NCBI GenBank assembly: GCA_030373505.1
Contig: JAUCYS010000001.1
Location: 248,001-312,000, forward strand
DNA length: 64,000 nucleotides
Direction of reading: 5' to 3'
Source: Parasphingorhabdus sp.
Lineage (GTDB): Bacteria > Pseudomonadota > Alphaproteobacteria > Sphingomonadales > Sphingomonadaceae
Below are positions 1 to 64,000 of the stretch, piece after piece (within the stretch, counting starts at the first letter, position 1; the number at the start of each line of letters is the position of its first letter). The translations under genes were made by a program, and so were the position numbers. A model generated the notes under the pieces. That model did not search any database. It was not told the origin of the DNA and worked only from the letters and a program-made list of their open reading frames with translations.

Positions 1-117
1 CCGCCGCGTCAGCGCGCGCGCCTCATAGCCTTCACGAACCATCAGATCGAGCATCCGGCCACCGACAAAGCCGGTTGCGCCAGTAATAGCGACGGTTTTG
101 CGAGCGGTACCGGCCAT
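1..117 (-). CDS. NAD(P)-dependent epimerase/dehydratase, N-terminal part only
   Basis: Only the first 39 codons lie in the window; the rest runs off the left edge. The visible protein starts MAGTARKTVAITGATGFVGG, a Rossmann-fold nucleotide-binding start with the GxxGxxG pattern of extended short-chain dehydrogenases (NAD-dependent epimerase, dehydratase or NAD(P)H-binding families). It lies 5 bp downstream of proB on the same strand, so obgE, proB and this gene probably form one transcript. The substrate cannot be told from this fragment. Confidence 0.75.
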   Translation of the reverse strand, partial: MAGTARKTVAITGATGFVGGRMLDLMVREGYEARALTRR

Positions 118-122
118 GATGC

Positions 123-2326
<2,204 letters not shown>

Positions 2327-2381
2327 CTAGGCTTTGGTGCAATATAACGACATTGCCCGTCGGTCTCGTTCGCGAAAGCGC

Positions 2382-3140
2382 CTATATGCTCAGGCCGCCG
2401 TCGACCGCAAAGGCGGCCCCGGTGGCGAATTTGCTTTCGTCAGACGCCAGATAGACCAGGAGATGCGCCACATCATCCGGTTCTCCCATATGGCCGACCG
2501 GCTGCGCGAGTTTGAACGCTTCCTCGGTCTCCGCCGGATTGGGCGTTCCGTCGATCACGCTGCGAACATTGGGAGTCATGATCGTGCCCGGCAGCACAGC
2601 GTTGACGCGGACCCCGTTTTTCTCGCGCGCGCAATAGAGCGCGATCGATTTGGTCATCATCGGAATCGCCGCCTTGGCGCTGTTATAGGCGACCAGATCG
2701 GGGCTGGCGTTGATTGCGGCGGCGGACGAGAAGTTGATGATCGAACCGCCGGTTTTGCTCATCAAGGGCAGGGCGGCCTTGCACCCCAGGAAAATCGAGT
2801 CGACATCGACCGTGTAGCAGCGCCGGAAATCTTCATAGCTAACATCCGCTATCGAACCGAAGACGGTCACCGCAGCATTGTTGATCAGCACATCGAGCCG
2901 GCCATATTCCGCCTCGACATGGGCGATCACCTCGCCCCAGCGGTCGGGGCTGGTGACATCCTGTTCCAGAAAGTCGACATTGCTGCCCAGTTCCGCTGCC
3001 GTCGCCGCTCCGGCCTCGGCGTTGTGATCGGTGATCAGCACTCGGCCGCCTTCTTCGGAGAGACGCTTCGCCGCAGCCTTGCCGAGGCCCATCGCACCGC
3101 CGGTCAACAATATGATCTTGTCCTGCACTCGTCCCATCAT
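2382..3140 (-). CDS. SDR-family oxidoreductase
   Basis: Classical short-chain dehydrogenase of 252 aa. It has the cofactor motif TGGAMGLG (13-20), the NNAA motif (86-89), Ser136/137, and the catalytic pair Tyr150 and Lys154 in YNSAK. Asp38 after the second strand suggests preference for NAD(H). It lies 41 bp downstream of the Rieske oxygenase on the same strand, so it may oxidise a diol or alcohol made by that enzyme, but this is inference. Two ATGs (3140 and 3137) are adjacent; the AAGGA upstream fits the second slightly better. The exact substrate is unknown. Confidence 0.9.
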   Translation of the reverse strand: MMGRVQDKIILLTGGAMGLGKAAAKRLSEEGGRVLITDHNAEAGAATAAELGSNVDFLEQDVTSPDRWGEVIAHVEAEYGRLDVLINNAAVTVFGSIADVSYEDFRRCYTVDVDSIFLGCKAALPLMSKTGGSIINFSSAAAINASPDLVAYNSAKAAIPMMTKSIALYCAREKNGVRVNAVLPGTIMTPNVRSVIDGTPNPAETEEAFKLAQPVGHMGEPDDVAHLLVYLASDESKFATGAAFAVDGGLSI

Positions 3141-3181
3141 GGATCCTTTTCCCGGCCTTCGCCGATGTTATATTTCTGATC

Positions 3182-4483
3182 TTATTCTGACGCTTCCAGC
3201 TGTTCCATCTCGGCGACGCGCGGGTCGTTCGGATAGACCCACTCTTCGCCGATCACCTGCTCGACGGCCAGCCCTTCCGGAATGCGGTTGAGGCCGATCA
3301 TCTTGTCGCAATTCTGGTGAAAGCTGTAGATGCGGGCTTCCTGATAGCTCAGCGGCACGCTCTTGAAACCGTCGCTTTCCATGGATTTCTGGATCATTTC
3401 GCCAAATTGCGTGTCCTCGAGGATGATCGGCGACATGTCGCGACCATTGGGCTTGCTTGCGTCGGGCACGGTCCAGAGGTCCGGTGCCGGCCCGTCGCCC
3501 CAGTCCATCGCCATCGTCACCAGTTCCAGCCGGGTCGTGTTGAGCGAGGTCGGCCAGAAGATCAGCGGCGGCACGAAATAATTGCTGAGCGGCGATACCC
3601 AGTTGGGGAACATCGTGTAGCTTTGCGTGCAGGTCCGGCCGAACTCGCCGACCCCTTCAATCTCCTGCCAGTTCGGCGGGCTGTCGATGGCCCGGACATG
3701 CTCGCGGTCGGTCTGTTCGGGGGCAGGGGCCAGCATCCGGGCATGGCCATTGGGATAGAGCGTGTTCACATTGCGTTTGCTGTCGACCAGCGGTGACACC
3801 GTATCCGGATGGATGAAGGGGACATGATAGACCTCCATATTGGCCTCCATCGCGACCTTCCAGTTGCACTTCAGATCAAAGCTGTGCCGCGCCGCCAGCC
3901 GGATCTTGTCAAAGCGGAATTCCTTCCACTCGTCCCAGACCGGGCCCAGCCATTCCTTCAGCGGCATCGCCTCTGCATCGAAATTGACAAAAATCAGATT
4001 GCCCAGCATCTCGCATTTGACCGGGATCAGGCTGCGACAGGACATGTCGAAATCGGGACCAAAATCCTGCTTTTCCGGCACGCCGACCAAAGTGCCATCG
4101 GTCTTGTAGGTCCAGTTGTGATAGCCGCACATCAGGCGGGGCGTTCTGCCCCTTTCTTCGGTCACAACCGGTGCGCCGCGATGGCGGCAGGTGTTGTAAA
4201 AGGCACGGATCTCGCCATCCATGCCGTGGACGATGACGATCGGATCGCCGACCTGCTCCCATTTCATGAAACAGCCCGGTTCCGGTATCTCGTCAATATG
4301 GCCGGCGAACAGCCAGGTCTTCTTCCACAGATATTGCTGTTCGAGGTCGTAATATTCCTGGCTGGTATAGCGCCCGGCGGGCAGGTCCGGGAGATGGGGA
4401 AAGTCTCGCGGTGGGGCGGTGCGAGCCGCTTCCCACTGCATCAGGCGTTTCATTTGATCGATATAGGCAGAATCCATCGGCAT
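3182..4483 (-). CDS. Aromatic-ring-hydroxylating-type Rieske oxygenase, alpha subunit
   Basis: Oxygenase component of a Rieske non-heme iron system, 433 aa. The Rieske [2Fe-2S] ligands are Cys99, His101, Cys119 and His122 (CRHRG and CGYHNW). The mononuclear iron site is visible as NMEVYHVPFIH with His220 and His225. I chose the ATG at 4483 because AAGGAG lies 7 nt upstream; the frame stays open a further 11 codons without a better start. No small beta subunit, ferredoxin or reductase is adjacent, so it probably belongs to the alpha-only type and takes electrons from proteins encoded elsewhere. The SDR follows it, and a serine hydrolase and a molybdopterin enzyme precede it on the same strand. 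Substrate not known. Confidence 0.92.
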   Translation of the reverse strand: MPMDSAYIDQMKRLMQWEAARTAPPRDFPHLPDLPAGRYTSQEYYDLEQQYLWKKTWLFAGHIDEIPEPGCFMKWEQVGDPIVIVHGMDGEIRAFYNTCRHRGAPVVTEERGRTPRLMCGYHNWTYKTDGTLVGVPEKQDFGPDFDMSCRSLIPVKCEMLGNLIFVNFDAEAMPLKEWLGPVWDEWKEFRFDKIRLAARHSFDLKCNWKVAMEANMEVYHVPFIHPDTVSPLVDSKRNVNTLYPNGHARMLAPAPEQTDREHVRAIDSPPNWQEIEGVGEFGRTCTQSYTMFPNWVSPLSNYFVPPLIFWPTSLNTTRLELVTMAMDWGDGPAPDLWTVPDASKPNGRDMSPIILEDTQFGEMIQKSMESDGFKSVPLSYQEARIYSFHQNCDKMIGLNRIPEGLAVEQVIGEEWVYPNDPRVAEMEQLEASE

Positions 4484-4608
4484 CCATATTCTCCTTCTCC
4501 GCCGATTGGCTCGCACGGGGCAAGGGCCAAGTCGATTGGCAAATATGATAGAGGGCGTCGGGCCGGAATCCGGAATTGGGATGTCAGATTTCGTTGATCA
4601 TCCGGAGG

Positions 4609-5739
4609 TCAGCTTGCGGCTCTTACCGCACCAATCAGATCGGCTGACCGCATATCCCCCAACAGCCCTTCGCCCATCTTGTTCATGACATAAGAATAAG
4701 TCGCGCGATTCTCCATATCGATAAGGATTTGCGAGCCGCCATAGCCACCCCAGAACATGCTGTTTTCATTTGGCAACTGGACCGTCTCTCCGGTCAGGCC
4801 AAAGCCGAGGCCGAATTTTAGCGGCAATCCAAAAAGCACAAGGTCATTGCCTTGAATCTGTTGTTCCAGCGCCTTGCGGCAGCCGGCTTCGGACAGAATG
4901 CGCTTGCCCTTGGCGATCCCGCCATCGGCGAGCAAGACATGGATTTCCGCAACCGACCGGGCGTTGCCGGTGCCGCCTGCTGCGGGTATTTCGGCGCCGC
5001 GCCATTCTCTGGACCGCGTGTCGAACGGATTGATTGGCGGGTTGGTGAAGGTCTTGAGCTGGATATCGTTGGCCGCTGCTTGCGCTGCGCCGGCTTTCGG
5101 CGGGATCAGATCGGCAACCCTGTGATCATGTTCGGCCGGCAGACCGATGTGGAAGTCCGCATCAAGCGGCTCGGCAATTTCCTCCCGAAACACCGTCCCC
5201 AGTGACTTGCCGGCGATCCGGCGTATCACTTCGCCGACCAGATAGCCCTGGGTGATGGCATGATAGCCGACATGCGTACCGGGTTCCCACCACGGTGCCT
5301 GCGCTGCCAGCAGCGAGGTCGCCTTCTCCCAGTCATAAAGATCTTCCCGGGTGATCGGCACTTCCCAGCCGGAAAGGCCGGACGAATGGCTCATCAGCTG
5401 AGCGACGGTGACGTTCGCCTTTCCGTTCTGGGCAAATTCCGGCCAGTATTTCGCTACCGGCGCGTCAAAATCGAGCTCGCCGCGATCGGCGATCAGCAGC
5501 GCGGTCAATGCGGTCATCGTCTTGGTCGTCGAATAGACATTGACGATCGTGTCTGCTTCCCAGGGCCGGGTTTTTTCTTCGTCGGACCAGCCGCCCCAGA
5601 TATCGATGACGGTTTCGCCGTCAATCGTGGCGCAAAAGGAGGCCCCGACATCGGCACCACTTTCGATGCTTGCAGCCATAATGTCGCGCACATGCGCAAA
5701 CCGGTCCTGGCTGGACCCGTGTACCAAATTGTCTGTCAT
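4609..5739 (-). CDS. Serine hydrolase of the beta-lactamase/esterase EstB type
   Basis: Penicillin-binding-protein-like serine hydrolase (class C beta-lactamase fold), 376 aa. The nucleophile motif STTK has Ser70 and Lys73, and the YxN-equivalent is Tyr159 in GYHA. No signal peptide is visible, so it is probably a cytoplasmic esterase or lactonase rather than a cell-wall enzyme. AGGA lies well placed before the ATG. It begins 9 bp after the stop of the molybdopterin oxidoreductase and is surely co-transcribed with it. It may hydrolyse an ester in the same catabolic route as the neighbouring oxygenase; this is inference. Confidence 0.9.
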   Translation of the reverse strand: MTDNLVHGSSQDRFAHVRDIMAASIESGADVGASFCATIDGETVIDIWGGWSDEEKTRPWEADTIVNVYSTTKTMTALTALLIADRGELDFDAPVAKYWPEFAQNGKANVTVAQLMSHSSGLSGWEVPITREDLYDWEKATSLLAAQAPWWEPGTHVGYHAITQGYLVGEVIRRIAGKSLGTVFREEIAEPLDADFHIGLPAEHDHRVADLIPPKAGAAQAAANDIQLKTFTNPPINPFDTRSREWRGAEIPAAGGTGNARSVAEIHVLLADGGIAKGKRILSEAGCRKALEQQIQGNDLVLFGLPLKFGLGFGLTGETVQLPNENSMFWGGYGGSQILIDMENRATYSYVMNKMGEGLLGDMRSADLIGAVRAAS

Positions 5740-5748
5740 CGGCTTTTC

Positions 5749-7887
5749 CTAAGCGGCTGAAACCCTGACGGGTATCGCGCTTTGCAGGGCCTGTCCAGTG
5801 ATCGGATCGATGTTGCTGTCGTCGGTCAGCAGGCGGTTGGTCGATCCCCCCTTGGTCATGACATCATCCTTGCCCGCTTCGCTGTCGCCAAAGGCATGGC
5901 TCATCGAAATTACACCGGGGCGGACCTTGTCATCGGCCTTGGCCAAACCGAAGATCGAGGCCGTGGGCGAGGTGATTTCGATGATCGCCCCGTCTTCGAT
6001 GCCTGCGGCGGCGAGATCGCCGGGGTTGAAAAAGGCGGGGTTGGTCGGCATTTTTTCGACCAGCTTGGGGAAGGTGTGGCCATTGCTGTTGTAGCGATGC
6101 TTGGACCGGCGCGAAATCAGGCGGAAATCGAAGCCATCCTGAGCCGGATCATTGGCGGCATATTCCGTCAATTGCTGAGGCATCGCGCCTGCATTGAGAT
6201 CAAATTTTTCCTCCGCCTCCGGATCGGCTGGCCCCACAACCGGGTGCAGTTCCTCATAGGTAATCGCTGCGCCCTTGCGCTCCAGCGCCGCCGCATCGGC
6301 TTTGGCCTTGCTCGGCTTGAGCAGCGACCCTTCGGAAATCAGATCTAGGACCATCGCCTTGTCCGGGCATTCGTCCATCGATACCGGACCGCCGGGAAAG
6401 TTCATCTCAATGCCCATATGCTTGGCCAGCCACCACAGCATTTCATATTCGTCCATCGTGTCACCGGGGGGCGGTACCATCGCCTCGGTATAATGGGCAT
6501 AGGCTTCTTCGGTGAAGGCATCCGACACATTATTTATGTCTTCGCGCTCCAGACACATGCTCGGCGCCAGAATCATGTCCGCCCGTTTGGCGCTGGCCGA
6601 CATCCATGGATCGACCTGGATGAACAATTCGCATTCATCGAGCGCGCGACGGACCTTCTGCTGGTCCGGGAAAGCAATTTCGGGATTGCCGCCGATCGAG
6701 ATCAGCGCCCTGATCTGGCCTTCGCCCGGAGTCAGGATTTCATCGGCCAGCACATTGCACGGCATTTCCTTGCCGAGCACGCCGAGGCCGCGGATGCGGG
6801 ATTTGGCAAAACCTTCCCCAAAAGTGGGCATTTTTGCCGCAACTTGTGCTTTTTTGGGCAGACCGCTCAGCGGATTGAACAGCATTGGTGCAGAAATGCG
6901 CTCCCCTTCCTGGTTGAAACGCGCGCAGAGAATATTGAGCGAAGCCACCAGATATTCCGTAAGCGTGCCATTGCCAGCCATTTCCGGGCCGGTGCCGGTC
7001 ACGACGCGGCCTTTATTGGCACCGGCAAACATCCGGGCAGCGGCAATCAGCTGATCCTTCTCCACCCCCGCGCGTTTCGCCGCAATATCGGGAGTCATAG
7101 GCCTTACAGATGCTTCCAGTTCTTCCAGTCCATCGACGTGGGCGGCAACGAAATTCTGGTCGTACAGCTTCTCTTCGAATATCACATTCAGCATGCCGGC
7201 AAGCAGCGCCGGGTCCTCGCCCGGCTTCACCGGCAGATAAATGTCCGCCAGTTTGCCCATTTCGCTGACCCGCGGATCGGCGACGATCACCTTGAGTCCG
7301 CGCTCCTTGGCATCGCGCAGACCGCGCGATGGCGAGGCGGTAGGCATGCCGCCGGAATAATGCGAAACAATCGGATTATTGCCCACAAACATCGCCACAT
7401 CGGAATCGCGAAAGGCATTGCCGCCACCCATCCACATGCCATAACGGGCGGTGGTGAAGACCTTGGCCGGCTGGTCGACGGTCACGCTGGTATACCAGTT
7501 GCGCGAACCGATGCCCTGAGCAAAGGCATAGGATGTGCCGAGCACCGCGCTGTTCTGGAAGGCATTGGTGCCGCAATAGACGGCGATGCTGTGCGGGCCG
7601 GACTCCTCAACCATCTGCTTCATCCGCTCGCCAGCGAGCTTCAGCGCATCAGCAGTGGCAATGTCCCTGAAACTGCCGTCGGGCTGGCGAATCTTGCTGG
7701 TGATCATCCGCTCGGGAAGATTGTGCATGTCGGGAAGCTGGCGACCCTTGACGCAGGTATAGCCGTGGAACAGATGATCTTCCTTGTCACCGCGAACGGA
7801 AACGACCTTGTCGTTTTCCACTTCCACCACCATCGCGCAGCTGGCGTGGCAGAAACGGCAAAAACTGCGCTTGGTCTCGACGGCCAT
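5749..7887 (-). CDS. Molybdopterin oxidoreductase with N-terminal [4Fe-4S] site
   Basis: DMSO-reductase-superfamily enzyme of 712 aa. Cys10, Cys13, Cys17 and Cys45 form the N-terminal [4Fe-4S] site. The molybdopterin and molydop-binding domains follow, the latter ending around the last 120 residues (ISRRSKHRYNSN is the usual start of that domain). Where formate dehydrogenases carry Cys/Sec, this protein reads TVDQPAK, so Asp138 may be the metal ligand. No Tat signal is present, so it acts in the cytoplasm. AGGAG precedes the ATG. It heads the probable transcript that continues into the serine hydrolase and perhaps the Rieske oxygenase and SDR. No electron-transfer subunit lies next to it. Substrate unknown. 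Confidence 0.9.
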   Translation of the reverse strand: MAVETKRSFCRFCHASCAMVVEVENDKVVSVRGDKEDHLFHGYTCVKGRQLPDMHNLPERMITSKIRQPDGSFRDIATADALKLAGERMKQMVEESGPHSIAVYCGTNAFQNSAVLGTSYAFAQGIGSRNWYTSVTVDQPAKVFTTARYGMWMGGGNAFRDSDVAMFVGNNPIVSHYSGGMPTASPSRGLRDAKERGLKVIVADPRVSEMGKLADIYLPVKPGEDPALLAGMLNVIFEEKLYDQNFVAAHVDGLEELEASVRPMTPDIAAKRAGVEKDQLIAAARMFAGANKGRVVTGTGPEMAGNGTLTEYLVASLNILCARFNQEGERISAPMLFNPLSGLPKKAQVAAKMPTFGEGFAKSRIRGLGVLGKEMPCNVLADEILTPGEGQIRALISIGGNPEIAFPDQQKVRRALDECELFIQVDPWMSASAKRADMILAPSMCLEREDINNVSDAFTEEAYAHYTEAMVPPPGDTMDEYEMLWWLAKHMGIEMNFPGGPVSMDECPDKAMVLDLISEGSLLKPSKAKADAAALERKGAAITYEELHPVVGPADPEAEEKFDLNAGAMPQQLTEYAANDPAQDGFDFRLISRRSKHRYNSNGHTFPKLVEKMPTNPAFFNPGDLAAAGIEDGAIIEITSPTASIFGLAKADDKVRPGVISMSHAFGDSEAGKDDVMTKGGSTNRLLTDDSNIDPITGQALQSAIPVRVSAA

Positions 7888-8024
7888 GAATCTCTCCTGT
7901 TTCGGAGAAGTCTAGGCACGGAAATGGCCGCAGGCGACTGACAAAAATGCTTGGAAGAAGCGAATTGTAGTTCTGTTTATAGTGCTGTCCGAGATTGAAC
8001 CCGTTGGGCCCCTCAGCAGACCAA

Positions 8025-10712
8025 TCAGCCGCTATTGCGCAACGCGGTGGCGATGGCATTGAGCGACAGCTGGATGCCTTCGCCGATGCGCGGGTCCTCT
8101 TCACCGGCGCGCAGCCGTTTCATCAGCTCGATCTGCAGATGGTTGAGCGGCTCGATATAGGGCAGGCGCAGTTCTATGCTGTTGAACAAAGACGGGCTTT
8201 TCGCCAGCAGATGCGGTTGGTCGGTAATATCGAGCAGGATATCGCGCGTTTGATACCAGCCGGATCGAATCCGGTTGAAAAAAGCCTGCCCCATCTCCTG
8301 GTCCTCGACCAGCTCCGCATAGCGGGCAGCGATGCCCATATCGGACTTGGCCAGCACCATTTCCATATTGGACAGTGTCGCCTGAAAGAAAGGCCAGCTT
8401 TGCGCCATGTCCCTGAGCTTGGCCTTGTCCTCGAATGCCGACAGCGCCCGTCCGACGCCATACCAGCCGGGCAGCATCACGCGCGCCTGGGCCCAGCTGA
8501 ACACCCAGGGAATCGCGCGCAGATCCTCGATCTTGTCGCTCTTGGTGCGGCTGGCCGGCCGCGATCCGATCTTGAGCTTGGCGATCTCGGTCAGCGGGGT
8601 CATCTGCCGGAAGAAGGTGCGGAACGAATCATCGCCGTAGACCAGGTCGCGATATTCGCCGAAGGCGACCTGCGAGATTTCGTCCATGGCCGCAGCGAAA
8701 TCGGCCTGCACCTTGGCGTCGGTCCGGTCTGGTTCCAGCGAATTGATCAGCACTGCCGATGTCATGGCTTCCAGATTGGCTTCCGCGCCGTCTTCCGTGC
8801 CATATTTGGCGGCAATGACTTCGCCCTGTTCTGTGATCCGGATACGACCGGCAACGGTCCCCTTGGGTTGCGCCTTGATTGCGCCAAAGGCAGAGCCGCC
8901 ACCGCGCCCCACGGCGCCGCCGCGGCCATGGAATAGCTGCATTTTTATGCCAGCCTCGGCAAAGATCGGGGTCAGCGCATCGCTGGCCTTGAACAGGCTC
9001 CAGGTCGAGGTCAGATAGCCGCCGTCCTTGTTGCTGTCGGAATAGCCGATCATCACTTCCTGATGACCGCGCCGCTTGGCCAGCGCGTGCATTTCCGGAA
9101 TGGCAAAGAAATCGGTCATCACTTGCGGCGCATTTTCCAGATCGGCAACCGTCTCGAACAGCGGCACCGCCATGACCGGGCAGGACGGCGCGTATTCCTC
9201 CTCGGTCGGCGCGTGATAGAGACCGGTCTCCATCAGCAGGACGTAGACTTCCAGGATGTCCGAGACGCTTTCGCCATTGCTGATATTGTAATTGGTGATG
9301 ACTTCGGGGCCATATTTGCGATGCGCTTCGGCAGCCGCCCGGATGATCGACAGTTCTTTCGTGGTTTCTTCGCTATAGGCGATCCAAGGGCTGGCCAGCG
9401 GGCGGTTGTTGGCCAGTTCTGCCCGGAGGCGTTTTACGCGCGCCGCCTCATCCAGCGCCAGATAATCGTCTTCAACCCCGGCCTGTTTCAGCAGTTCTGC
9501 CACCACCCGTTCGTGCACGCGGCTGTTCTGACGCATATCGAGCGTGGCGAGGTGAAAGCCGAACAGTTCGACCGTCCGGATCAGGCGGCCCAGTGCGCCG
9601 GAGGTCGCGAACACGCCCTTGCCCGCCGATTTCAGGCCATGGGCAAGGATGACCAGTTCCGCGCGCAGCTCTTGCGGATTGTCATAGGCCTTGGCCGGAA
9701 TCGGCGACTGGCGGCCCGGTACATGGCCGCAGAGCTTGAGATGGGTTTCTGACAGGCGGGCATAAATCCCTGACAAGGCGCGGCGATAGGGCTCGTCCTT
9801 GCGGCTTGGCGCGTCGTCGCCGCTGGCCTCCGCCAGTTCTAGCACGCTCTCCGGCACGTCCGCCAGTTCGGTGGAGATCGAAAGCTCGGCGCCCAGTGTG
9901 TGAACACATGTCAGATAATAGCCGATGACGGTTTCGGCGGCGCGCGACAGGGCTTCCTCCATGGCATTGGCGTCGACAAAGGGATTGCCGTCGCGGTCGC
10001 CGCCAATCCAGCTGTTGAGTTTGAGAAAGCTGGGCAGGCGCGCTCCCAGTATCCGCTCCCATTTCGCATAGAGGCGGGGCAGAACCGGTAGAAACACGTC
10101 CTTCATGTAGCTTTGTGAAATCTGAACTTCGTCGGTGACGAACAGTCGCTCGCGGCGCAAAGGCCGGGTCTGCCAGAGCAGGGCGATCTGGCGCAGGATC
10201 GCGGCATCGAGCATATCGCCCTGGGGCGTTTCTTCTTCGCCCGCGTCTTTCATCAGCAGCAGCTCTGCGATGCGGGCCCTGTGGTCGATGATACTCTTGC
10301 GCCGCACCTCGGTGGGGTGCGCGGTTAGCACCGGGGCAATCAGCGCCTCGTCGAGCAGGTCCAGTATCGCCTGCCGGTCGACCCCCTCGCTGGCCAGCAG
10401 CTCGATCGCCTCGACCACCGTCGCCCCTTTTTCTGCCGCCACGCCCTGGCGATCCTCGGCCAGATTGGCGAGCAGCGAGAAGAGCATGAAGCCGCGGACA
10501 AAGGCGAGAGTTTCGTCGAGCGTCAGTGCGTCGAGACCCGGGTCGATCGCGTCGGCGTCTGCCAGGCCCCGGTGCCGATCGACGCTGGTTGAGCGGATAT
10601 ATTCGGTGCGCCGGTACAGCTCCTCCCCACCATAGGAACGAATGACATCGCCGAGCAGCTTGCCCAGATATTTTATGTCAGGATTTTGGCGGACGTTGAG
10701 GGGCTGTGTCAT
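8025..10712 (-). CDS. ppc: Phosphoenolpyruvate carboxylase
   Basis: Anaplerotic enzyme, PEP + bicarbonate to oxaloacetate. About 895 aa, the usual bacterial length. VLTAHPTEVRRKS holds the catalytic His132; FHGRGGAVGRGGG is the second active-site loop; LPGWYGVG and a C-terminal RNSG (canonically QNTG) are also present. I chose the ATG at 10712 (MTQPLNVRQN), because the upstream in-frame extension of 25 codons has no conserved character. No strong ribosome site is visible. It is a single-gene unit between the HNH nuclease and the molybdopterin gene. Confidence 0.96.
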   Translation of the reverse strand: MTQPLNVRQNPDIKYLGKLLGDVIRSYGGEELYRRTEYIRSTSVDRHRGLADADAIDPGLDALTLDETLAFVRGFMLFSLLANLAEDRQGVAAEKGATVVEAIELLASEGVDRQAILDLLDEALIAPVLTAHPTEVRRKSIIDHRARIAELLLMKDAGEEETPQGDMLDAAILRQIALLWQTRPLRRERLFVTDEVQISQSYMKDVFLPVLPRLYAKWERILGARLPSFLKLNSWIGGDRDGNPFVDANAMEEALSRAAETVIGYYLTCVHTLGAELSISTELADVPESVLELAEASGDDAPSRKDEPYRRALSGIYARLSETHLKLCGHVPGRQSPIPAKAYDNPQELRAELVILAHGLKSAGKGVFATSGALGRLIRTVELFGFHLATLDMRQNSRVHERVVAELLKQAGVEDDYLALDEAARVKRLRAELANNRPLASPWIAYSEETTKELSIIRAAAEAHRKYGPEVITNYNISNGESVSDILEVYVLLMETGLYHAPTEEEYAPSCPVMAVPLFETVADLENAPQVMTDFFAIPEMHALAKRRGHQEVMIGYSDSNKDGGYLTSTWSLFKASDALTPIFAEAGIKMQLFHGRGGAVGRGGGSAFGAIKAQPKGTVAGRIRITEQGEVIAAKYGTEDGAEANLEAMTSAVLINSLEPDRTDAKVQADFAAAMDEISQVAFGEYRDLVYGDDSFRTFFRQMTPLTEIAKLKIGSRPASRTKSDKIEDLRAIPWVFSWAQARVMLPGWYGVGRALSAFEDKAKLRDMAQSWPFFQATLSNMEMVLAKSDMGIAARYAELVEDQEMGQAFFNRIRSGWYQTRDILLDITDQPHLLAKSPSLFNSIELRLPYIEPLNHLQIELMKRLRAGEEDPRIGEGIQLSLNAIATALRNSG

Positions 10713-10838
10713 CCATTTATGCTGCACTGCAACGATTGAAAGGTCAACGGCTATTGCCGCTCTCGGCGAAGTCAGGAGCCGCCGCAACCTGTAGCATGGC
10801 TCAACGGGCGGGCAGCATTTTCGTGCCCTTCGCTACGG

Positions 10839-11405
10839 TCAGCTTTCCAGTTCGATGTCCCAATAGAGCCAGTCGTGCCACGTATCGTGCAGGAAATTGG
10901 GTGGAAAGGCCCGGCCATGCTCCTGCAGATGCCAGCTGGTCGGCTTGATCGGCTGCTTGGCCAGCTGCATATGCGCTTCCTTGGGCGTGCGGCCCCCTTT
11001 CTTGAGGTTGCACGGCAGGCAGGCGGTGGCGACATTTTCCCAGGTCGTGCGGCCTTTCTGACGGCGCGGGATGACATGGTCAAAGGTCAGATTGTCGGGC
11101 GATCCGCAATATTGGCATTCGAACTTGTCGCGCAGAAACAGGTTGAAGCGGGTGAAGGCAGGATATTCCGACGGCTTGATATATTTCTTGAGCGCAATCA
11201 CCGACGGTATTTTCATGTCGAGATTGGGGCTGTGCACTTCGCGCTCGTAGCTGGAGATAATATCGACCCGGTCGAGAAATACCGCCTTGATAGCAGTTTG
11301 CCAGGGCCACAGGCTGAGCGGATAATAGGACAAGGGGGTATAGTCAGCGTTGAGGACGAGCGAAGGGCAGCTTTCCGGATGCCTCAGCAGGTCGGGGTGA
11401 TACAT
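10839..11405 (-). CDS. HNH endonuclease-family protein
   Basis: 188 aa with an HNH/zinc-finger nuclease core: Cys97-x-x-Cys100, His110 in FDHVIPRRQKG, Asn124, and the second CxxC pair Cys129/Cys132 followed by Asn133. This is the chromosomal, widely conserved type found alone in proteobacteria rather than part of a restriction operon; no methyltransferase or mobile element is near. The ATG at 11405 has GGGAG about 9 nt upstream; a GTG two codons earlier is too close to it. It is divergent from gluQ. The cellular role of this family is not established. Confidence 0.9.
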   Translation of the reverse strand: MYHPDLLRHPESCPSLVLNADYTPLSYYPLSLWPWQTAIKAVFLDRVDIISSYEREVHSPNLDMKIPSVIALKKYIKPSEYPAFTRFNLFLRDKFECQYCGSPDNLTFDHVIPRRQKGRTTWENVATACLPCNLKKGGRTPKEAHMQLAKQPIKPTSWHLQEHGRAFPPNFLHDTWHDWLYWDIELES

Positions 11406-11491
11406 ATGCACTGTCTCCCTTGGCCTTTACTGTCCGCTCTTTATGCCTAAGAACATGACATGGCTGTTACACAGAGAACAATATCCCGCTC

Positions 11492-12376
11492 ATGACGTCA
11501 AGTGCCCAGTTAAATCCAGATGTCGTGGTGCGTTTTGCCCCAAGCCCCAACGGATTGTTGCATTTGGGCCACGCCTATGCGGCGATGGTGGCCCATGATT
11601 TCGCCCGGCAACGGGAGGGACGATTTCTGCTGCGGATCGAGGACATCGATAGCGGGCGCAGCCGCAGCGAATTTGTTGCCGCGATACTGGAAGATCTGCG
11701 CTGGCTCGGATTGCACTGGGACGGAGAGGTGATTTTCCAGTCCGAGCGGCTGGACAGCTATGCTCTGGCTGCGGATCAGCTGAAGGCGAGGGGCCTGCTC
11801 TATCCTTGTTTCTGCAGTCGTGCCGAGCTCCGGCAGTTACTGGTGGATCGCCCGCAACCGCAGAGCGCCGATGGTCCAGTCTATCCCGGAACGTGCCGGC
11901 ATCTGGACCCGGAACTGGCCAGAAAGAGGGCTGCAACCGAACCGCATAGCTGGCGGCTGGACATTGCGAAGGCGATAGCCATCACCGGGCCCCTGCAGTG
12001 GATGGACGAGCGGCATGGTTCGCAAGCCTGTCACCCCGAGCGGCTCGGGGATGTCATTCTCGTGCCAAAGGAAATGCCGGTGGCCTATCATCTTGCGGTA
12101 ACGCTCGACGATGCGCGAGATGGTATCAGCCATGTCGTCCGTGGTGACGATCTGTTCACCTCCACTCATATACATCGACTGTTGCAGGCACTGCTGGAAT
12201 TGCCAACGCCGGTTTATTTCCACCATGGCCTGCTGTGTGACGGCAAGGGCGAAAAACTGTCGAAAAGTCGCGATTCTGCCTCTTTGTCCGTATTGCGAAA
12301 AGGCGGTCAAAACGGGCATGGCCTGATGCAGGATTTGCGGCAGGGAATCTTCCCGGTTGGAATCTCTCTTCTGTAA
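11492..12376 (+). CDS. gluQ: Glutamyl-Q tRNA(Asp) synthetase
   Basis: Truncated glutamyl-tRNA synthetase paralogue that glutamylates the queuosine base in the anticodon of tRNA(Asp). 294 aa without an anticodon-binding domain, as expected. Class I signatures: RFAPSPNG with HLGH (24-27) and KLSKS near 255. Cysteines in PCFCSRAEL and YPGTCRH form the zinc site of the family. The C-terminal ~20 residues are unlike most homologues I know but read in frame to a stop. Its dependence on queuosine links it to queF at 28.6 kb. It lies 15 bp before the HIG1 protein. Confidence 0.93.
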   Translation: MTSSAQLNPDVVVRFAPSPNGLLHLGHAYAAMVAHDFARQREGRFLLRIEDIDSGRSRSEFVAAILEDLRWLGLHWDGEVIFQSERLDSYALAADQLKARGLLYPCFCSRAELRQLLVDRPQPQSADGPVYPGTCRHLDPELARKRAATEPHSWRLDIAKAIAITGPLQWMDERHGSQACHPERLGDVILVPKEMPVAYHLAVTLDDARDGISHVVRGDDLFTSTHIHRLLQALLELPTPVYFHHGLLCDGKGEKLSKSRDSASLSVLRKGGQNGHGLMQDLRQGIFPVGISLL

Positions 12377-12391
12377 GCTTAAGGTGTTTTC

Positions 12392-12622
12392 ATGAGCTAT
12401 ATTTTGATATTGATGATCATCGCAGCGGCAGGTGCCGTCGTTTACGCCCTGGTACGTGGACTGATTGCTTTCGCCAACATGGAGCCGGGGGATGTGGATG
12501 CTGACGGCATCACAGCCTCGCACAAGAAGCAGAATGAAATGATGTTTGCCCGCGTCAAATATCAGGCAATTGCTATTGGACTCGTTGTGCTTCTGCTGGT
12601 TCTGGCTGGCGGTCAGGCCTAG
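12392..12622 (+). CDS. Small two-helix HIG1-type membrane protein
   Basis: 76 aa with two membrane helices, residues ~4-25 and ~55-74, joined by a polar loop with HKKQNEMMFARVKYQAIA, the typical HIG1/"twin transmembrane helix" segment. Homologues of this family in mitochondria associate with cytochrome c oxidase supercomplexes; the bacterial role is not established. It lies between gluQ and the cobalamin adenosyltransferase, 12 bp before the latter, an arrangement I recognise from other sphingomonads. Confidence 0.85.
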   Translation: MSYILILMIIAAAGAVVYALVRGLIAFANMEPGDVDADGITASHKKQNEMMFARVKYQAIAIGLVVLLLVLAGGQA

Positions 12623-12634
12623 GCCACCGCTCCG

Positions 12635-13213
12635 ATGGTCAAACTCAACAAAATATACACCAGGACCGGCGATGACGGCACGACCGGACTGGTCGACGGT
12701 TCCCGTATAGCCAAACATGACCCGCGTATGGCGGCGATTGGTGATGTTGACGAACTGAACAGTACGCTGGGCGTCGCAATTTGCGAAATTGCCGATGATG
12801 CGCTGGTTCGGGAATTGCGTAACGTTCAGAATGACCTGTTCGACCTGGGTGCGGATCTGGCCACGCCGGCCGCAGCGGATGACGATTTTTCGCCTTCGGA
12901 AATGGTGCTCCGCATCCTGCCATCGCAGGTTGAGCGTCTGGAAACGCTGATTGATGCTGCGACCGCGACTCTCGACCCGCTTACAAGTTTCATTCTGCCT
13001 GGCGGAGCAAAAGCCGCTGCGGCCATTCATCTCGTCCGTGCGGTAGCGCGGCGGACCGAGCGGACCTGTGTCGCCGCAGGCCAGGAGATGGCGCTGAATC
13101 CGCAGGCGCTGGCCTATGTCAACCGGCTCTCCGACTATCTGTTCGTGCTCGGACGAGCGCTCAATAACGGCGGCAAGGACGATATATTGTGGGTCCCTGG
13201 AGGATCTCGCTAG
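12635..13213 (+). CDS. Cob(I)alamin adenosyltransferase, PduO type
   Basis: Transfers the adenosyl group of ATP to cob(I)alamin or cobyrinate diamide, making adenosylcobalamin. 192 aa. The N-terminal ATP motif TRTGDDGTTGL (9-19) and the helix RAVARRTERT are the two family signatures; DVDELNSTLG is also typical. No other cobalamin gene is near, so it probably serves salvage or a B12 enzyme such as methylmalonyl-CoA mutase elsewhere. It starts 12 bp after the HIG1 protein. Confidence 0.94.
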   Translation: MVKLNKIYTRTGDDGTTGLVDGSRIAKHDPRMAAIGDVDELNSTLGVAICEIADDALVRELRNVQNDLFDLGADLATPAAADDDFSPSEMVLRILPSQVERLETLIDAATATLDPLTSFILPGGAKAAAAIHLVRAVARRTERTCVAAGQEMALNPQALAYVNRLSDYLFVLGRALNNGGKDDILWVPGGSR

Positions 13214-13272
13214 AGCGCGAAAGCGCGAAGGCCCGACGAAATGTTGCAACCATTTCCGGCCAATATACGTTG

Positions 13273-13300
13273 TTGACCTGAATATCGTTCGCTCTATGTT
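13273..13300 (+). promoter_or_regulatory. Candidate sigma-70-type promoter for egtB-egtD
   Basis: TTGACC at 13273-13278 and TATGTT at 13295-13300 are separated by 16 bp. They lie 34 bp before the egtB start codon in the only sizeable gap (120 bp) upstream of the pair. Matched by eye only. Confidence 0.4.
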
Positions 13301-13333
13301 CTGAAAAGAAACAGAGCTTCCACCGGAGTAGGA

Positions 13334-14560
13334 TTGATCGCCAGCCAACCACAACGTCCGTTCATGCCTTCGCCTGACGCAGATAATGATAGCCGACCGA
13401 GCGATCTTCTCGCTCGTTTTCGAAACGTCCGCAGCCATTCTGTCGGACTGGCGGAAGGTCTGAGCGACGCAGACGCCACCGTGCAGTCGATGGATGATGC
13501 GTCGCCGACCAAATGGCATCTTGCCCATACCAGCTGGTTTTTCGAGACCTTCCTGCTGCGCGACCATGTCCCCGGCTATGCCGTTTTCAACGACCGATAT
13601 GCCTATCTTTTCAATAGCTATTACGAGGCCGAGGGTGATCGCCACGCACGACCGGAGCGGGGGCTGCTGACTCGCCCCTCACTGGAAGAGATTCTCGCCT
13701 ATCGCGCGCATGTTGACGCTGCGATGACGGAGGCGATGACCGGCTTCATGGAGCCGCAGCTCGATCTGGTGGAACTCGGTCTCCATCACGAACAGCAGCA
13801 TCAGGAATTGCTGCTGACCGATATTCTCCATCTCTTTTCCCGCAATCCTCTGATGCCGGTTTATTCGGAAAAGCGGCCCGATATTGCGGCCCTTGCTTCT
13901 TCGCTCCAGTGGCTCGAAGGACCGACCGGTGTGCATTCGATCGGGCATGCGGGCCCCTCGTTCGCCTTCGATTGCGAAGGGCCGCGCCACGACGTGCTGC
14001 TCCATCCCAATGCCTTGGCAGACCGCCCAGTGACGAATGGCGAATGGCTGACATTCATCGAAAGCGGCGGATATCGCGATCCCGTTCACTGGCTGTCGGA
14101 CGGCTGGGCATGGGTCCAGAACCAGCATATCGAGGCACCTTTATACTGGAACAGGGCGGCCGGTCCGGAGTGGTCGGAATTTGGCCTGGCGGGCAATCAT
14201 GCGCTCGATCCTTCCGCACCGGTCAAGCATATCAGCCTTTATGAGGCCGATGCCTATGCCACGTGGGCCGGTGCGCGCTTGCCGACCGAAGCGGAATGGG
14301 AAGTGGCGGCGGCACAGGGCTTGCCGAACAGCGGCCTGGTCTGGGAATGGACCGGAAGCGCCTATCGGCCCTATCCGGGCTTCAGGCCTGCTGCCGGAGC
14401 GGTGGGCGAATATAATGGCAAGTTCATGTCCGGGCAATTTGTTCTCAAAGGCGGCAGCATCGCCACTTCACCCGGCCATATGCGGTCCAGCTATCGCAAT
14501 TTCTTCTACCCCCACCAGCGCTGGCAGTTCACCGGATTGCGGCTCGCCAAAGACCTATAG
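13334..14560 (+). CDS. egtB: Ergothioneine synthase EgtB (iron-dependent sulfoxide synthase)
   Basis: Joins trimethylhistidine (hercynine) to a thiol with O2 to form the sulfoxide precursor of ergothioneine. 408 aa: an N-terminal DinB-like domain and a C-terminal formylglycine-generating-type fold with VWEWTGS and RSSYRNFF near the end. The iron site is His65 (KWHLAH) plus His152 and His156 (HHEQQHQE). Start is a TTG preceded by GGAGTAGGA; an ATG 10 codons in has no ribosome site. egtD follows after 17 bp. No egtA or egtC is adjacent, so the thiol donor cannot be told from the context. Confidence 0.94.
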   Translation: MIASQPQRPFMPSPDADNDSRPSDLLARFRNVRSHSVGLAEGLSDADATVQSMDDASPTKWHLAHTSWFFETFLLRDHVPGYAVFNDRYAYLFNSYYEAEGDRHARPERGLLTRPSLEEILAYRAHVDAAMTEAMTGFMEPQLDLVELGLHHEQQHQELLLTDILHLFSRNPLMPVYSEKRPDIAALASSLQWLEGPTGVHSIGHAGPSFAFDCEGPRHDVLLHPNALADRPVTNGEWLTFIESGGYRDPVHWLSDGWAWVQNQHIEAPLYWNRAAGPEWSEFGLAGNHALDPSAPVKHISLYEADAYATWAGARLPTEAEWEVAAAQGLPNSGLVWEWTGSAYRPYPGFRPAAGAVGEYNGKFMSGQFVLKGGSIATSPGHMRSSYRNFFYPHQRWQFTGLRLAKDL

Positions 14561-14577
14561 GACCAAGGATTTCTGTC

Positions 14578-15537
14578 ATGGATATGACCACCAGCATCGT
14601 CGATAACAATTTTCGCAAGGATGTGCGCCGCTGCTTTGAACAGCAGGCCTATGCGATCCCAGCTCGCTGGCTGTATGACCGGCGCGGATCGGAACTGTTC
14701 GAGGACATAACCGAGCTGCCGGAATATTATCCGACCCGGACCGAAACCAAGCTGTTGGAGGATCATGGCTCCGACTTTGCCAAAGCCATTGGAACGGGGC
14801 GGGCGGTCATTGAATTTGGTTCGGGAAGCTCGGTCAAGACCCCGCATCTGCTGCACGCGGTCAAGCCCGCAGCCTATGTGCCGATCGACATCTCCGGCGA
14901 GTTTCTCGAACATAGCGCTGCCATGTTGCAGGACGATTTTCCGGACCTACCGGTCTATCCGGTCGAAGCCGATTTCATGAAGCGGGTGGAATTGCCCGAT
15001 GCCGTGGCCGATCTGTCCAAGCTGGGTTTCTTTCCCGGTTCAACTATCGGCAATATGATTGCGAGAAGCTCGGTCGACCTGCTCCGGTCGATGCGCGAAA
15101 CGCTCGGCATAGGCTCGCAGCTGCTGATCGGAATGGACCGCATCAAGGACCCCGCGATACTGGTCGATGCCTATGACGACAGCGCTGGCGTGACCGCCCA
15201 ATTCTCGCTCAATCTGCTCGACCGGATAAACCGGGAACTGGACGGCGACATTCCGGTCGAGAAATTCCGCCATATCGCGGTCTGGAACGATCATTATGCC
15301 CGGGTGGAAATCTATCTCGAAGCGCAGGATGACGTGACTTTCACCGTCGACGGCACAACCCACCGCCTGACTGGTGGCAAGCGTATCCATATCGAGAATA
15401 GTCACAAATTCGGTTTGTGCGATGCCCGGCTGATGCTGCGCGCCGGTGGCTGGACGCCGCTTTGCGAGTGGAGCGACGAGCAGGACTATTTCACGCTGAT
15501 CCTGGCCGAGGCGCATCCCTACAAACATGCGCCGTGA
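14578..15537 (+). CDS. egtD: L-histidine N-alpha-methyltransferase EgtD
   Basis: SAM-dependent trimethylation of histidine to hercynine, the first step of ergothioneine synthesis. 319 aa, the usual length. The SAM site is IEFGSGSSVKTPHLL (about 79-93), and IPARWLYDRRGSELF plus LPEYYPTRTE are family hallmarks. It forms an operon with egtB. Its stop is immediately adjacent to the stop of the convergent DUF1176 gene, leaving no room for a separate terminator. Confidence 0.96.
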   Translation: MDMTTSIVDNNFRKDVRRCFEQQAYAIPARWLYDRRGSELFEDITELPEYYPTRTETKLLEDHGSDFAKAIGTGRAVIEFGSGSSVKTPHLLHAVKPAAYVPIDISGEFLEHSAAMLQDDFPDLPVYPVEADFMKRVELPDAVADLSKLGFFPGSTIGNMIARSSVDLLRSMRETLGIGSQLLIGMDRIKDPAILVDAYDDSAGVTAQFSLNLLDRINRELDGDIPVEKFRHIAVWNDHYARVEIYLEAQDDVTFTVDGTTHRLTGGKRIHIENSHKFGLCDARLMLRAGGWTPLCEWSDEQDYFTLILAEAHPYKHAP

Positions 15538-16635
15538 TCAATCGGTCGCCGATCCGCTCTGCTCCGCCTGGCGGTAATTGGCGCGCCAGATCGTGATCCA
15601 TTCATGAGCGCCGCGGCATTCCGTCATCGCGCTGGCTTCGATCAGCCGGAACATGTCTCCGTCCCAGACATAATTTTCGGCTTTGCCGCAATCGCCGAGG
15701 CCGCGCCCCTTGCCATAGCTACTGAGGATCTGGTTCTGTTCGTCCCAACCGGCATTGACGAGCAAGGGGTCGGTGCCTTCACCGCCCCAGCTGGGCTGCC
15801 GGTCAAATTTCGCCGGGGCAAAGGTCCAGCCGCTTTCGGCATCGGAGTTTTCGACATATTCGCCGATATAGGGCGCGCTGGAAAAATTATAGGCGCCCGC
15901 ACCGCAGGATATCAGCACCAAGGCCCGATATCGATTGCCGCGCTTGCCGAGCGGATAGGCCTGATCCTCGACGAGGCCATAGCGGTCATCCTTGCATTTC
16001 GAATCCTCCGCCAGGGCGACCAATGCTGTGGCTTCGGGAACCAGCGCTGCGTTTTCCCAATGGTCTACGGTGACCAGCGGGATGCCGATGGTGCGGGGCT
16101 GAAACGCGCGTGAACCTTTCGCGACCAGCGCCGCCTTGGTGCCGGCACGGGCCTGTTGCTGGTCGATATAACGCAGGGCAGCGGATGAGCCGGCCAGCGA
16201 AATTTTGGAGATGATTTTGTCATCCGGCCCCTTCAGCAAAAGCTCGCTGCCCTGGATGATGGACTGCACGACCTTTCTGGCATCCTGGCCGACAATTTCG
16301 ATCGGATAGTCGCCCTCGACAATCGGCCCCGTATCGACCAGCCGGTCGTCGACAAACATCCGGTAGCGATCGATATCGTCAACATGGACCGTCGCCCGAA
16401 CCCTCAGAATATCTTCGCTGCCGGCCGTCCGGATGATGGATACCGGGCCGTGCACGTCATCAAAGACCGTCCCCAGCTCTTCCGGTGTCAGGGACACGGC
16501 GCGACATATCCCGCCATTGTCGCAGCCCACAGCCCAGTTCTTGAAGCTGAGGACTTCGCCTGGCTGGGCGGCCGGTGCGGCGGTGGCAGCGGCCAGTGTT
16601 GCGAAGATTCCGGCAATGAAATTGATAGGGGACAT
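15538..16635 (-). CDS. Exported DUF1176-family protein
   Basis: 365 aa with an N-terminal signal peptide (hydrophobic FIAGIFATLAAATAAPAAA-like stretch, cleavage near 22-24). The body resembles DUF1176 proteins: a first domain with paired cysteines (CDNGGIC) and a later region with tryptophan-rich blocks. Function unknown; the family is periplasmic. It is divergent from the 3-hydroxyacyl-CoA dehydrogenase gene (76 bp between starts) and convergent with egtD. Confidence 0.82.
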   Translation of the reverse strand: MSPINFIAGIFATLAAATAAPAAQPGEVLSFKNWAVGCDNGGICRAVSLTPEELGTVFDDVHGPVSIIRTAGSEDILRVRATVHVDDIDRYRMFVDDRLVDTGPIVEGDYPIEIVGQDARKVVQSIIQGSELLLKGPDDKIISKISLAGSSAALRYIDQQQARAGTKAALVAKGSRAFQPRTIGIPLVTVDHWENAALVPEATALVALAEDSKCKDDRYGLVEDQAYPLGKRGNRYRALVLISCGAGAYNFSSAPYIGEYVENSDAESGWTFAPAKFDRQPSWGGEGTDPLLVNAGWDEQNQILSSYGKGRGLGDCGKAENYVWDGDMFRLIEASAMTECRGAHEWITIWRANYRQAEQSGSATD

Positions 16636-16711
16636 AATTGCAATCTAGCCAGTTTGACCGACAATCGCTAGTGGCATGTTCAATCCTAGAGAAAAGTTTG
16701 GAAGGCAGAGA

Positions 16712-17581
16712 ATGAAAGCAATCGGCATTATCGGATCGGGGCAAATGGGTGCCGGTATCGCACAGGTTTCGGCACAGGCTGGCTATCATGTCTATCTGTC
16801 TGATCTCAGCATGGAGATTGCCGAGCGCAGCAAGGAGGGTATCGCCAAGCAGCTTGCGCGGCTGGTGGAAAAGGAAAAGATCGATCATCAGGCCGCCGAA
16901 ACCGCGCTTGGCCGGATCGAACCGATCGTCCAGCTCGATCCGATGGCGAATGCCGATATCATCATCGAGGCGGCAACCGAGCGGGAAGAGGTAAAGCGCC
17001 AGATTTTTGCCGCTGCTTCCGAAGTGCTAGGCCATCAGGCGATCCTTGCCAGCAACACCTCGTCGATTTCGATCACCCGGCTGGCGCAGGCGGTCAAGGA
17101 CCCGTCGCGCTTTGTCGGCGTGCATTTCTTCAACCCCGTACCGCTAATGGGGCTGGTTGAAGTGATCCGCGGCCTGGCGACCAGCGACCAGACTGCGGCG
17201 ATGGCCAGCGACTTTGCCAAGGCGGTCGGGAAAATTCCGGTGATGGCGAAGGATTCGCCCTGTTTCGTGGTCAACCGCATCCTGCTGCCGATGCTCAACG
17301 AGGCGTTTTTCGTGCTTGGCGAAGGCACGGCGTCGATGCAGGATATCGACCGCGGCGTGCAGCTTGGCCTCGGCCATCCGATGGGACCGCTGACGCTGGC
17401 CGATCTGATCGGGCTGGACACATTGCTGGAAATCCTGCGTGTACTGCAGACTGATTTCGGTGACCCCAAATATCGCCCTGCGCCGATCCTCTGCAAATAT
17501 GTCGAGGCCGGCTGGCTGGGTCGCAAGACCGGCAAGGGTTTTTATGATTATTCGGGCGAAGTGCCTGTCGCGACGATGTGA
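16712..17581 (+). CDS. 3-hydroxybutyryl/3-hydroxyacyl-CoA dehydrogenase
   Basis: NAD-dependent oxidation of 3-hydroxyacyl-CoA. 289 aa single-function enzyme: Rossmann motif [10 protein letters not shown] (8-17), the NTSSIS segment, catalytic His in [10 protein letters not shown] and Glu/Asn of the C-terminal helical domain. I chose the ATG at 16712 because GGAAGGCAGAGA lies just upstream; the frame is open 12 codons further but begins off the motif. Its GTGA end overlaps the start of the methyltransferase, so the two are coupled. Confidence 0.94.
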
Positions 17582-18174
17582 ACGGATATGATCCTCAGAC
17601 GCTGGCATTCTATCAGCAGAACGCCGATCATTATATCGACGACCATCCCCGTGATGTAGCCGACCATATTCCTGCCTTTCTTGCCCTCCTGTCACCGGGG
17701 GGCACGATCCTGGAACTGGGCTGTGGCGGCGGTATCGATGCTGCTTATATGACAGAGCGGGGTTTTGTCGTCGATGCTACGGACGGCGTCGCGGAAATGG
17801 CGGCGAAAGCGGAACAGCGCCTGAAACGTCCGGTACGGATCATGCGCCATCACGAACTCGATGAACGTGAGCGCTATGATGCGGTCATTGCGACCGCTTC
17901 CCTATTGCATGTGCCCAAGCAGGACTTGCCCGATATCCTGAGCAGAATCTGGCGTTCCCTGAAGCCCGGCGGATGGCATGTGGCGACATATAAGACCGGC
18001 CATGCGGAAGGATGGGATGACCATCATCGATATTATAACTATCCCTCGCTGGAAGAATTGGAGGCATGTTATAAGCAAGCCGGGCTATGGTCCGGTTTGG
18101 AAATAAGAGCCTCTATGGGAAGCGGCTTGTTTAGCGGACCATGTCCATGGCTCACGATCCAAGTGCAAAAATAG
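17578..18174 (+). CDS. Class I SAM-dependent methyltransferase
   Basis: 198 aa. Motif I is [14 protein letters not shown], motif II DATDG, followed by ASLLHVP and LKPGGW, a standard class I methyltransferase. The GTG start overlaps the preceding stop by 4 bp. The N-terminus ([16 protein letters not shown]) is the type seen in small-molecule methyltransferases. Substrate unknown. It may share a transcript with the epoxide hydrolase that follows. Confidence 0.88.
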
Positions 18175-18194
18175 AAGCGGAAAGAACAGCAGAT

Positions 18195-19337
18195 ATGACG
18201 GAAATCAGAGACTTTACGATCGATATCCCGAAGACCGCACTGGACGATCTGGACATAAGATTGCGGCATGTGCGCTGGCCTGATCCGGAGCCGGTGGATG
18301 ACTGGTCGCAGGGGATTCCGCTCGATTATGTCAAGACGATCGTCGATCACTGGCGGACCAGCTATGACTGGAAACGCTGTCAGGATGCGCTCAACCAATA
18401 TGCCCATCATCTGACCGAGATCGACGGCGTCGATATCCATTTCATGCATATTCGGTCGCCGGAAGCCGATGCGCGGCCGCTGATCATTACCCACGGCTGG
18501 CCGGGATCGATCGTCGAGTTCATGGATGTGATCGGCCCGCTGACCGATCCGGTTGCTTATGGCGGCGAGGCGAAGGACGCCTATCATCTGGTGGTGCCGT
18601 CGCTGCCCGGCTACGGTTTTTCCGGCAAGCCGACCACCACCGGCTGGGGCATCGAAAAAATCGCCACGGCCTGGGACACGCTGATGACCCGGCTTGGCTA
18701 TGACCGCTATTTTGCCCAGGGCGGCGATTGGGGCGGCATGGTGACCTCGGTCATTGGCGCGCAAAATCTGGGGCGATGCGCTGGCATCCACGTCAATCTG
18801 GTCATCGTCGGCCCGCCGTCCGAAGAAATCATGACCAATCCGACGCCGGAAGAGCAGGCATCGCTGGCGCATTTCGCGGTCTACCAGTCGCAGGGTGCGG
18901 GCTATGCCGAAATCCAGCGGACCCGGCCGCAGACGCTCGGCTATGGCCTGGCCGATTCGCCGGTCGGGCAGATGGCCTGGATCATGGAGAAATTCCAGGG
19001 CTGGTCCGATGACGCCAAGGCGCCCGATGAAAATTTCGACTGCGACCATCTGCTCGACAATGTCATGATCTACTGGCTCAACAACGCCGGAGCCTCCTCG
19101 GCGCGGCTGTACCGCGAAAGCTTCGGTGCGCCCAACATCGATCCGGTCGAGATCCCGTCGGGCTGCAGCATCTTCCCCAACGAGATCATCACCCCCTCGC
19201 GCCGCTGGGCGGAACAGCGGTTCAAGGATCTGCGCCACTGGGGTCAACCGGAACACGGCGGCCATTTTGCCGCGATGGAAGTACCGGAACTGTTCATCGC
19301 CGAAGTACGGAGCTGTTTCGGCGCGATGGAGCTCTAG
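18195..19337 (+). CDS. Epoxide hydrolase (alpha/beta hydrolase with EHN domain)
   Basis: 380 aa. An N-terminal epoxide-hydrolase cap-type domain (residues ~4-110) precedes the alpha/beta hydrolase core. The oxyanion motif HGWPG begins at His100, the nucleophile is Asp178 in GGDWGG, and the catalytic His lies in EHGGHFAAME near the C-terminus. This matches microsomal/juvenile-hormone-type epoxide hydrolases. I chose the ATG at 18195; in-frame ATGs at 18141 and 18147 would overlap the methyltransferase. It lies 6 bp before the transporter operon. Confidence 0.93.
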   Translation: MTEIRDFTIDIPKTALDDLDIRLRHVRWPDPEPVDDWSQGIPLDYVKTIVDHWRTSYDWKRCQDALNQYAHHLTEIDGVDIHFMHIRSPEADARPLIITHGWPGSIVEFMDVIGPLTDPVAYGGEAKDAYHLVVPSLPGYGFSGKPTTTGWGIEKIATAWDTLMTRLGYDRYFAQGGDWGGMVTSVIGAQNLGRCAGIHVNLVIVGPPSEEIMTNPTPEEQASLAHFAVYQSQGAGYAEIQRTRPQTLGYGLADSPVGQMAWIMEKFQGWSDDAKAPDENFDCDHLLDNVMIYWLNNAGASSARLYRESFGAPNIDPVEIPSGCSIFPNEIITPSRRWAEQRFKDLRHWGQPEHGGHFAAMEVPELFIAEVRSCFGAMEL

Positions 19338-19343
19338 CCGCGC

Positions 19344-20264
19344 GTGCTGGCCCTGATCACCCGGCGGCTGATGACGGCTATTCCGACGCTGCTGGTGATC
19401 ATATTGGCGTCCTTCTTCCTGATGCGGCTGGCGCCCGGCGGACCCTTTGACGGGGAGCGTCCCTTGGACCCGGAAACCCGGGCTGCCTTGCAAAAGGCCT
19501 ATGGTCTGGACCAGCCGCTCTGGGAGCAGGCATGGCTTTATCTTTCGCGGCTGGTGCAGGGCGATTTCGGGCCGTCTCTGGTGTACCGCGATTTCACCGT
19601 ATCGGAACTGATCGCGCAGGGCCTGCCGATCTCCCTCACTCTGGGCGGACTGGCGATAGTGCTGGCGCTGATGATCGGAGTGACGGCTGGCCTGTTCGCA
19701 GCGGTGCGAGCCGGAAAGACGGCGGACCAGACAATCATGATGGCGGCGACGGTCGCTACCGCGCTGCCGACCTTTGTGACCGGGCCGGCGCTGGCGCTGT
19801 TTTTCGGTTTGTGGCTTGGCCTGCTTCCCGTTTCCGGTACCGGTGAAGGCCTTTCATGGCTGGTCATGCCGGTGGTGGCGCTGGCGCTGCCGGTGTCGGG
19901 CGCGATCGCCAAGCTTACCCGGGCGGGGCTGGCGACCGTGCTCAAGCAGGATCATATCCGCACCGCGCGCGCGCGCGGTCTGTCCGAGACTAAAATTCTG
20001 TATAAACATGGTCTTCGGCCAGCGCTGGTGCCGGTGGCTAGCTATCTCGGGCCAGCCGCTGCTGGCCTGCTGACCGGAGCGGTAGTGGTCGAAACCGTGT
20101 TCGGACTGCCGGGCCTCGGCCGCTATTTTGTGCAAGGGGCGCTTAACCGCGACTATCCGCTCGTGCTTGGCGTGGTCACTCTTTATGCGGCGCTGATCAT
20201 CCTGTTCAACCTGTTCGCCGATCTGGTCTATGGCTGGCTCGATCCCAGAATGCGGGAAGGGTGA
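19344..20264 (+). CDS. ABC transporter permease, DppB/OppB type
   Basis: 306 aa inner-membrane permease. The N-terminal helix is followed by RLAPGGPFDGERPLDPET and the AYGLDQPLWEQ segment typical of DppB/OppB, then about five more helices and the cytoplasmic EAA loop (AKLTRAGLATVLKQDHIRTARARGL). GTG start, 6 bp after the epoxide hydrolase. It forms a complete permease/ATPase set with the next two genes, but no substrate-binding protein gene is present nearby. Confidence 0.93.
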   Translation: MLALITRRLMTAIPTLLVIILASFFLMRLAPGGPFDGERPLDPETRAALQKAYGLDQPLWEQAWLYLSRLVQGDFGPSLVYRDFTVSELIAQGLPISLTLGGLAIVLALMIGVTAGLFAAVRAGKTADQTIMMAATVATALPTFVTGPALALFFGLWLGLLPVSGTGEGLSWLVMPVVALALPVSGAIAKLTRAGLATVLKQDHIRTARARGLSETKILYKHGLRPALVPVASYLGPAAAGLLTGAVVVETVFGLPGLGRYFVQGALNRDYPLVLGVVTLYAALIILFNLFADLVYGWLDPRMREG

Positions 20265-20268
20265 AGCG

Positions 20269-21057
20269 GTGCTGAAACCCCGTTTCCCGCTTGTGGTTGT
20301 CCTGGCGATCATAGTGCTGGCTTTGGTGCTGCCCTTTCTGTTGCCCTGGACTTATGACCAGATCGACTGGGATGCGGTGCGTGCACCGGCGTTTAGCGGC
20401 GCGCATATATTCGGCACCGATGAAATCGGCCGAGACCGCCTGGCGCGGCTGGCCGCCGGCACGAGGATCACCCTGATGGTCGCGATTGCCGCAGCACTGG
20501 TTTCGCTGGTGGTCGGCATCGCCTGGGGCGCGACCGCCGGCTGGATCGGCGGCCGGGTCGACGAAGCGATGATGCGAATTGTCGACGGTCTCTATGCGCT
20601 GCCGTTCATGTTCATCGTCATCCTGCTGATGGTGGTCTTCGGCCGCTCGATCCTCCTGGTGTTCGTCGGCATCGGACTGGTCGAATGGCTGACCATGGCG
20701 CGGGTGGTGCGGGGGCAGGTGATGGCGCTCAAGCAGCGACCGTTCATTCTCGCCGCCGAGGCGGCAGGGACGCCGTCCAGAATGATCATGTTGCGCCATA
20801 TGTTGCCGAATATCGCTGGCGTCGCTCTGGCCTATCTGATGCTGACCGTACCGCAGGTGGTGATGGTCGAGAGTTTCCTCTCCTTTCTGGGTCTGGGCGT
20901 GCAGGAACCGCTGACTTCGCTGGGCATCCTGGTCAAGGAAGGCGCGGATGATATGGACATGACTCCGCTCGGTCTGGCGCTGCCTGGCGGTCTGCTGGTC
21001 ATGCTATTGGTCTGCCTGACCATCGAGGGCGAACGGCTGAGAGACCGCTTCTCATGA
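20269..21057 (+). CDS. ABC transporter permease, DppC/OppC type
   Basis: Second permease, ~262 aa. After the first helix it has HIFGTDEIGRDRLARLAAG, the usual DppC landmark, and the EAA loop QRPFILAAEAAGTPSRMIM. I chose the GTG at 20269, preceded by GGGAAGGG and 4 bp after the previous stop; an upstream ATG in frame overlaps the first permease. Its stop overlaps the ATPase start as ATGA. Confidence 0.93.
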   Translation: MLKPRFPLVVVLAIIVLALVLPFLLPWTYDQIDWDAVRAPAFSGAHIFGTDEIGRDRLARLAAGTRITLMVAIAAALVSLVVGIAWGATAGWIGGRVDEAMMRIVDGLYALPFMFIVILLMVVFGRSILLVFVGIGLVEWLTMARVVRGQVMALKQRPFILAAEAAGTPSRMIMLRHMLPNIAGVALAYLMLTVPQVVMVESFLSFLGLGVQEPLTSLGILVKEGADDMDMTPLGLALPGGLLVMLLVCLTIEGERLRDRFS

Positions 21058-22601
21058 GCCTCTACGAAATCCGGAACATGGCGGTGACTATTTCCGGGCA
21101 GCGGCTGGTAGAGGACGTCAGCCTGACCGTGGAGGCGGGGCAGTGCACCGCCCTTATCGGTGCTTCCGGCTCGGGGAAGAGCCTGACCTGTCTGACACCT
21201 TTTGGCCTGACGCGCGGCGTCGCTATGGGCTCAATGGTCTTGGACGGGATTGATCTCGGCAGCGCCGATGCCGCCAGGACAAGAGAGGCACGATGTCGCA
21301 TCACCGGATTTATATTCCAGCAGCCCCTGACCGCGCTGACGCCGCACCTGACGGTGGGGGCGCAGTTGCAGGAAGCGACGATGCAGGCCGGTGCCGCCCG
21401 GCCCTCCGTCCGGGAGCTAGTTCGCCAGCTGGAGCGCGTTGGACTTTACCGGGCCGATGAGCGGCTGGACCAGTTCCCCCACCGCTTGTCCGGCGGTGAG
21501 CGGCAGCGGGTGATGATCGCGGCGGCTATCGCCCATGATCCCAAATTGCTGGTTGCCGACGAACCGACCAGCGCCCTGGACGCTTCTCTGCGCGCCGAGA
21601 TCATGGGACTGCTCGACCAATTGCGTGCCGAGGAAGGCCTGGGGCTGTTGCTGGTGAGTCACGATCTTGCGTCGGTCGAGGGCCATGCCGACCAGCTGGT
21701 GGTGATGGACAAGGGGCGGGTAGTGGAGCGCGGTCCCGCGAGCAAACTGCTTTCCGATGCCCGGGAGGATTATACCAGGCGTCTGATTGCCGCAACACCG
21801 CGCCTGCAGGAGGTTGCACCGAAACTGTCCCGGCCCGGCGAAATCTTGCTCGAAACGCGGGGCCTGGGAGTCACGTTTGACCGCCCCGGCTGGCGGCGGG
21901 GCAAGATACAGGCGCTGGCGGACGCCAGCCTCATCATACGCCAGCGTGAATCGCTGGCGATTGTCGGTGGATCGGGTTCTGGAAAATCCACGATCGGACG
22001 AGGGATTGCCGGGATCGGGCCAGTGACGGAAGGCAAAATTCTTTGGCGAGGAACAATGCTGCCGGAACGGCGTCAGCGCAGCCTTGACATGCGCAGGCTG
22101 ATCCAGCCGGTATTTCAGGATCCGGTGGCCAGTCTTGATCCGCAATGGCGGGTTGAAGATATTGTTGTCGAACCGCTGCGCAATCTGAGGCCCGGCCTGA
22201 CAACGGCCGAATATCAGGAGATGGCGCGAGTGGCCTTGACCGATGTCGATCTGGCGGAGGAGTTCCTGGCGCGCTGGCCAACGAGCCTGTCGGGTGGTCA
22301 GGCACAAAGGGTGGCTATTGCCCGGGCCATTATCGCTTCGCCGCAGCTGCTGGTGCTCGATGAAGCGACATCGGCGCTCGATCCGCTGGTCGGTGCGGGC
22401 ATTCTGGAGCTCCTCCTCCGGCTACAGAGCGAAAACGGACTAAGCCTGCTGTTCATCACCCACGATATCGCCGCTGCACGCAGATTATGTCACAGGATCG
22501 CGGTGATGGAAGACGGGCGGATCGTGGAAACCGGGGCCATGCAGGAGGTGATCGATCATCCCGCGCATCCGGCCACGCAAAAGCTGATCAGCGCGAGTTA
22601 A
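21054..22601 (+). CDS. ABC transporter ATP-binding protein with two fused ATPase domains (DppD-DppF type)
   Basis: 515 aa, two nucleotide-binding domains in one chain, like YejF/GsiA. Domain 1 has Walker A GASGSGKS and signature LSGGERQRVMIA; domain 2 has GGSGSGKST and LSGGQAQRVAIARA. Each has a Walker B (LLVADEPTSALD and LLVLDEATSALD) and a switch His. It drives uptake of a peptide or similar solute through the two permeases. The gene ends directly at a strong intrinsic terminator. Confidence 0.95.
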   Translation: MSLYEIRNMAVTISGQRLVEDVSLTVEAGQCTALIGASGSGKSLTCLTPFGLTRGVAMGSMVLDGIDLGSADAARTREARCRITGFIFQQPLTALTPHLTVGAQLQEATMQAGAARPSVRELVRQLERVGLYRADERLDQFPHRLSGGERQRVMIAAAIAHDPKLLVADEPTSALDASLRAEIMGLLDQLRAEEGLGLLLVSHDLASVEGHADQLVVMDKGRVVERGPASKLLSDAREDYTRRLIAATPRLQEVAPKLSRPGEILLETRGLGVTFDRPGWRRGKIQALADASLIIRQRESLAIVGGSGSGKSTIGRGIAGIGPVTEGKILWRGTMLPERRQRSLDMRRLIQPVFQDPVASLDPQWRVEDIVVEPLRNLRPGLTTAEYQEMARVALTDVDLAEEFLARWPTSLSGGQAQRVAIARAIIASPQLLVLDEATSALDPLVGAGILELLLRLQSENGLSLLFITHDIAAARRLCHRIAVMEDGRIVETGAMQEVIDHPAHPATQKLISAS

Positions 22602-22638
22602 AAAAGGGGCTTCCCGGTGTTTCCGAGAAGCCCCTTTT
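22602..22638. terminator. Bidirectional intrinsic terminator
   Basis: AAAAGGGGCTTC (22602-22613) pairs with GAAGCCCCTTTT (22627-22638), with a further CGG/CCG pairing inside the loop. T-runs flank it on both strands. It separates the plus-strand transporter operon from the minus-strand TorF-like porin gene. Confidence 0.9.
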
Positions 22639-22658
22639 CCAGCGTGACTTTTGTGAAT

Positions 22659-23444
22659 TCAGAAGGAGACGCCGAGAGTGAAAACTACCGCATCATCGGT
22701 GAGATCATTGACCGCAGGGCCTTCAGTGCCCGTGTACATGATGCTTGCCGTCAGGTTGCTTGTAATCGCCCAATCCGCGCCGAACGAATAGTCCAGTCCG
22801 GTATCATCGGTTGTACCCGCGAGAAACGGAGGAGCAAGCGGGCCTTTGGTATAGCCCAAATGTCCGTTGATCGTGATTGGACTGTTTGGAATGCCGGCAC
22901 TCAGATCGGTGTACAGATAGAGATTGTCGTCATTACCGAGCGAATCCTGTTTCGGTGCCCAAGCGACACCGACGGTTGCCTCGACAGGGCCGAGCGTCGC
23001 TGCGACCGAAGCATAAGGCTCGAAATAATCCAGGTCCGCGCCTTTTATACCGTTGGGATAGAGATAGTAGAGAAGGCCGACGTCGACGGTTACGCCGGAG
23101 GAAACTTCACCTGACCAGCCGCCATATATATCCAGTTCGGTACCACCATAAGGATTGACCTTGCCTTCAAGCGACGATCCCCATGTTCCGATGTAAAAGC
23201 CGCTTTCATGGCCAATATCGATGCCGCCCTGAATGGCGATATCGCCGCCCGACAGCGACACACCGCGAAAGCGGTAGTCGGATGTGACAGCCGCGTTCCC
23301 CGAAATCGTGATACCACTGCTGGATTCGGCTGCTTCATCCTGCGCGAATGCAGGTGCGGCCGTGCTGGCCAGCAGGATAGCCGAAAGGCCGACGATGGTT
23401 GATTTGGCTTTTCCGCCAAGAATATTTTTACTGGACGTGCGCAT
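22659..23444 (-). CDS. TorF-family putative porin
   Basis: 261 aa outer-membrane protein. Signal peptide of about 35 residues ending APAFAQ; the mature part begins with the family pattern TSDYRFRGVSLSGGD and continues with alternating beta strands to a C-terminal phenylalanine (TLGVSF). I chose the ATG at 23444 with AAAGGGA just upstream. The family is often encoded near nitrogen-regulation genes, and strong dyad symmetry lies in its upstream region. Transported solute unknown. Confidence 0.88.
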   Translation of the reverse strand: MRTSSKNILGGKAKSTIVGLSAILLASTAAPAFAQDEAAESSSGITISGNAAVTSDYRFRGVSLSGGDIAIQGGIDIGHESGFYIGTWGSSLEGKVNPYGGTELDIYGGWSGEVSSGVTVDVGLLYYLYPNGIKGADLDYFEPYASVAATLGPVEATVGVAWAPKQDSLGNDDNLYLYTDLSAGIPNSPITINGHLGYTKGPLAPPFLAGTTDDTGLDYSFGADWAITSNLTASIMYTGTEGPAVNDLTDDAVVFTLGVSF

Positions 23445-23619
23445 GGAAATCCCTTTCTCGTTAATGCGTATCGCCCCTCCTGATTTTGTTATGGCTGTCT
23501 TTTTATTGCGCCAGATGCCCCGAACGCGAACAGTCTCTAAACATGCAAGGAAAAGCTGCTCTATTTTATTGCGCTGCACAAGAAAGAACGGGTCAACAAA
23601 GGTGACATAATTGGGACAT

Positions 23620-23644
23620 GTTGCACTTGCGCAACAAAGCGCAA
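23620..23644. promoter_or_regulatory. Two overlapping inverted repeats upstream of the porin gene, candidate operator
   Basis: GTTGC-N6-GCAAC (23620-23635) overlaps TTGCGC-N6-GCGCAA (23627-23644). They lie ~180 bp before the porin start, inside the 290 bp gap between the porin and the mechanosensitive channel. The gap also holds a CCGCC/GGCGG hairpin at 23647-23668. The regulator cannot be named from sequence; I saw no convincing sigma-54 promoter. Confidence 0.4.
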
Positions 23645-23734
23645 TCCCGCCGCTTAAAATTTAGGCGGATTTGATTCACTCTGATTAATAATGCATCAGT
23701 CAAGGTGACTCTGTCGCAAAATGCCTATTCGGCC

Positions 23735-25072
23735 TTAATCGTTTGTCGTCGATTCTGCTCCATCGGCGGAAGGGGGCGGAGCGGCTTCGAGGGTTACGGT
23801 TCCACCCTGGGGCAGGGACTTGATATGAACGTCGCGCTGAGGGAAGGGGATTTCCACCCCATGTTCCTTGAACAGGTCCCACACCCGTTTCAGGATGGCC
23901 GCCTTGAAATTGCCGACTCCGGACTGAGGGTCCTTGATCCAGCAGCGGATTTCAAAATTGACGCTATTGTCGCCAAATTCAAGCATCCAGACAACGGGCT
24001 TGGGATGGCTGAGAACGCGCGGTACATCGACACAGGCCTGTTTCATCAGATCGATCGCCTGGTCCATGTCGGTATTATAGGAGACGCCGACCGGGATGCT
24101 GATCCGGACATTGGGATTGGAATAGGACCAGTTTTCCACCTCCCGCGTCATCAGATCCTCATTCGGAATCAGATGCTCCTTGCCCTCGCGGGTGAGAACC
24201 GAGACCGCGCGGACGCCGATCTTGTTGACCCAGCCGAAACTGTCGCCGACTGCGATGACGTCACCCGGCTTGATCGAGCGGTCCATCAGCAGGATGATCC
24301 CGGCGATCAGATTACCGATCGTCTTCTGCATGCCGAAGCCGATGGCAAGGCCAAAGGCGCCGGAGAATACGGCCAGGGCCGTCAAATCGATGCCGAGGAT
24401 ATCCAGCCCCAGAACGAAGGCTCCGGCCAGAATGGCAACCGTGGCGAGCTTCTGTCCCAGAACCTTTTGGGCGCCGTCGAGTTCGCTGTTTCCTATCACA
24501 TAGGTGACCAGCTTCATAAGCACGCGCGCCACTGCAAGCAGGATCACCGCGGTCATCGCCACGGTAACAATCCACAGCAGCGAAATTCTTCTGGTGCCGA
24601 GGCTGAACCCGACCTTGTCCATCGCTTGCGTGATCGGTTCGATACCGCCAACCAGACCCGATCCTATGCTGATGAACAAGGCGAGGCCGATCAGCGTCCC
24701 CAGCCAGTCCGGCATGCGCACGCCGCGGATCAGGTCATTGGCGAACAGCCCTACGGTTATGGCAATGGTGAGCGCAAACACGACCTGCGCGATCAGATGC
24801 CAGGGATAGAAAGCCAGAAAAATCCCGCACAGAATGAATGTGGTCGCACGCCGGGTCATGTCCCGGATGCGCCGTCCGGCCAGTTCGCTCTCGTAGCCAG
24901 CGCGGACTTCCCAAAGATGGCGCAGCTTGGGACCGATATATTTGCTGAGATACCAGCCGGCGGTCAGCGCCAGCATCACTAGTGCGGTTGCCACAGCGCC
25001 TTCGATATACTGGACGTTGCGCGGCGTATCGGCTGTCAGGGTTTCCAGATATTTGAAGACATTGCCGATCAT
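23735..25072 (-). CDS. Mechanosensitive ion channel, MscS family
   Basis: 445 aa inner-membrane protein with about five helices. The pore helix and beta domain appear as FSGAFGLAIGFGMQKTIGN then GDVIAVGDSFGWVNKIG and the LIPNEDLM motif, all MscS hallmarks. It opens on membrane tension and protects against hypo-osmotic shock. Its ATG overlaps the metC stop (ATGA), so it is translated from the same message as metC. The C-terminal ~20 residues are proline- and serine-rich. Confidence 0.95.
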   Translation of the reverse strand: MIGNVFKYLETLTADTPRNVQYIEGAVATALVMLALTAGWYLSKYIGPKLRHLWEVRAGYESELAGRRIRDMTRRATTFILCGIFLAFYPWHLIAQVVFALTIAITVGLFANDLIRGVRMPDWLGTLIGLALFISIGSGLVGGIEPITQAMDKVGFSLGTRRISLLWIVTVAMTAVILLAVARVLMKLVTYVIGNSELDGAQKVLGQKLATVAILAGAFVLGLDILGIDLTALAVFSGAFGLAIGFGMQKTIGNLIAGIILLMDRSIKPGDVIAVGDSFGWVNKIGVRAVSVLTREGKEHLIPNEDLMTREVENWSYSNPNVRISIPVGVSYNTDMDQAIDLMKQACVDVPRVLSHPKPVVWMLEFGDNSVNFEIRCWIKDPQSGVGNFKAAILKRVWDLFKEHGVEIPFPQRDVHIKSLPQGGTVTLEAAPPPSADGAESTTND

Positions 25073-26268
25073 GACTGGGCACTGTGGTAATATTCAAAAG
25101 CTTTGGCAAGGTCCGCAATCAGATCGTCCGGATCTTCGAGACCAATATGCAGCCGCACCAGCGCACCGCTGGCAGACCATGTAGTCGCGGTACGATGTTT
25201 CCGGGGATCGACCGGCAGCGCGAGGCTCTCAAAACCACCCCAGCTGTAGCCGATGCCGAACAGCTGGAGCGCGTCGATGAAAGCGGCGCGCGATTGGTCA
25301 TCGCCATGCTTCAGTTCGAAGGAGAACAGTCCGGATGATCCCTTGAAATCGCGCTTCCACAGCTCGTGGCCGGGGCAGTCGGACAGGGCAGGGTGCAGCA
25401 CCAGCCCCACTTCCGGGCGGCCCTTCAGCCAATGGGCAATCTCAAGCGCACTGGCTTCGTGCTGCCGCAGACGGACTTCCAGGGTCCTGAGCCCGCGCGC
25501 GGCAAGATAGGCATCGTCAGGCGATACGACTTGCCCGAGTTGCTGGGCAGTGCGCCGGAGCCGTGCCCAATATTTGTCGTGCGTGGTGACGGCGCCCATC
25601 ATCACGTCGCTATGGCCGACGATATATTTGGTGGCCGCGACCATGGTTATGTCAACGCCCTGTTCGAGTGCCGGAAAAAAGCGCGAGGTTGCCCAAGTGT
25701 TATCGAGCAAAGTGACAATATCCGCTGCCCGGGCCGCCCGGCAGATGGCGGGAATGTCCTGGACCTCAAAGGTCAGGCTGCCGGGACTTTCCATCAGGAC
25801 CGCCCTTGTTTGCGGACCGAACAGGCTGGCGATTCCGGATCCGATCAGCGGATCATAATAGCGCGCCGTTACGCCCATGCGCTTGAGAAAGGCATCCGCG
25901 AAGCTGCGGCTGGGGTCGTAGCTGCTGTCGGTAAGCAGGACCTCGTCGCCAGGCTGCAGTACAGCGAGCAGCGAACAGGATATGGCCGCGACGCCGGACG
26001 GATAGAGCATCGTCCCGGCCGCGCCAGGCTCCATTTCGGTCAGCGCTTCGGCGAGCGACCATTGGGTCGGAGACCCGCGGCGGCCGTAGAAGAAATGACC
26101 GTCATCATTTGATTTCAGGCCCTCTTTCAGATGCGCGACATCATCATAGAGATGCGTACTGCCCCGCCAGACCGGTGGATTGACCACGGCACCGGTCCAT
26201 GTCTTGCGGCGACCACCGGTTACGGCCTGGGTCGCGGGCCTTTTTGAACCAGAGTCGTGATCGGCCAA
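25069..26268 (-). CDS. metC: Cystathionine beta-lyase
   Basis: PLP enzyme of the Cys/Met metabolism family, 399 aa. The PLP lysine is in VAATKYIVGHSD. Features such as WRGSTHLYDD, YGRRGSPTQW and PSGVAAIS mark the MetC rather than the MetB/MegL branch. It cleaves cystathionine to homocysteine, pyruvate and ammonia. It is coupled by 4 bp overlap to the MscS channel downstream and preceded by sseA, 26 bp upstream, so sulfur genes cluster here. Confidence 0.92.
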   Translation of the reverse strand: MADHDSGSKRPATQAVTGGRRKTWTGAVVNPPVWRGSTHLYDDVAHLKEGLKSNDDGHFFYGRRGSPTQWSLAEALTEMEPGAAGTMLYPSGVAAISCSLLAVLQPGDEVLLTDSSYDPSRSFADAFLKRMGVTARYYDPLIGSGIASLFGPQTRAVLMESPGSLTFEVQDIPAICRAARAADIVTLLDNTWATSRFFPALEQGVDITMVAATKYIVGHSDVMMGAVTTHDKYWARLRRTAQQLGQVVSPDDAYLAARGLRTLEVRLRQHEASALEIAHWLKGRPEVGLVLHPALSDCPGHELWKRDFKGSSGLFSFELKHGDDQSRAAFIDALQLFGIGYSWGGFESLALPVDPRKHRTATTWSASGALVRLHIGLEDPDDLIADLAKAFEYYHSAQS

Positions 26269-26294
26269 CTATAGTTCCAGCATCGCCGTCATTG

Positions 26295-27131
26295 TCAGGC
26301 GGTTTCTTTCGGTGTGTCGGCGTCGGCACCCCATTCGGCCCAGCTGCCATCATAAAGCGCGGTCTTCTCGGCTCCCGCCAGCGCTGCGGCAAAGCACACG
26401 ACCGCTGCGGTCATGCCGGATCCACAAGTAGTGACCAGCGGCTTGGAGAGATCAACCCCGGCATCCTTGAAGATCGTCTTGATCTCGTCGCTGTTTTTCC
26501 AGGTCCCGTCCGCGTTGAAAAAGCTGCTGTGCGGAATATTGACCGATCCTGGGATATGGCCGGATGCCGCATTGCCGCGCGGGTCGGGGGTTTCGCCACT
26601 GAACCGGTCAGCGGGGCGAGCGTCGACGACCTGCTCCTCTTTGCTGTGCAGATTGGCGAGCATGTCGGCCTTGGTGCGGACATCCTTGTCGTCTTTCCAG
26701 ACGGTGAAATGCCGGTGGCGCAGGGCTTCCTTGCCGGTTTCCAGAGGACGGCCCTCGGCCTTCCACTTGGCAATGCCGCCGTCAAGAATGGCCACTTCAT
26801 GGGCACCGAATATGGTCAGCATCCACCATGCGCGCGCAGCGCTTTTCAGCGGACTGTCATCATAGAGGACGACGCGGCTGCCATCGCCCAGGCCCAGAGA
26901 CTGCATGCGGCTGGCGAATTTTTCGGCGGGCGGCAGCATATTGTCGATCGGACTGCTGGCATCGGTCAGTTCAGCAAGGTCCATGAACACGGCACCCGGA
27001 ATATGGCCGGCTTCATATTCGGCGGCGGGATTGCGCCCAGCATCGGGCATGAATTTTGTCGCGTCGACGATACGCAGGTCCGACGCACCCAATTCGTTGG
27101 CCAGCCAGTCGGTCGTTACCAGCAATTCCAT
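26295..27131 (-). CDS. sseA: 3-mercaptopyruvate sulfurtransferase
   Basis: 278 aa with two rhodanese domains. The active-site loop is CGSGMTA with Cys236; the CGSG start is characteristic of mercaptopyruvate rather than thiosulfate sulfurtransferases. The conserved GHIPGA (N-terminal domain) and GHIPGSVNIPHSSFF (C-terminal domain) are both present. It transfers sulfur from 3-mercaptopyruvate to thiols or cyanide. metC lies 26 bp downstream. Confidence 0.94.
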   Translation of the reverse strand: MELLVTTDWLANELGASDLRIVDATKFMPDAGRNPAAEYEAGHIPGAVFMDLAELTDASSPIDNMLPPAEKFASRMQSLGLGDGSRVVLYDDSPLKSAARAWWMLTIFGAHEVAILDGGIAKWKAEGRPLETGKEALRHRHFTVWKDDKDVRTKADMLANLHSKEEQVVDARPADRFSGETPDPRGNAASGHIPGSVNIPHSSFFNADGTWKNSDEIKTIFKDAGVDLSKPLVTTCGSGMTAAVVCFAAALAGAEKTALYDGSWAEWGADADTPKETA

Positions 27132-27292
27132 ATATAGCTCCTCATGCCCGCAATTATTTGCACTGTTCGTCCCGCCGTTTAGCGATTCGATTTCCAGCCG
27201 TCGAGGCTATAACGCTTTCCCCGGCGAATCCACCGCTTGTGTGGTTTTTGTGCATGGTCTGGAGTTGTCATTGCCCGATGCTGGCAGTGATT

Positions 27293-28516
27293 TCAGCCCG
27301 TCGTCAGCGCACGATAGCCCAGCGGCGCAAAGCTGCGGGGGCCAAGATCGAGCCGAAATGGCGCCATCTTGGGACGAGGCGGCTGATGTTCCCTGCCGAC
27401 CAGAAAGGATGCGGTCTGCTCATGTTGGCGGCCGGCTGCATCGGCAAATTCGAACGAGAGTTGTACCATCGGTACAAACAGCGCCTGGGACTGGAACAAG
27501 ATCGGGTCGATGCTGTTCAACGGGATACGGAATTCTCCGACAACCTTCTCGCTTTCGCCATTCCGGAGTTGGTCCACCTTGGCCAGAGGCGACAGCGGGA
27601 TAGACGCGCTGTCGCTGTTGCCATGGTTCCGGGCCTGAATCATGGCACCGGTGATCCGGATATCGGATATATTCTCGCCCGCAGGGTTGGACAGGGTGAG
27701 TTCGAAATTCAGCACCGCGTTGATCAGCGTGGCATTCGCCGAGCGCGGCTGAAAGCCGACCAGGAGGGCAGGCGCCGGGGTCGGCGGCAAAGCCTCCGAA
27801 ATTCCGGTTACCGTTTCAGGCATCTCGGGTACCCCGGTATCGGGCTTCGGAACCAATGGAGCGGCCACCCGCTGTTCTGGGCGGGCGCGCCGCTTTCGCA
27901 AGAGCAGGATGGTGACCAGCAGCGCGGCCAGCAGGGCAGCTGCCACCCATAGCAGCCAGTCGCTGATTGGGCTTTCGCCGGCCGGTACCGAAGGCGGAGC
28001 AGCAGGGGATGGGGCGATATCACCCGGTCCGGTCGTCGGTTGCGGTGGCTCATTTGCTTCCGGTGCCGGTTGGGCGGCGGCGGAGTCGGCTGTGTTCGCG
28101 GGCGGGCTCTCGGACGATTGCGGGACCGGGTCGGGCTGGCGGTCCGGTTGGCTGAGCGCGCGGTCGGCGCTGCGTTCGGTCTGTGCCGGCACGCCGCTCT
28201 GACTGTCCGGTGGGGGCGTCCGCCGGACGGGGGCCGGGACGGTGCGCGGCGTTGTTATCGTGGGGTTGGCAAGCGGAATGTCGGGGGCAACCGGGCCTTG
28301 CAATCCGTCTTGCTCGGGGTTGCTGTTGGGCCCGGGCGGGAGCGAATAGCTTTCCACCGACGGCGAACTCTGTGGCAAGGGGGCCGCGGGATCGTCTGAC
28401 ACCTGGGTCTGCGCGCCGGCGACGGGCGACAGCGCAACGGCCACGCCGATCAGAGCCGTCCCCGACAGCGTGCGAATGGCAATCTCAAACACCGAATTTA
28501 TCCCTGTCCATTTCAC
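27293..28516 (-). CDS. Proline-rich, single-pass membrane protein of unknown function
   Basis: 407 aa. A signal-like hydrophobic N-terminus (ending VAGAQ near residue 35) is followed by a ~140-residue proline-, serine- and glutamine-rich region, then one membrane helix (WLLWVAAALLAALLVTILLL, near 187-206) and a basic stop-transfer KRRARPEQR. The C-terminal ~190 residues look folded, beta-rich and probably cytoplasmic. I do not recognise the family. The low-complexity part suggests a periplasmic spacer that reaches the cell wall. Confidence 0.75.
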   Translation of the reverse strand: MKWTGINSVFEIAIRTLSGTALIGVAVALSPVAGAQTQVSDDPAAPLPQSSPSVESYSLPPGPNSNPEQDGLQGPVAPDIPLANPTITTPRTVPAPVRRTPPPDSQSGVPAQTERSADRALSQPDRQPDPVPQSSESPPANTADSAAAQPAPEANEPPQPTTGPGDIAPSPAAPPSVPAGESPISDWLLWVAAALLAALLVTILLLRKRRARPEQRVAAPLVPKPDTGVPEMPETVTGISEALPPTPAPALLVGFQPRSANATLINAVLNFELTLSNPAGENISDIRITGAMIQARNHGNSDSASIPLSPLAKVDQLRNGESEKVVGEFRIPLNSIDPILFQSQALFVPMVQLSFEFADAAGRQHEQTASFLVGREHQPPRPKMAPFRLDLGPRSFAPLGYRALTTG

Positions 28517-28600
28517 GTTTCAATGCGGCGCGGTGCACTGAACCGGCGATGAATGCAGCAGGGTGATGACATGAAGCGCCCCGTGCACTAGATGATCTGC

Positions 28601-29071
28601 ATGACAGATCATCCTTCTTCCGCTTCGCCACCGAAATATCTCGGCAAGGCCAGCCCGATGCCAGCGTCCCCCGAGAAGGCCGTGCTCGACTATGTTCCCA
28701 ATCCCCGGTCTGGAGAATTGTATCTGACGCGCTTTGCGGCGCCGGAATTCACCTCTCTCTGCCCGGTCACCGGCCAGCCGGATTTTGCCCATCTGGTCAT
28801 CGACTATGCGCCCGATCAGAGCATCGTCGAATCCAAGTCGCTCAAGCTGTTTCTCGGGTCGTTTCGCAACCATGCCGCCTTTCACGAGGATTGCACGGTT
28901 GGAATCGGCAGGCGCCTGTTCGACGAAATGCAACCCAAATGGCTGCGGATCGGTGGCTACTGGTATCCGCGCGGCGGCATCCCGATCGATATTTTCTGGC
29001 AGTCCGGCGAACCGCCTGCGGGTTTATGGGTGCCGGAACAAGGGGTTGCTTCCTATCGCGGTCGCGGCTGA
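28601..29071 (+). CDS. queF: NADPH-dependent 7-cyano-7-deazaguanine reductase
   Basis: Reduces preQ0 to preQ1 in queuosine synthesis, using NADPH. About 156 aa, the short single-domain QueF type. Cys54 in [13 protein letters not shown] forms the thioimide with substrate, Asp61 follows, and ESKSLKL and [11 protein letters not shown] are the NADPH and substrate motifs. An ATG three codons earlier (28592) is possible; neither has a clear ribosome site. Linked in function to gluQ at 11.5 kb, which modifies queuosine. Divergent from the proline-rich membrane protein. Confidence 0.95.
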
Positions 29072-29137
29072 CAGACGCTTTCCGGCCAAAATGGCTTTTG
29101 ACTTTGCAACGTCACAAACTACGCCTATTATGATCGG

Positions 29138-29527
29138 ATGGGTCAACAACATCAGCACAGCATTGCCATCGCGGCATCCGATATCGATTTCATGGGGCAT
29201 GTGAATAACGCAAATTATCTCACCTGGGTGCAGGATGCGGTTGTTGCTCATTGGCAGAGATTTGCGCCGTCCGAAGCGGTGGCAGCGCATCTGTGGGTCG
29301 CGATCAAGCACGAGATCACCTATCGCAAGCCCGCTTTTCTGGACGATGACGTGATTGCCGAGGTACTGCTGGAAAAGGTCCACGGCGCCCGGGCTTTCTA
29401 CAGCACGATCATCAAGCGCGGAGAAGATGTGCTTGCCGAAGTGCAGTCCAGCTGGTGCTGCATCGATGCCGATACGCTGCGACCGACTCGCCTGGCAAAG
29501 GACATCGTGGCGCGGTTTTTCGGCTAG
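29138..29527 (+). CDS. Acyl-CoA thioesterase, 4HBT/YbgC type
   Basis: 129 aa single hot-dog fold. The catalytic segment is SDIDFMGHVNNANYL, with Asp and the GHVNN motif of 4-hydroxybenzoyl-CoA/YbgC thioesterases; the central helix and EITYRKPAFLDD strand fit. Hydrolyses an acyl-CoA in the cytoplasm; the acyl group is unknown. It begins 66 bp after queF. Confidence 0.88.
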   Translation: MGQQHQHSIAIAASDIDFMGHVNNANYLTWVQDAVVAHWQRFAPSEAVAAHLWVAIKHEITYRKPAFLDDDVIAEVLLEKVHGARAFYSTIIKRGEDVLAEVQSSWCCIDADTLRPTRLAKDIVARFFG

Positions 29528-29916
29528 ACTCCGGTTCGCCAACCCCGCTTCGCGCGGCTCTCCCATTTTCAAAGTTGGTCAAAGTTCGGGCCAAGGAGTT
29601 GTTCTGCGCGCGCGGATATGTGTCTCGCTCGGTTGATCAGATAACCTGACAAAGAAGCGCGTTTTTATTTTCTGTAAGTTTTGGCCCAAAGCCGCAGATT
29701 TCCGGCCTTTGTTGGACGCCAGCGGGACGTCGAGTGTCAACTTTCGGCAAGACGGATTCTCGGGCAGATCGCGATAGCGGGTCGCGGCGGATCCATTTTT
29801 ATCCAGATTGTCAAAGAGCCTGGCCCGAATCTGTCTGAGGACCGGCGCAAAGCATATGATATCCGGGCGGTTGTAGGAAAGGACTATCGACGCTTGCCGA
29901 CCGGACCTGCCAACCC
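29528..29916. other. Intergenic region of 389 bp without a recognisable gene
   Basis: It lies between the convergent thioesterase and HerA-like genes. I see a tandem CAAAGTT repeat (about 29569-29584) and a tRNA T-arm-like CCGGTTCGCC near 29532, but no complete tRNA, no credible small gene and no strong terminator hairpin. Confidence 0.6.
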
Positions 29917-31497
29917 TTATCGCATCAGGCCGCCGATCAGGTTGCGGACGAACCGTCCGGCCACCGGCCCGGCGAGATCGGTCACCACCGAGCCGACAGC
30001 GGATGTCACGCCCGATTGCACAGGGTTGGCGCGCGATTTTTTGCCGAGAATGGTTGTGGCAGCCATACCCGCGGCGGAACCGGCTGCGACCTTGGCACCA
30101 CGGCTGAAGGCCTTTTCCCAGATACTCTTGCTCTTGCGCGGCTGTTTCCCGACCTCTTCCTTGCCCTTTTCGTCGACTTCCTGCGCGGTTGCCGTGGCAT
30201 CGATCACCTTTTGCGCCAATATTTCCTCGGCGCTGGCGCGATCGATTTCCTCGTCATATTTGCCTTCATAGGGCGAGATGGAGCTGATAATCGCCCGCTC
30301 TTTGGCGGAAACCGGACCCAGGCGGGACCGGGGCGGCTTGATCAGGGTCCGCTGGACGATCGATGGCGCGCCGTCTTCGAGCAGGGTGGAGACCAGCGCC
30401 TCGCCGACGCGCAATTCGGTAATGGCCTGCTCGACATCCAGATCCGGGTTGATCCGGAACGTGTCGGCCGCCGCCCTGATTGCCTTCTTGTCGCGCGGGG
30501 TGAAGGCGCGCAGCGCGTGCTGCATCCGATTGCCGAGCTGGCCGGCAACCTCCTGCGGAATATCGATCGGGTTCTGGGTGACAAAAAAGACGCCGACGCC
30601 CTTCGACCGGATCAGCCGGACGACCTGTTCTATCTTGTCTTCCAGCGCCTTTGGCGCGTCTTCGAACAGCAGATGGGCCTCGTCAAAGAAGAAGACCAGT
30701 TTCGGCTTTGCCGGATCGCCGACTTCCGGCAGCGTTTCGAACAGTTCGGCGAGCAACCAGAGCAGAAAGGTGGCATAGAGTTTCGGGCTGCGCATCAGCT
30801 GGTCGGCGGCGAGTATGTTGATATAGCCGCGGCCCTGATCGTCGCATTTGATGAAATCATCGATCTCCAGCGCCGGTTCGCCAAAAAACTGGCCGGCACC
30901 CTGGCTGTCGAGCTGCAGCAGCTGTCGCTGGATCGTGCCGACGCTGGCCTTGGTGACATTGCCATATTTTGCGGACAGCTGCTTTGCATTTTCCGCTGTA
31001 TAGGCGAGCATCGACTGCAGATCGTCGAGATTGAGCAGCAGCAGCCCTTCCTCGTCGGCAAAGCGGAAGACGATGTTGAGCACGCCTTCCTGTGTCTCGT
31101 TCAGATTCATGAGACGCGCCAGCAACAGCGGACCCATTTCGGTAATCGTGGTGCGGATGGGATGGCCCTGCTTGCCGTAGAGATCCCAGAATATCGCCGG
31201 ATTATCGGAATAGGCATAATCGCTCATCCCCAGTTCCCTGGCCCGTTCCTCCAGCTTGTCGGCATGTTTGAACTGCGGGGACCCGGCCATCGATATCCCG
31301 GAGAGGTCGCCTTTTACATCGGCAACGAACACCGGCACGCCATTGGCGGAGAAGCTTTCGGCCAGGCCCTGCAGGGTGACGGTCTTGCCGGTCCCGGTCG
31401 CACCGGCGATCAGGCCATGCCGGTTGGCACGGGACAGATTAAGGCTCTGGCGCTCGCCACCGCCCAGTCCCAGGAATATGTCTGTTGCATCGGCCAC
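29917..31497 (-). CDS. HerA-like ATPase, DUF853 family
   Basis: 526 aa P-loop ATPase related to HerA/FtsK translocases, similar to E. coli YjgR. Walker A is GATGTGKT (32-39); Walker B is LVFFFDEAHLLF near 275; TQNPIDIP is the sensor segment. The C-terminal ~130 residues are lysine-rich then glycine/alanine-rich. No NurA or other nuclease gene is adjacent, so it is not the archaeal-type HerA-NurA pair. Cytoplasmic, function unproven. A terminator separates it from the protease gene upstream. Confidence 0.9.
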   Translation of the reverse strand: MADATDIFLGLGGGERQSLNLSRANRHGLIAGATGTGKTVTLQGLAESFSANGVPVFVADVKGDLSGISMAGSPQFKHADKLEERARELGMSDYAYSDNPAIFWDLYGKQGHPIRTTITEMGPLLLARLMNLNETQEGVLNIVFRFADEEGLLLLNLDDLQSMLAYTAENAKQLSAKYGNVTKASVGTIQRQLLQLDSQGAGQFFGEPALEIDDFIKCDDQGRGYINILAADQLMRSPKLYATFLLWLLAELFETLPEVGDPAKPKLVFFFDEAHLLFEDAPKALEDKIEQVVRLIRSKGVGVFFVTQNPIDIPQEVAGQLGNRMQHALRAFTPRDKKAIRAAADTFRINPDLDVEQAITELRVGEALVSTLLEDGAPSIVQRTLIKPPRSRLGPVSAKERAIISSISPYEGKYDEEIDRASAEEILAQKVIDATATAQEVDEKGKEEVGKQPRKSKSIWEKAFSRGAKVAAGSAAGMAATTILGKKSRANPVQSGVTSAVGSVVTDLAGPVAGRFVRNLIGGLMR

Positions 31498-31530
31498 TGG
31501 CGAATCCCCCCTTTGATCCTGTTTTTATGT

Positions 31531-31573
31531 GCTTGACGCAAAAAAAAGGCCAGCGTCAAGCGCCGGCCTTTTT
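31531..31573 (-). terminator. Intrinsic terminator after the Do protease gene, with a competing stem
   Basis: Read on the minus strand: GGCC-G-GCG, loop CTTGA, CGC-T-GGCC, then eight T. This is a good rho-independent terminator. Its inner part, GCTTGACGC on the minus strand, is also perfectly complementary to GCGTCAAGC just past the T-run (31531-31539), so an alternative 9 bp stem can form. Confidence 0.85.
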
Positions 31574-31596
31574 CTGTTACATCTGTTCAGCAGCCA

Positions 31597-33141
31597 CTAT
31601 TTGTCCTGCAGACGGATCGCGACAAATTGCGGGTCGCGTGCGCCGCGACGGATTTGCAGCAGCACCGCTCCCCGGTCCGAGCTTTTCGCACGGCTGATCG
31701 CATTGTCCAGATCGGCGGCGCTTGTGATCGGCTGCCGATTGACACTGGTGATCAGAAATCCGCGGCGAATTCCCTTCTGGGCGGCATCGCTGTTGGGGTC
31801 GACCGTGGATACGACTACGCCTTTCTGCGTGGACGGAACCCCGATCTGCCGGGCGATAGCCGGAGTCAGGTCGACCACCGAGAGGCCCAGGGCATCGGCG
31901 GTTGCCTGCGCGCTGGTGCCATCATCTTCATCCTGTCCCATGGCATTTTCTTCTGCATCCGGGTCGAAGCTGTTGCTGGCCAGTTCCTCTTCGGACGGAC
32001 GCTTGCCCAGCTTGGCATTGACCTTGATGGTCTTGCCGTTGCGGATCAGCTCGATCGGAACGTCCGTGCCGATCGGCAGATTGGCGACCAGATAGGACAG
32101 GGTCTGGTCCGGGGTGACCTTCTTGCCCTGCACCTTGACGATCACATCGCCTGGCTGAATGCCGGCCTTCTGTGCGGCTTCACCGGGTTCGACCCGTTGC
32201 ACGAATTCGCCTTCATTCTTTTCCAGTCCGAGGGAGTCAGCCAGATCCTCGGAAAGCGCGCTGATCTGGACGCCAAGATAACCGCGCTCGATCGTCTGTC
32301 CCTTTTTCAGGGTTTCGACGATCGGGGCAGCGACTTCAGCCGGGATGGCGAAACCGATTCCGACATTGCCGCCGGTTGGCGAGATGATCGCATTGTTGAT
32401 CCCGATGACATTGCCGTTGAGATCGAACATTGGTCCGCCGCTGTTGCCGCGGTTGATCGAAGCGTCGGTCTGCAGGAAGCTGTCATAGGCACCCTGGCCG
32501 GTCCGCCGGTGGATGGCCGACACGATACCGGTGGTAACGGTTCCGCCGAGTCCAAAAGGATTGCCGATCGCAATGATCCAGTCGCCGACGCGGGCCGACG
32601 CGCTGTCGCCGAATTTGACGAAGGGCAGGGGCTTGTTGGCCTTGATCTTGAGCACCGCAATATCCGATGCCGCATCGCGACCGACCAGTTCGGCCTCATA
32701 TTCGGTGCGGTCGGGCATGATCACGGTAATCGATTCGATGGTCGCGTTGCGGTTGCCGGGGGCAACCACATGATTGTTGGTGACGACATAGCCGTCAGCC
32801 GAAATGATGAATCCCGAACCCAGAGACTGGGCTTCCCGGGTCTGTTCGCCGCCACCGCCCTGGCGATTGCCGAACAGGCCGTCGAACGGAGTGCCGGCAA
32901 AAGGGTTGGCGGTGTTCACGCGGACGCGCTGGGTGGTGGAGATATTGACCACGGCGGGCTGCAATTGTTCGGTCAGATCGGCAAAGCTCATCGGGGCGCC
33001 TGCACGCGGGGCGAGATTGCGTATCACCGCGCTGTCATTGGCGGCGGTTTGTGCTCCTGCCGGACCAATGCCGGCCAAGGTTGCTGCACTGCCGGCCAAA
33101 AGCAAAGCTGTTGAAATTCCGTAAGCGTAACGCACTGTCAT
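31597..33141 (-). CDS. Do-family periplasmic serine endoprotease (DegP/MucD type)
   Basis: 514 aa: signal peptide (cleaved after GPAGA, near 30), trypsin-like domain with His124 (TNNHVV), Asp160 (ASDIAVLKI) and Ser234 (RGNSGGPMFD), then two PDZ domains (about 265-355 and 425-510). Between the PDZ domains is an acidic linker (DPDAEENAMGQDEDDG). It degrades misfolded envelope proteins. I chose the ATG at 33141 with AGAGGAAA directly upstream. hflC/hflK lie upstream on the same strand, making this an envelope-quality-control neighbourhood. Confidence 0.96.
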   Translation of the reverse strand: MTVRYAYGISTALLLAGSAATLAGIGPAGAQTAANDSAVIRNLAPRAGAPMSFADLTEQLQPAVVNISTTQRVRVNTANPFAGTPFDGLFGNRQGGGGEQTREAQSLGSGFIISADGYVVTNNHVVAPGNRNATIESITVIMPDRTEYEAELVGRDAASDIAVLKIKANKPLPFVKFGDSASARVGDWIIAIGNPFGLGGTVTTGIVSAIHRRTGQGAYDSFLQTDASINRGNSGGPMFDLNGNVIGINNAIISPTGGNVGIGFAIPAEVAAPIVETLKKGQTIERGYLGVQISALSEDLADSLGLEKNEGEFVQRVEPGEAAQKAGIQPGDVIVKVQGKKVTPDQTLSYLVANLPIGTDVPIELIRNGKTIKVNAKLGKRPSEEELASNSFDPDAEENAMGQDEDDGTSAQATADALGLSVVDLTPAIARQIGVPSTQKGVVVSTVDPNSDAAQKGIRRGFLITSVNRQPITSAADLDNAISRAKSSDRGAVLLQIRRGARDPQFVAIRLQDK

Positions 33142-33475
33142 TTTCCTCTCAAATTCCTGGCGGAACAAATATCAGGCCCGCACCAGCTCCATTCAAATTC
33201 GCCGCGATATCTGGCGAAATTTTGATGAACGGATATTGAATATAAGCATATTTGTTCGCCGCTCATGATCGCAGAACTGCGGGATATTCCCGTTGCGGTC
33301 TATTTGGGTGCAACCATAGGCTTTCGCAACCCGGAATTCGCGGATTGGCCGAAAAAAATCGGGTTCTGGCAGAAAAGATCACGTTTGTAGTCGAATGCCG
33401 CACCTGCGGTGTTTGCTGCGGCACTGATTCCGGGCGTCCATCTGTGGTGGACGCCCGGTATGTTCGCGGCGGGTG
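33142..33475. other. Intergenic region of 334 bp between hflC and the Do protease
   Basis: It presumably holds the protease promoter. The clearest element is a perfect 11 bp hairpin near hflC: CCGGGCGTCCA (33430-33440) pairs with TGGACGCCCGG (33448-33458). No T-run follows, so it may be a terminator of a weaker kind or an mRNA 3' stabiliser for hflC. No credible gene is visible. Confidence 0.6.
33430..33458 (-). terminator. Perfect 11 bp hairpin after hflC
   Basis: GC-rich stem with a 7 nt loop, 18 bp downstream of the hflC stop. The minus-strand sequence after it (GAATCAGTGCC) lacks a T-run, so intrinsic termination is not assured. Confidence 0.55.
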
Positions 33476-34327
33476 TTATTTGCCCCGGAACTGGCGCAGA
33501 TATTCGTTGTCCGGCGAAAGCACGAACGAGCTTTGCGGATCGTCCGGACCGCCACCCTGGAAAGTCGTTTCATAGCTCTTCATGGCCCGGTAGAAATCAT
33601 AGAAGTCCGGGTCCTTGCCAAAGCTTTCGGCATAGGTGCGGGCGGCGCTGGCATCGGCTTCGGCGCGAATGATCTGCGCCTGCTTGGCACCTTGCGCGCG
33701 GATCGTCCGTGCTTCCTGATCGCGGGCGGTCCGCATTCTCTGATAGGCGCTGTCGAGCGGCGTGCCATCGGGCAAATCGGCCCGCTTGATCCGCACGTCG
33801 ACAATCTCTGCGCCATATTGGCGAGCGACCCGGTTAAGACCGGCCTGGATATTGTCCATAACCTGGCCGCGTTCCGGGCTGAGCAGCGCAGCAAAGGGCC
33901 GTTTGCCGAGTTCGTTTCTTAGAGCCGAACCAAGGATTGGACGGAGTTCTTCCGAGACGCGCTCTTCGCTGCCGGCGGCAATATACATCCGCAGCGGGTC
34001 GGTGATCCGGAACCGGGCAAAGGCGTCGACCTGCAGCCGCAACTGATCGGTGGACAATACCTGCTGCTGTTCCATCTCGACGTCGCGGATACGCTTGTCG
34101 ATCCATACGATCTGTTCGAAGAACGGGATTTTCGCGATCAGGCCGGCACCGGTTTCCCCAAAGGCTTCGCCAGCCTGGTAGCGGTTGACGATCCGCTTCG
34201 GTTCACCGAGCTGGACCACCACGCCCTGTTTGGTTTCCGGCACGATGACAATCGTGTTGAGCAGGATGAACAGCGCGGCAATGACGATTACGCCAAGGGC
34301 GACGGGATTTTGGAATATCCGTTTCAT
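33476..34327 (-). CDS. hflC: FtsH-protease modulator HflC
   Basis: 283 aa SPFH/band-7 protein with one N-terminal membrane helix (about residues 8-27) and a periplasmic band-7 domain, ending in a coiled region (ARTIRAQGAKQAQIIRAEAD). HflK and HflC form a large cage around FtsH and restrict its access to membrane proteins. Its start overlaps the hflK stop (TAATG). Length is close to the family norm. Confidence 0.95.
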   Translation of the reverse strand: MKRIFQNPVALGVIVIAALFILLNTIVIVPETKQGVVVQLGEPKRIVNRYQAGEAFGETGAGLIAKIPFFEQIVWIDKRIRDVEMEQQQVLSTDQLRLQVDAFARFRITDPLRMYIAAGSEERVSEELRPILGSALRNELGKRPFAALLSPERGQVMDNIQAGLNRVARQYGAEIVDVRIKRADLPDGTPLDSAYQRMRTARDQEARTIRAQGAKQAQIIRAEADASAARTYAESFGKDPDFYDFYRAMKSYETTFQGGGPDDPQSSFVLSPDNEYLRQFRGK

Positions 34328-35430
34328 TATTTGCCCTCCACGGTTGTAATCGCGGGTTGCTGCGCGCGTTTCTTCAGTTCGGGCAGGGCCAGATAGGGTG
34401 TGACGCCGCGCGCCTCGATGACCGTCTTGTCGACCTTGGACAATACGCGCTCCATTGTTTCATAATACATGCGCTGCCGGGTCACCCTCGGGGCAAGGCG
34501 ATATTCTTCATAGACCTTGTCAAAGGCCGCGGATTCGCCCTGCGCCTGGGCGGTGAGCTGCTGTGCATAGGCCCGGGCTTCGTTGAGATAAGTCTGCGCG
34601 GTCTGCTGAGCGGCGGACACTTCCTTGAAGGCGTCGTTGACCGCAGCCGGAGGGTCGGCCTTCTTGATCGCAATGCCGCGAATGACAACGCCAGCACCAT
34701 AGCCGTCGAGCAGCTTTTGCATATTCTGTTCCACCTGCTGCTCGATTTCGGTCCGCTCGGAACCAATCGTGTCATCCAGGGTGAAATTGGCGACGGCGGC
34801 GCGCATCGCCGCTTCCGCAACTTCCTTGATCGTTTCTTCCGGCTCGGCGATCTGGAACAGGAACAGCTCCGGTGCCTTGATGTTCCAGCGAACCGAATAG
34901 GCCAAGTCGACGATATTCTGGTCGCCGGTCAGGATCAGCTTTTCGGATTCGCCCTCGGGGATATCGATCGTCCGGATGTCCTCGACGTCGAGCTTGGTCA
35001 CCTGTTCCAGCGGGGTCGGAAGCGAGAAGTGCAGGCCCGGTTGCAGGGTCCGCGAATAGGATCCAAGAAGCGTCACCACGCCGCGTTCCTGCGGGCTCAC
35101 GCGGTGGATGCTGGTCAGCGCTACCCAGAGAATGACAAAGCCGATGGCCATGAGCGGCCACCAGGACCGTCCGCCCGGACGCTTGGGAATGCCGCCGCGA
35201 AAGCCGCCGCCGGTGCCTCTTTTGAACAATTCTTCGAGAGAGCTGGCGCCCTTGCGTCCGCCACCGGGCGATCCGCCGGGAGGATTGCCCCACGGATTGC
35301 GGGGGCCGCCGCCATTGCCGTTGCCACCATCATTGCCCTGGTTGCCATCACTGCCCCAGGGACCGGCCATATTCATGATTGCGCCCAAAATCGATCCGCG
35401 ACGCGTTGCGCCGTCAATATTTTTATCCAT
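34327..35430 (-). CDS. hflK: FtsH-protease modulator HflK
   Basis: About 367 aa. The N-terminal ~60 residues are glycine-, asparagine- and proline-rich (GNQGNDGGNGNGGGPRNPWG), typical of HflK; one membrane helix follows (WPLMAIGFVILWVALTSI), then the SPFH domain with RVSPQERGVV. The start is uncertain: the ATG at 35430 has an AGAAGAG close by, while ATGs at 35376 and 35370 begin nearer the conserved AGPWG. It is divergent from mrp and coupled to hflC. Confidence 0.93.
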   Translation of the reverse strand: MDKNIDGATRRGSILGAIMNMAGPWGSDGNQGNDGGNGNGGGPRNPWGNPPGGSPGGGRKGASSLEELFKRGTGGGFRGGIPKRPGGRSWWPLMAIGFVILWVALTSIHRVSPQERGVVTLLGSYSRTLQPGLHFSLPTPLEQVTKLDVEDIRTIDIPEGESEKLILTGDQNIVDLAYSVRWNIKAPELFLFQIAEPEETIKEVAEAAMRAAVANFTLDDTIGSERTEIEQQVEQNMQKLLDGYGAGVVIRGIAIKKADPPAAVNDAFKEVSAAQQTAQTYLNEARAYAQQLTAQAQGESAAFDKVYEEYRLAPRVTRQRMYYETMERVLSKVDKTVIEARGVTPYLALPELKKRAQQPAITTVEGK

Positions 35431-35501
35431 TGCTCTTCTATAGGTAGCGTGTCGCCAGAAAAACAGTGTCAATCCGAGAAAAGTGTAACTATGTCGAACC
35501 G

Positions 35502-36464
35502 ATGACCGATCTTACATCCATCGAAGCCGCGCTGGACAGCGTTGCCAAAGGCCGCTTCAGCGCCGTCAAATTTTCAGAAGGCCGGGTCACTCTGGTGCTC
35601 AACGTCGGGGGTCTCGATGTGCGGGATCGCGGCCAGCTCGAGATTGCCGTGAAGGCCCGGTTGCTGGAACTGGACGGGGTCGAGAAAGTCGATATCGCGA
35701 TGACCGCCGAGAAGGTAGAGCGTCGCCTGATCGCGGTGGCCAGCGGCAAGGGCGGGGTCGGCAAGTCCACCCTGTCGGCCAATCTGGCGATTGCCATGCA
35801 GCAGATGGGCCGCAAGGTCGGCATGGTCGATGCAGATATTTATGGACCGTCGCAGCCCCGGCTGCTCCATTGCGAGGGCCAGCGGCCGGAGGCGGAAGGC
35901 AAGCAGCTGATCCCGGTGCCGAATGATTATGGCGTGCCGCTATTGTCGATGGGCCATCTGGCCAAGCCCGGCCAGGCGATTGCCTGGCGCGGACCGATGG
36001 CGGGCAAGGCGCTCGACCAGCTGATCGACGCCCATTGGGGCGATGTCGAGGAACTGATCGTCGACATGCCGCCCGGCACCGGCGATGTGCAGCTGTCGAT
36101 GATGCAGCATCACAAGCCGGTCGGTGCGGTGATCGTGTCGACGCCGCAGGATCTGGCGCTGATGGACGCGACGCGCGCGGTCGACCTGTTCAACCAGGCG
36201 AAGATTCCGATTATCGGCATGGTCGAGAATATGGCCGGTTACCAGTGCCCGCACTGCGGCGAGGTCAGCGATCCTTTTGGTGCAGGGGGCGCGGAAGCGG
36301 CGGCCAAGACCATGGGCATGCCGTTTCTGGGACGAATCCCGCTCGATATCGAGATCCGCAAGTCGAGCGACGGCGGCACGCCGCCGGCATGCGCCGACGA
36401 CGCGCACGGCCGGGCGTTCCGCGATATTGCCAAAAAGCTCGCCACTTGGCTGGATAATCAATAG
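35502..36464 (+). CDS. apbC: Mrp/ApbC iron-sulfur carrier ATPase
   Basis: 320 aa. A short N-terminal MIP18/DUF59-like domain (about 1-70) precedes a deviant-Walker ATPase with SGKGGVGKST (81-90). CPHC near 253 binds the bridging [4Fe-4S] cluster at the dimer interface. It delivers Fe-S clusters to target proteins in the cytoplasm. The ATG at 35502 begins MTDLTSIEAAL; a GTG 12 codons upstream is less likely. Fe-S enzymes such as the four-cluster oxidoreductase in this window are plausible clients, without direct evidence. Confidence 0.95.
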   Translation: MTDLTSIEAALDSVAKGRFSAVKFSEGRVTLVLNVGGLDVRDRGQLEIAVKARLLELDGVEKVDIAMTAEKVERRLIAVASGKGGVGKSTLSANLAIAMQQMGRKVGMVDADIYGPSQPRLLHCEGQRPEAEGKQLIPVPNDYGVPLLSMGHLAKPGQAIAWRGPMAGKALDQLIDAHWGDVEELIVDMPPGTGDVQLSMMQHHKPVGAVIVSTPQDLALMDATRAVDLFNQAKIPIIGMVENMAGYQCPHCGEVSDPFGAGGAEAAAKTMGMPFLGRIPLDIEIRKSSDGGTPPACADDAHGRAFRDIAKKLATWLDNQ

Positions 36465-36481
36465 CCGGAAGGACGTCCATC

Positions 36482-36919
36482 ATGCTGCTGGAACGCGATC
36501 AGGATATAACCGCCTTGCTGACATCGACACGGCGCATCGCGCTGGTCGGTGCTTCGTCAAAGCCCGAACGGGCCAGTAACCAGATATTCGCCTTTCTGCT
36601 GGGGCAGGGCTATGAGGTGATCCCGGTCAATCCGGGTCTCGCCGGTCAGACGCTGCACGATGTGCCGGTGGTGGCCTCGCTGGCGGAGATCGAGGGCGAG
36701 ATCGATATGGTCGATATCTTTCGCAACAGTGCCGCCGCCGGGGATACGGTCGACGAGGCGATTGCCGTTGGCGCGGGTTCGGTCTGGATGCAGCTCGGCG
36801 TGATCAACGAGGCGGCTGCCGGGCGAGCGGTCGAGGCGGGGCTTCAGGTGGTCATGGACCGCTGTCCGAAAATCGAAATTCCCCGCCTGGGACTGCTGAA
36901 GAGGCCCCATGGCGGCTGA
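36482..36919 (+). CDS. CoA-binding domain protein, YccU type
   Basis: 145 aa Rossmann-like CoA-binding protein with IALVGASSKPERASN near the start and PVNPGLAGQ, DIFRNS and WMQLGVIN further on, the standard YccU pattern. GGAAGG precedes the ATG. It follows apbC by 17 bp and overlaps the next gene by 11 bp. Biochemical role of the family is not settled. Confidence 0.9.
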   Translation: MLLERDQDITALLTSTRRIALVGASSKPERASNQIFAFLLGQGYEVIPVNPGLAGQTLHDVPVVASLAEIEGEIDMVDIFRNSAAAGDTVDEAIAVGAGSVWMQLGVINEAAAGRAVEAGLQVVMDRCPKIEIPRLGLLKRPHGG

Positions 36920-39197
36920 ATCCGACCTTCCACCGGACGAACCTGCGGCCCCCGGACTGAATCGCCGCAACTTCCTGATCGGAGGGGGCGCAGTAACGGG
37001 TCTGGTGGTCGCCTGGGCGCTGTGGCCGCGCCGCTATGAACCCAATGTCGCCGCGACCGAGAATGAGCAGATATTCGGTGCCTATCTGAAAATATCGGAA
37101 GAGGGGCAGGTCACGGTGGTCGTGCCGCAAAGCGAAATGGGGCAGGGGGTCTATACCGTGCTGCCGCAAATCCTGGCCGACGAGCTGGGGGCGGACTGGC
37201 GAACGGTGGCGGTCGAGCCCGCGCCGATCAATCCGCTGTACAGTAACGGCCTGCTCGCCGAGCAGTGGGCGGAATCGCTGATGCCCGCGGGCAGCGAAAA
37301 GCTGACGGAAAATGCGGCTATGCAATGGATCGCGCAGAATATCGCGGTCCGGGAACAATTTATTGTGACGGCGGATTCCACGTCGATCCCAGCGTTTGCG
37401 GAGAGTTTCCGGGAAGCCGGCGCAGCGGCGCGCATCTTGCTTACCGAGGTGGCCGCCGCCCGCTGGGACGTTCCCTGGGAAAGCTGCACCGTCGAAAATG
37501 GCATTATCTCCCATGGCGAACGCGAATTGCGTTTTGGCGAGCTGGTCCGCGATGCCGCCACCCAGGACCTGCCCGACCCCGTGCCGCTCCGGCCCGCCGG
37601 CACCGGCCAGTTGATCGGGCAGGATGTGCCGAGGCTTGATCTGCCCAGCAAGCTCGACGGTTCCGCCAATTTTGCCGGGGATGTGAGGCTGCCGGACATG
37701 GTCTTCGCGGCCATCCGCCAGGGGCCTATTGGCGACACAAGGCTGAAATCCTTCAATCGCCAGGGCGCCGCCAAGATCACCGGCTTTATCGATGTGGTCA
37801 AGGGCGAGACCTGGATCGCAGCGGTGGCGACCAACTGGTGGGCCGCCAACCGGGCACTGGACAAGATGAGTCCGGTGTTTGAGACCAAAGGTTTCCTGCC
37901 CGACAGCGACAGGATCGACACGGCCCTGCAAGCGGCGCTGGATGACGGGGAGGGGACACGCTTTGTCTCGCGCGGCGAGACAAAGGGGGTGTTTCAAAAG
38001 GATAACAGCGTTCGCGCCCGTTACCATGCCGATGCCGCAATTCACGCGCCGATCGAAACCCGTACGGCGACGGCGGACTATAAGGATGGCGGGCTGGAAC
38101 TGTGGATGGCGACGCAGGCACCGGTCGCGGCGGTACAGGCGGCCGCGCGCGCGCTGAACATCGGGCAGGACCGGGTAACGCTCTATCCGATGCTGAGCGG
38201 CGGCTCGTTCGACCGCAATCTCGACAATGACATTGCCGGGCAGGTCGCGCTGATCGCCAGGCAGATGGAGCGGCCGGTGCAGCTGGTCTGGTCGCGGGCA
38301 GAGGATCTGATGCACGACCATTACCGGGCTCCCAGCCAGGCGCGGCTGGATGCGGCGATGGCCAAGGCGGGCCGCGTCGAGGCATTGCAGATCAAGATCG
38401 CCGCGCCGCCCTCCTCTCGCGAACAGGTCAGGCGACTGTTTGAAGGCATGGACAATGTCGAAGCGATGCGCTCTTCGATCGGCGAGGCGGATATCAAGGC
38501 GATCGCGGGGCTGGATGTGCCTTATGATATTCCCAATCTGACCGTCGATCATCACAGCGCCTTCGTCGGCGTGCCGACCGGCAACTGGCGCAGCAACGCG
38601 CACAGCAGCAATGTCTTCTATCTCGAATCCTTCATCGACGAACTGGCGGCCAAGGCGGGCATCGAGCCGCTGTCCTTTCGCATGCAGATGCTGAACGACC
38701 AGCCGCGCCTGGCTCGCTGTCTGACCGGAGTCGCGGCCATGGCCGACTGGGATGGCGGACTCGACAGCAGCGGCCAGGGGCTGGCCTGCCACAGCATGCG
38801 CGGCGGCCATATTGCAGTAATCGCGAGCGCGAGCCGCGGCAGCACCGGGCTGGAGGTCCGCCGCATCTCGGCGACGGTCGACATCGGCCGGATCATGCAT
38901 CCCGATATCGCCCGGCAGCAGATTGAAGGCGGGATAGTCTTCGGCCTGGCGATGGCGCTGGGCAGCGCAACCCGATTCCAGAATGGACTGCCGACGGTAA
39001 AGCGGCTACGCGATCTGTCCTTGCCGCGGCTTGCGGAAATTCCGCCGATTCAGATCGAATTTGTCCGAAGCGAGGAAGAACCGGTCGGTTATGAAGAGCT
39101 TGGAGTACCGGCGGTCGCACCTGCCGTTGCCAATGCGTTATTCTCGGCGACCGGTGTCAGGCTCCGGCAATTGCCGCTCTTTGGGGAAATATCATAA
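36909..39197 (+). CDS. Xanthine-dehydrogenase-family molybdopterin-binding subunit (IorB type), Tat-exported
   Basis: 762 aa large subunit of an aldehyde/isoquinoline oxidoreductase type. A twin-arginine signal, NRRNFLIGGG, near residue 20 shows periplasmic export. Two aldehyde-oxidase-like domains follow, with GQGVYTVLPQ, the long molybdopterin-binding half, and the terminal GYEELGVPAVAPAVANA holding the likely catalytic Glu. The usual partner, a small [2Fe-2S] subunit (IorA type), is absent on either side, so electrons must leave through a protein encoded elsewhere. It overlaps the CoA-binding gene by 11 bp. Substrate unknown. Confidence 0.92.
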   Translation: MAAESDLPPDEPAAPGLNRRNFLIGGGAVTGLVVAWALWPRRYEPNVAATENEQIFGAYLKISEEGQVTVVVPQSEMGQGVYTVLPQILADELGADWRTVAVEPAPINPLYSNGLLAEQWAESLMPAGSEKLTENAAMQWIAQNIAVREQFIVTADSTSIPAFAESFREAGAAARILLTEVAAARWDVPWESCTVENGIISHGERELRFGELVRDAATQDLPDPVPLRPAGTGQLIGQDVPRLDLPSKLDGSANFAGDVRLPDMVFAAIRQGPIGDTRLKSFNRQGAAKITGFIDVVKGETWIAAVATNWWAANRALDKMSPVFETKGFLPDSDRIDTALQAALDDGEGTRFVSRGETKGVFQKDNSVRARYHADAAIHAPIETRTATADYKDGGLELWMATQAPVAAVQAAARALNIGQDRVTLYPMLSGGSFDRNLDNDIAGQVALIARQMERPVQLVWSRAEDLMHDHYRAPSQARLDAAMAKAGRVEALQIKIAAPPSSREQVRRLFEGMDNVEAMRSSIGEADIKAIAGLDVPYDIPNLTVDHHSAFVGVPTGNWRSNAHSSNVFYLESFIDELAAKAGIEPLSFRMQMLNDQPRLARCLTGVAAMADWDGGLDSSGQGLACHSMRGGHIAVIASASRGSTGLEVRRISATVDIGRIMHPDIARQQIEGGIVFGLAMALGSATRFQNGLPTVKRLRDLSLPRLAEIPPIQIEFVRSEEEPVGYEELGVPAVAPAVANALFSATGVRLRQLPLFGEIS

Positions 39198-39200
39198 GCC

Positions 39201-40208
39201 ATGCGTGAAACGGGGCCATTGCCAAAAGATCATCCGCCCGTCGCGGCGAAGAAAATCGGCCTGTTGCTGGTCAACCTCGGCACGCCCGATGCGCCGGACA
39301 AGCAGTCCGTCAAACGCTATCTCAAGCAATTTCTGTCGGACAAGCGCGTGGTCGAGATTCCCTCGATCATCTGGCAGCCGATCTTGCGCGGGGTGATTTT
39401 GAACACGCGGCCGGCAAAATCGGCGCACGCCTATAGTCTGGTGTGGACCGAGGACGGGTCGCCACTGGCCTCTTATACGCGCAGGCAGGCCGAACAGCTG
39501 GCCGGACGGCTAGAAGGGGTGATGGTTGACTGGGCGATGCGCTACGGCAATCCGAGCATCAGCGACCGGTTGACGAGCATGAAGGCGGCCGGTTGCGATC
39601 GCATATTGATCGCGCCGCTCTATCCGCAATATAGCGGTGCGACCACGGCGAGCGTCCATGACGCGGTATTCGACGCGGTTGCCGCAATGCGCTGGCAGCC
39701 GGCGATCCGGCTGCTCCCGGCCTATCATGATGATCCGGCCTATATCGAGGCGCTGGCGGCGAGCCTGGAGCGCGACATTGCTGCGCTCGATTTCGAGCCG
39801 GATGCGATCGTGGCGAGTTTTCACGGCATGCCGCAGCGCACGCTGGAACTGGGTGATCCCTATCATTGCCATTGCCAGAAGACCGCCCGGCTGTTGTCCG
39901 AGAGGCTGGGCCGGGAACTGGTCGTCGCCTTCCAGTCGCGCTTTGGCCGGGCGAAATGGCTCGGCCCGCCGACCGATGAAATATTGGAGGCGCTGCCGGG
40001 GCAGGGCAAGAAAAAGATCGCGATTTTCGCACCGGGTTTTTCCAGCGACTGCCTGGAAACGTGCGAGGAGCTGGCGATCCGGGGCAAGGAACAGTTTGAA
40101 GCCGGCGGCGGCGAAAAATTCGCCTATCTGCCTTGCCTGAACGACAGCGATCCCAGCATCGACATGCTGGAAAAACTGCTGCGGCGGGAATTGGCCGGAT
40201 GGCTCTAG
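39201..40208 (+). CDS. hemH: Ferrochelatase
   Basis: 335 aa. Inserts Fe2+ into protoporphyrin IX, the last step of heme synthesis. Typical segments: LLLVNLGTPDAP near the start, SFHGMPQRTLELGDPYHCHC with the catalytic His, QSRFGRAKWLGPPTDE, and FAPGFSSDCLETCEE with the conserved His replaced by Ser/Cys context as in other alphaproteobacteria. It starts 3 bp after the previous gene. Its stop overlaps the ribbon-helix-helix gene. Confidence 0.96.
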   Translation: MRETGPLPKDHPPVAAKKIGLLLVNLGTPDAPDKQSVKRYLKQFLSDKRVVEIPSIIWQPILRGVILNTRPAKSAHAYSLVWTEDGSPLASYTRRQAEQLAGRLEGVMVDWAMRYGNPSISDRLTSMKAAGCDRILIAPLYPQYSGATTASVHDAVFDAVAAMRWQPAIRLLPAYHDDPAYIEALAASLERDIAALDFEPDAIVASFHGMPQRTLELGDPYHCHCQKTARLLSERLGRELVVAFQSRFGRAKWLGPPTDEILEALPGQGKKKIAIFAPGFSSDCLETCEELAIRGKEQFEAGGGEKFAYLPCLNDSDPSIDMLEKLLRRELAGWL

Positions 40209-40462
40209 GCGGGCCCGAAATCTTCCATCCGCCGGTCAAGCGCAGCATCACCATTGCCGGGCACCAAACCTCGATTTCGCTTGAGCCGCTGTTCTGGAAC
40301 ATGCTAAAAGCAGCAGCGGATAATCGCGGTCTGCCGGTCAATGCGCTGGTCGCCCGGATCGATGTCGAACGGATCGCGGCAGCCGAACCGCCGGGTCTTG
40401 CGACGGCCATCCGCTTGTGGCTCGCCAATGATCTGCTTGGAAAAAGCGTTCAAGCCGACTAA
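40199..40462 (+). CDS. Small ribbon-helix-helix domain protein
   Basis: 87 aa. VKRSITIAGHQTSISLEP is the beta-ribbon and the following ~40 residues give the two helices of the RHH_4 type (Arc/MetJ-like fold). It overlaps the end of hemH by 10 bp and lies 9 bp before crcB, so it is co-expressed with them. It could be a DNA-binding regulator, but proteins of this group also occur without proven DNA binding. No partner toxin is adjacent. Confidence 0.85.
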   Translation: MALGGPEIFHPPVKRSITIAGHQTSISLEPLFWNMLKAAADNRGLPVNALVARIDVERIAAAEPPGLATAIRLWLANDLLGKSVQAD

Positions 40463-40471
40463 GGGACGCGC

Positions 40472-40849
40472 ATGAACGCGACCCTTCTTGTTATGACCGG
40501 CGGCGCCCTTGGCGCGGCGGCGCGCTATCATCTGGGGCGGTTGATCTTCCATCTCGGCGGCATCGGCTTTCCCTACGGGACGCTGGTAGCGAATGTCAGC
40601 GGCGGGTTTTTGATGGGTGTTCTGGCGGGCGCGCTGGCCCGCAGCAATTTTGTCGATGAGCCGTGGCGGCTGCTGTTGGGCGTGGGTCTGCTTGGCGGTT
40701 TTACAACCTTTTCGACCTTTAGTTTGGAAGTTCTCAATATGATCGAGCGAAGCGAATGGGGCACCGCAATCGGCTACGCAATGCTCTCTGTTGTCGGTGC
40801 GGTGCTGGCTCTGTTTGCCGGTCTGATGACCGTGAGGGCACTGGCATGA
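40472..40849 (+). CDS. crcB: Fluoride exporter CrcB/Fluc
   Basis: 125 aa with four membrane helices. GTLVANVSGGFLMG and GFTTFSTFSLE are the two pore motifs (the conserved Asn and the Phe box). It forms a dual-topology dimeric F- channel. The nine bases upstream leave no space for a fluoride riboswitch, so expression follows the hemH operon. The next gene starts within its stop codon (ATGA). Confidence 0.95.
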   Translation: MNATLLVMTGGALGAAARYHLGRLIFHLGGIGFPYGTLVANVSGGFLMGVLAGALARSNFVDEPWRLLLGVGLLGGFTTFSTFSLEVLNMIERSEWGTAIGYAMLSVVGAVLALFAGLMTVRALA

Positions 40850-42135
40850 GCGGCTTTGACCCCACGGCCGAAAGCGGCTCCGAGGAAGAAAAGCCGCAGG
40901 GCTCGACCAAGGAACAGATGCAGGCGCTGAAGACGCTTGATGTCCGGCAATTCACGATTTCCGCCGATGATGATGATATCCGGGTCGATCGCTGGTTCAA
41001 GCGGCATATGGAAGATGTGCCGTTCAATATCGTTTCGCGCTGGGCGCGGACCGGCCAGTTGCGGGTCGATGGCAAGCGCGTCGCCCCGGGCGATCGCCTT
41101 CAGGCCGGCCAGATATTGCGTGTGCCGCCGCAGGAAATCGAGCGGCCGGGACGGGTCGCGAAAGCCAAGGCCGAACTGTCCCAGGACCAGATCGATTTTG
41201 CCCGCGAACTGGTCATTCACAAGGACAAGTCGGCCATCGTGGTCAACAAGCCCCCGGGTCTGGCGACGCAGGGCGGCAGCAAGACCACGACCCATCTCGA
41301 CGGGCTGCTCGACGCATTGACCTTTGACGCCAAGTCGCGGCCCAAGCTGGTCCACCGGCTGGACAAGGATACCAGCGGCGTGCTCCTGCTGGCCCGCTCG
41401 CCGGGCGCGGCCTCCTTTTTCTCCAAGCGCTTTTCCGGTCGCGATGTCCGCAAAGTCTACTGGGCGCTCGTCATGGGCGTGCCGGAAATTGCCGATGGCG
41501 TGATCGACCTGCCCTTGTCCAAGCAGCCCGGCTCCGGCGGCGAGAAAATGCATGTCGACGAGGAGAATGGCCAGTCGGCGAAGTCGCGCTACCGGATCAT
41601 CGAGCGGGCCGGCAATCGTGCCTGCTGGGTCGAACTGCAGCCGCATACCGGCCGCACTCACCAGCTGCGCGTGCATATGGCGGCGATCGGGCATCCGATT
41701 GTAGGCGATGGCAAATATGGCGGCAAGGATGCGTTTCTGACCGGCACGATCAGCCGCAAGATGCATCTGCACGCCCGGCGCCTGCGGATCGAGCATCCCG
41801 ACGGGCATACGCTCGATATCACGGCGGATCTGCCGACCCATTTTGCCGAGACGATCGATAATCTTGGCCTCGACATGATCCTTGGCGATCTGCCGCTCGA
41901 CGAGAAGAAACCGGCCGGCAAGATGGTGCGCAAGCAGCAGGCGAGGGCGCATGCCAAGATGATCCGCAAGGACAAGCGCGGCGAACGCCGCGGTCGCGGC
42001 GAGACCGACGGCAAGCCGGCCAAGGCGGGCAAGCCGACCAAGCGCGAACGGCCCAATGCCGGCAAGGCCACGCACAAGAAAAACATGCCGCACAAGGCGA
42101 AAGTCAAGCAGGCGCTGCGCAAGAAGCCAAAATAA
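40846..42135 (+). CDS. RluA-family pseudouridine synthase with basic C-terminal tail
   Basis: 429 aa. An S4 RNA-binding domain (about 50-110), then the catalytic domain with HRLDKDTSGVLLLAR holding the catalytic Asp, and the closing HQLRVHMAAIGHP motif. The overall form is RluC-like (23S rRNA). The last ~85 residues are almost entirely Lys, Arg, Ala and Gly, an unusual tail that probably binds RNA. The ATG overlaps the crcB stop by 4 bp; an upstream in-frame start would run through crcB and is rejected. Confidence 0.92.
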   Translation: MSGFDPTAESGSEEEKPQGSTKEQMQALKTLDVRQFTISADDDDIRVDRWFKRHMEDVPFNIVSRWARTGQLRVDGKRVAPGDRLQAGQILRVPPQEIERPGRVAKAKAELSQDQIDFARELVIHKDKSAIVVNKPPGLATQGGSKTTTHLDGLLDALTFDAKSRPKLVHRLDKDTSGVLLLARSPGAASFFSKRFSGRDVRKVYWALVMGVPEIADGVIDLPLSKQPGSGGEKMHVDEENGQSAKSRYRIIERAGNRACWVELQPHTGRTHQLRVHMAAIGHPIVGDGKYGGKDAFLTGTISRKMHLHARRLRIEHPDGHTLDITADLPTHFAETIDNLGLDMILGDLPLDEKKPAGKMVRKQQARAHAKMIRKDKRGERRGRGETDGKPAKAGKPTKRERPNAGKATHKKNMPHKAKVKQALRKKPK

Positions 42136-42136
42136 G

Positions 42137-42772
42137 ATGCACCCCAACCCCGCCTTTCGCTGGCCCAAATCTGCCAATAATCATCAGGGTGCCGACGAAA
42201 GGGCTGCGCTGGAGGCGATGATCGCCGAAATCGGTTTCGGCATGATTTTCGCGGAGACGCCGGACGGACCCCGCGTCGCCCATGTACCGATATTCTCGAC
42301 CGGCGATGGCGCGGTGCAATTTCATCTGGCGCGCGGCAATGCGCTGACCAGACATATTACCGAGACCAGGGCGCTGTGCGTGATCAATGGTCCCGACGCC
42401 TATATCAGTCCCGACTGGTACGGCGTCGACGACCAGGTGCCGACATGGAATTATCTGGCGCTGGAGCTGGAAGGCAGGGTTCGCCGGATGGAGCGGGACG
42501 GTCTAGTCAGTCTGCTGGACGATCTGACGGCCCGGAATGAAGCGAAGCTTGCTCCCAAAACGCCTTGGCATCGGGATAAAATGGACGCGGAAAAATTCGA
42601 CAGGATGGTTGATGCGATCGTCGGGTTCGAGATGGAAATATTGGCATGGCGCCCGACTGCGAAGCTTGGCCAGAACAAGCCGGCAGACGTGCGCAAGCGC
42701 GCCGCGGCTGCGCTGGACGCCACAGGACGTCGCGCGATGGCGCATCTGATGCAGGAGTTCGGAGAGACATGA
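42137..42772 (+). CDS. FMN-binding PaiB-family protein
   Basis: 211 aa split-barrel protein with RVAHVPIF, NGPDAYISPDWY and VPTWNYLA, the PaiB pattern. Bacillus PaiB is described as a negative transcriptional regulator, but most homologues bind FMN and may be enzymes. It starts two bases after the pseudouridine synthase and is coupled by ATGA to the HAD phosphatase that follows. Confidence 0.9.
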   Translation: MHPNPAFRWPKSANNHQGADERAALEAMIAEIGFGMIFAETPDGPRVAHVPIFSTGDGAVQFHLARGNALTRHITETRALCVINGPDAYISPDWYGVDDQVPTWNYLALELEGRVRRMERDGLVSLLDDLTARNEAKLAPKTPWHRDKMDAEKFDRMVDAIVGFEMEILAWRPTAKLGQNKPADVRKRAAAALDATGRRAMAHLMQEFGET

Positions 42773-43425
42773 CCAACAAGCTTGCCCTGTTCGACTGCGA
42801 CGGCACCATGGTCGACAGCCAGGCCAATATCTGCGTCTCGATGGACCAGGCGTTCCAGAAGCACGGCCTGGTTCCGCCCGACCATCATCTGGTCCGGCGG
42901 ATCGTCGGTCTGAGCCTGATCGAGGCGGTTTCGCAATTGCTGCCCGAAGGGGATGCGGAGATTGTCGCGGCGGTGACCCAGTCCTACAAGGACGGCTTTT
43001 TCGAACTGCGTCAGGCGGGCGGTGTGCACGAGCCGCTCTACGACGGATTGCTTCAGACATTGGAAGAACTGGAAGCATCCGGCTGGGTTCTGGGCGTGGC
43101 CACCGGCAAGTCGGATCGCGGTCTGCACCATGTGCTGGAAACCCACGGCTTGCTGGACCGTTTTATGACTCTGCAGACCGCAGACCGGCATCCCTCGAAA
43201 CCGCATCCGGCGATGGTCGAACTGGCCATGACGGAAGCGGGGGCAACGCCGGAAACGACTGCGATGATCGGTGACACCAGCTTCGACATGGCGATGGCCG
43301 TCAATGCCGGCGTGCGTGCGGTCGGCGTTGACTGGGGCTATCATGACGAACAGGAACTGATCGACGCCGGTGCGGAAATCGTGGCCGCGACCATGGCGGA
43401 TCTGAACGGAATATTGAACCAATGA
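42769..43425 (+). CDS. HAD-IA hydrolase, phosphoglycolate-phosphatase-like
   Basis: 218 aa. Motif I FDCDGTMVDS, motif II GVATGKS, motif III lysine in PSKPHPAM, motif IV GDTSFDMAMA. This is the Gph-like branch of the HAD superfamily. GGAGAG precedes the ATG, which overlaps the PaiB stop. Its own stop overlaps the next start. Substrate is probably a small phosphate ester; phosphoglycolate is only a guess. Confidence 0.92.
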   Translation: MTNKLALFDCDGTMVDSQANICVSMDQAFQKHGLVPPDHHLVRRIVGLSLIEAVSQLLPEGDAEIVAAVTQSYKDGFFELRQAGGVHEPLYDGLLQTLEELEASGWVLGVATGKSDRGLHHVLETHGLLDRFMTLQTADRHPSKPHPAMVELAMTEAGATPETTAMIGDTSFDMAMAVNAGVRAVGVDWGYHDEQELIDAGAEIVAATMADLNGILNQ

Positions 43426-43736
43426 ACCAATCTATCGACGACCCTGTTGACGGGCAGCCCGAATATATTCCCGATCCGGAGAAGGAAAAGCAGGCAAAGG
43501 CGGTCCATTTTGCGGTCAGCCTGATCCGTCTGCTGGGCGTGGTGCTGGTGATGCTGGGGCTGTTTATCGCCATGGACCGGCTGCGGCCGGTGCCGGCGCC
43601 GGTCGGCTATGCTCTGGTCATTCTCGGGCTGGTGCAGCTGTGGGCGATGCCGGTCTGGATCATCCGCAAATATATCCGCGCCCGCGTGGCCGAAGAAGCC
43701 ATTGCCAAGGCAGCGGAGAGCAAGGACGTCTCGTGA
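43422..43736 (+). CDS. Small membrane protein with two helices, unknown function
   Basis: 104 aa. A charged N-terminus (about 30 residues), two hydrophobic helices (LIRLLGVVLVMLGLFIA and VGYALVILGLVQLWAMPVWI) and a basic, alanine-rich C-terminus. Coupled by 4 bp overlaps to genes on both sides. Its place directly before the ATP12 gene suggests a link with respiration or ATP synthase assembly, but nothing in the protein proves it. Confidence 0.85.
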   Translation: MNQSIDDPVDGQPEYIPDPEKEKQAKAVHFAVSLIRLLGVVLVMLGLFIAMDRLRPVPAPVGYALVILGLVQLWAMPVWIIRKYIRARVAEEAIAKAAESKDVS

Positions 43737-44431
43737 AACGATTTTACAAGGACGTATCGGTAGCCGCGGAAGGCGAGGGTCATGCGATCCAGCTGGATGG
43801 CCGTCCGGTAAAGACGCCGCAGCGCAATGCCTTGGCGCTGCCTACGTTGGCTCTGGCCGAAGCGGTCGCTGGGGAATGGGCGGCGCAGGGCGAAGATATC
43901 GTCCCGGCATCCATGCCTCTGACCGGTCTGGCGCAGGGAGCGCTCGATCAGGTCGCACGCGAGCGGGAGCGCATCGTCTCGCGGATTGCCGCCTTTGCCG
44001 ACAGCGACATGCTCTATTATCGCGCGGACGAGGGCCAGCAGGCGCTGATCGACCATCAGGCCTTGCACTGGGATCCGCTGCTCGACTGGGCGCGGCAGCG
44101 CTATGATGTCAGCTTCCATCTGGTCTATGGTATCCGATATAAAGCGCAGCTGGCGGAGACGCTGGAGCGGCTGACCGAGGCGGTCGAGGCGCAGGATGAT
44201 TTTGCGATTGCGGCGATGCTGTCGCTGGTCGGCCTGTCGGGCTCGCTGATCGCCACGCTGGCGCTGGTCGAGCAGGACTATGACAGCAGCACGCTCTGGC
44301 CGCTCGTCAATCTGGAAGAACTCTGGCAGGAGCAGCAATGGGGGCGCGACGACCAGGCGGTGGCCGCACGCGGCATCAAACAGGCCGAGTTCGAGGCGGC
44401 GGCTCGTTTTCTCGATCTTTCCCGCCGTTAG
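43733..44431 (+). CDS. ATP12-family F1-ATPase assembly chaperone
   Basis: 232 aa. RFYKDVSVAAEG and LDGRPVKTPQRN are the family start; EWAAQGE, the YYRADEG segment and the alpha-helical C-terminal half follow. Related to mitochondrial ATP12, which helps the alpha subunit of F1 fold. Starts at a GTG that overlaps the preceding stop (GTGA). It ends a tightly coupled run from the pseudouridine synthase onward; amn follows after 55 bp. Confidence 0.93.
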   Translation: MKRFYKDVSVAAEGEGHAIQLDGRPVKTPQRNALALPTLALAEAVAGEWAAQGEDIVPASMPLTGLAQGALDQVARERERIVSRIAAFADSDMLYYRADEGQQALIDHQALHWDPLLDWARQRYDVSFHLVYGIRYKAQLAETLERLTEAVEAQDDFAIAAMLSLVGLSGSLIATLALVEQDYDSSTLWPLVNLEELWQEQQWGRDDQAVAARGIKQAEFEAAARFLDLSRR

Positions 44432-44486
44432 TTTTTCCCTTTGTCACAATTTTCCGGTACAGGACTGAAACTGTAACGGAGACTGC

Positions 44487-45929
44487 ATGACAACCCAATC
44501 CACCCTCTGTGCCACGCCCGCCGAAGCGGTGGCGTTGCTTGAAAAACTCTACGCCGAACAAATTGAAATCACGGCCGCCCGCTTTCGCCGCTATGCGACG
44601 TCGAAGCTGGCCAATGATGACCGCCAGCAGGGGCTTTACCCGCAGATCAGCGTCCAGATCCCGGCCGATCAGGCGACCGAGACCAGCCATCTTACGTCCG
44701 GGCATCTGGCCGATATCAATACCTATTGCACGACGATCACCGAGCCGAAGCTGTATCGCAAATATCTGCTCGACCAGCTGCAGCGCATCGCCAGGACCTT
44801 CACCGCGAAAATATGGGTCGAGCTGTCCGATACGCCGATCCCGCTGGCCTTTGCGCTGGAGGATGCGGGCGCGGGTCTGGACCGGGCCAAGAAGGAAAAG
44901 CTGCCCAATTATTTTCACACGCCCAATCTGGTCAAGACCAATGACGAGATTGTCGACGGCGGCCAGATTTTCCAGGGCGAGGAAGCCTCGGCGCTGGCCC
45001 TGTTCACTGCGGAACGGGTCGACTATTCGCTGCACCGGATTCGCCATTATTGTGCGACCGATCCCGAGCATTTCCAGCCGTTCATCCTGTTCACCAACTA
45101 TCAGCGCTATGTCGATGAATTTATCGAACATGGCCTGGCGGAGGTGAAGTCGGGCAAGGCCAAGATGCTGGTCGAACCGGGCAACCGGATCACCGGCCAG
45201 GACGGCAAGCCCTCTGCGCCGCCGATCGCCAAGCCGCCGCAGATGCCGGCCTATCATCTGGTGCGCGGCGAGGGTCTTCCCGGGGTGACTCTGGTCAATA
45301 TCGGCGTCGGACCGAGCAATGCCAAGACGATCACCGACCATCTGGCGGTGCTGCGGCCGCATGTCTGGCTGATGATCGGCCATTGCGGGGCGCTGCGCCG
45401 GACCCAGCGGCTCGGCGACTATGTGCTGGCCCATGCCTATCTGCGCGACGACAATGTGCTCGACGATGTGCTGCCGCCCAGCATCCCGCTGCCGACGATC
45501 GCCGAGGTGCAGCTGGCGCTGACCCAGGCGGTGCAGGAAGAGACCGGGATCGACAAGTCCAGGCTCAAGCAGCAATTGCGCACCGGCACCGTGGTCACCA
45601 CCGGCGACCGCAACTGGGAATTGCGCTTCGAACAGATCGCCCGGCGGCTCAACCAGGCCCGCGCCATCGCCATCGATATGGAAAGCGCGACGGTAGCCGC
45701 CAACGGCTATCGCTACCGCGTGCCGTATGGGACGCTGCTCTGCGCTTCGGACAAGCCGCTGCACGGCGAGATCAAGCTGCCCGGCATGGCCGATGCCTTT
45801 TATCAGGAACGGGTCGGCCAGCATCTGGCGATCGGATTGCGGGCGATCGACCTGCTGGCGAAGGAAGCGGATGCGGGGACGCTGCACAGCCGCAAGCTCA
45901 GGAGTTTTGGCGAGCCCCTGTTCCGGTAG
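44487..45929 (+). CDS. amn: AMP nucleosidase
   Basis: 480 aa. Hydrolyses AMP to adenine and ribose 5-phosphate, adjusting the adenylate pool. A long N-terminal regulatory domain (to ~250) precedes a nucleoside-phosphorylase-like catalytic domain with IGVGPSNAKT, MIGHCGALR and AIDMESAT. CGGAGA lies before the ATG. Length agrees with E. coli Amn (484 aa). Confidence 0.95.
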   Translation: MTTQSTLCATPAEAVALLEKLYAEQIEITAARFRRYATSKLANDDRQQGLYPQISVQIPADQATETSHLTSGHLADINTYCTTITEPKLYRKYLLDQLQRIARTFTAKIWVELSDTPIPLAFALEDAGAGLDRAKKEKLPNYFHTPNLVKTNDEIVDGGQIFQGEEASALALFTAERVDYSLHRIRHYCATDPEHFQPFILFTNYQRYVDEFIEHGLAEVKSGKAKMLVEPGNRITGQDGKPSAPPIAKPPQMPAYHLVRGEGLPGVTLVNIGVGPSNAKTITDHLAVLRPHVWLMIGHCGALRRTQRLGDYVLAHAYLRDDNVLDDVLPPSIPLPTIAEVQLALTQAVQEETGIDKSRLKQQLRTGTVVTTGDRNWELRFEQIARRLNQARAIAIDMESATVAANGYRYRVPYGTLLCASDKPLHGEIKLPGMADAFYQERVGQHLAIGLRAIDLLAKEADAGTLHSRKLRSFGEPLFR

Positions 45930-46016
45930 AGAATTTTCAACTGCCTGTTGATCTCTCTCGCGAGGGACGCGAAAAGCGCTGCGTAAAGATCACCATCTTT
46001 TGGAGGAAGGATCATT

Positions 46017-47312
46017 GTGCTGAACCAAACCGGCTCCGAACTGAACCGGCTGATTCAGCAGAGCAGCAAGCTGCGTATCTGGGCGCGGTCGCGGCTTTGG
46101 GCGCAGGTGCTTGCCGCCATGGTGCTTGGCATCGCGACGGGGACATTGCTTGGCCCGGCGGCAGGGCTGGTGCGGCCCAGGGCGGCGGAAATGATCGGCA
46201 ACTGGCTGGCATTGCCGGGGCAGCTCTTCCTCGGGCTGATCGCCATTGTCCTGGTGCCTCTGGTTTTCTCATCGATCGTCAGCGGCCTCGCCGGGGTTCC
46301 GTCGAACGAGGCGATGCGCAAGCTGGGCGTGCGACTGGGCCTGTTCATTGTCTCCACGACATTTCTGGCGGCCTGGATTGGCATATCGCTGGCGCAAATG
46401 TTCGAGCCGGGCACCGGGCTGGCATTGCCGGTCGACAAGGCGCCGCTGCCTGTCGGGACGGTTCAAAGCTTTGACCTGGCACGGCTGCCGGACATGGTCG
46501 CCGGGGTGTTGCCGAGCAATCCGGCGGCATCGGTGATCCAAGGAGACTTGCTGGCGATCGTGATCCTTGCGGTGCTGACCGGAGTCGCCGCCACCCAGAT
46601 CCAACGGGAAAAAGCCATGCCTTTTCTAGCGCTGCTCGACTCGCTGATGTCGATTTCGATGACCATCGTAAAATGGGCGATGCTGTTGTCACCGCTTGCC
46701 GTGTTCGGATTGATGGCGCAGCTGATGATCCAGATCGGACTGGATTCGCTGCTGGGTCTGCTCAGCTATATCGGCACGGTTCTGCTAGGGCTGGTGGTGC
46801 TGTTTCTGATCTATGCCATTGTCTTGAGAGCGGTCGGCGGGCTGGGCTTTCGCTCCTTCCTCTCGGTCGCAGGGCCCAATCTGTTGCTGGCCTTTTCCAC
46901 TTCCAGTTCCTCTGCGGTGATGCCCAGCACCATCCAGACCGCTCGCAAGCTCCATGTCCCGGACGATGTGGCGCATCTGGTGATTCCGCTCGGTGCGACG
47001 ATGAACATGGCCGGCACCGCGCTCTATCAAAGCGTGGCGATATTGTTTCTGGCGCAGATATCTGGCGTGGATCTGAGCGTTAGCGAGACGGTTCTGCTGG
47101 TCGGCACGCTGGTCGCCTCCTCGATCGGCGCGCCTGGCACGCCCGGTGTCAGCATCGCCATATTGGCGAGCGTCGCGGCAGGATTTGGCATTCCGGCAAC
47201 CGGGCTGGTGATCATTCTCGGCGTGGACCGGTTGCTCGACATGAGCCGAACAGTGGTCAATGTGACCGGCGATATTACCGCTGCGGTTGTCATGAAGAAC
47301 ACATTGGCTTGA
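46017..47312 (+). CDS. Dicarboxylate/amino acid:cation symporter (DAACS/SDF family)
   Basis: 431 aa membrane protein with the eight-helix/two-hairpin GltP fold. Key segments: LVPLVFSSIVSGL, the serine-rich hairpin FSTSSSSAVMPSTIQ, NMAGTALYQSVA (NMDGT equivalent) and GVDRLLDMSRTVVNVTGD. Imports glutamate, aspartate or C4-dicarboxylates with Na+ or H+. The start is a GTG with GGAGGAAGG well placed. It is convergent with megL, 21 bp between stops. Confidence 0.93.
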   Translation: MLNQTGSELNRLIQQSSKLRIWARSRLWAQVLAAMVLGIATGTLLGPAAGLVRPRAAEMIGNWLALPGQLFLGLIAIVLVPLVFSSIVSGLAGVPSNEAMRKLGVRLGLFIVSTTFLAAWIGISLAQMFEPGTGLALPVDKAPLPVGTVQSFDLARLPDMVAGVLPSNPAASVIQGDLLAIVILAVLTGVAATQIQREKAMPFLALLDSLMSISMTIVKWAMLLSPLAVFGLMAQLMIQIGLDSLLGLLSYIGTVLLGLVVLFLIYAIVLRAVGGLGFRSFLSVAGPNLLLAFSTSSSSAVMPSTIQTARKLHVPDDVAHLVIPLGATMNMAGTALYQSVAILFLAQISGVDLSVSETVLLVGTLVASSIGAPGTPGVSIAILASVAAGFGIPATGLVIILGVDRLLDMSRTVVNVTGDITAAVVMKNTLA

Positions 47313-47333
47313 GCCCGGACCGTAGCGCCTCCT

Positions 47334-48545
47334 TTAAAGAGGAAGTAATGCCAGGGCTGAATCCAGATCATATAGCAGATCATCCACCTCTTCCAGACCA
47401 ACCGAGATGCGGACAAGCCCGTCATCAATGCCATGGCTCTGCCGTTCCTCCGGCGAGTAGGTCGAATGGGTCATGCTCGCCGGATGCTGAATGAGCGTTT
47501 CGGTGTCGCCGAGCGATACCGCGCGCTGGATAAGATCCAGTCCGTTCATCAGCGCCAGTCCGGCATCATAGCCGCCGGCCAGTTTGACGGCGATCATGCC
47601 GCCGGGATGATCCATCTGCCGCCGCGCCAGATCATATAGCGCAAATGACGGCAGGCCGGGATAGAGAGTCTCGGAAACGGCGGGGTGGCTGTGCAGAAAG
47701 CCGGCGATGGTTTGCGCGGATTCGATATGTTGCCGCATCCGTATCTTGAGGGTTTTCAGGCCGCGCATGACCAGCATGGCGTTGAACGGTGCCATCACCG
47801 CGCCGGTCATGTCCTTCATGCCGATGAGGCGAATGTCCGCGATATCCTCTGCGCTGCCGACCACAAGGCCGGCAACCACATCGCCGTGGCCGCCGAGATA
47901 TTTGGTTGCCGAATGCACCACCAGATCCGCCCCTAGCTCGAGCGGCCGGGTGATCACCGGTGTCGCGTAGGTATTGTCGACGATGCATTTCGCACCGGCT
48001 TGTTTTGCGATCGTGGAAATGGCCGCGATATCGACCAGCCGCATGTTCGGATTGGCGGGCGTTTCGAAAAACACAATCCTGGTTTTGGGGGAAATGGCGC
48101 GCGCCAGCTGCTCCGGGTCGGTCAGGTCGACATGGGTGATCGTTATCCCGAAGCGGGCCAGGCCCTGGCGCATGAAGGCGAAGGTGCAGCCGTACAGGGT
48201 CAGGTCGGTGATCAGTTCGTCGCCCGGTCGCAGGAAGGTCCACAGGGCCGAGGTAATGGCTCCCATGCCGGAAGCGGTCGCGAGGCCCGCTTCGCCATTT
48301 TCCAGCGTGGCAATCCGTTTCTCCAGCAGGTCGGTGGTCGGGTTGGAGATGCGGGAGTAGAAATGGCCCTGTTCCTCTCCGGAGAACAGCCTGCCGCCCT
48401 GTTCGGCGCTTTCGAAGGTGAAGGTCGAGGTCAGATGCAGCGGCGGAGTCAGCGCGCCTTCCGCTCCCCTGGCATCATAACCATGGTGGATCGCCCGTGT
48501 GGCGAAGCCCGGCGCGCTCGGCTTTGCTGGAAAGTCACTCGACAT
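47334..48545 (-). CDS. megL: Methionine gamma-lyase
   Basis: 403 aa PLP enzyme of the Cys/Met metabolism family. LYGCTFAF with Tyr119 and Cys120 matches the diagnostic active-site Cys of methionine gamma-lyases; the PLP lysine is in SATKYLGGHGD. It breaks methionine to methanethiol, 2-oxobutyrate and ammonia. I chose the ATG at 48545 with GGGAG 7 nt upstream. The divergent Lrp-type gene is probably its regulator, as in other megL/mdeA loci. Confidence 0.92.
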   Translation of the reverse strand: MSSDFPAKPSAPGFATRAIHHGYDARGAEGALTPPLHLTSTFTFESAEQGGRLFSGEEQGHFYSRISNPTTDLLEKRIATLENGEAGLATASGMGAITSALWTFLRPGDELITDLTLYGCTFAFMRQGLARFGITITHVDLTDPEQLARAISPKTRIVFFETPANPNMRLVDIAAISTIAKQAGAKCIVDNTYATPVITRPLELGADLVVHSATKYLGGHGDVVAGLVVGSAEDIADIRLIGMKDMTGAVMAPFNAMLVMRGLKTLKIRMRQHIESAQTIAGFLHSHPAVSETLYPGLPSFALYDLARRQMDHPGGMIAVKLAGGYDAGLALMNGLDLIQRAVSLGDTETLIQHPASMTHSTYSPEERQSHGIDDGLVRISVGLEEVDDLLYDLDSALALLPL

Positions 48546-48653
48546 GCATTTTCTCCCGTCGCCCGAATTATGACACGGGAGGGGCGGTTTTAGATTGCGA
48601 TATTCGCCCAATATTGTTGGTATTTTGGCATAAATGACCCTAAAAACGGCAAT
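48546..48653. promoter_or_regulatory. Divergent control region between megL and the Lrp-type gene
   Basis: AT-rich compared with its surroundings. CCAA-N5-TTGG lies at 48608-48620, and AATA/TATT half-sites occur around it. Both promoters and the likely binding site of the Lrp-type protein should be here. Read by eye; no consensus scoring was done. Confidence 0.5.
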
Positions 48654-49112
48654 ATGGATACAAAAGATCGACAAATCATCCGCGAGCTGCAGAAAAATGG
48701 CCGGCTTACGAATCTGGAACTGGCGGAGCGGGTCAATCTGTCGCCTTCACCCTGCTTGCGGCGTCTGAGAAATCTGGAGACCACGGGTGTCATTCAGGGC
48801 TATGCCGCGCTTGTTGACCAGAAGGCCTATGGGGTTCCGCTGACGGTGTTTGTCAGCGTCGCGCTGGAAAAACATTCCAGAGCGGCGGTGCGCTCCTTTG
48901 AAGAGAAGATTGGCGAGATTGATGCGATATTGGATTGTTTCCTGACCACCGGCGATGCCGATTATATGCTGCGGGTGGTGGTCGCCGATCTCGAAGTCTA
49001 CGAGCGCTTCGTACGAACGGAACTGCACGCGCTTCCCGGCATCCGCTCCATCGATTCCCGTTTCGCTTATGGCGTGGTCAAGAGCACCCATGTCTATCCG
49101 GAAGTAAAATGA
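48654..49112 (+). CDS. Lrp/AsnC-family transcriptional regulator
   Basis: 152 aa. N-terminal winged helix-turn-helix (DRQIIRELQKNGRLTNLELA then LSPSPCLRRLRNLE) and C-terminal RAM ligand-binding domain. Members of this group next to megL/mdeA genes respond to sulfur amino acids or branched-chain acids. Divergent arrangement points to control of megL and itself. It ends 82 bp from the stop of the minus-strand TPR protein. Confidence 0.93.
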   Translation: MDTKDRQIIRELQKNGRLTNLELAERVNLSPSPCLRRLRNLETTGVIQGYAALVDQKAYGVPLTVFVSVALEKHSRAAVRSFEEKIGEIDAILDCFLTTGDADYMLRVVVADLEVYERFVRTELHALPGIRSIDSRFAYGVVKSTHVYPEVK

Positions 49113-49194
49113 TTTTGCCGGAAGTTCGCTGGCCGGTGCGCGCAGAGTTCGGCAGGGCGGGACAGAGCATGTCGCAACGCCGCATTCTTGCGGT

Positions 49195-50151
49195 TTAAAG
49201 TCCCAGCGCCGTCGCCGCCTCCCGGATCCGTTTCGCTTCCGCCCCGTCATTCTTGAACGCCGCCAGGCCGCGGGCAAGGGCCTGTTTCGCCTGCGCCGTC
49301 TGGCCCAGTTGCATGCGGCTGCGCATCAGTGTGATCCAGCCGTTGGCATTATCGGGATTGGCCTGCAGTTTCTTGTCGAGGCCTTCAACCATATTGGCGA
49401 TCATCGCTTCCTGCTGGCCAGGTGGGAGAGCAGCGGCGGCCTGCATCTGCTCGCGCGTCGGGCCCGGGATCGCGGCGGTGGCGACCGCAGGGCCGTCGGT
49501 GGCAATGCCGCCGGTTGGCGCGGCGGGGGTTGCCCTGGCGAGCCGGGCGGCGACATCAATGCCTTCCTTTTCCGCGACCTGCCCGATCACGCGGCGGATA
49601 TCTGCGGCATAGGGGGCATCGGCGGGCGTGTCCTCCAGCAGCGCGAACCAGTCATTGATCGCGCCCTTGTGATCGCCGGAAATATCCTTCTGCACCGCGA
49701 GGAAATAGCGCGCCCGCGGGTCCTTCGCGTCCTGTTTCAGCGCATTGCGGAATGCATCGACCGCATCCGGGGGAACCTGCTGGCCGTCGCTCGCCATTAC
49801 CAGGGCTTCGCCCAGCATCGACCAATATTCCGCATTTCCGGGATCGAGCGAGGTGGCCCGTTTCATCGCGGTGGCGGATTCGGCGAACTTGCCGGTTTCA
49901 AAATAGCTCCAGCCGAGCATCCGCCAGCTTTCGGCGTCATCGGGATTGTCCTGCAGCTTCTTTTCCAGGCCGGCGATGACTTCATCGACGCTTGGCGCCG
50001 CTTCGCTTTCGATTCCGCTGGCCGGGCCGGTCGCAGCGCTGTCGTCATTCATGCTGCGATAGACCTGCACCGCGATCGCCGCCAGCGCCAGCACAGCCGC
50101 CAGGATCAGAGCAATGCGGCCGATATTTATCGAAGCAGCGGATTTCGCCAT
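49195..50151 (-). CDS. Membrane-anchored TPR protein, CcmI/CycH-like
   Basis: 318 aa. One N-terminal membrane helix (IGRIALILAAVLALAAIAV) and then tetratricopeptide repeats: AESWRMLGWSYFETGKFAES, AEYWSMLGEALVM, and a second pair near the C-terminus (NANGWITLMRSRMQLGQ). A proline/alanine-rich linker joins the two halves. This is the layout of CcmI, which hands apocytochrome c to the heme lyase. It lies alone, divergent from the redox cluster with the decaheme protein. The ATG at 50151 has GAGGA 6 nt upstream. Confidence 0.8.
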   Translation of the reverse strand: MAKSAASINIGRIALILAAVLALAAIAVQVYRSMNDDSAATGPASGIESEAAPSVDEVIAGLEKKLQDNPDDAESWRMLGWSYFETGKFAESATAMKRATSLDPGNAEYWSMLGEALVMASDGQQVPPDAVDAFRNALKQDAKDPRARYFLAVQKDISGDHKGAINDWFALLEDTPADAPYAADIRRVIGQVAEKEGIDVAARLARATPAAPTGGIATDGPAVATAAIPGPTREQMQAAAALPPGQQEAMIANMVEGLDKKLQANPDNANGWITLMRSRMQLGQTAQAKQALARGLAAFKNDGAEAKRIREAATALGL

Positions 50152-50235
50152 GGTCATTCCTCAAGCTGTTGCGTGTCACGATATGCCCGCGCATGGATAA
50201 GGCGCGCTTTGCTAGCTGACAAGCGCCCAGATAGG

Positions 50236-50251
50236 TGTGATATTTTGCACT
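50236..50251. promoter_or_regulatory. CRP-like dyad upstream of the redox cluster, candidate
   Basis: TGTGA-TATTTT-GCACT: a perfect left CRP half-site with the right half sharing CAC of the TCACA consensus, at the standard 6 bp spacing. It lies 141 bp before the GTG start of the oxidoreductase and 84 bp before the start of the divergent TPR gene. Weak evidence by itself; noted because the next gene carries cyclic-nucleotide-binding domains. Confidence 0.3.
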
Positions 50252-50392
50252 GGCAATGAAGAGCCATTTTGGTAAGGTCCGGCGAAAGTTCAGTCTTTTG
50301 GGTCGCGCTACAACCGGGCATATCGCTGAACCGGGTCTGGAAAACGTATGAGGGTGCGTTGGACCGGGGAAGCAATGGGGGGAAGCAGGCGC

Positions 50393-52843
50393 GTGTCGGA
50401 CAAGTTTCGAGTAGCCATTATCGGGTCCGGACCAGCGGGCATGAGCGCAGCCGGGCGCGCTGCGCAGTTGAAGCTCAGGCATGTTCTGCTCGAGAAGACC
50501 GACCATCTGTCCGACACCATCTACAAATATCAGAAGGGCAAGCATGTCATGGCGACGCCGAGCCAGCTGGTGCTGCGCTCGGACATGGATTTCGACGCCG
50601 GCAAGCGCGAGGCGATCCTCGAAACCTGGGGCGCCCAGACCGCCAGCCATGGCGTCAATGTCATGTATAATGCCGAGCCGGTCAGAATCGAGGGTGAGGA
50701 AGGCAATTTCACCATCACGCTGAAAAATGGCGAGACGGTGCTGGCGGAAACGATCGTGATGGCGATCGGGACCCAGGGCAACCCCAATCTGATGCGCTGC
50801 CCCGGTGGCGACAACAAGCTGGTCCAGTATCAGCTCGACGATCCCGGCGAATATTATGACGAGCATATCACGGTGATCGGATCGGGTGACGCGGGAATCG
50901 AGAATGCGCTGGGGCTGGCCGCGGATGCGGCGCAGAATAATGTCGTCACCATTCTCAACCGCTCGGCCGAATTTGCCCGGGCCAAGAAAGCCAATGTCAA
51001 GCTGCTGATGGAAGCGGGCGAGCAGGGCAAGGTGATCATCCGCAACGAGACCACACCGGCCGAGGTCCGCGACGGCGAGCTGGTGCTGGAAACCCGCGAT
51101 GGCCAGGAAGTCATCAAGTGCGACCGGATCATCGCCCGCATGGGCAGCGCGCCGCCGCGCAAGTTCGTCGAGGAATGCGGCATAGAATTTACCAGCGAGG
51201 ACCGCGAGGCCTATCCCAAATTGTCGCCGGCGTTCGAGAGCACCAAGAAAGGCATTTATGTCATCGGCGCGCTGGCCGGTTATCCGCTGATCAAGCATTG
51301 CATGAACCAGGGCTATGACGTGATCGAGTTCATCAATGGCAACAAGGACCTGAAGCCGGCCGACGAACCGATCCTCGAAGCGAAATTCCGCGACTTGCCG
51401 GGACGCCGTTCGGTTGATCAATGGCTCGAATTCTTTCGCTCCAATGTGGTCATTCTCAACGATCTGTCGCCCTTGCAGATGCGGGAATTCATGCTCGACA
51501 GCGAGCCGCGCAGCTACGGCCGGGGCGAAGTGATCTTCGAGAAAAATGATCCGGGAAGCTCGCTCTTCGCTATCGCCGAGGGTTCGGTGCTGGTCGAGAT
51601 CAACCCCGATGACCCGTCGATCACGGTGCCGATCGAACAGGGCTCGATTTTCGGCGAGGTCGGCCTGATTTCCGGGCGGCGGCGCGGCGCAACGATCCGC
51701 GCGGCGGACGATGTCATTGTCGTGGAGATTTCGCGCACGGCGGCGCTTAAACTGCAGGCCTCCGTACCCGCGGCGAAGCGCAGGATTACCCAGATATCGA
51801 CGGAGCGGCAATTGCTGCAGATGTTCGGGTCAGGCCTGACCAGGGAAGATATTGCCGAGGTCGTCGAGACCAGCGAGATCCTCAATGTCCGCGCCGGCGA
51901 GGCGATTATCGAGGAGGGCGGTGAGGGCAACGATATTTACGTGATCCGGGTCGGGTCGATGGTGGTCGAGAAACAGATCGGCGGCAAGCCGGTGTTCCTG
52001 TCCTATCTGCCGGCCGGTTCCTATGTCGGCGAAATGACGCTGATCGCCGGCGGCTATCGCACCGCGACGGTCAAGGCCGCGATCAAGTCGGAAGTGATCA
52101 AGATCAACGGCGAAGCGTTCAAGAAGGTACTCGATGCGCACCCGGACCTGATGCGCAAGGCCAAGAAGGAAATGGCCGAGCGGCAGGATATCAACGCTTT
52201 TGTCGAGGCGAAGAAGGACAGTTTCTCGGGCGTCGTCGACATGTATTCGGGGATTGCCAATTTCCTGGTCGACAATGGCATTGGCGAGGCCACAGACGTG
52301 TTGCTGATCGACGAGAATCTGTGCGTCGGTTGCGACAATTGCGAGAAAGCCTGTGCCGACAGCCATGAGGGCCTGTCGCGGCTCGACCGCGAGGCAGGGC
52401 GCACCTATGCGCATCTGCATGTGCCGACCAGCTGCCGCCACTGCGAGCATCCGCACTGCATGTCCGACTGCCCGCCCGACGCGATCCACCGCGGTCCCGA
52501 TGGCGAGGTGTTTATCGACGACAGCTGTATCGGCTGCGGCAATTGCCAGCGCTATTGCCCTTATGGCGTGATCCGGATGGACAAGGTGCCGCCGAAGAAG
52601 CCGGGGCTGCTGAGCTGGCTGTTGCTTGGTGCGGGGCCGGGGCCGGGGGAGCCAGACAAGGCGTGGGCCAAGAAACACAGCGATCCTTCGGTGGAGAAGC
52701 CGAAGAAGGCGATCAAATGCGATATGTGCGCCGGGATCAAGGGGGGACCCGCATGTGTTCGCGCCTGTCCGACCGGGGCGGCGATCCGGGTGGCGCCGGA
52801 GGAATTTCTGACGGTGTCGAAGCTGGAAGGGGAGGAGGTGTGA
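50393..52843 (+). CDS. FAD/NAD(P) oxidoreductase fused to two cyclic-nucleotide-binding domains and a four-cluster ferredoxin
   Basis: 816 aa, cytoplasmic (no signal or membrane helix). Residues 1-320: thioredoxin-reductase-like flavoprotein with FAD site GSGPAGMSAAG near 11 and NAD(P) site GSGDAG at 163-168; the redox CxxC of thioredoxin reductase is absent. Residues ~370-455 and ~485-580: two cNMP-binding domains, each keeping the GE...R phosphate-binding cassette (FGEVGLISGRRRGAT; GEMTLIAGGYRTAT). Residues 644-792: sixteen cysteines in four [4Fe-4S] motifs, as in DmsB/HybA-type subunits (644/647/650/654; 681/684/689/693; 712/715/718/722; 776/779/788/792). GTG start with GGAAG upstream; an ATG at 50348 is an alternative. 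It heads the redox cluster. Confidence 0.93.
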   Translation: MSDKFRVAIIGSGPAGMSAAGRAAQLKLRHVLLEKTDHLSDTIYKYQKGKHVMATPSQLVLRSDMDFDAGKREAILETWGAQTASHGVNVMYNAEPVRIEGEEGNFTITLKNGETVLAETIVMAIGTQGNPNLMRCPGGDNKLVQYQLDDPGEYYDEHITVIGSGDAGIENALGLAADAAQNNVVTILNRSAEFARAKKANVKLLMEAGEQGKVIIRNETTPAEVRDGELVLETRDGQEVIKCDRIIARMGSAPPRKFVEECGIEFTSEDREAYPKLSPAFESTKKGIYVIGALAGYPLIKHCMNQGYDVIEFINGNKDLKPADEPILEAKFRDLPGRRSVDQWLEFFRSNVVILNDLSPLQMREFMLDSEPRSYGRGEVIFEKNDPGSSLFAIAEGSVLVEINPDDPSITVPIEQGSIFGEVGLISGRRRGATIRAADDVIVVEISRTAALKLQASVPAAKRRITQISTERQLLQMFGSGLTREDIAEVVETSEILNVRAGEAIIEEGGEGNDIYVIRVGSMVVEKQIGGKPVFLSYLPAGSYVGEMTLIAGGYRTATVKAAIKSEVIKINGEAFKKVLDAHPDLMRKAKKEMAERQDINAFVEAKKDSFSGVVDMYSGIANFLVDNGIGEATDVLLIDENLCVGCDNCEKACADSHEGLSRLDREAGRTYAHLHVPTSCRHCEHPHCMSDCPPDAIHRGPDGEVFIDDSCIGCGNCQRYCPYGVIRMDKVPPKKPGLLSWLLLGAGPGPGEPDKAWAKKHSDPSVEKPKKAIKCDMCAGIKGGPACVRACPTGAAIRVAPEEFLTVSKLEGEEV

Positions 52844-52881
52844 GACCGTCTCCTTGCCCTCAACCGGATCGCTATCCCCGC

Positions 52882-52952
52882 ACCGTTCGTGCTGAGCTTG
52901 TCGAAGCACCGCGTCTTGCCAGCTGTCCTTCGACAAGCTCAGGACGAACGGT
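52882..52952. repeat. Sphingomonad dispersed inverted repeat inside the redox operon
   Basis: Two 25 bp arms (52882-52906 and 52928-52952) are complementary with one mismatch, separated by 21 bp. The arm resembles CTTCGACAAGCTCAGGACGA, a repeat I know as dispersed in Sphingomonadales genomes. It lies 38 bp after the oxidoreductase stop and 42 bp before the next start, so the transcript would form a long hairpin between the two genes. Confidence 0.85.
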
Positions 52953-52994
52953 GGATATAGAGGCGGTAACCGCTCCGAACGGGAGTTTTGCCTG

Positions 52995-53876
52995 ATGGCC
53001 AGCAAAGCCATCAACGGCCAATCCGGTCGCAAGAAGGTCGCGATGCACGACGGCTTTCTCAAACATGCCGGCTATCGCTGGCTGAAGATTTCGGCGGCGA
53101 TCATGCTGGTCTGTATCGTCAGCTATATGTTCATCGACGTGTCGCCGCGCCACAATGGCGGCAGCTGGTACGGCTATACGCTGGGCACGATCGGTGCGCT
53201 GCTGATCCTGTGGCTGACCATGCTCGGGGTGCGCAAGCGGGCGATGACGCCGGGCTCGTGGTCGCTCAAGGCCTGGACCTCGGCGCATATCTATCTCGGC
53301 CTCAGCCTGATCGTGATCGGCACGCTGCACACCGGTTTCCAGCTCGGCTGGAACATCCACACCGCGGCCTATGTGTTCATGATGATCGTGATCATTTCCG
53401 GCATCGTCGGGATCTATTTTTACGTCACCATCCCGAAAGCGCTGTCCGACAATCGCGACGAGATGACGGAGACGGAAATGCTCGAAAATCTGCGCTCGCT
53501 CGACCGGCAGCTGCACGAGGCGGCGCAGCCGCTGTCGGCGGGCCATGCCGCGCTGGTGCTGCAGTCGCTCGAGCAGGATCCGTTTGGCGGCGGTTTCTTC
53601 CGGCGTATTTCCGGTCGCTATCCCGATTGCGCCACCCGCCAGGCGCAGGCGGACCTGCGCCGCGAGCGCGCCTATCAGCCCAAAATGGGTGGCGACGATC
53701 CGCTCGACAAGGTCGATGCATTGCTCGAGAAAAAGGAAGCGACGCTGGCCCGCGTCCGCCGCCACCTCAAGCTCAAGGCGATGTTGCAGGTGTGGCTGTT
53801 CGTGCACGTGCCGATGACCTTTGCCCTGATCGCTGCGCTCACCGCGCATATCATCAGCGTGTTTTTCTACTGGTAG
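52995..53876 (+). CDS. Five-helix membrane protein, probable diheme cytochrome b
   Basis: 293 aa. Membrane helices near 30-48, 61-79, 97-115, 124-144 and 264-292, with a ~115-residue charged cytoplasmic loop between the last two. His98 and His112 in helix 3 and His271 and His285 in helix 5 are each 14 residues apart, the spacing of the two bis-His hemes in cytochrome b of the bc1 complex. It is therefore likely to carry one heme b near each membrane face. I do not recognise a named family. It follows the oxidoreductase and precedes the decaheme protein by 15 bp, and would pass electrons between them. GGGAG precedes the ATG. Confidence 0.85.
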   Translation: MASKAINGQSGRKKVAMHDGFLKHAGYRWLKISAAIMLVCIVSYMFIDVSPRHNGGSWYGYTLGTIGALLILWLTMLGVRKRAMTPGSWSLKAWTSAHIYLGLSLIVIGTLHTGFQLGWNIHTAAYVFMMIVIISGIVGIYFYVTIPKALSDNRDEMTETEMLENLRSLDRQLHEAAQPLSAGHAALVLQSLEQDPFGGGFFRRISGRYPDCATRQAQADLRRERAYQPKMGGDDPLDKVDALLEKKEATLARVRRHLKLKAMLQVWLFVHVPMTFALIAALTAHIISVFFYW

Positions 53877-53891
53877 GATGGAGAGCCAAAT

Positions 53892-55697
53892 ATGACCTTC
53901 ATCGTTCGCCAGATCGCGACCACCGCCGATGGCCGGGAGATCATCCGGTCCCATCCCTTTGCAGCGGATGAAATCGGCATCGGCCGCAGCACGACCAATG
54001 CCATCCACCTGCCCGATCTCGCGGTCAATCCGGATCATGCGACGATCCGCAAACGCGACGATGGCCAGATAATCGTCGAAAGCACATCGGGCCAGAATTT
54101 CACGCTCGACGGCAAGCACCGGATTGCGGTCACCGTCGATCCTTCCGCAGGGGCGGAACTCGGCTTTGGCGGCCATGTGATCACCGTCAGCGAAGAGGGC
54201 GATGATGTTGTCCTGACCGTCAAGCGGGTCGAGGCGCTATCCGATTCCGCCGAAATTCGCAGCGAATCGACCCTCTACACGCTCAAGGGCCTGCTCCCGG
54301 GCAAGCGGATCAGCGCCTGGGGCTTTGTGGTGCTGGTGCTGGCGGCCTTTCTGGTCTGGCCGATTTACAGCTGGGCAACCTGGCGCGGGGTTGAGGAACG
54401 GCCGGATCAGTTCCACGCCGACACCATGTGGTCGTCCGGCGCCCTGAGCAGCGCTCACCATGCGCTCGAAAAGGACTGCCAGGCCTGCCATGTCGATGCC
54501 TTTGTCACCGTCAAGGACGAGACCTGCCTGACCTGTCACACAGGGGATGCGCATGATCATGCGGCCAAGCCGCGGCTGCTGGCCGCCCGCGGCGACCCGG
54601 AAGGGCTTGAGGTGATCGGTGCCGCCTTTGCCTCCGCCTTCAACAAGCCGCCGGGGAGGTGTGTCGAATGTCACAGCGAGCATGAGGGTGCCGGTGCTAT
54701 GGAACCGACAGCGCAGAAATTCTGCGCGGATTGCCACGACGGGATGGATGGGCGTTTGACCGATACAAAACTGGAAAATGCGTCCGACTTTGGTATTGCC
54801 CATCCGCAATTCCGGCCGGCCGTGCTGGTCAGCCCCGGCGGCAAGAACCCGCCGCGCACGCGGATCTCGCTCGATGACAAGCCGACCGAGAATAATGGTC
54901 TCAAATTTCCCCACGCCATGCATCTGTCGCGCACCGGCGGAGTCGCCCAGATGGGACGGCGGCTGTCGGCGGATTACGGTTTCGGCGATTCGCTGGTCTG
55001 CAAGGACTGTCATACGCCCGATGCCAACGGGGTGCGCTTCGAGCCGGTCGACATGAAGGAGGATTGCAGCATGTGTCACAGTCTCGCCTTTGACGAGATT
55101 GGCGGCACCGTCCGCACCTTGCGCCACGGCGAACCGGAAATGGTCCAGGCCGATCTGCGTGCTTATTATCGCTCGACAGGGCCGAGCCGGCCGATCAATC
55201 TCGGGGGCATGGCGCGGCGCCGTCCGGGGGCCGGCCACGAGGCCCGTGTGGCCAGCGACTATGCCCGTGCCGTCCGTTTCCGTCCGAGCCGTGCCAATCT
55301 CGCGATCCGCCAGGTCTTCTCGCCCGGCGGTGCCTGTTTCGACTGCCATGGCGTGACCCCGCCGACGGCAGCTGGCCGCGTCGACTATGGCATCAAGCCG
55401 GTCAGTCAGACCGATCGCTATATGCATAATGGCTGGTTCAGCCACGAAGCCCATAAAGAGGAAAGCTGCACCAGCTGTCACAACGCGCCTGCCTCGAAGA
55501 GCGCCGATGACCTGCTGTTGCCGGGAATCAAGACCTGCCGCGAATGCCATGGCGGCGAATTTCAGAAAACAGCGGATGTGCCGTCGACCTGTGCCATGTG
55601 CCACGATTATCATGCCGACGATGGCGCGCCCTGGCTGATCAGGGAAGAACAGAAGGACAAGCAGCAAAAGCCGGACCGACAGATTGTCCGCCGGTAG
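53892..55697 (+). CDS. FHA-domain decaheme cytochrome c, membrane-anchored
   Basis: 601 aa. Residues 1-112: FHA domain with GRSTTNAIHLPD (31-42) and NPDHA replacing the usual SRxHA, so the phosphothreonine-binding Arg, Asn and His are kept. Residues ~142-162: single membrane helix, cytoplasmic N-terminus. Residues 196-571: ten CxxCH heme sites (196, 212, 257, 278, 370, 392, 482, 526, 549, 567), with extra His as in the cytochrome c3 type (FPHAMH, FSHEAH) that may serve as distal ligands. The hemes must lie in the periplasm, where heme is attached. GGAGAG precedes the ATG. The combination of FHA and multiheme c in one chain is unusual. Confidence 0.93.
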   Translation: MTFIVRQIATTADGREIIRSHPFAADEIGIGRSTTNAIHLPDLAVNPDHATIRKRDDGQIIVESTSGQNFTLDGKHRIAVTVDPSAGAELGFGGHVITVSEEGDDVVLTVKRVEALSDSAEIRSESTLYTLKGLLPGKRISAWGFVVLVLAAFLVWPIYSWATWRGVEERPDQFHADTMWSSGALSSAHHALEKDCQACHVDAFVTVKDETCLTCHTGDAHDHAAKPRLLAARGDPEGLEVIGAAFASAFNKPPGRCVECHSEHEGAGAMEPTAQKFCADCHDGMDGRLTDTKLENASDFGIAHPQFRPAVLVSPGGKNPPRTRISLDDKPTENNGLKFPHAMHLSRTGGVAQMGRRLSADYGFGDSLVCKDCHTPDANGVRFEPVDMKEDCSMCHSLAFDEIGGTVRTLRHGEPEMVQADLRAYYRSTGPSRPINLGGMARRRPGAGHEARVASDYARAVRFRPSRANLAIRQVFSPGGACFDCHGVTPPTAAGRVDYGIKPVSQTDRYMHNGWFSHEAHKEESCTSCHNAPASKSADDLLLPGIKTCRECHGGEFQKTADVPSTCAMCHDYHADDGAPWLIREEQKDKQQKPDRQIVRR

Positions 55698-55724
55698 CGC
55701 AATGAAACACAAGGGAGGGCGCCC

Positions 55725-56573
55725 ATGCTGATCGCGCAGATCACGGATATCCATCTGGGCTTCGACCCCGACAATCCGGCCGAATTCAATCGCAAGCGGC
55801 TCGACCAGGCGATTCGGACGATCTGCGCGATGACCCCGCAACCTGATCTGTTGCTGGCCACCGGCGATCTTGTCGATCGCGGTGATCTGGAAAGCTACCG
55901 CCGGCTTGAAAATGCGCTGTCGGTCGTGCCCTTCCCGGTCCATATGTGCCTCGGCAACCACGATCTGCGCGCCCCGTTCCGCAAGCAATTTGCCGATGTG
56001 CCCGCGCCGGACGGCTTCATCCAGTATGAAGTCGACACCCCGGCGCTGCGGCTGTTGATTCTGGATACGCTGGAGGAGGGCCGGCACGGCGGTGCCTTTT
56101 GCGAAACCCGCGCGGCATGGCTGTCGGCGCGGCTTGCCGAACAGACCGACAAGCCGACGATCCTGATCCTGCATCATCCGCCGGTGGACAGCGGCATCGA
56201 GTGGATGACCACCCATCCGGACGAACCCTGGGTTACGCGGCTGGCCGACACGCTCGCAGGCCATGATCAGGTCAAGGGCATGATCAGCGGGCATCTGCAC
56301 CGCAATATTTCGGCCTGGTGGGGGGATATCAGCCTGGCGGTCTGTGCCTCGACCGCGCCGCAGGTGGCGCTGGACCTGAGCCCGATTGACCCCGACCATC
56401 CCGACGGCCGCAAGATGATCGTCGCCGACCCGCCGGCGATCGCGCTGCATTACTGGAACGGGCGCCAGCTGATCAGCCATTTCGAAAATGCCGAGGACCA
56501 TGTCATGCTGGCCCGCTATGACGAACATCTGCAGCCGCTGGTGCGCGCGCTGCTGGCCGAGCGGCCCGAATAG
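55725..56573 (+). CDS. Metallophosphoesterase, CpdA-like class III cyclic-nucleotide phosphodiesterase
   Basis: 282 aa, cytoplasmic. Bimetal calcineurin-type site: Asp8 and His10 (TDIH), Asp48 (GDLVDRG), Asn78/His79 (GNHD), His in LHHPP and GHLH. Closest in layout to CpdA, which hydrolyses cAMP, and to glycerophosphodiester enzymes of the same family. AGGGAGG precedes the ATG, 27 bp after the decaheme gene. Next to a protein with two cNMP-binding domains, a role in lowering the cyclic nucleotide that controls it is an attractive inference. Confidence 0.9.
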   Translation: MLIAQITDIHLGFDPDNPAEFNRKRLDQAIRTICAMTPQPDLLLATGDLVDRGDLESYRRLENALSVVPFPVHMCLGNHDLRAPFRKQFADVPAPDGFIQYEVDTPALRLLILDTLEEGRHGGAFCETRAAWLSARLAEQTDKPTILILHHPPVDSGIEWMTTHPDEPWVTRLADTLAGHDQVKGMISGHLHRNISAWWGDISLAVCASTAPQVALDLSPIDPDHPDGRKMIVADPPAIALHYWNGRQLISHFENAEDHVMLARYDEHLQPLVRALLAERPE

Positions 56574-56752
56574 CCCCGAACAGCGATCTCCGGCGATGTT
56601 GTTCATCGCCGGTAAAATGTCGTTCGTCTAATAATTGATTTCCTGCGAAACCTTTTTTGCGTTTCCCCCCGGCTTTGGGTAGACCATTCCCAATTGCGCC
56701 TTGCGCGCTTGCCTCGACCCGCAGCCGCGGTCCGATATCTGGAGAGATTTTT

Positions 56753-58975
56753 ATGCGATTCACCCTATCCACCCGCAAGTTTTTTCTGGGCGTGTCCAGC
56801 GCCGCGCTGATCGGCGCGACCGCGACACCCGCCCTGGCCGACGATCATGGAAAAAAAATGACAACAGCAGAATTGAACAAGATGAGCGCGACGCAGGCGG
56901 CTGCGGCTGATGCGACCGAGAACAGCATTCTCCAGGCCTGGACCGGCCCCTATGACGGCGTCCCGCCATGGGATGAGGTGAAGGCCTCCGACTTCCCCGA
57001 AGCCTTCCAAAAAACGATGGACAAGATCCAGTCCGATGTGAACGCGATCCGCGACAATCCGGCGCCCGCAACCTTTGAAAATTTCACCGCGCCGATGGAA
57101 CTGGTGGGCCAGGAAGCGAATAATCTCTTCGCCATCTGGGGCGTCTATTCGAGCAATCTGTCGAACGAAGAGGTTCGGGAAATCCAGGGCGAATGGCTGC
57201 CGAAAGTCTCCGCCTTTTTCGACCAGCTGACGCTTGATCCGAAGCTGCTCGCCAAGACCAAGGCGGTCTATGACAATCGCGAATCCGCCGGTCTCGATGC
57301 CAAGCAGATCCGGCTGGTCGAGCGCAATTATGAACAGCTGGTGCGTGACGGCGCGCTGCTCAGCGGCGCCGACAAGGAGCAGTTGATCGCCTATAACACC
57401 GAGCTGTCGAAGGCGTTCAACGACTTCTCCAACAAGGTGCTGGCCGACGAGGAAAGCTTCATCTATCTGACCGACGAGGCCGATCTTGCCGGCCTGCCGG
57501 ACAGTTTTGTCGCTTCGCTGGCCGAAGCCGCCGAGGAACAGGGCAAGACCGGCTGGGCGCTGAAAAACACCCGCTCGGTGATGCAGCCCTTCCTGGAAAA
57601 CAGCACCCGCCGCGATCTGCGCGAGAAGGTCTACACGGCCTATATCAACCGCGGCGACAATGGCGATGCCAACGATACCAACACGACCATCGCGAAAATC
57701 CTGAAGCTGCGCGCCGACCGCGCCAAGCTGCTCGGCTTCAAGACCCACGCCCATTACCGCATGGCCGACACGATGGCGAAGGAGCCGGAAGCGGCGATGG
57801 ATCTGATGATGAAGGTCTGGCCCGCTGCCGTCGCCCGGGTGAAGGAAGAAGTCGCCGATATGCAGGCGATTGCCGACGCCGAGGGTGCGGATATCACCAT
57901 CGAGCCATGGGATTACCGCTATTATGCGGAAAAGGTCCGCAAGGCGAAATATGACCTCGATTCCGCCGAGATCAAACCCTATTTCCAGCTCGACAAGATG
58001 ATGGACGCGCTGTTCGATGCGGCGGGCAAGCTCTATGGCCTGACCTTCACCGAAACCACCGGCAGCATCCCGGTCTTCGATCCAGAGGTGCGCACCTTCG
58101 AGGTCAAGCGCGGCGACAAGGTGATCGGCGTGCAGTTTTTCGACAATTTTGCCCGCAACGGCAAGCGGTCGGGCGCCTGGATGACCACCTACAAGGACAA
58201 GTACAAGCTGGCGGGTAAGAACAATTACACGATCTCGGCGAACAACAATAATTTCGTCAAGGGCGGCGACGGTGAACCGACGCTGATCAGCCTCGACGAT
58301 GCCTCGACCCTGTTCCACGAATTCGGCCACGCGCTGCATTATCTCAACTATGACATCACCTATCCGGGTCTTGCCAATACGCCGCGCGACTTTGTCGAAT
58401 ATCCGAGCCAGGTGAACGAGAACTGGCTGATGACGCCCTATATCTTGTCGACCTACGCCACTCACTACAAGACCGGCGAGCCGATCCCGAAGGAACTGGT
58501 CGACAAGATCCAGGCCTCGAAGACCTTCAACGAGGGTTTCTCGACGGTCGAATATCTGTCCAGCGCTATCGTCGACATGAAGCTGCACAATCGCGAGGAG
58601 CCGGTCACCGATCCCGACAAGTTCGAGCGCGAGACGCTGACCGAAATCGGCATGCCGAAAGAGATCGCGATGCGCCACCGCCTGCCGCAGTTCAACCATC
58701 TGTTCTCGTCAGACGCCTATTCAGCCGGCTATTACAGCTATCTCTGGTCGGAAACGATGGACGCCGACACCTGGGCGGCGTTCGAGGAAGCAGGCAGCCC
58801 GTGGGACAAGCAGACGGCGGAACGCTTCCGCATGATCCTGCTGTCGACCGGCAACGAAACCGACCGCAAGGAAGCCTATCGCAAATTCCGCGGCCGTGAT
58901 CCGGAGGTCAAATATATCCTCAAGAAGCGCGGCTTCCCGGTACCGGGCGAGAGCGCGGATGGCGGCGACAACTAG
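56753..58975 (+). CDS. Exported M3-family metallopeptidase (Dcp-like)
   Basis: 740 aa. Signal peptide ending ATPALA, cleaved near 25, then a long helical oligopeptidase fold. The zinc site is HEFGH at 522-526 with the downstream Glu in the VNENW region. Cuts short peptides, probably dipeptides from the C-terminus, in the periplasm. I chose the ATG at 56753 with GGAGAG upstream; an earlier start would delete the signal peptide's terminal position. It is monocistronic, ended by a good terminator. Confidence 0.95.
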   Translation: MRFTLSTRKFFLGVSSAALIGATATPALADDHGKKMTTAELNKMSATQAAAADATENSILQAWTGPYDGVPPWDEVKASDFPEAFQKTMDKIQSDVNAIRDNPAPATFENFTAPMELVGQEANNLFAIWGVYSSNLSNEEVREIQGEWLPKVSAFFDQLTLDPKLLAKTKAVYDNRESAGLDAKQIRLVERNYEQLVRDGALLSGADKEQLIAYNTELSKAFNDFSNKVLADEESFIYLTDEADLAGLPDSFVASLAEAAEEQGKTGWALKNTRSVMQPFLENSTRRDLREKVYTAYINRGDNGDANDTNTTIAKILKLRADRAKLLGFKTHAHYRMADTMAKEPEAAMDLMMKVWPAAVARVKEEVADMQAIADAEGADITIEPWDYRYYAEKVRKAKYDLDSAEIKPYFQLDKMMDALFDAAGKLYGLTFTETTGSIPVFDPEVRTFEVKRGDKVIGVQFFDNFARNGKRSGAWMTTYKDKYKLAGKNNYTISANNNNFVKGGDGEPTLISLDDASTLFHEFGHALHYLNYDITYPGLANTPRDFVEYPSQVNENWLMTPYILSTYATHYKTGEPIPKELVDKIQASKTFNEGFSTVEYLSSAIVDMKLHNREEPVTDPDKFERETLTEIGMPKEIAMRHRLPQFNHLFSSDAYSAGYYSYLWSETMDADTWAAFEEAGSPWDKQTAERFRMILLSTGNETDRKEAYRKFRGRDPEVKYILKKRGFPVPGESADGGDN

Positions 58976-59003
58976 GCTTTAGTTATCAGGATGAAACGGC
59001 AAG

Positions 59004-59032
59004 AGGGGAGCGCGGTTGTGCTCCCCTTTTTC
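59004..59032 (+). terminator. Intrinsic terminator after the M3 peptidase
   Basis: AGGGGAGC (59004-59011), loop of 8 nt, GCTCCCCT (59020-59027), then a T-run. It stands 28 bp after the stop codon. Confidence 0.9.
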
Positions 59033-59169
59033 ATGCGCGCGTGCGCTGCCCCCAATTGTCAGCCAGTCGCACATTCTGCGCGCGGGTGCTAAATTCCTAA
59101 CAGACTTTGTCATTGGACGCCCGTTCGAGCCGTAACTAGGGAAAGTGCGGTAATCGCCGGGAGCAGAAT

Positions 59170-60321
59170 ATGATGATCGCGAGACGTTTCGACCAATTTG
59201 CCGCCATGCCTTTGATGGCTTCGTTGCTGATCGCAATCGTTGCTGCATCGCCAGCCAGGGCAGCGGTCGAGCCGCCCCCGACGATCGTCTGTGAACTCAC
59301 GATCTCCGCTCTCGGTGCTCAGGTACAGGCGAACCAACCCATTTCCGATGCGGAACGGAAATGGGGGCAAGATTTTGCGCAAAGCGGCAATCTCAAGGTT
59401 TGCGAGCGGCCGCCATTGTCGGCCATGGTCCGTGCGCTGGCGGCACGATCCCGGCTCACCGATCCGATGAGCATCGAGAAAACCGAAGTCTTTTCCGATT
59501 ATCTGCGCCGTACCGAGCCGCTGGAAAATCATTATCAAATCGGGCTTGACCTCGCGACGGGAAAATATGGCGAAGGCGATGCCGATCTGGCTATTGACTG
59601 GATCAGCCACGCCGCGGAGATTGGCGATCCCGGTGCCTTGCTTGAAATTTCCGGCGCCTATGCCGACGGCATCCTGAACTTTCCAAAAGATCCGGCCAAG
59701 GCGCTCGCCTATGAACAAAGGGCCGCAGAGGCGGGATCTGCCGCGGCGCTCTATCAGCTCGGTATCCGCTATTTTGTCGGGCAAGGCGTGAAGAAAGACG
59801 CTAAACAGGCGGAAAAGCTGATGCAGCAATCCGCCGCACTCGGCCAGAAAGAGGCGGCCGCCGCTCTTGCCTATGCCTATAATGGGGATCCCAGCTATGG
59901 CCTCGGCGAAAACATCAAGCTCGGGCGGACCTATGCCGAAATCGCTGCCAATGCCGGTGATCCCGAAATGATGGCCATGTATGCAGGCTATCTGATGTCG
60001 AGTTCCGGCAACTACAAAAAGGAAGATGAAGTCTTCTACTGGCTGAACAAGGCAGCCGATAGCGGCAGCGAGAAAGCGAAGCAGTTTCTCGCCAGCAAGG
60101 ACAGCGAGTTGCGCGCGCTGTTCAAACGGGCTCGCGAACGGCGTGCCGCGCAAACCGCTCCGCTTCGGCGCGAATGCGATAAGGTCCAGCGGAATGTCAC
60201 GTACAAGGATATCGACAATAATGTCATCGGGCGCAGCAGCTATATGATGACTGACTATTCCAGGTGCAGGCTCATCGATCCCTATGATGAGTTCAAGGAG
60301 AAAAACGGCCTGAGCCGGTAA
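59170..60321 (+). CDS. Exported Sel1-repeat protein
   Basis: 383 aa with a signal peptide (cleaved after SPARA, near 31). The central part (about 125-310) has Sel1-like tetratricopeptide repeats, such as ALAYEQRAAEAGSAAALYQL and AEKLMQQSAALGQKEAAAAL. The C-terminal ~65 residues contain two cysteines (ECDK and SRCR) and no repeat. A protein-interaction role in the periplasm is likely; partner unknown. GGGAGC precedes the ATG. Transcribed alone. Confidence 0.85.
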   Translation: MMIARRFDQFAAMPLMASLLIAIVAASPARAAVEPPPTIVCELTISALGAQVQANQPISDAERKWGQDFAQSGNLKVCERPPLSAMVRALAARSRLTDPMSIEKTEVFSDYLRRTEPLENHYQIGLDLATGKYGEGDADLAIDWISHAAEIGDPGALLEISGAYADGILNFPKDPAKALAYEQRAAEAGSAAALYQLGIRYFVGQGVKKDAKQAEKLMQQSAALGQKEAAAALAYAYNGDPSYGLGENIKLGRTYAEIAANAGDPEMMAMYAGYLMSSSGNYKKEDEVFYWLNKAADSGSEKAKQFLASKDSELRALFKRARERRAAQTAPLRRECDKVQRNVTYKDIDNNVIGRSSYMMTDYSRCRLIDPYDEFKEKNGLSR

Positions 60322-60408
60322 GTGGCGGGCCGCTGGGGAGCGAGCGTCCTAACATAGAGCGCTGCTGGTTGACTCTGACTTGGCGCCCCGCACGCTCCCT
60401 CCTGAATC

Positions 60409-60451
60409 AAAAAAGGCGCGCCGTCCATCGAACGGCGCGCCCTCCTTTTTT
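60409..60451. terminator. Bidirectional intrinsic terminator
   Basis: Perfect 10 bp stem GGCGCGCCGT (60415-60424) / ACGGCGCGCC (60432-60441), 7 nt loop, with an A-run on the left and a T-run on the right. It serves the plus-strand Sel1 gene and the minus-strand outer-membrane protein gene, which converge here. Confidence 0.9.
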
Positions 60452-60465
60452 AACCTAGCTTCGGC

Positions 60466-61188
60466 CTAGAAGCGGATACCGACACCCGCCATCACCTGAT
60501 GGCGGTCAAGGTCGACACCGATTTCATTATTGTCGTTGAACAGGGTGTCGTTATATTTGAGCGAGCTATAGTTGGAATAGCGATACTCAAGCTTCACATA
60601 GGCATTTGAGCCCAGCCCGCCCTGTCCGCTGCCGATCAGCTGCTCGACACCGGCACCGAGACGGTAGCCGTCGACCTGCTGGCTGTCGTCGAAGTTCAGA
60701 TCGACACCATCGGCTTCGGCGCGGTCCTGGAAGCGGGATTCGACCGCGGTGTTGGTATAGCCGCCCTTGGCGTAAAGCAGGGTGGTGGGGGTCACCTTGG
60801 TACCGACGCGCGCGCCGATATAGAGGTCGCGCTTCAGATTGATGCTATAGCCGAACGGTGCGTTGACCGCCTCATCGCCTTCCTGCTCGCCGGTTGAATC
60901 CATATATTCGCCTTCGAGACCGAAGACCACCGGGCCGGCATCAAAGTCATAGCCGAGTGCAACGCCATAAGCGAAGCCGTCAACCGACTGGTCGAGCGTG
61001 TTATTCTCGAAAATGCCGTCATTGTCGGTGTCGACGTCGACATCGCTGCCCGAACGCAGCGTATCATAGCCGCCGAGGATTTCGGCGCGCGGGCCGGTGA
61101 AGGGGGAATTGGACTGCGCGGCGGCCGGGGCGGCAAAGGCGCCAGCAATCGAACAGAGAATGAGGGGGGTAATCATAGGGGATTTCAT
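60466..61188 (-). CDS. Outer-membrane beta-barrel protein (OmpA-like/opacity type)
   Basis: 240 aa. Signal peptide ending APAAAQ, near 25. The mature part has alternating beta strands with acidic loops, for example DVDVDTDNDGIFENN, a possible metal-binding stretch, and ends VMAGVGIRF with a C-terminal Phe. It resembles small eight-stranded porin-like proteins (pfam13505 type). GGAGT lies 6 nt before the ATG at 61188. It is divergent from the EEP gene, with a 410 bp gap between. Confidence 0.85.
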   Translation of the reverse strand: MKSPMITPLILCSIAGAFAAPAAAQSNSPFTGPRAEILGGYDTLRSGSDVDVDTDNDGIFENNTLDQSVDGFAYGVALGYDFDAGPVVFGLEGEYMDSTGEQEGDEAVNAPFGYSINLKRDLYIGARVGTKVTPTTLLYAKGGYTNTAVESRFQDRAEADGVDLNFDDSQQVDGYRLGAGVEQLIGSGQGGLGSNAYVKLEYRYSNYSSLKYNDTLFNDNNEIGVDLDRHQVMAGVGIRF

Positions 61189-61598
61189 AATTTTACTCCA
61201 ACTAACTAAATATGGAACATGGTCGTTCCGGTTCTGCCCGCTATGGCTGCGGGCTTCCCGTCGAGCGATGCGCAAACACTCCGCGCACTTGACCGACGAG
61301 TAGGGGGAACGGCTCGCTGACCCTGATCGTTCCATCGGAACGGCGGAAAAGGACGATAAATTTTCCTCTGATGCCAAAATATCACAGCCCTGTCGGCGGG
61401 CGGTGCATGGCACGCGATGGGCCGGCGGAACCGCGGGAACCGCGATCAGGCTGTCGCAACCGGCAGGCGTGGTTCGACGGGCTCACTGCTGACGGACATA
61501 ATGTTCTGTGGCCGCTATGCTGATCTGCCAAAATTCGCTATGTTCGGACCAAGGATAACGGGTCGCATGATTGGGTTCCGGACGATGGGAGAGACCAC
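61189..61598. other. Intergenic region of 410 bp, divergent promoters expected
   Basis: It lies between the minus-strand outer-membrane protein and the plus-strand EEP gene. At about 61470-61494 is GGTTCGACGGGCTCACTGCTG, similar to a single degenerate arm of the repeat found at 52.9 kb, without a partner arm. I see no credible gene here. Confidence 0.55.
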
Positions 61599-62690
61599 AT
61601 GCTGCAATATTATTACCTCAGATATATTCCCAAGGCGGAGCGGTCCAGAGTAGTCGGCAATCTCGAACGGCTGATAAACCAGCTGGATCGAGAGGTGCCG
61701 GACAAGGACAGCGAGCAGACCCTGCTGCTTGCGACCTGGAATATCCGCAACTTTGGCAAGGTCCGGCGACTGCCGGAAAGTCTGATGTATATCGCCGAAA
61801 TATTGTCGCGCTTTGACTTTGTCGCGGTGCAGGAAGTGGTCGATCTGGACGACTGGCATGAAGTGATGAAACGGCTCGGGCCAAATTATGATTTTATCGC
61901 TTCGGACAAGACCCATCACAAGCTTGGCAGCGGCGGCGAGCGATTGCTCTACCTCTATGACAAACGGAAAGTCGAGTTCCAGAATATCGCCGGGGAAATC
62001 GTCCTGCCAACCGATATGCTGATCACCGAAGATACCGCTGGCGAAGGCGGCGCGCTGTATCAGGGCAAGCAGTTCCGGCGAACGCCGTTTATCACTGCCT
62101 TTCGTTCAGGCTGGTTCAAATTCGATATTTGTACCGTCCATCTGTTTTATGGCTCGTCCTCCGGAAGCAAGCTGGCCGAGCGTGTACAGGAAATCGACAG
62201 GGTGGCGGACTATTTCGCCGATCGGGCGATTGAAGCGCAGAAAGATGGCCGGTCGCTGATATTATTGGGTGATTTCAATATTGTTCATCCGGATCATGAA
62301 ACCATGATCGCCTTGAGACGGCATGGATTTCGCATTCCCGATGCGTTGAACAGACCGAGCAATCTCGATCTGACAAAATATTACGACCAGATTGCCTTTA
62401 TGACGGACGACGAGACGCTGAAATTTATCGACCGCCGCACCGACGATCTGAAGAAGGCCAATGCGGGGATTTTCGAGATATTCAAGTCGGTGTTCCGGGA
62501 TCAGGATACGCTGGAATATGAAGCCGAGCTTCGCAAAAAGGCAGGTGGAAAGGGCAAACAGGGCGCGGCATTGACGCAATATTACAAGTCAAGCTGGCGC
62601 ACGTTCCAGATGTCCGATCACAAGCCGATGTGGGTGAGGATCAAATCCAATGCAGCGGCCGCTTATCTCGCGAGCCTGAAATCGGACTGA
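61599..62690 (+). CDS. Endonuclease/exonuclease/phosphatase-family protein
   Basis: 363 aa, no signal peptide. EEP catalytic pattern: Asn in TWNIRNFGK, Glu in VQEVVDLDDW, Asp/Asn in GDFNIVHPD and the His in SDHKPMWVR. Substrate could be DNA, RNA or an inositol-phosphate-like compound; the family is too broad to say. A ~60-residue lysine-rich insertion precedes the last motif. GGGAGAG lies before the ATG. Confidence 0.88.
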   Translation: MLQYYYLRYIPKAERSRVVGNLERLINQLDREVPDKDSEQTLLLATWNIRNFGKVRRLPESLMYIAEILSRFDFVAVQEVVDLDDWHEVMKRLGPNYDFIASDKTHHKLGSGGERLLYLYDKRKVEFQNIAGEIVLPTDMLITEDTAGEGGALYQGKQFRRTPFITAFRSGWFKFDICTVHLFYGSSSGSKLAERVQEIDRVADYFADRAIEAQKDGRSLILLGDFNIVHPDHETMIALRRHGFRIPDALNRPSNLDLTKYYDQIAFMTDDETLKFIDRRTDDLKKANAGIFEIFKSVFRDQDTLEYEAELRKKAGGKGKQGAALTQYYKSSWRTFQMSDHKPMWVRIKSNAAAAYLASLKSD

Positions 62691-62703
62691 GCGATACAGC
62701 GGT

Positions 62704-62964
62704 TCAGGCCACCCACGCCGTCTTGCTGAAATGTTCGGTGAAGCGGGGCTGCATCGGCTGGGTGGCGACCATCGCCAGCGGCAGGGCGGTCTCGCAATGG
62801 GCGCATTCGGCGCTGAAGCGGCCGACATGCCAGTGCGATTTGCCGCAACCCGGGCAGCGGTTGACGATGTCGAGATGGTACAGCGGCTGATAGCCGCGCG
62901 CCATGCCGTTGTCGCCCAGGCCTGGAGCAGGCTGATTGACGGATGTTCTCGGCGATAAATACAT
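62704..62964 (-). CDS. Small zinc-ribbon protein
   Basis: 86 aa. Two knuckles, CPGCGK and CAHC, are separated by 13 residues and would bind one zinc. The N-terminal half is probably unstructured. AAGGAAGGAAG precedes the ATG. Function unknown. Convergent with the EEP gene, 13 bp apart. Confidence 0.75.
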   Translation of the reverse strand: MYLSPRTSVNQPAPGLGDNGMARGYQPLYHLDIVNRCPGCGKSHWHVGRFSAECAHCETALPLAMVATQPMQPRFTEHFSKTAWVA

Positions 62965-63193
62965 CGTTTCTTCCTTCCTTCATTGCCAGACTATGATGTG
63001 CAGCATCTCATTTCGTTGCTGAATCAGCGATGAACCGTTTGTTTTGGTCGATGAAATGATAGGCTGCATATGTCCTTCCTGATAGGATATTTACGCCAGA
63101 TTGCCGTGACGGGGCTCACAGGGAGGTCCAAGTCGCTGATATTCAGTCGCTATAATATCGATGGTGCGGTCATTTTGTATGGCCTGCAGAGGC

Positions 63194-64000
63194 TCAGCGC
63201 GCCGCCAGTTTGCGCCAGGCGAGATCGGCAAATTCGCAGAGCAGGGGGCGCGTGTCGCGCGGGTCGATGATGTCCTCGACGCTGAACTGTTCGGCGGTGC
63301 GGAAGGGCGAGGTGACCTTGTCGAGCTTCGCCCTGATCTCGGCCAGCCGCGCAGCCGGATCGGCGGCGCTTTCGATATCGCTCTTGTAGGCGACCTCGAG
63401 GCCGCCGGCGATCGGCAGCGAGCCCCAGTCGCCCGAGGGCCAGGCAAAGCGATACTGGAAATGCTCGGCATTGCTCATCGCGCTGCCGGCGATGCCATAG
63501 GCGCGGCGGACGATGACGCTGGCCCAGGGCACGGTCGCCCGGTAGACCGCGTTCATCGCCTGCACGCCATAGCGGATGGTGCCGGTGCGCTCGGCCTCGG
63601 CACCGATCATGAAGCCGGGATTGTCGACCAGATGGACCACCGGCAGATGGAACTGTTCCGCCAGCTTTGCGAAACGCTCGACCTTTTCGGAGGATTTGGC
63701 TTCCCAGGAGCCGCCGAGGAAGGACGGATCATTGGCGAGCACCGCCACCGGCCAGCCGTCGAGCCGGGCAAAGGCGGTGATCGCGGCGCGGCCCCAGCGC
63801 TTGCCCATTTCGAACACCGAGCCCTCGTCGAACACCGAGGTCATGATCTTGCGCATCGAATAGACCTGCTTGTCGGCGCGCGGCACGGCGGAGAGCAGGC
63901 TTTCGTCGCGGCGGTCGAGCGGATCCCAGTTTTCGGTGCGGGCAGCGAGCTGGTTCACATTGCCTGGCAGATAGGAGAGAAATTTGCGGGCGGTGACAAA
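63194..64000 (-). CDS. Acyl-CoA carboxylase beta subunit (carboxyltransferase), C-terminal part
   Basis: The gene continues past the right edge: the frame is open from 64000 and begins FVTARKFLSYLPGNVNQLAA without a start. The visible 268 residues carry the carboxyltransferase C-terminal domain (FLGGSWEAKSSEKVERFAKL, LVDNPGFMIGAEAE, GSAMSNAEH). The partner substrate is probably propionyl-CoA, methylcrotonyl-CoA or another acyl-CoA; which one is not resolved by this half. Confidence 0.92.
   Translation of the reverse strand, partial: FVTARKFLSYLPGNVNQLAARTENWDPLDRRDESLLSAVPRADKQVYSMRKIMTSVFDEGSVFEMGKRWGRAAITAFARLDGWPVAVLANDPSFLGGSWEAKSSEKVERFAKLAEQFHLPVVHLVDNPGFMIGAEAERTGTIRYGVQAMNAVYRATVPWASVIVRRAYGIAGSAMSNAEHFQYRFAWPSGDWGSLPIAGGLEVAYKSDIESAADPAARLAEIRAKLDKVTSPFRTAEQFSVEDIIDPRDTRPLLCEFADLAWRKLAAR

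Follow-up and report, generated by a model that had tools for sequence, protein, structure and literature searches.

The region between positions 50393 and 56573 of the window (the whole stretch of 64,000 nucleotides of Parasphingorhabdus sp. DNA that was analysed) raises the question of whether four consecutive genes, here called P1 to P4, encode an electron conduit across the inner membrane that responds to a cyclic nucleotide. Electron conduits have been studied mostly in metal-cycling bacteria. The sequence analysis presented here suggests that the four genes probably encode the inner-membrane part of a chain for electron export that is driven by NAD(P)H and gated by cAMP. If this is true, cAMP could switch electron flow through the envelope post-translationally, in a group where P3 is carried by about one third of the sampled genomes of a single family (72 of 199) and where nearly all the carriers hold a second multiheme module.

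A conserved block of four genes

The first-pass annotation had described four genes in a row on one strand, and all four ORFs were confirmed. The features of the region are the following.

50393..56573, + strand: P1, P2, P3 and P4, four ORFs
49195..50157, - strand: divergent TPR protein of the CcmI/CycH/NrfG type (c-type cytochrome biogenesis), adjoining P1
50393..52843, + strand: P1, FAD/NAD(P)H protein with two cyclic-nucleotide-binding (CNB) domains and four [4Fe-4S] clusters, 816 codons (GTG start) plus stop
50405..51313, + strand: flavin/NAD(P) region of P1, YpdA-like (Pyr_redox_2, residues 5-307)
51509..51754, + strand: first CNB domain of P1 (residues 373-454, Glu422/Arg431 invariant)
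51899..52195, + strand: second CNB domain of P1 (residues about 503-601, Glu547/Arg556 invariant)
52301..52789, + strand: four-cluster ferredoxin region of P1, formate hydrogenlyase/DmsB-like (residues about 637-799)
52881..52953, no strand: REP-like inverted repeat between P1 and P2 (arms of 32 nt, 9-nt loop)
52995..53876, + strand: P2, five-helix inner-membrane protein of the diheme-b type (W94-H98-H112, W267-H271-H285, S135-G136..G139)
53892..55697, + strand: P3, FHA-like domain, transmembrane segment and decaheme cytochrome c (ten CXXCH, ten further conserved His)
53979..54125, + strand: FHA-like domain of P3 (Pfam stretch, residues 30-78)
54309..54377, + strand: membrane segment of P3 (residues about 140-162), the sole hydrophobic segment above the threshold used
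54477..55604, + strand: ten CXXCH heme-binding motifs of P3 (residues 196-571)
55725..56573, + strand: P4, calcineurin-like phosphoesterase of the cyclic-nucleotide phosphodiesterase superfamily (Pfam Metallophos)

Co-occurrence of the genes in other genomes had been set beforehand as a check, and P1 to P4 were indeed found to be kept as a block in the best 80 named loci. Named hosts of the block include Sphingobium, Novosphingobium, Blastomonas and erythrobacters. P2 follows P1 in 77 of these loci and P3 is present in 76, the other three and four, respectively, ending earlier; P4 was found in 68 of the 70 loci with remaining sequence (ten of the 80 end before it and two are without it). Outside the family, an identical gene order was detected in six of the seven P1-positive genomes and in one of the two loci of the seventh. 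Moreover, P1 and P2 are fused into one gene in two genomes of one genus (L162 and L164).

Domains and cofactor ligands

Conservation was followed in alignments whose rows partly count the same genome twice, from different collections, so that the rows are not all independent. P1 matched the Pfam families Pyr_redox_2/3, two cNMP_binding stretches and Fer4 domains including PF13247 (41.5 bits, cut-off 26.2), and Rossmann motifs are present; against the bacillithiol disulfide reductase YpdA (TIGR04018) it reached 117.3 bits, below the cut-off of 339.9. Its C-terminus resembles the four-cluster subunits of formate hydrogenlyase (7z0s_B, E 1.8e-19 with the whole protein) and DmsB (59 bits), but in P1 the clusters are joined to a flavoprotein with CNB domains and not to a molybdenum subunit. 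All 16 Fe-S cysteines are kept in 129 of 129 rows, window included, and so are E422/R431 and E547/R556, the phosphate-cassette Glu and Arg that we take to be the cyclic-nucleotide-binding positions of the CNB family. Both CNB domains attributed to the flavoprotein were found, and with these invariant pairs their motifs look competent.

In P2, the histidines H98, H112, H122, H271 and H285 are kept in all 125 rows, the two WX3HX13H motifs (TM3 and TM5) in 124 and 125 of them, and an SGXXG motif on TM4 (S135-G136..G139 in the window) in 117. The AlphaFold model (pLDDT 86.8) predicts long helices at residues 28-46, 58-82, 91-113, 121-154 and 236-292, that is, the five transmembrane helices typical of the inner-membrane proteins of the PCC3 and PCC4 clusters discussed below. 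In database searches, Pfam gave only cytochrome b561 below threshold (20.7 vs 30.1 bits), the ferric reductase transmembrane domain PF01794 had no match at E <= 0.01, and a fold search against the PDB had none at E <= 0.001.

P3 matched FHA (22.2 vs 20.7 bits) and cytochrome c7/c3 in Pfam. Its ten CXXCH motifs agree with the ten hemes c predicted before, and ten His beyond these motifs are conserved as well (118 to 121 of 120-121 rows). The FHA domain described on this cytochrome was recovered as an FHA-like domain, with Gly31-Arg32 in 121 of 121 rows and His49 in 119 of 121, but the usual Ser (position 46) is missing, being E, N, D, T or A in most rows. Gly-Arg, Ser and His are presumably the residues of the phosphothreonine-binding site of FHA domains; since the Ser is not conserved, phosphothreonine binding by this domain is doubtful. 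As for P4, a Metallophos gene does follow, as annotated, but its likeness to CpdA falls short of the curated cut-off of that 3',5'-cAMP phosphodiesterase (NCBIfam PRK11148, 82.4 vs 225 bits), and the one for the 2',3'-cNMP phosphodiesterase SpdA (NCBIfam NF050112) was also missed (136.5 bits vs 400). Taken by their conserved ligands, all the parts of the chain originally proposed, from NAD(P)H through FAD, four [4Fe-4S] clusters and two hemes b to ten hemes c, appear to be encoded.

A second multiheme module in relatives

The final periplasmic partner had been reported as absent from the window, with no MtrB-type porin visible. A candidate partner is encoded elsewhere in relatives, with a barrel that seems to resemble AlgE and not MtrB. 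This module comprises a c554-type cytochrome (four CXXCH and one CX4CH), an HbpS-like lipoprotein, the barrel and a predicted secreted decaheme-LVIVD protein, plus a cyclase. Among the 199 family genomes, the LVIVD protein and the barrel were each found in 71; P3 and the LVIVD protein occur together in 70, P3 alone in two, the LVIVD protein alone in one and neither in 126, so that the two agree in 196, and the three exceptions, the window's own genome included, are incomplete genomes. Both genes lie within 25 kb of each other in 36 of the 70 genomes, at least 29 kb apart on the same contig in 16, and on different contigs of draft assemblies, which by itself does not prove distance, in 18. In one locus (L161) P1, P2, P3, the HbpS-like protein, the barrel and the LVIVD protein are encoded in a single row, parts of which are seen in L160 and L159. 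A relative of the CHASE2 cyclase was detected in 71 of the 72 genomes with P3 vs 8 of the 127 others. In Sphingobium this protein carries both a CHASE2 and a cyclase domain, and it resembles adenylate cyclases most.

In a sample of the phylum, 11 of 398 genomes have the barrel (seven of the family and four outside), all of them among the 15 with P1. Three of the seven P1-positive genomes outside the family (G199, G231 and G347) have P1-P2-P3 and no match to the barrel or the LVIVD protein, and another one (G348) has the barrel and no LVIVD match. In the window's own genome, the barrel, the LVIVD protein and the cyclase were not found. As the assembly is 88% complete and two genes that flank the module in congeners are also missing, an assembly gap is likely, though not proven.

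The barrel has no match to a Pfam family, and its low-confidence model (pLDDT 59.7) shows about 18 strands, with AlgE (alginate export) as the best match followed by OprD/Occ-type channels; on both counts it looks unlike the MtrB-type porins of MtrAB, MtoAB and PioAB. A barrel of that predicted size would be narrow for housing a decaheme wire. The LVIVD protein has ten CXXCH in 1329 residues, is very conserved and begins with a hydrophobic, signal-peptide-like stretch, and its low heme density and high conservation suggest an enzyme rather than a wire.

Comparison with known electron-transfer systems

The first-pass annotation knew of no described system with this combination. Among the matches listed from open-licence PMC papers there was indeed no description of this gene set, and a term search in the main text of a survey of outer-membrane multiheme cytochromes (PMC11475568) gave no match. 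This needs a qualification, as the sole close account among the matches listed, in the passages of He et al. (2017; PMC5566968) used here, describes PCC3 and PCC4, putative porin-cytochrome clusters from Fe(II) oxidisers, whose inner-membrane protein has five helices, SGXXG and two WX3HX13H motifs, as P2 does. In PCC4 subgroup II, a gene for a pfam13247 Fe-S protein lies just upstream of it, comparable to the PF13247 protein P1, and in Oceanospirillum beijerinckii these two genes were annotated as one. According to these passages, P2 can be placed among the inner-membrane proteins of PCC3/PCC4. A decaheme cytochrome, smaller multiheme cytochromes and a porin are likewise part of PCC4. Its periplasmic cytochromes are reported with 4, 5 and 10 hemes, and no extracellular cytochrome is reported, compared with 10 (P3), 4 plus one CX4CH (c554-type) and 10 (the predicted secreted LVIVD protein) here; the cytochromes of PCC3 have medians of 34 and 21 hemes. 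In contrast, searching the main text of PMC5566968 for FAD, FHA and cyclic nucleotides, all of which figure in the block described here, gave no match.

He et al. likened the two HX13H pairs to those of the hemes b of NADPH oxidase and ferric reductase (PMC5566968). By analogy, P2 would share with these enzymes two b hemes and a cytoplasmic flavin as electron source, but four Fe-S clusters would lie between flavin and heme, and a decaheme cytochrome is the neighbour. With the Mtr, Mto and Pio conduits (passages of PMC5566968), the idea in common is that of an inner-membrane donor, a periplasmic multiheme cytochrome and an outer-membrane barrel; unlike in them, the entry looks NAD(P)H-fed and not quinol-fed, and the barrel is AlgE-like in its model.

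Proposed mechanism and alternatives

In the favoured scheme P1 would take hydride from NAD(P)H, NADPH being slightly favoured, and pass electrons through FAD to its four [4Fe-4S] clusters; P2 would carry them across the inner membrane on two b hemes, and P3, fixed in the membrane by a single helix, the FHA-like domain facing the cytoplasm, would accept them on ten periplasmic c hemes. Membrane potential favours outward electron movement. Binding of cAMP (or cGMP) to the two CNB domains may gate electron entry, with the cyclase of the partner cluster as the likely source of the nucleotide and P4 as a possible terminator. In relatives, the next carriers are probably the c554-type cytochrome, the HbpS-like lipoprotein, the AlgE-like barrel and the decaheme-LVIVD protein, and reducing equivalents would in the end reach the outer periplasm or the cell surface. 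A more ambitious version is offered tentatively, as possible rather than probable: a complete conduit, gated by a second messenger and widespread in sphingomonads, that leads from NADPH in the cytoplasm to the cell surface. The CHASE2 cyclase encoded in the cluster would make the cAMP that opens the entry flavoprotein, and the exit would be a new kind of outer-membrane module (AlgE-like barrel, HbpS-like lipoprotein and decaheme-LVIVD protein) allied with two-partner secretion.

That the genes are unrelated and merely side by side is hardly credible, and was rejected in view of the gene order constant in the best 80 loci and in most P1-positive genomes outside the family, the P1-P2 fusion and the presence, in the same genomes, of a second module that is often unlinked. 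A somewhat unlikely competitor dispenses with an outer-membrane wire: P1 to P3 would supply electrons to an enzyme of the periplasm or cell surface. The LVIVD protein would then be a reductase with a specific substrate, and the AlgE/OprD-like barrel a channel for substrate or product (e.g., a metal(loid) oxyanion, a quinone or an organic acceptor). The modelled barrel matches and the heme density and conservation of the LVIVD protein point this way, as does its weak similarity to ExtM, which belongs to an operon for selenite/tellurite reduction (64 bits vs a cut-off of 800). However, the best alignment with ExtM extends over no more than about 50 residues near a heme motif, no signature of a catalytic heme was recognised, and the pairing with a c554-type cytochrome and a lipoprotein also fits a conduit. 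Tellurite or selenite reduction is a lead provided by this weak match.

The remaining alternatives concern the inner membrane. P2 might exchange electrons with ubiquinol, P1 being a cyclic-nucleotide-controlled side entry or sensor instead of the main donor; the fifth invariant His of P2 (H122) and the quinone activity that passages of He et al. (PMC5566968) propose for inner-membrane proteins that share the motifs of P2 speak for it, but P2 is linked to the flavin-Fe-S protein by the fusion and by the position of the two genes, which are constant neighbours, and we consider this reading unlikely. Electrons could even run in reverse, from an extracellular or periplasmic donor through P3 and P2 to NAD(P)+ or quinone, as redox proteins are reversible and inward flow, to the quinone pool, is hypothesised for PCC3/PCC4 of iron oxidisers (passages of PMC5566968). 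However, for c hemes of the periplasm the reduction of NAD(P)+ is normally an uphill reaction, in which electrons would have to move against the membrane potential. Moreover, the bacteria named as hosts are mostly aerobic heterotrophs, which also argues against reverse flow, and we regard it as quite improbable.

Flanking gene, spacer repeat and upstream sites

The divergent c-type cytochrome biogenesis gene beside P1 had been overlooked in the first-pass annotation; a CcmI-type gene occupies this place in 76 of the best 80 named loci (two end and two are without it). A clustering of neighbours by ORFs was dropped, as these were mostly shadow ORFs of GC-rich DNA; Pfam assigned two of ten clustered neighbour ORFs to metabolic enzymes and had no match for eight. 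The spacer between P1 and P2, of 151 bp, contains the inverted repeat; a similar spacer with the repeat core is present in L079 and L084, and the core was not found in the near relatives L080, L081, L083 and L147. Upstream of P1, CRP-like and FNR-like patterns with two mismatches at most were detected in 20 and 15 of 81 regions, respectively, compared with about 8% and 5% in simple shuffles; as these regions are related to one another, the excess may be only apparent.

Organization and Conservation of the Locus

The genome to which the window belongs comprises 3.13 Mb in 28 contigs, with 87.9% completeness. The genes considered here are the following:

Genes of the block (P1-P4) and their divergent neighbor in the window
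49195-50157, opposite (-) strand, TPR protein of the CcmI/CycH type (PF23914, 92 bits vs 42)
50393-52843, + strand, P1, ORF, FAD/NAD(P)H protein with two CNB domains and four [4Fe-4S] clusters
52995-53876, + strand, P2, ORF, diheme-b type inner-membrane protein
53892-55697, + strand, P3, ORF, FHA-like domain, transmembrane segment and decaheme cytochrome c
55725-56573, + strand, P4, ORF, calcineurin-like phosphoesterase

The domain names proposed for P1-P4 in the first-pass annotation were upheld by Pfam and NCBIfam. Its four + strand genes were also found, but the divergent TPR gene had been left out; being of the CcmI/CycH type, this protein is likely a biogenesis factor for c-type cytochromes.

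The first-pass annotation also called for a search for the block in other genomes. The P1 alignment was scanned against named genomes, where at least 548 relatives were confirmed among at least 595 stretches, and the best 80 were retained; these are the nearest relatives, in such a way that the sample is biased towards conservation. Their titles mostly named Sphingomonadales genera, a few giving just Alphaproteobacteria, Pseudomonadota or uncultured bacterium, and the closest named loci among them were from Sphingorhabdus/Parasphingorhabdus and unnamed Sphingomonadales. P2 was detected in 77 of these 80 loci and P3 in 76, the other 3 and 4 ending ahead of the gene, so P1, P2 and P3 stand together wherever the sequence continues. 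P4 was found in 68 loci (10 end; absent from L112 and L132) and the CcmI-type gene in 76 (2 end; absent from L080 and L085). An M3 peptidase gene (Dcp-like, 56744-58975) comes after the block in the window, with a match in only 6 of the 80 loci.

Of 199 family genomes, 72 contained P3 (39 of 96 genera); in the phylum sample of 398 genomes, P1 was detected in 15 (E <= 1e-60), seven of them outside the family. These seven contain eight P1 loci, and P2 and P3 come after P1 in 7/8. No P2 or P3 was recognised in L165, the second P1 locus of G199, where P1 (7955-10459) is followed by an ORF of 321 residues without P2 motifs; a distant CHASE2 cyclase lies near this P1. In L162 (G347) and L164 (G231), from the same genus, P1 and P2 are fused in one protein of around 1120 residues.

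Between P1 and P2 the window contains a REP-like inverted repeat (52881-52953, 32-nt arms, 9-nt loop). The CTTCGACAAGCTCAGGACGAAC core has just two copies in the window at up to 3 mismatches, both within these arms; it is also present at the P1-P2 spacer of L079 and L084, and was not found at that of L080, L081, L083 and L147. Upstream of P1 there is a weak CRP-like site, TGTGATATTTTGCACT (50236-50251, 2 mismatches); relatives seem to carry somewhat more of these sites ahead of P1 than expected.

Conservation of Cofactor and Ligand Residues

Relatives of P1, P2 and P3 were aligned from two collections, so some genomes appear twice among the rows. In P1, the FAD and NAD(P) folds keep their Gly motifs across 129 rows, one Gly being Ala in 4 of them; the 16 Cys that would bind four [4Fe-4S] clusters were found in 129/129, as was the Glu/Arg pair in each CNB domain. 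His 98, 112, 122, 271 and 285 of P2 are present in 125/125 rows. Ten CXXCH motifs were counted in 117 of 120 fetched P3 rows; the proteins of L162 and L164 have nine plus one CX4CH, and that of L108 five, its gene being cut by the contig end. Because ten additional His are conserved in at least 118 of 121 P3 rows, bis-His ligation of all ten hemes would fit.

P3 has one hydrophobic segment (around residues 140-162) with a Lys-Arg pair before it; under the positive-inside rule, the FHA-like domain would lie in the cytoplasm and the hemes in the periplasm. In the FHA-like domain, Gly-Arg and His are conserved and Ser is not, which makes a phosphothreonine role doubtful.

A Candidate Partner Module in Relatives

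Sphingobium herbicidovorans carries the block on plasmid pMSHV (L167). After it, on the opposite strand, come genes whose annotations read multiheme cytochrome, hypothetical, heme-binding and cytochrome c family protein. Farther along lie a two-partner-secretion transporter and its accompanying protein of 2092 residues, as well as CHASE2 and CHAT proteins.

Module proteins of pMSHV by Pfam and motif analysis
L167:31214-35200, 1329 residues, ten CXXCH plus LVIVD repeats
612-residue protein, without Pfam match
658-residue HbpS-like protein, N-terminal start with a lipobox-like LSSC
454-residue c554-type cytochrome, four CXXCH and one CX4CH
CHASE2-class III cyclase, cyclase domain closest to adenylate cyclases

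The 612-residue family was modelled with AlphaFold (25 sequences); the model, of low confidence (pLDDT 59.7), matched AlgE best (E 2.6e-15) and has about 18 strands by manual count. In G153, of the window's genus, the CHAT, cyclase, two-partner-secretion pair, c554, HbpS, barrel and LVIVD genes lie on a contig separate from P1-P4, and in its congener G089 the same set lies far from the block.

The two-partner-secretion pair within the module (L167:17797-25950) consists of an FhaC/ShlB-type transporter and the 2092-residue protein, which reaches 3111 residues in L182. The CHAT-domain protein (L167:11841-14924) adjoins the CHASE2 cyclase and has relatives in L182, L092, L093 and L129. The association recurs in other arrangements: L108, L128, L129 and L130 have two-partner-secretion genes adjoining the block, and CHASE2 cyclases of lower similarity (29-32% identity) are found in L087, L092, L093, L094 and L099. 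The decaheme-LVIVD protein weakly resembles ExtM, which belongs to a selenite/tellurite reduction operon (64 bits against a cut-off of 800). The P1-P4 block is also present in Sphingomonas ursincola KR-99 (L104), a tellurite reducer.

Co-Occurrence of Block and Module

Of the 199 family genomes, 71 contain the LVIVD protein and 71 the barrel; among the 186 of good quality the number is 67 for each, equal to that for P3. P3 and LVIVD occur together in 70 of the 199, with P3 alone in 2, LVIVD alone in 1 and neither in 126 (Fisher's test 2.7e-50, relatedness ignored). The exceptions are the window's genome (G000) and G176 (70% complete, P3 fragment), both without LVIVD, and G022 (67% complete), without P3. 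Two observations are more telling than Fisher's figure. Six genera (g15, g29, g35, g73, g79, g80) include both carriers and non-carriers, and every genome examined in them has either both P3 and LVIVD or neither. The two genes are also physically separated, by at least 29 kb on one contig in 16/70 and on different contigs in 18/70, although some of the latter are fragmented drafts in which the distance may be only apparent. CHASE2 cyclase relatives were found in 71/72 P3 genomes vs 8/127 others, and strong matches (E < 1e-160) in 63/72 vs 4/127.

Among the 398 phylum genomes, 11 gave a match to the barrel model, and each of them also has P1 (7 from the family, plus four of the seven P1 carriers outside), leaving G000, G199, G231 and G347 with P1 and no barrel match. 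Outside the family, the LVIVD protein was found in three of these seven carriers (G449, G562, G554) and not in G348, G199, G231 and G347. Within the family the outer module thus regularly accompanies the block; in more distant lineages it is non-obligatory.

The LVIVD protein, barrel and cyclase gave zero matches in the window's own genome. Two genes that flank the module in the congeners (identity between G089 and G153 90% and 89%) gave zero matches there as well, and a 4.1-kb DNA flank just two short weak ones. Seven of the eight nearest named relatives were examined, and all seven have the LVIVD protein. The absence probably reflects a gap in assembly or binning, a true loss of the module being less probable.

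Proposed Electron Route

From the anatomy of the proteins, electrons would pass from NAD(P)H to FAD, the four clusters, two b hemes and ten c hemes, and outward flow would be downhill and aided by the membrane potential. After its second Rossmann motif P1 has NR..(E)F, similar to the sequence of NADPH-using thioredoxin-reductase relatives, which suggests a slight preference for NADPH. Gating by cAMP would be the simplest reading, since the Glu/Arg phosphate cassettes of both CNB domains look competent and one gene of the partner cluster is for an adenylate-cyclase-like enzyme. P4, previously called a CpdA-like phosphodiesterase, belongs to the cyclic-nucleotide phosphodiesterase superfamily but fits neither curated family, CpdA or SpdA; its best solved relatives are Rv0805 and a phosphohydrolase.

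Beyond P3, we infer a route through the outer module. The barrel is narrow and the LVIVD protein enzyme-like, so the end point may be a reductase of the periplasm or surface in place of a wire.

Relation to PCC3/PCC4

The closest published description is that of He et al. 2017 (PMC5566968). P2 has all three features published there for the PCC3/PCC4 inner-membrane protein, and in PCC4 subgroup II a pfam13247 Fe-S gene lies upstream of it. A term search of the main text gave no mention of FAD, cyclic nucleotide or FHA; domain architectures sit in a supplementary figure, where part of the make-up of P1 may already be drawn. Given these matches, the P1-P4 system appears not categorically new but a variant related to PCC3/PCC4. 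In O. beijerinckii the Fe-S gene and the inner-membrane protein are annotated as a single gene (PMC5566968), which recalls the P1-P2 fusion of L162 and L164.
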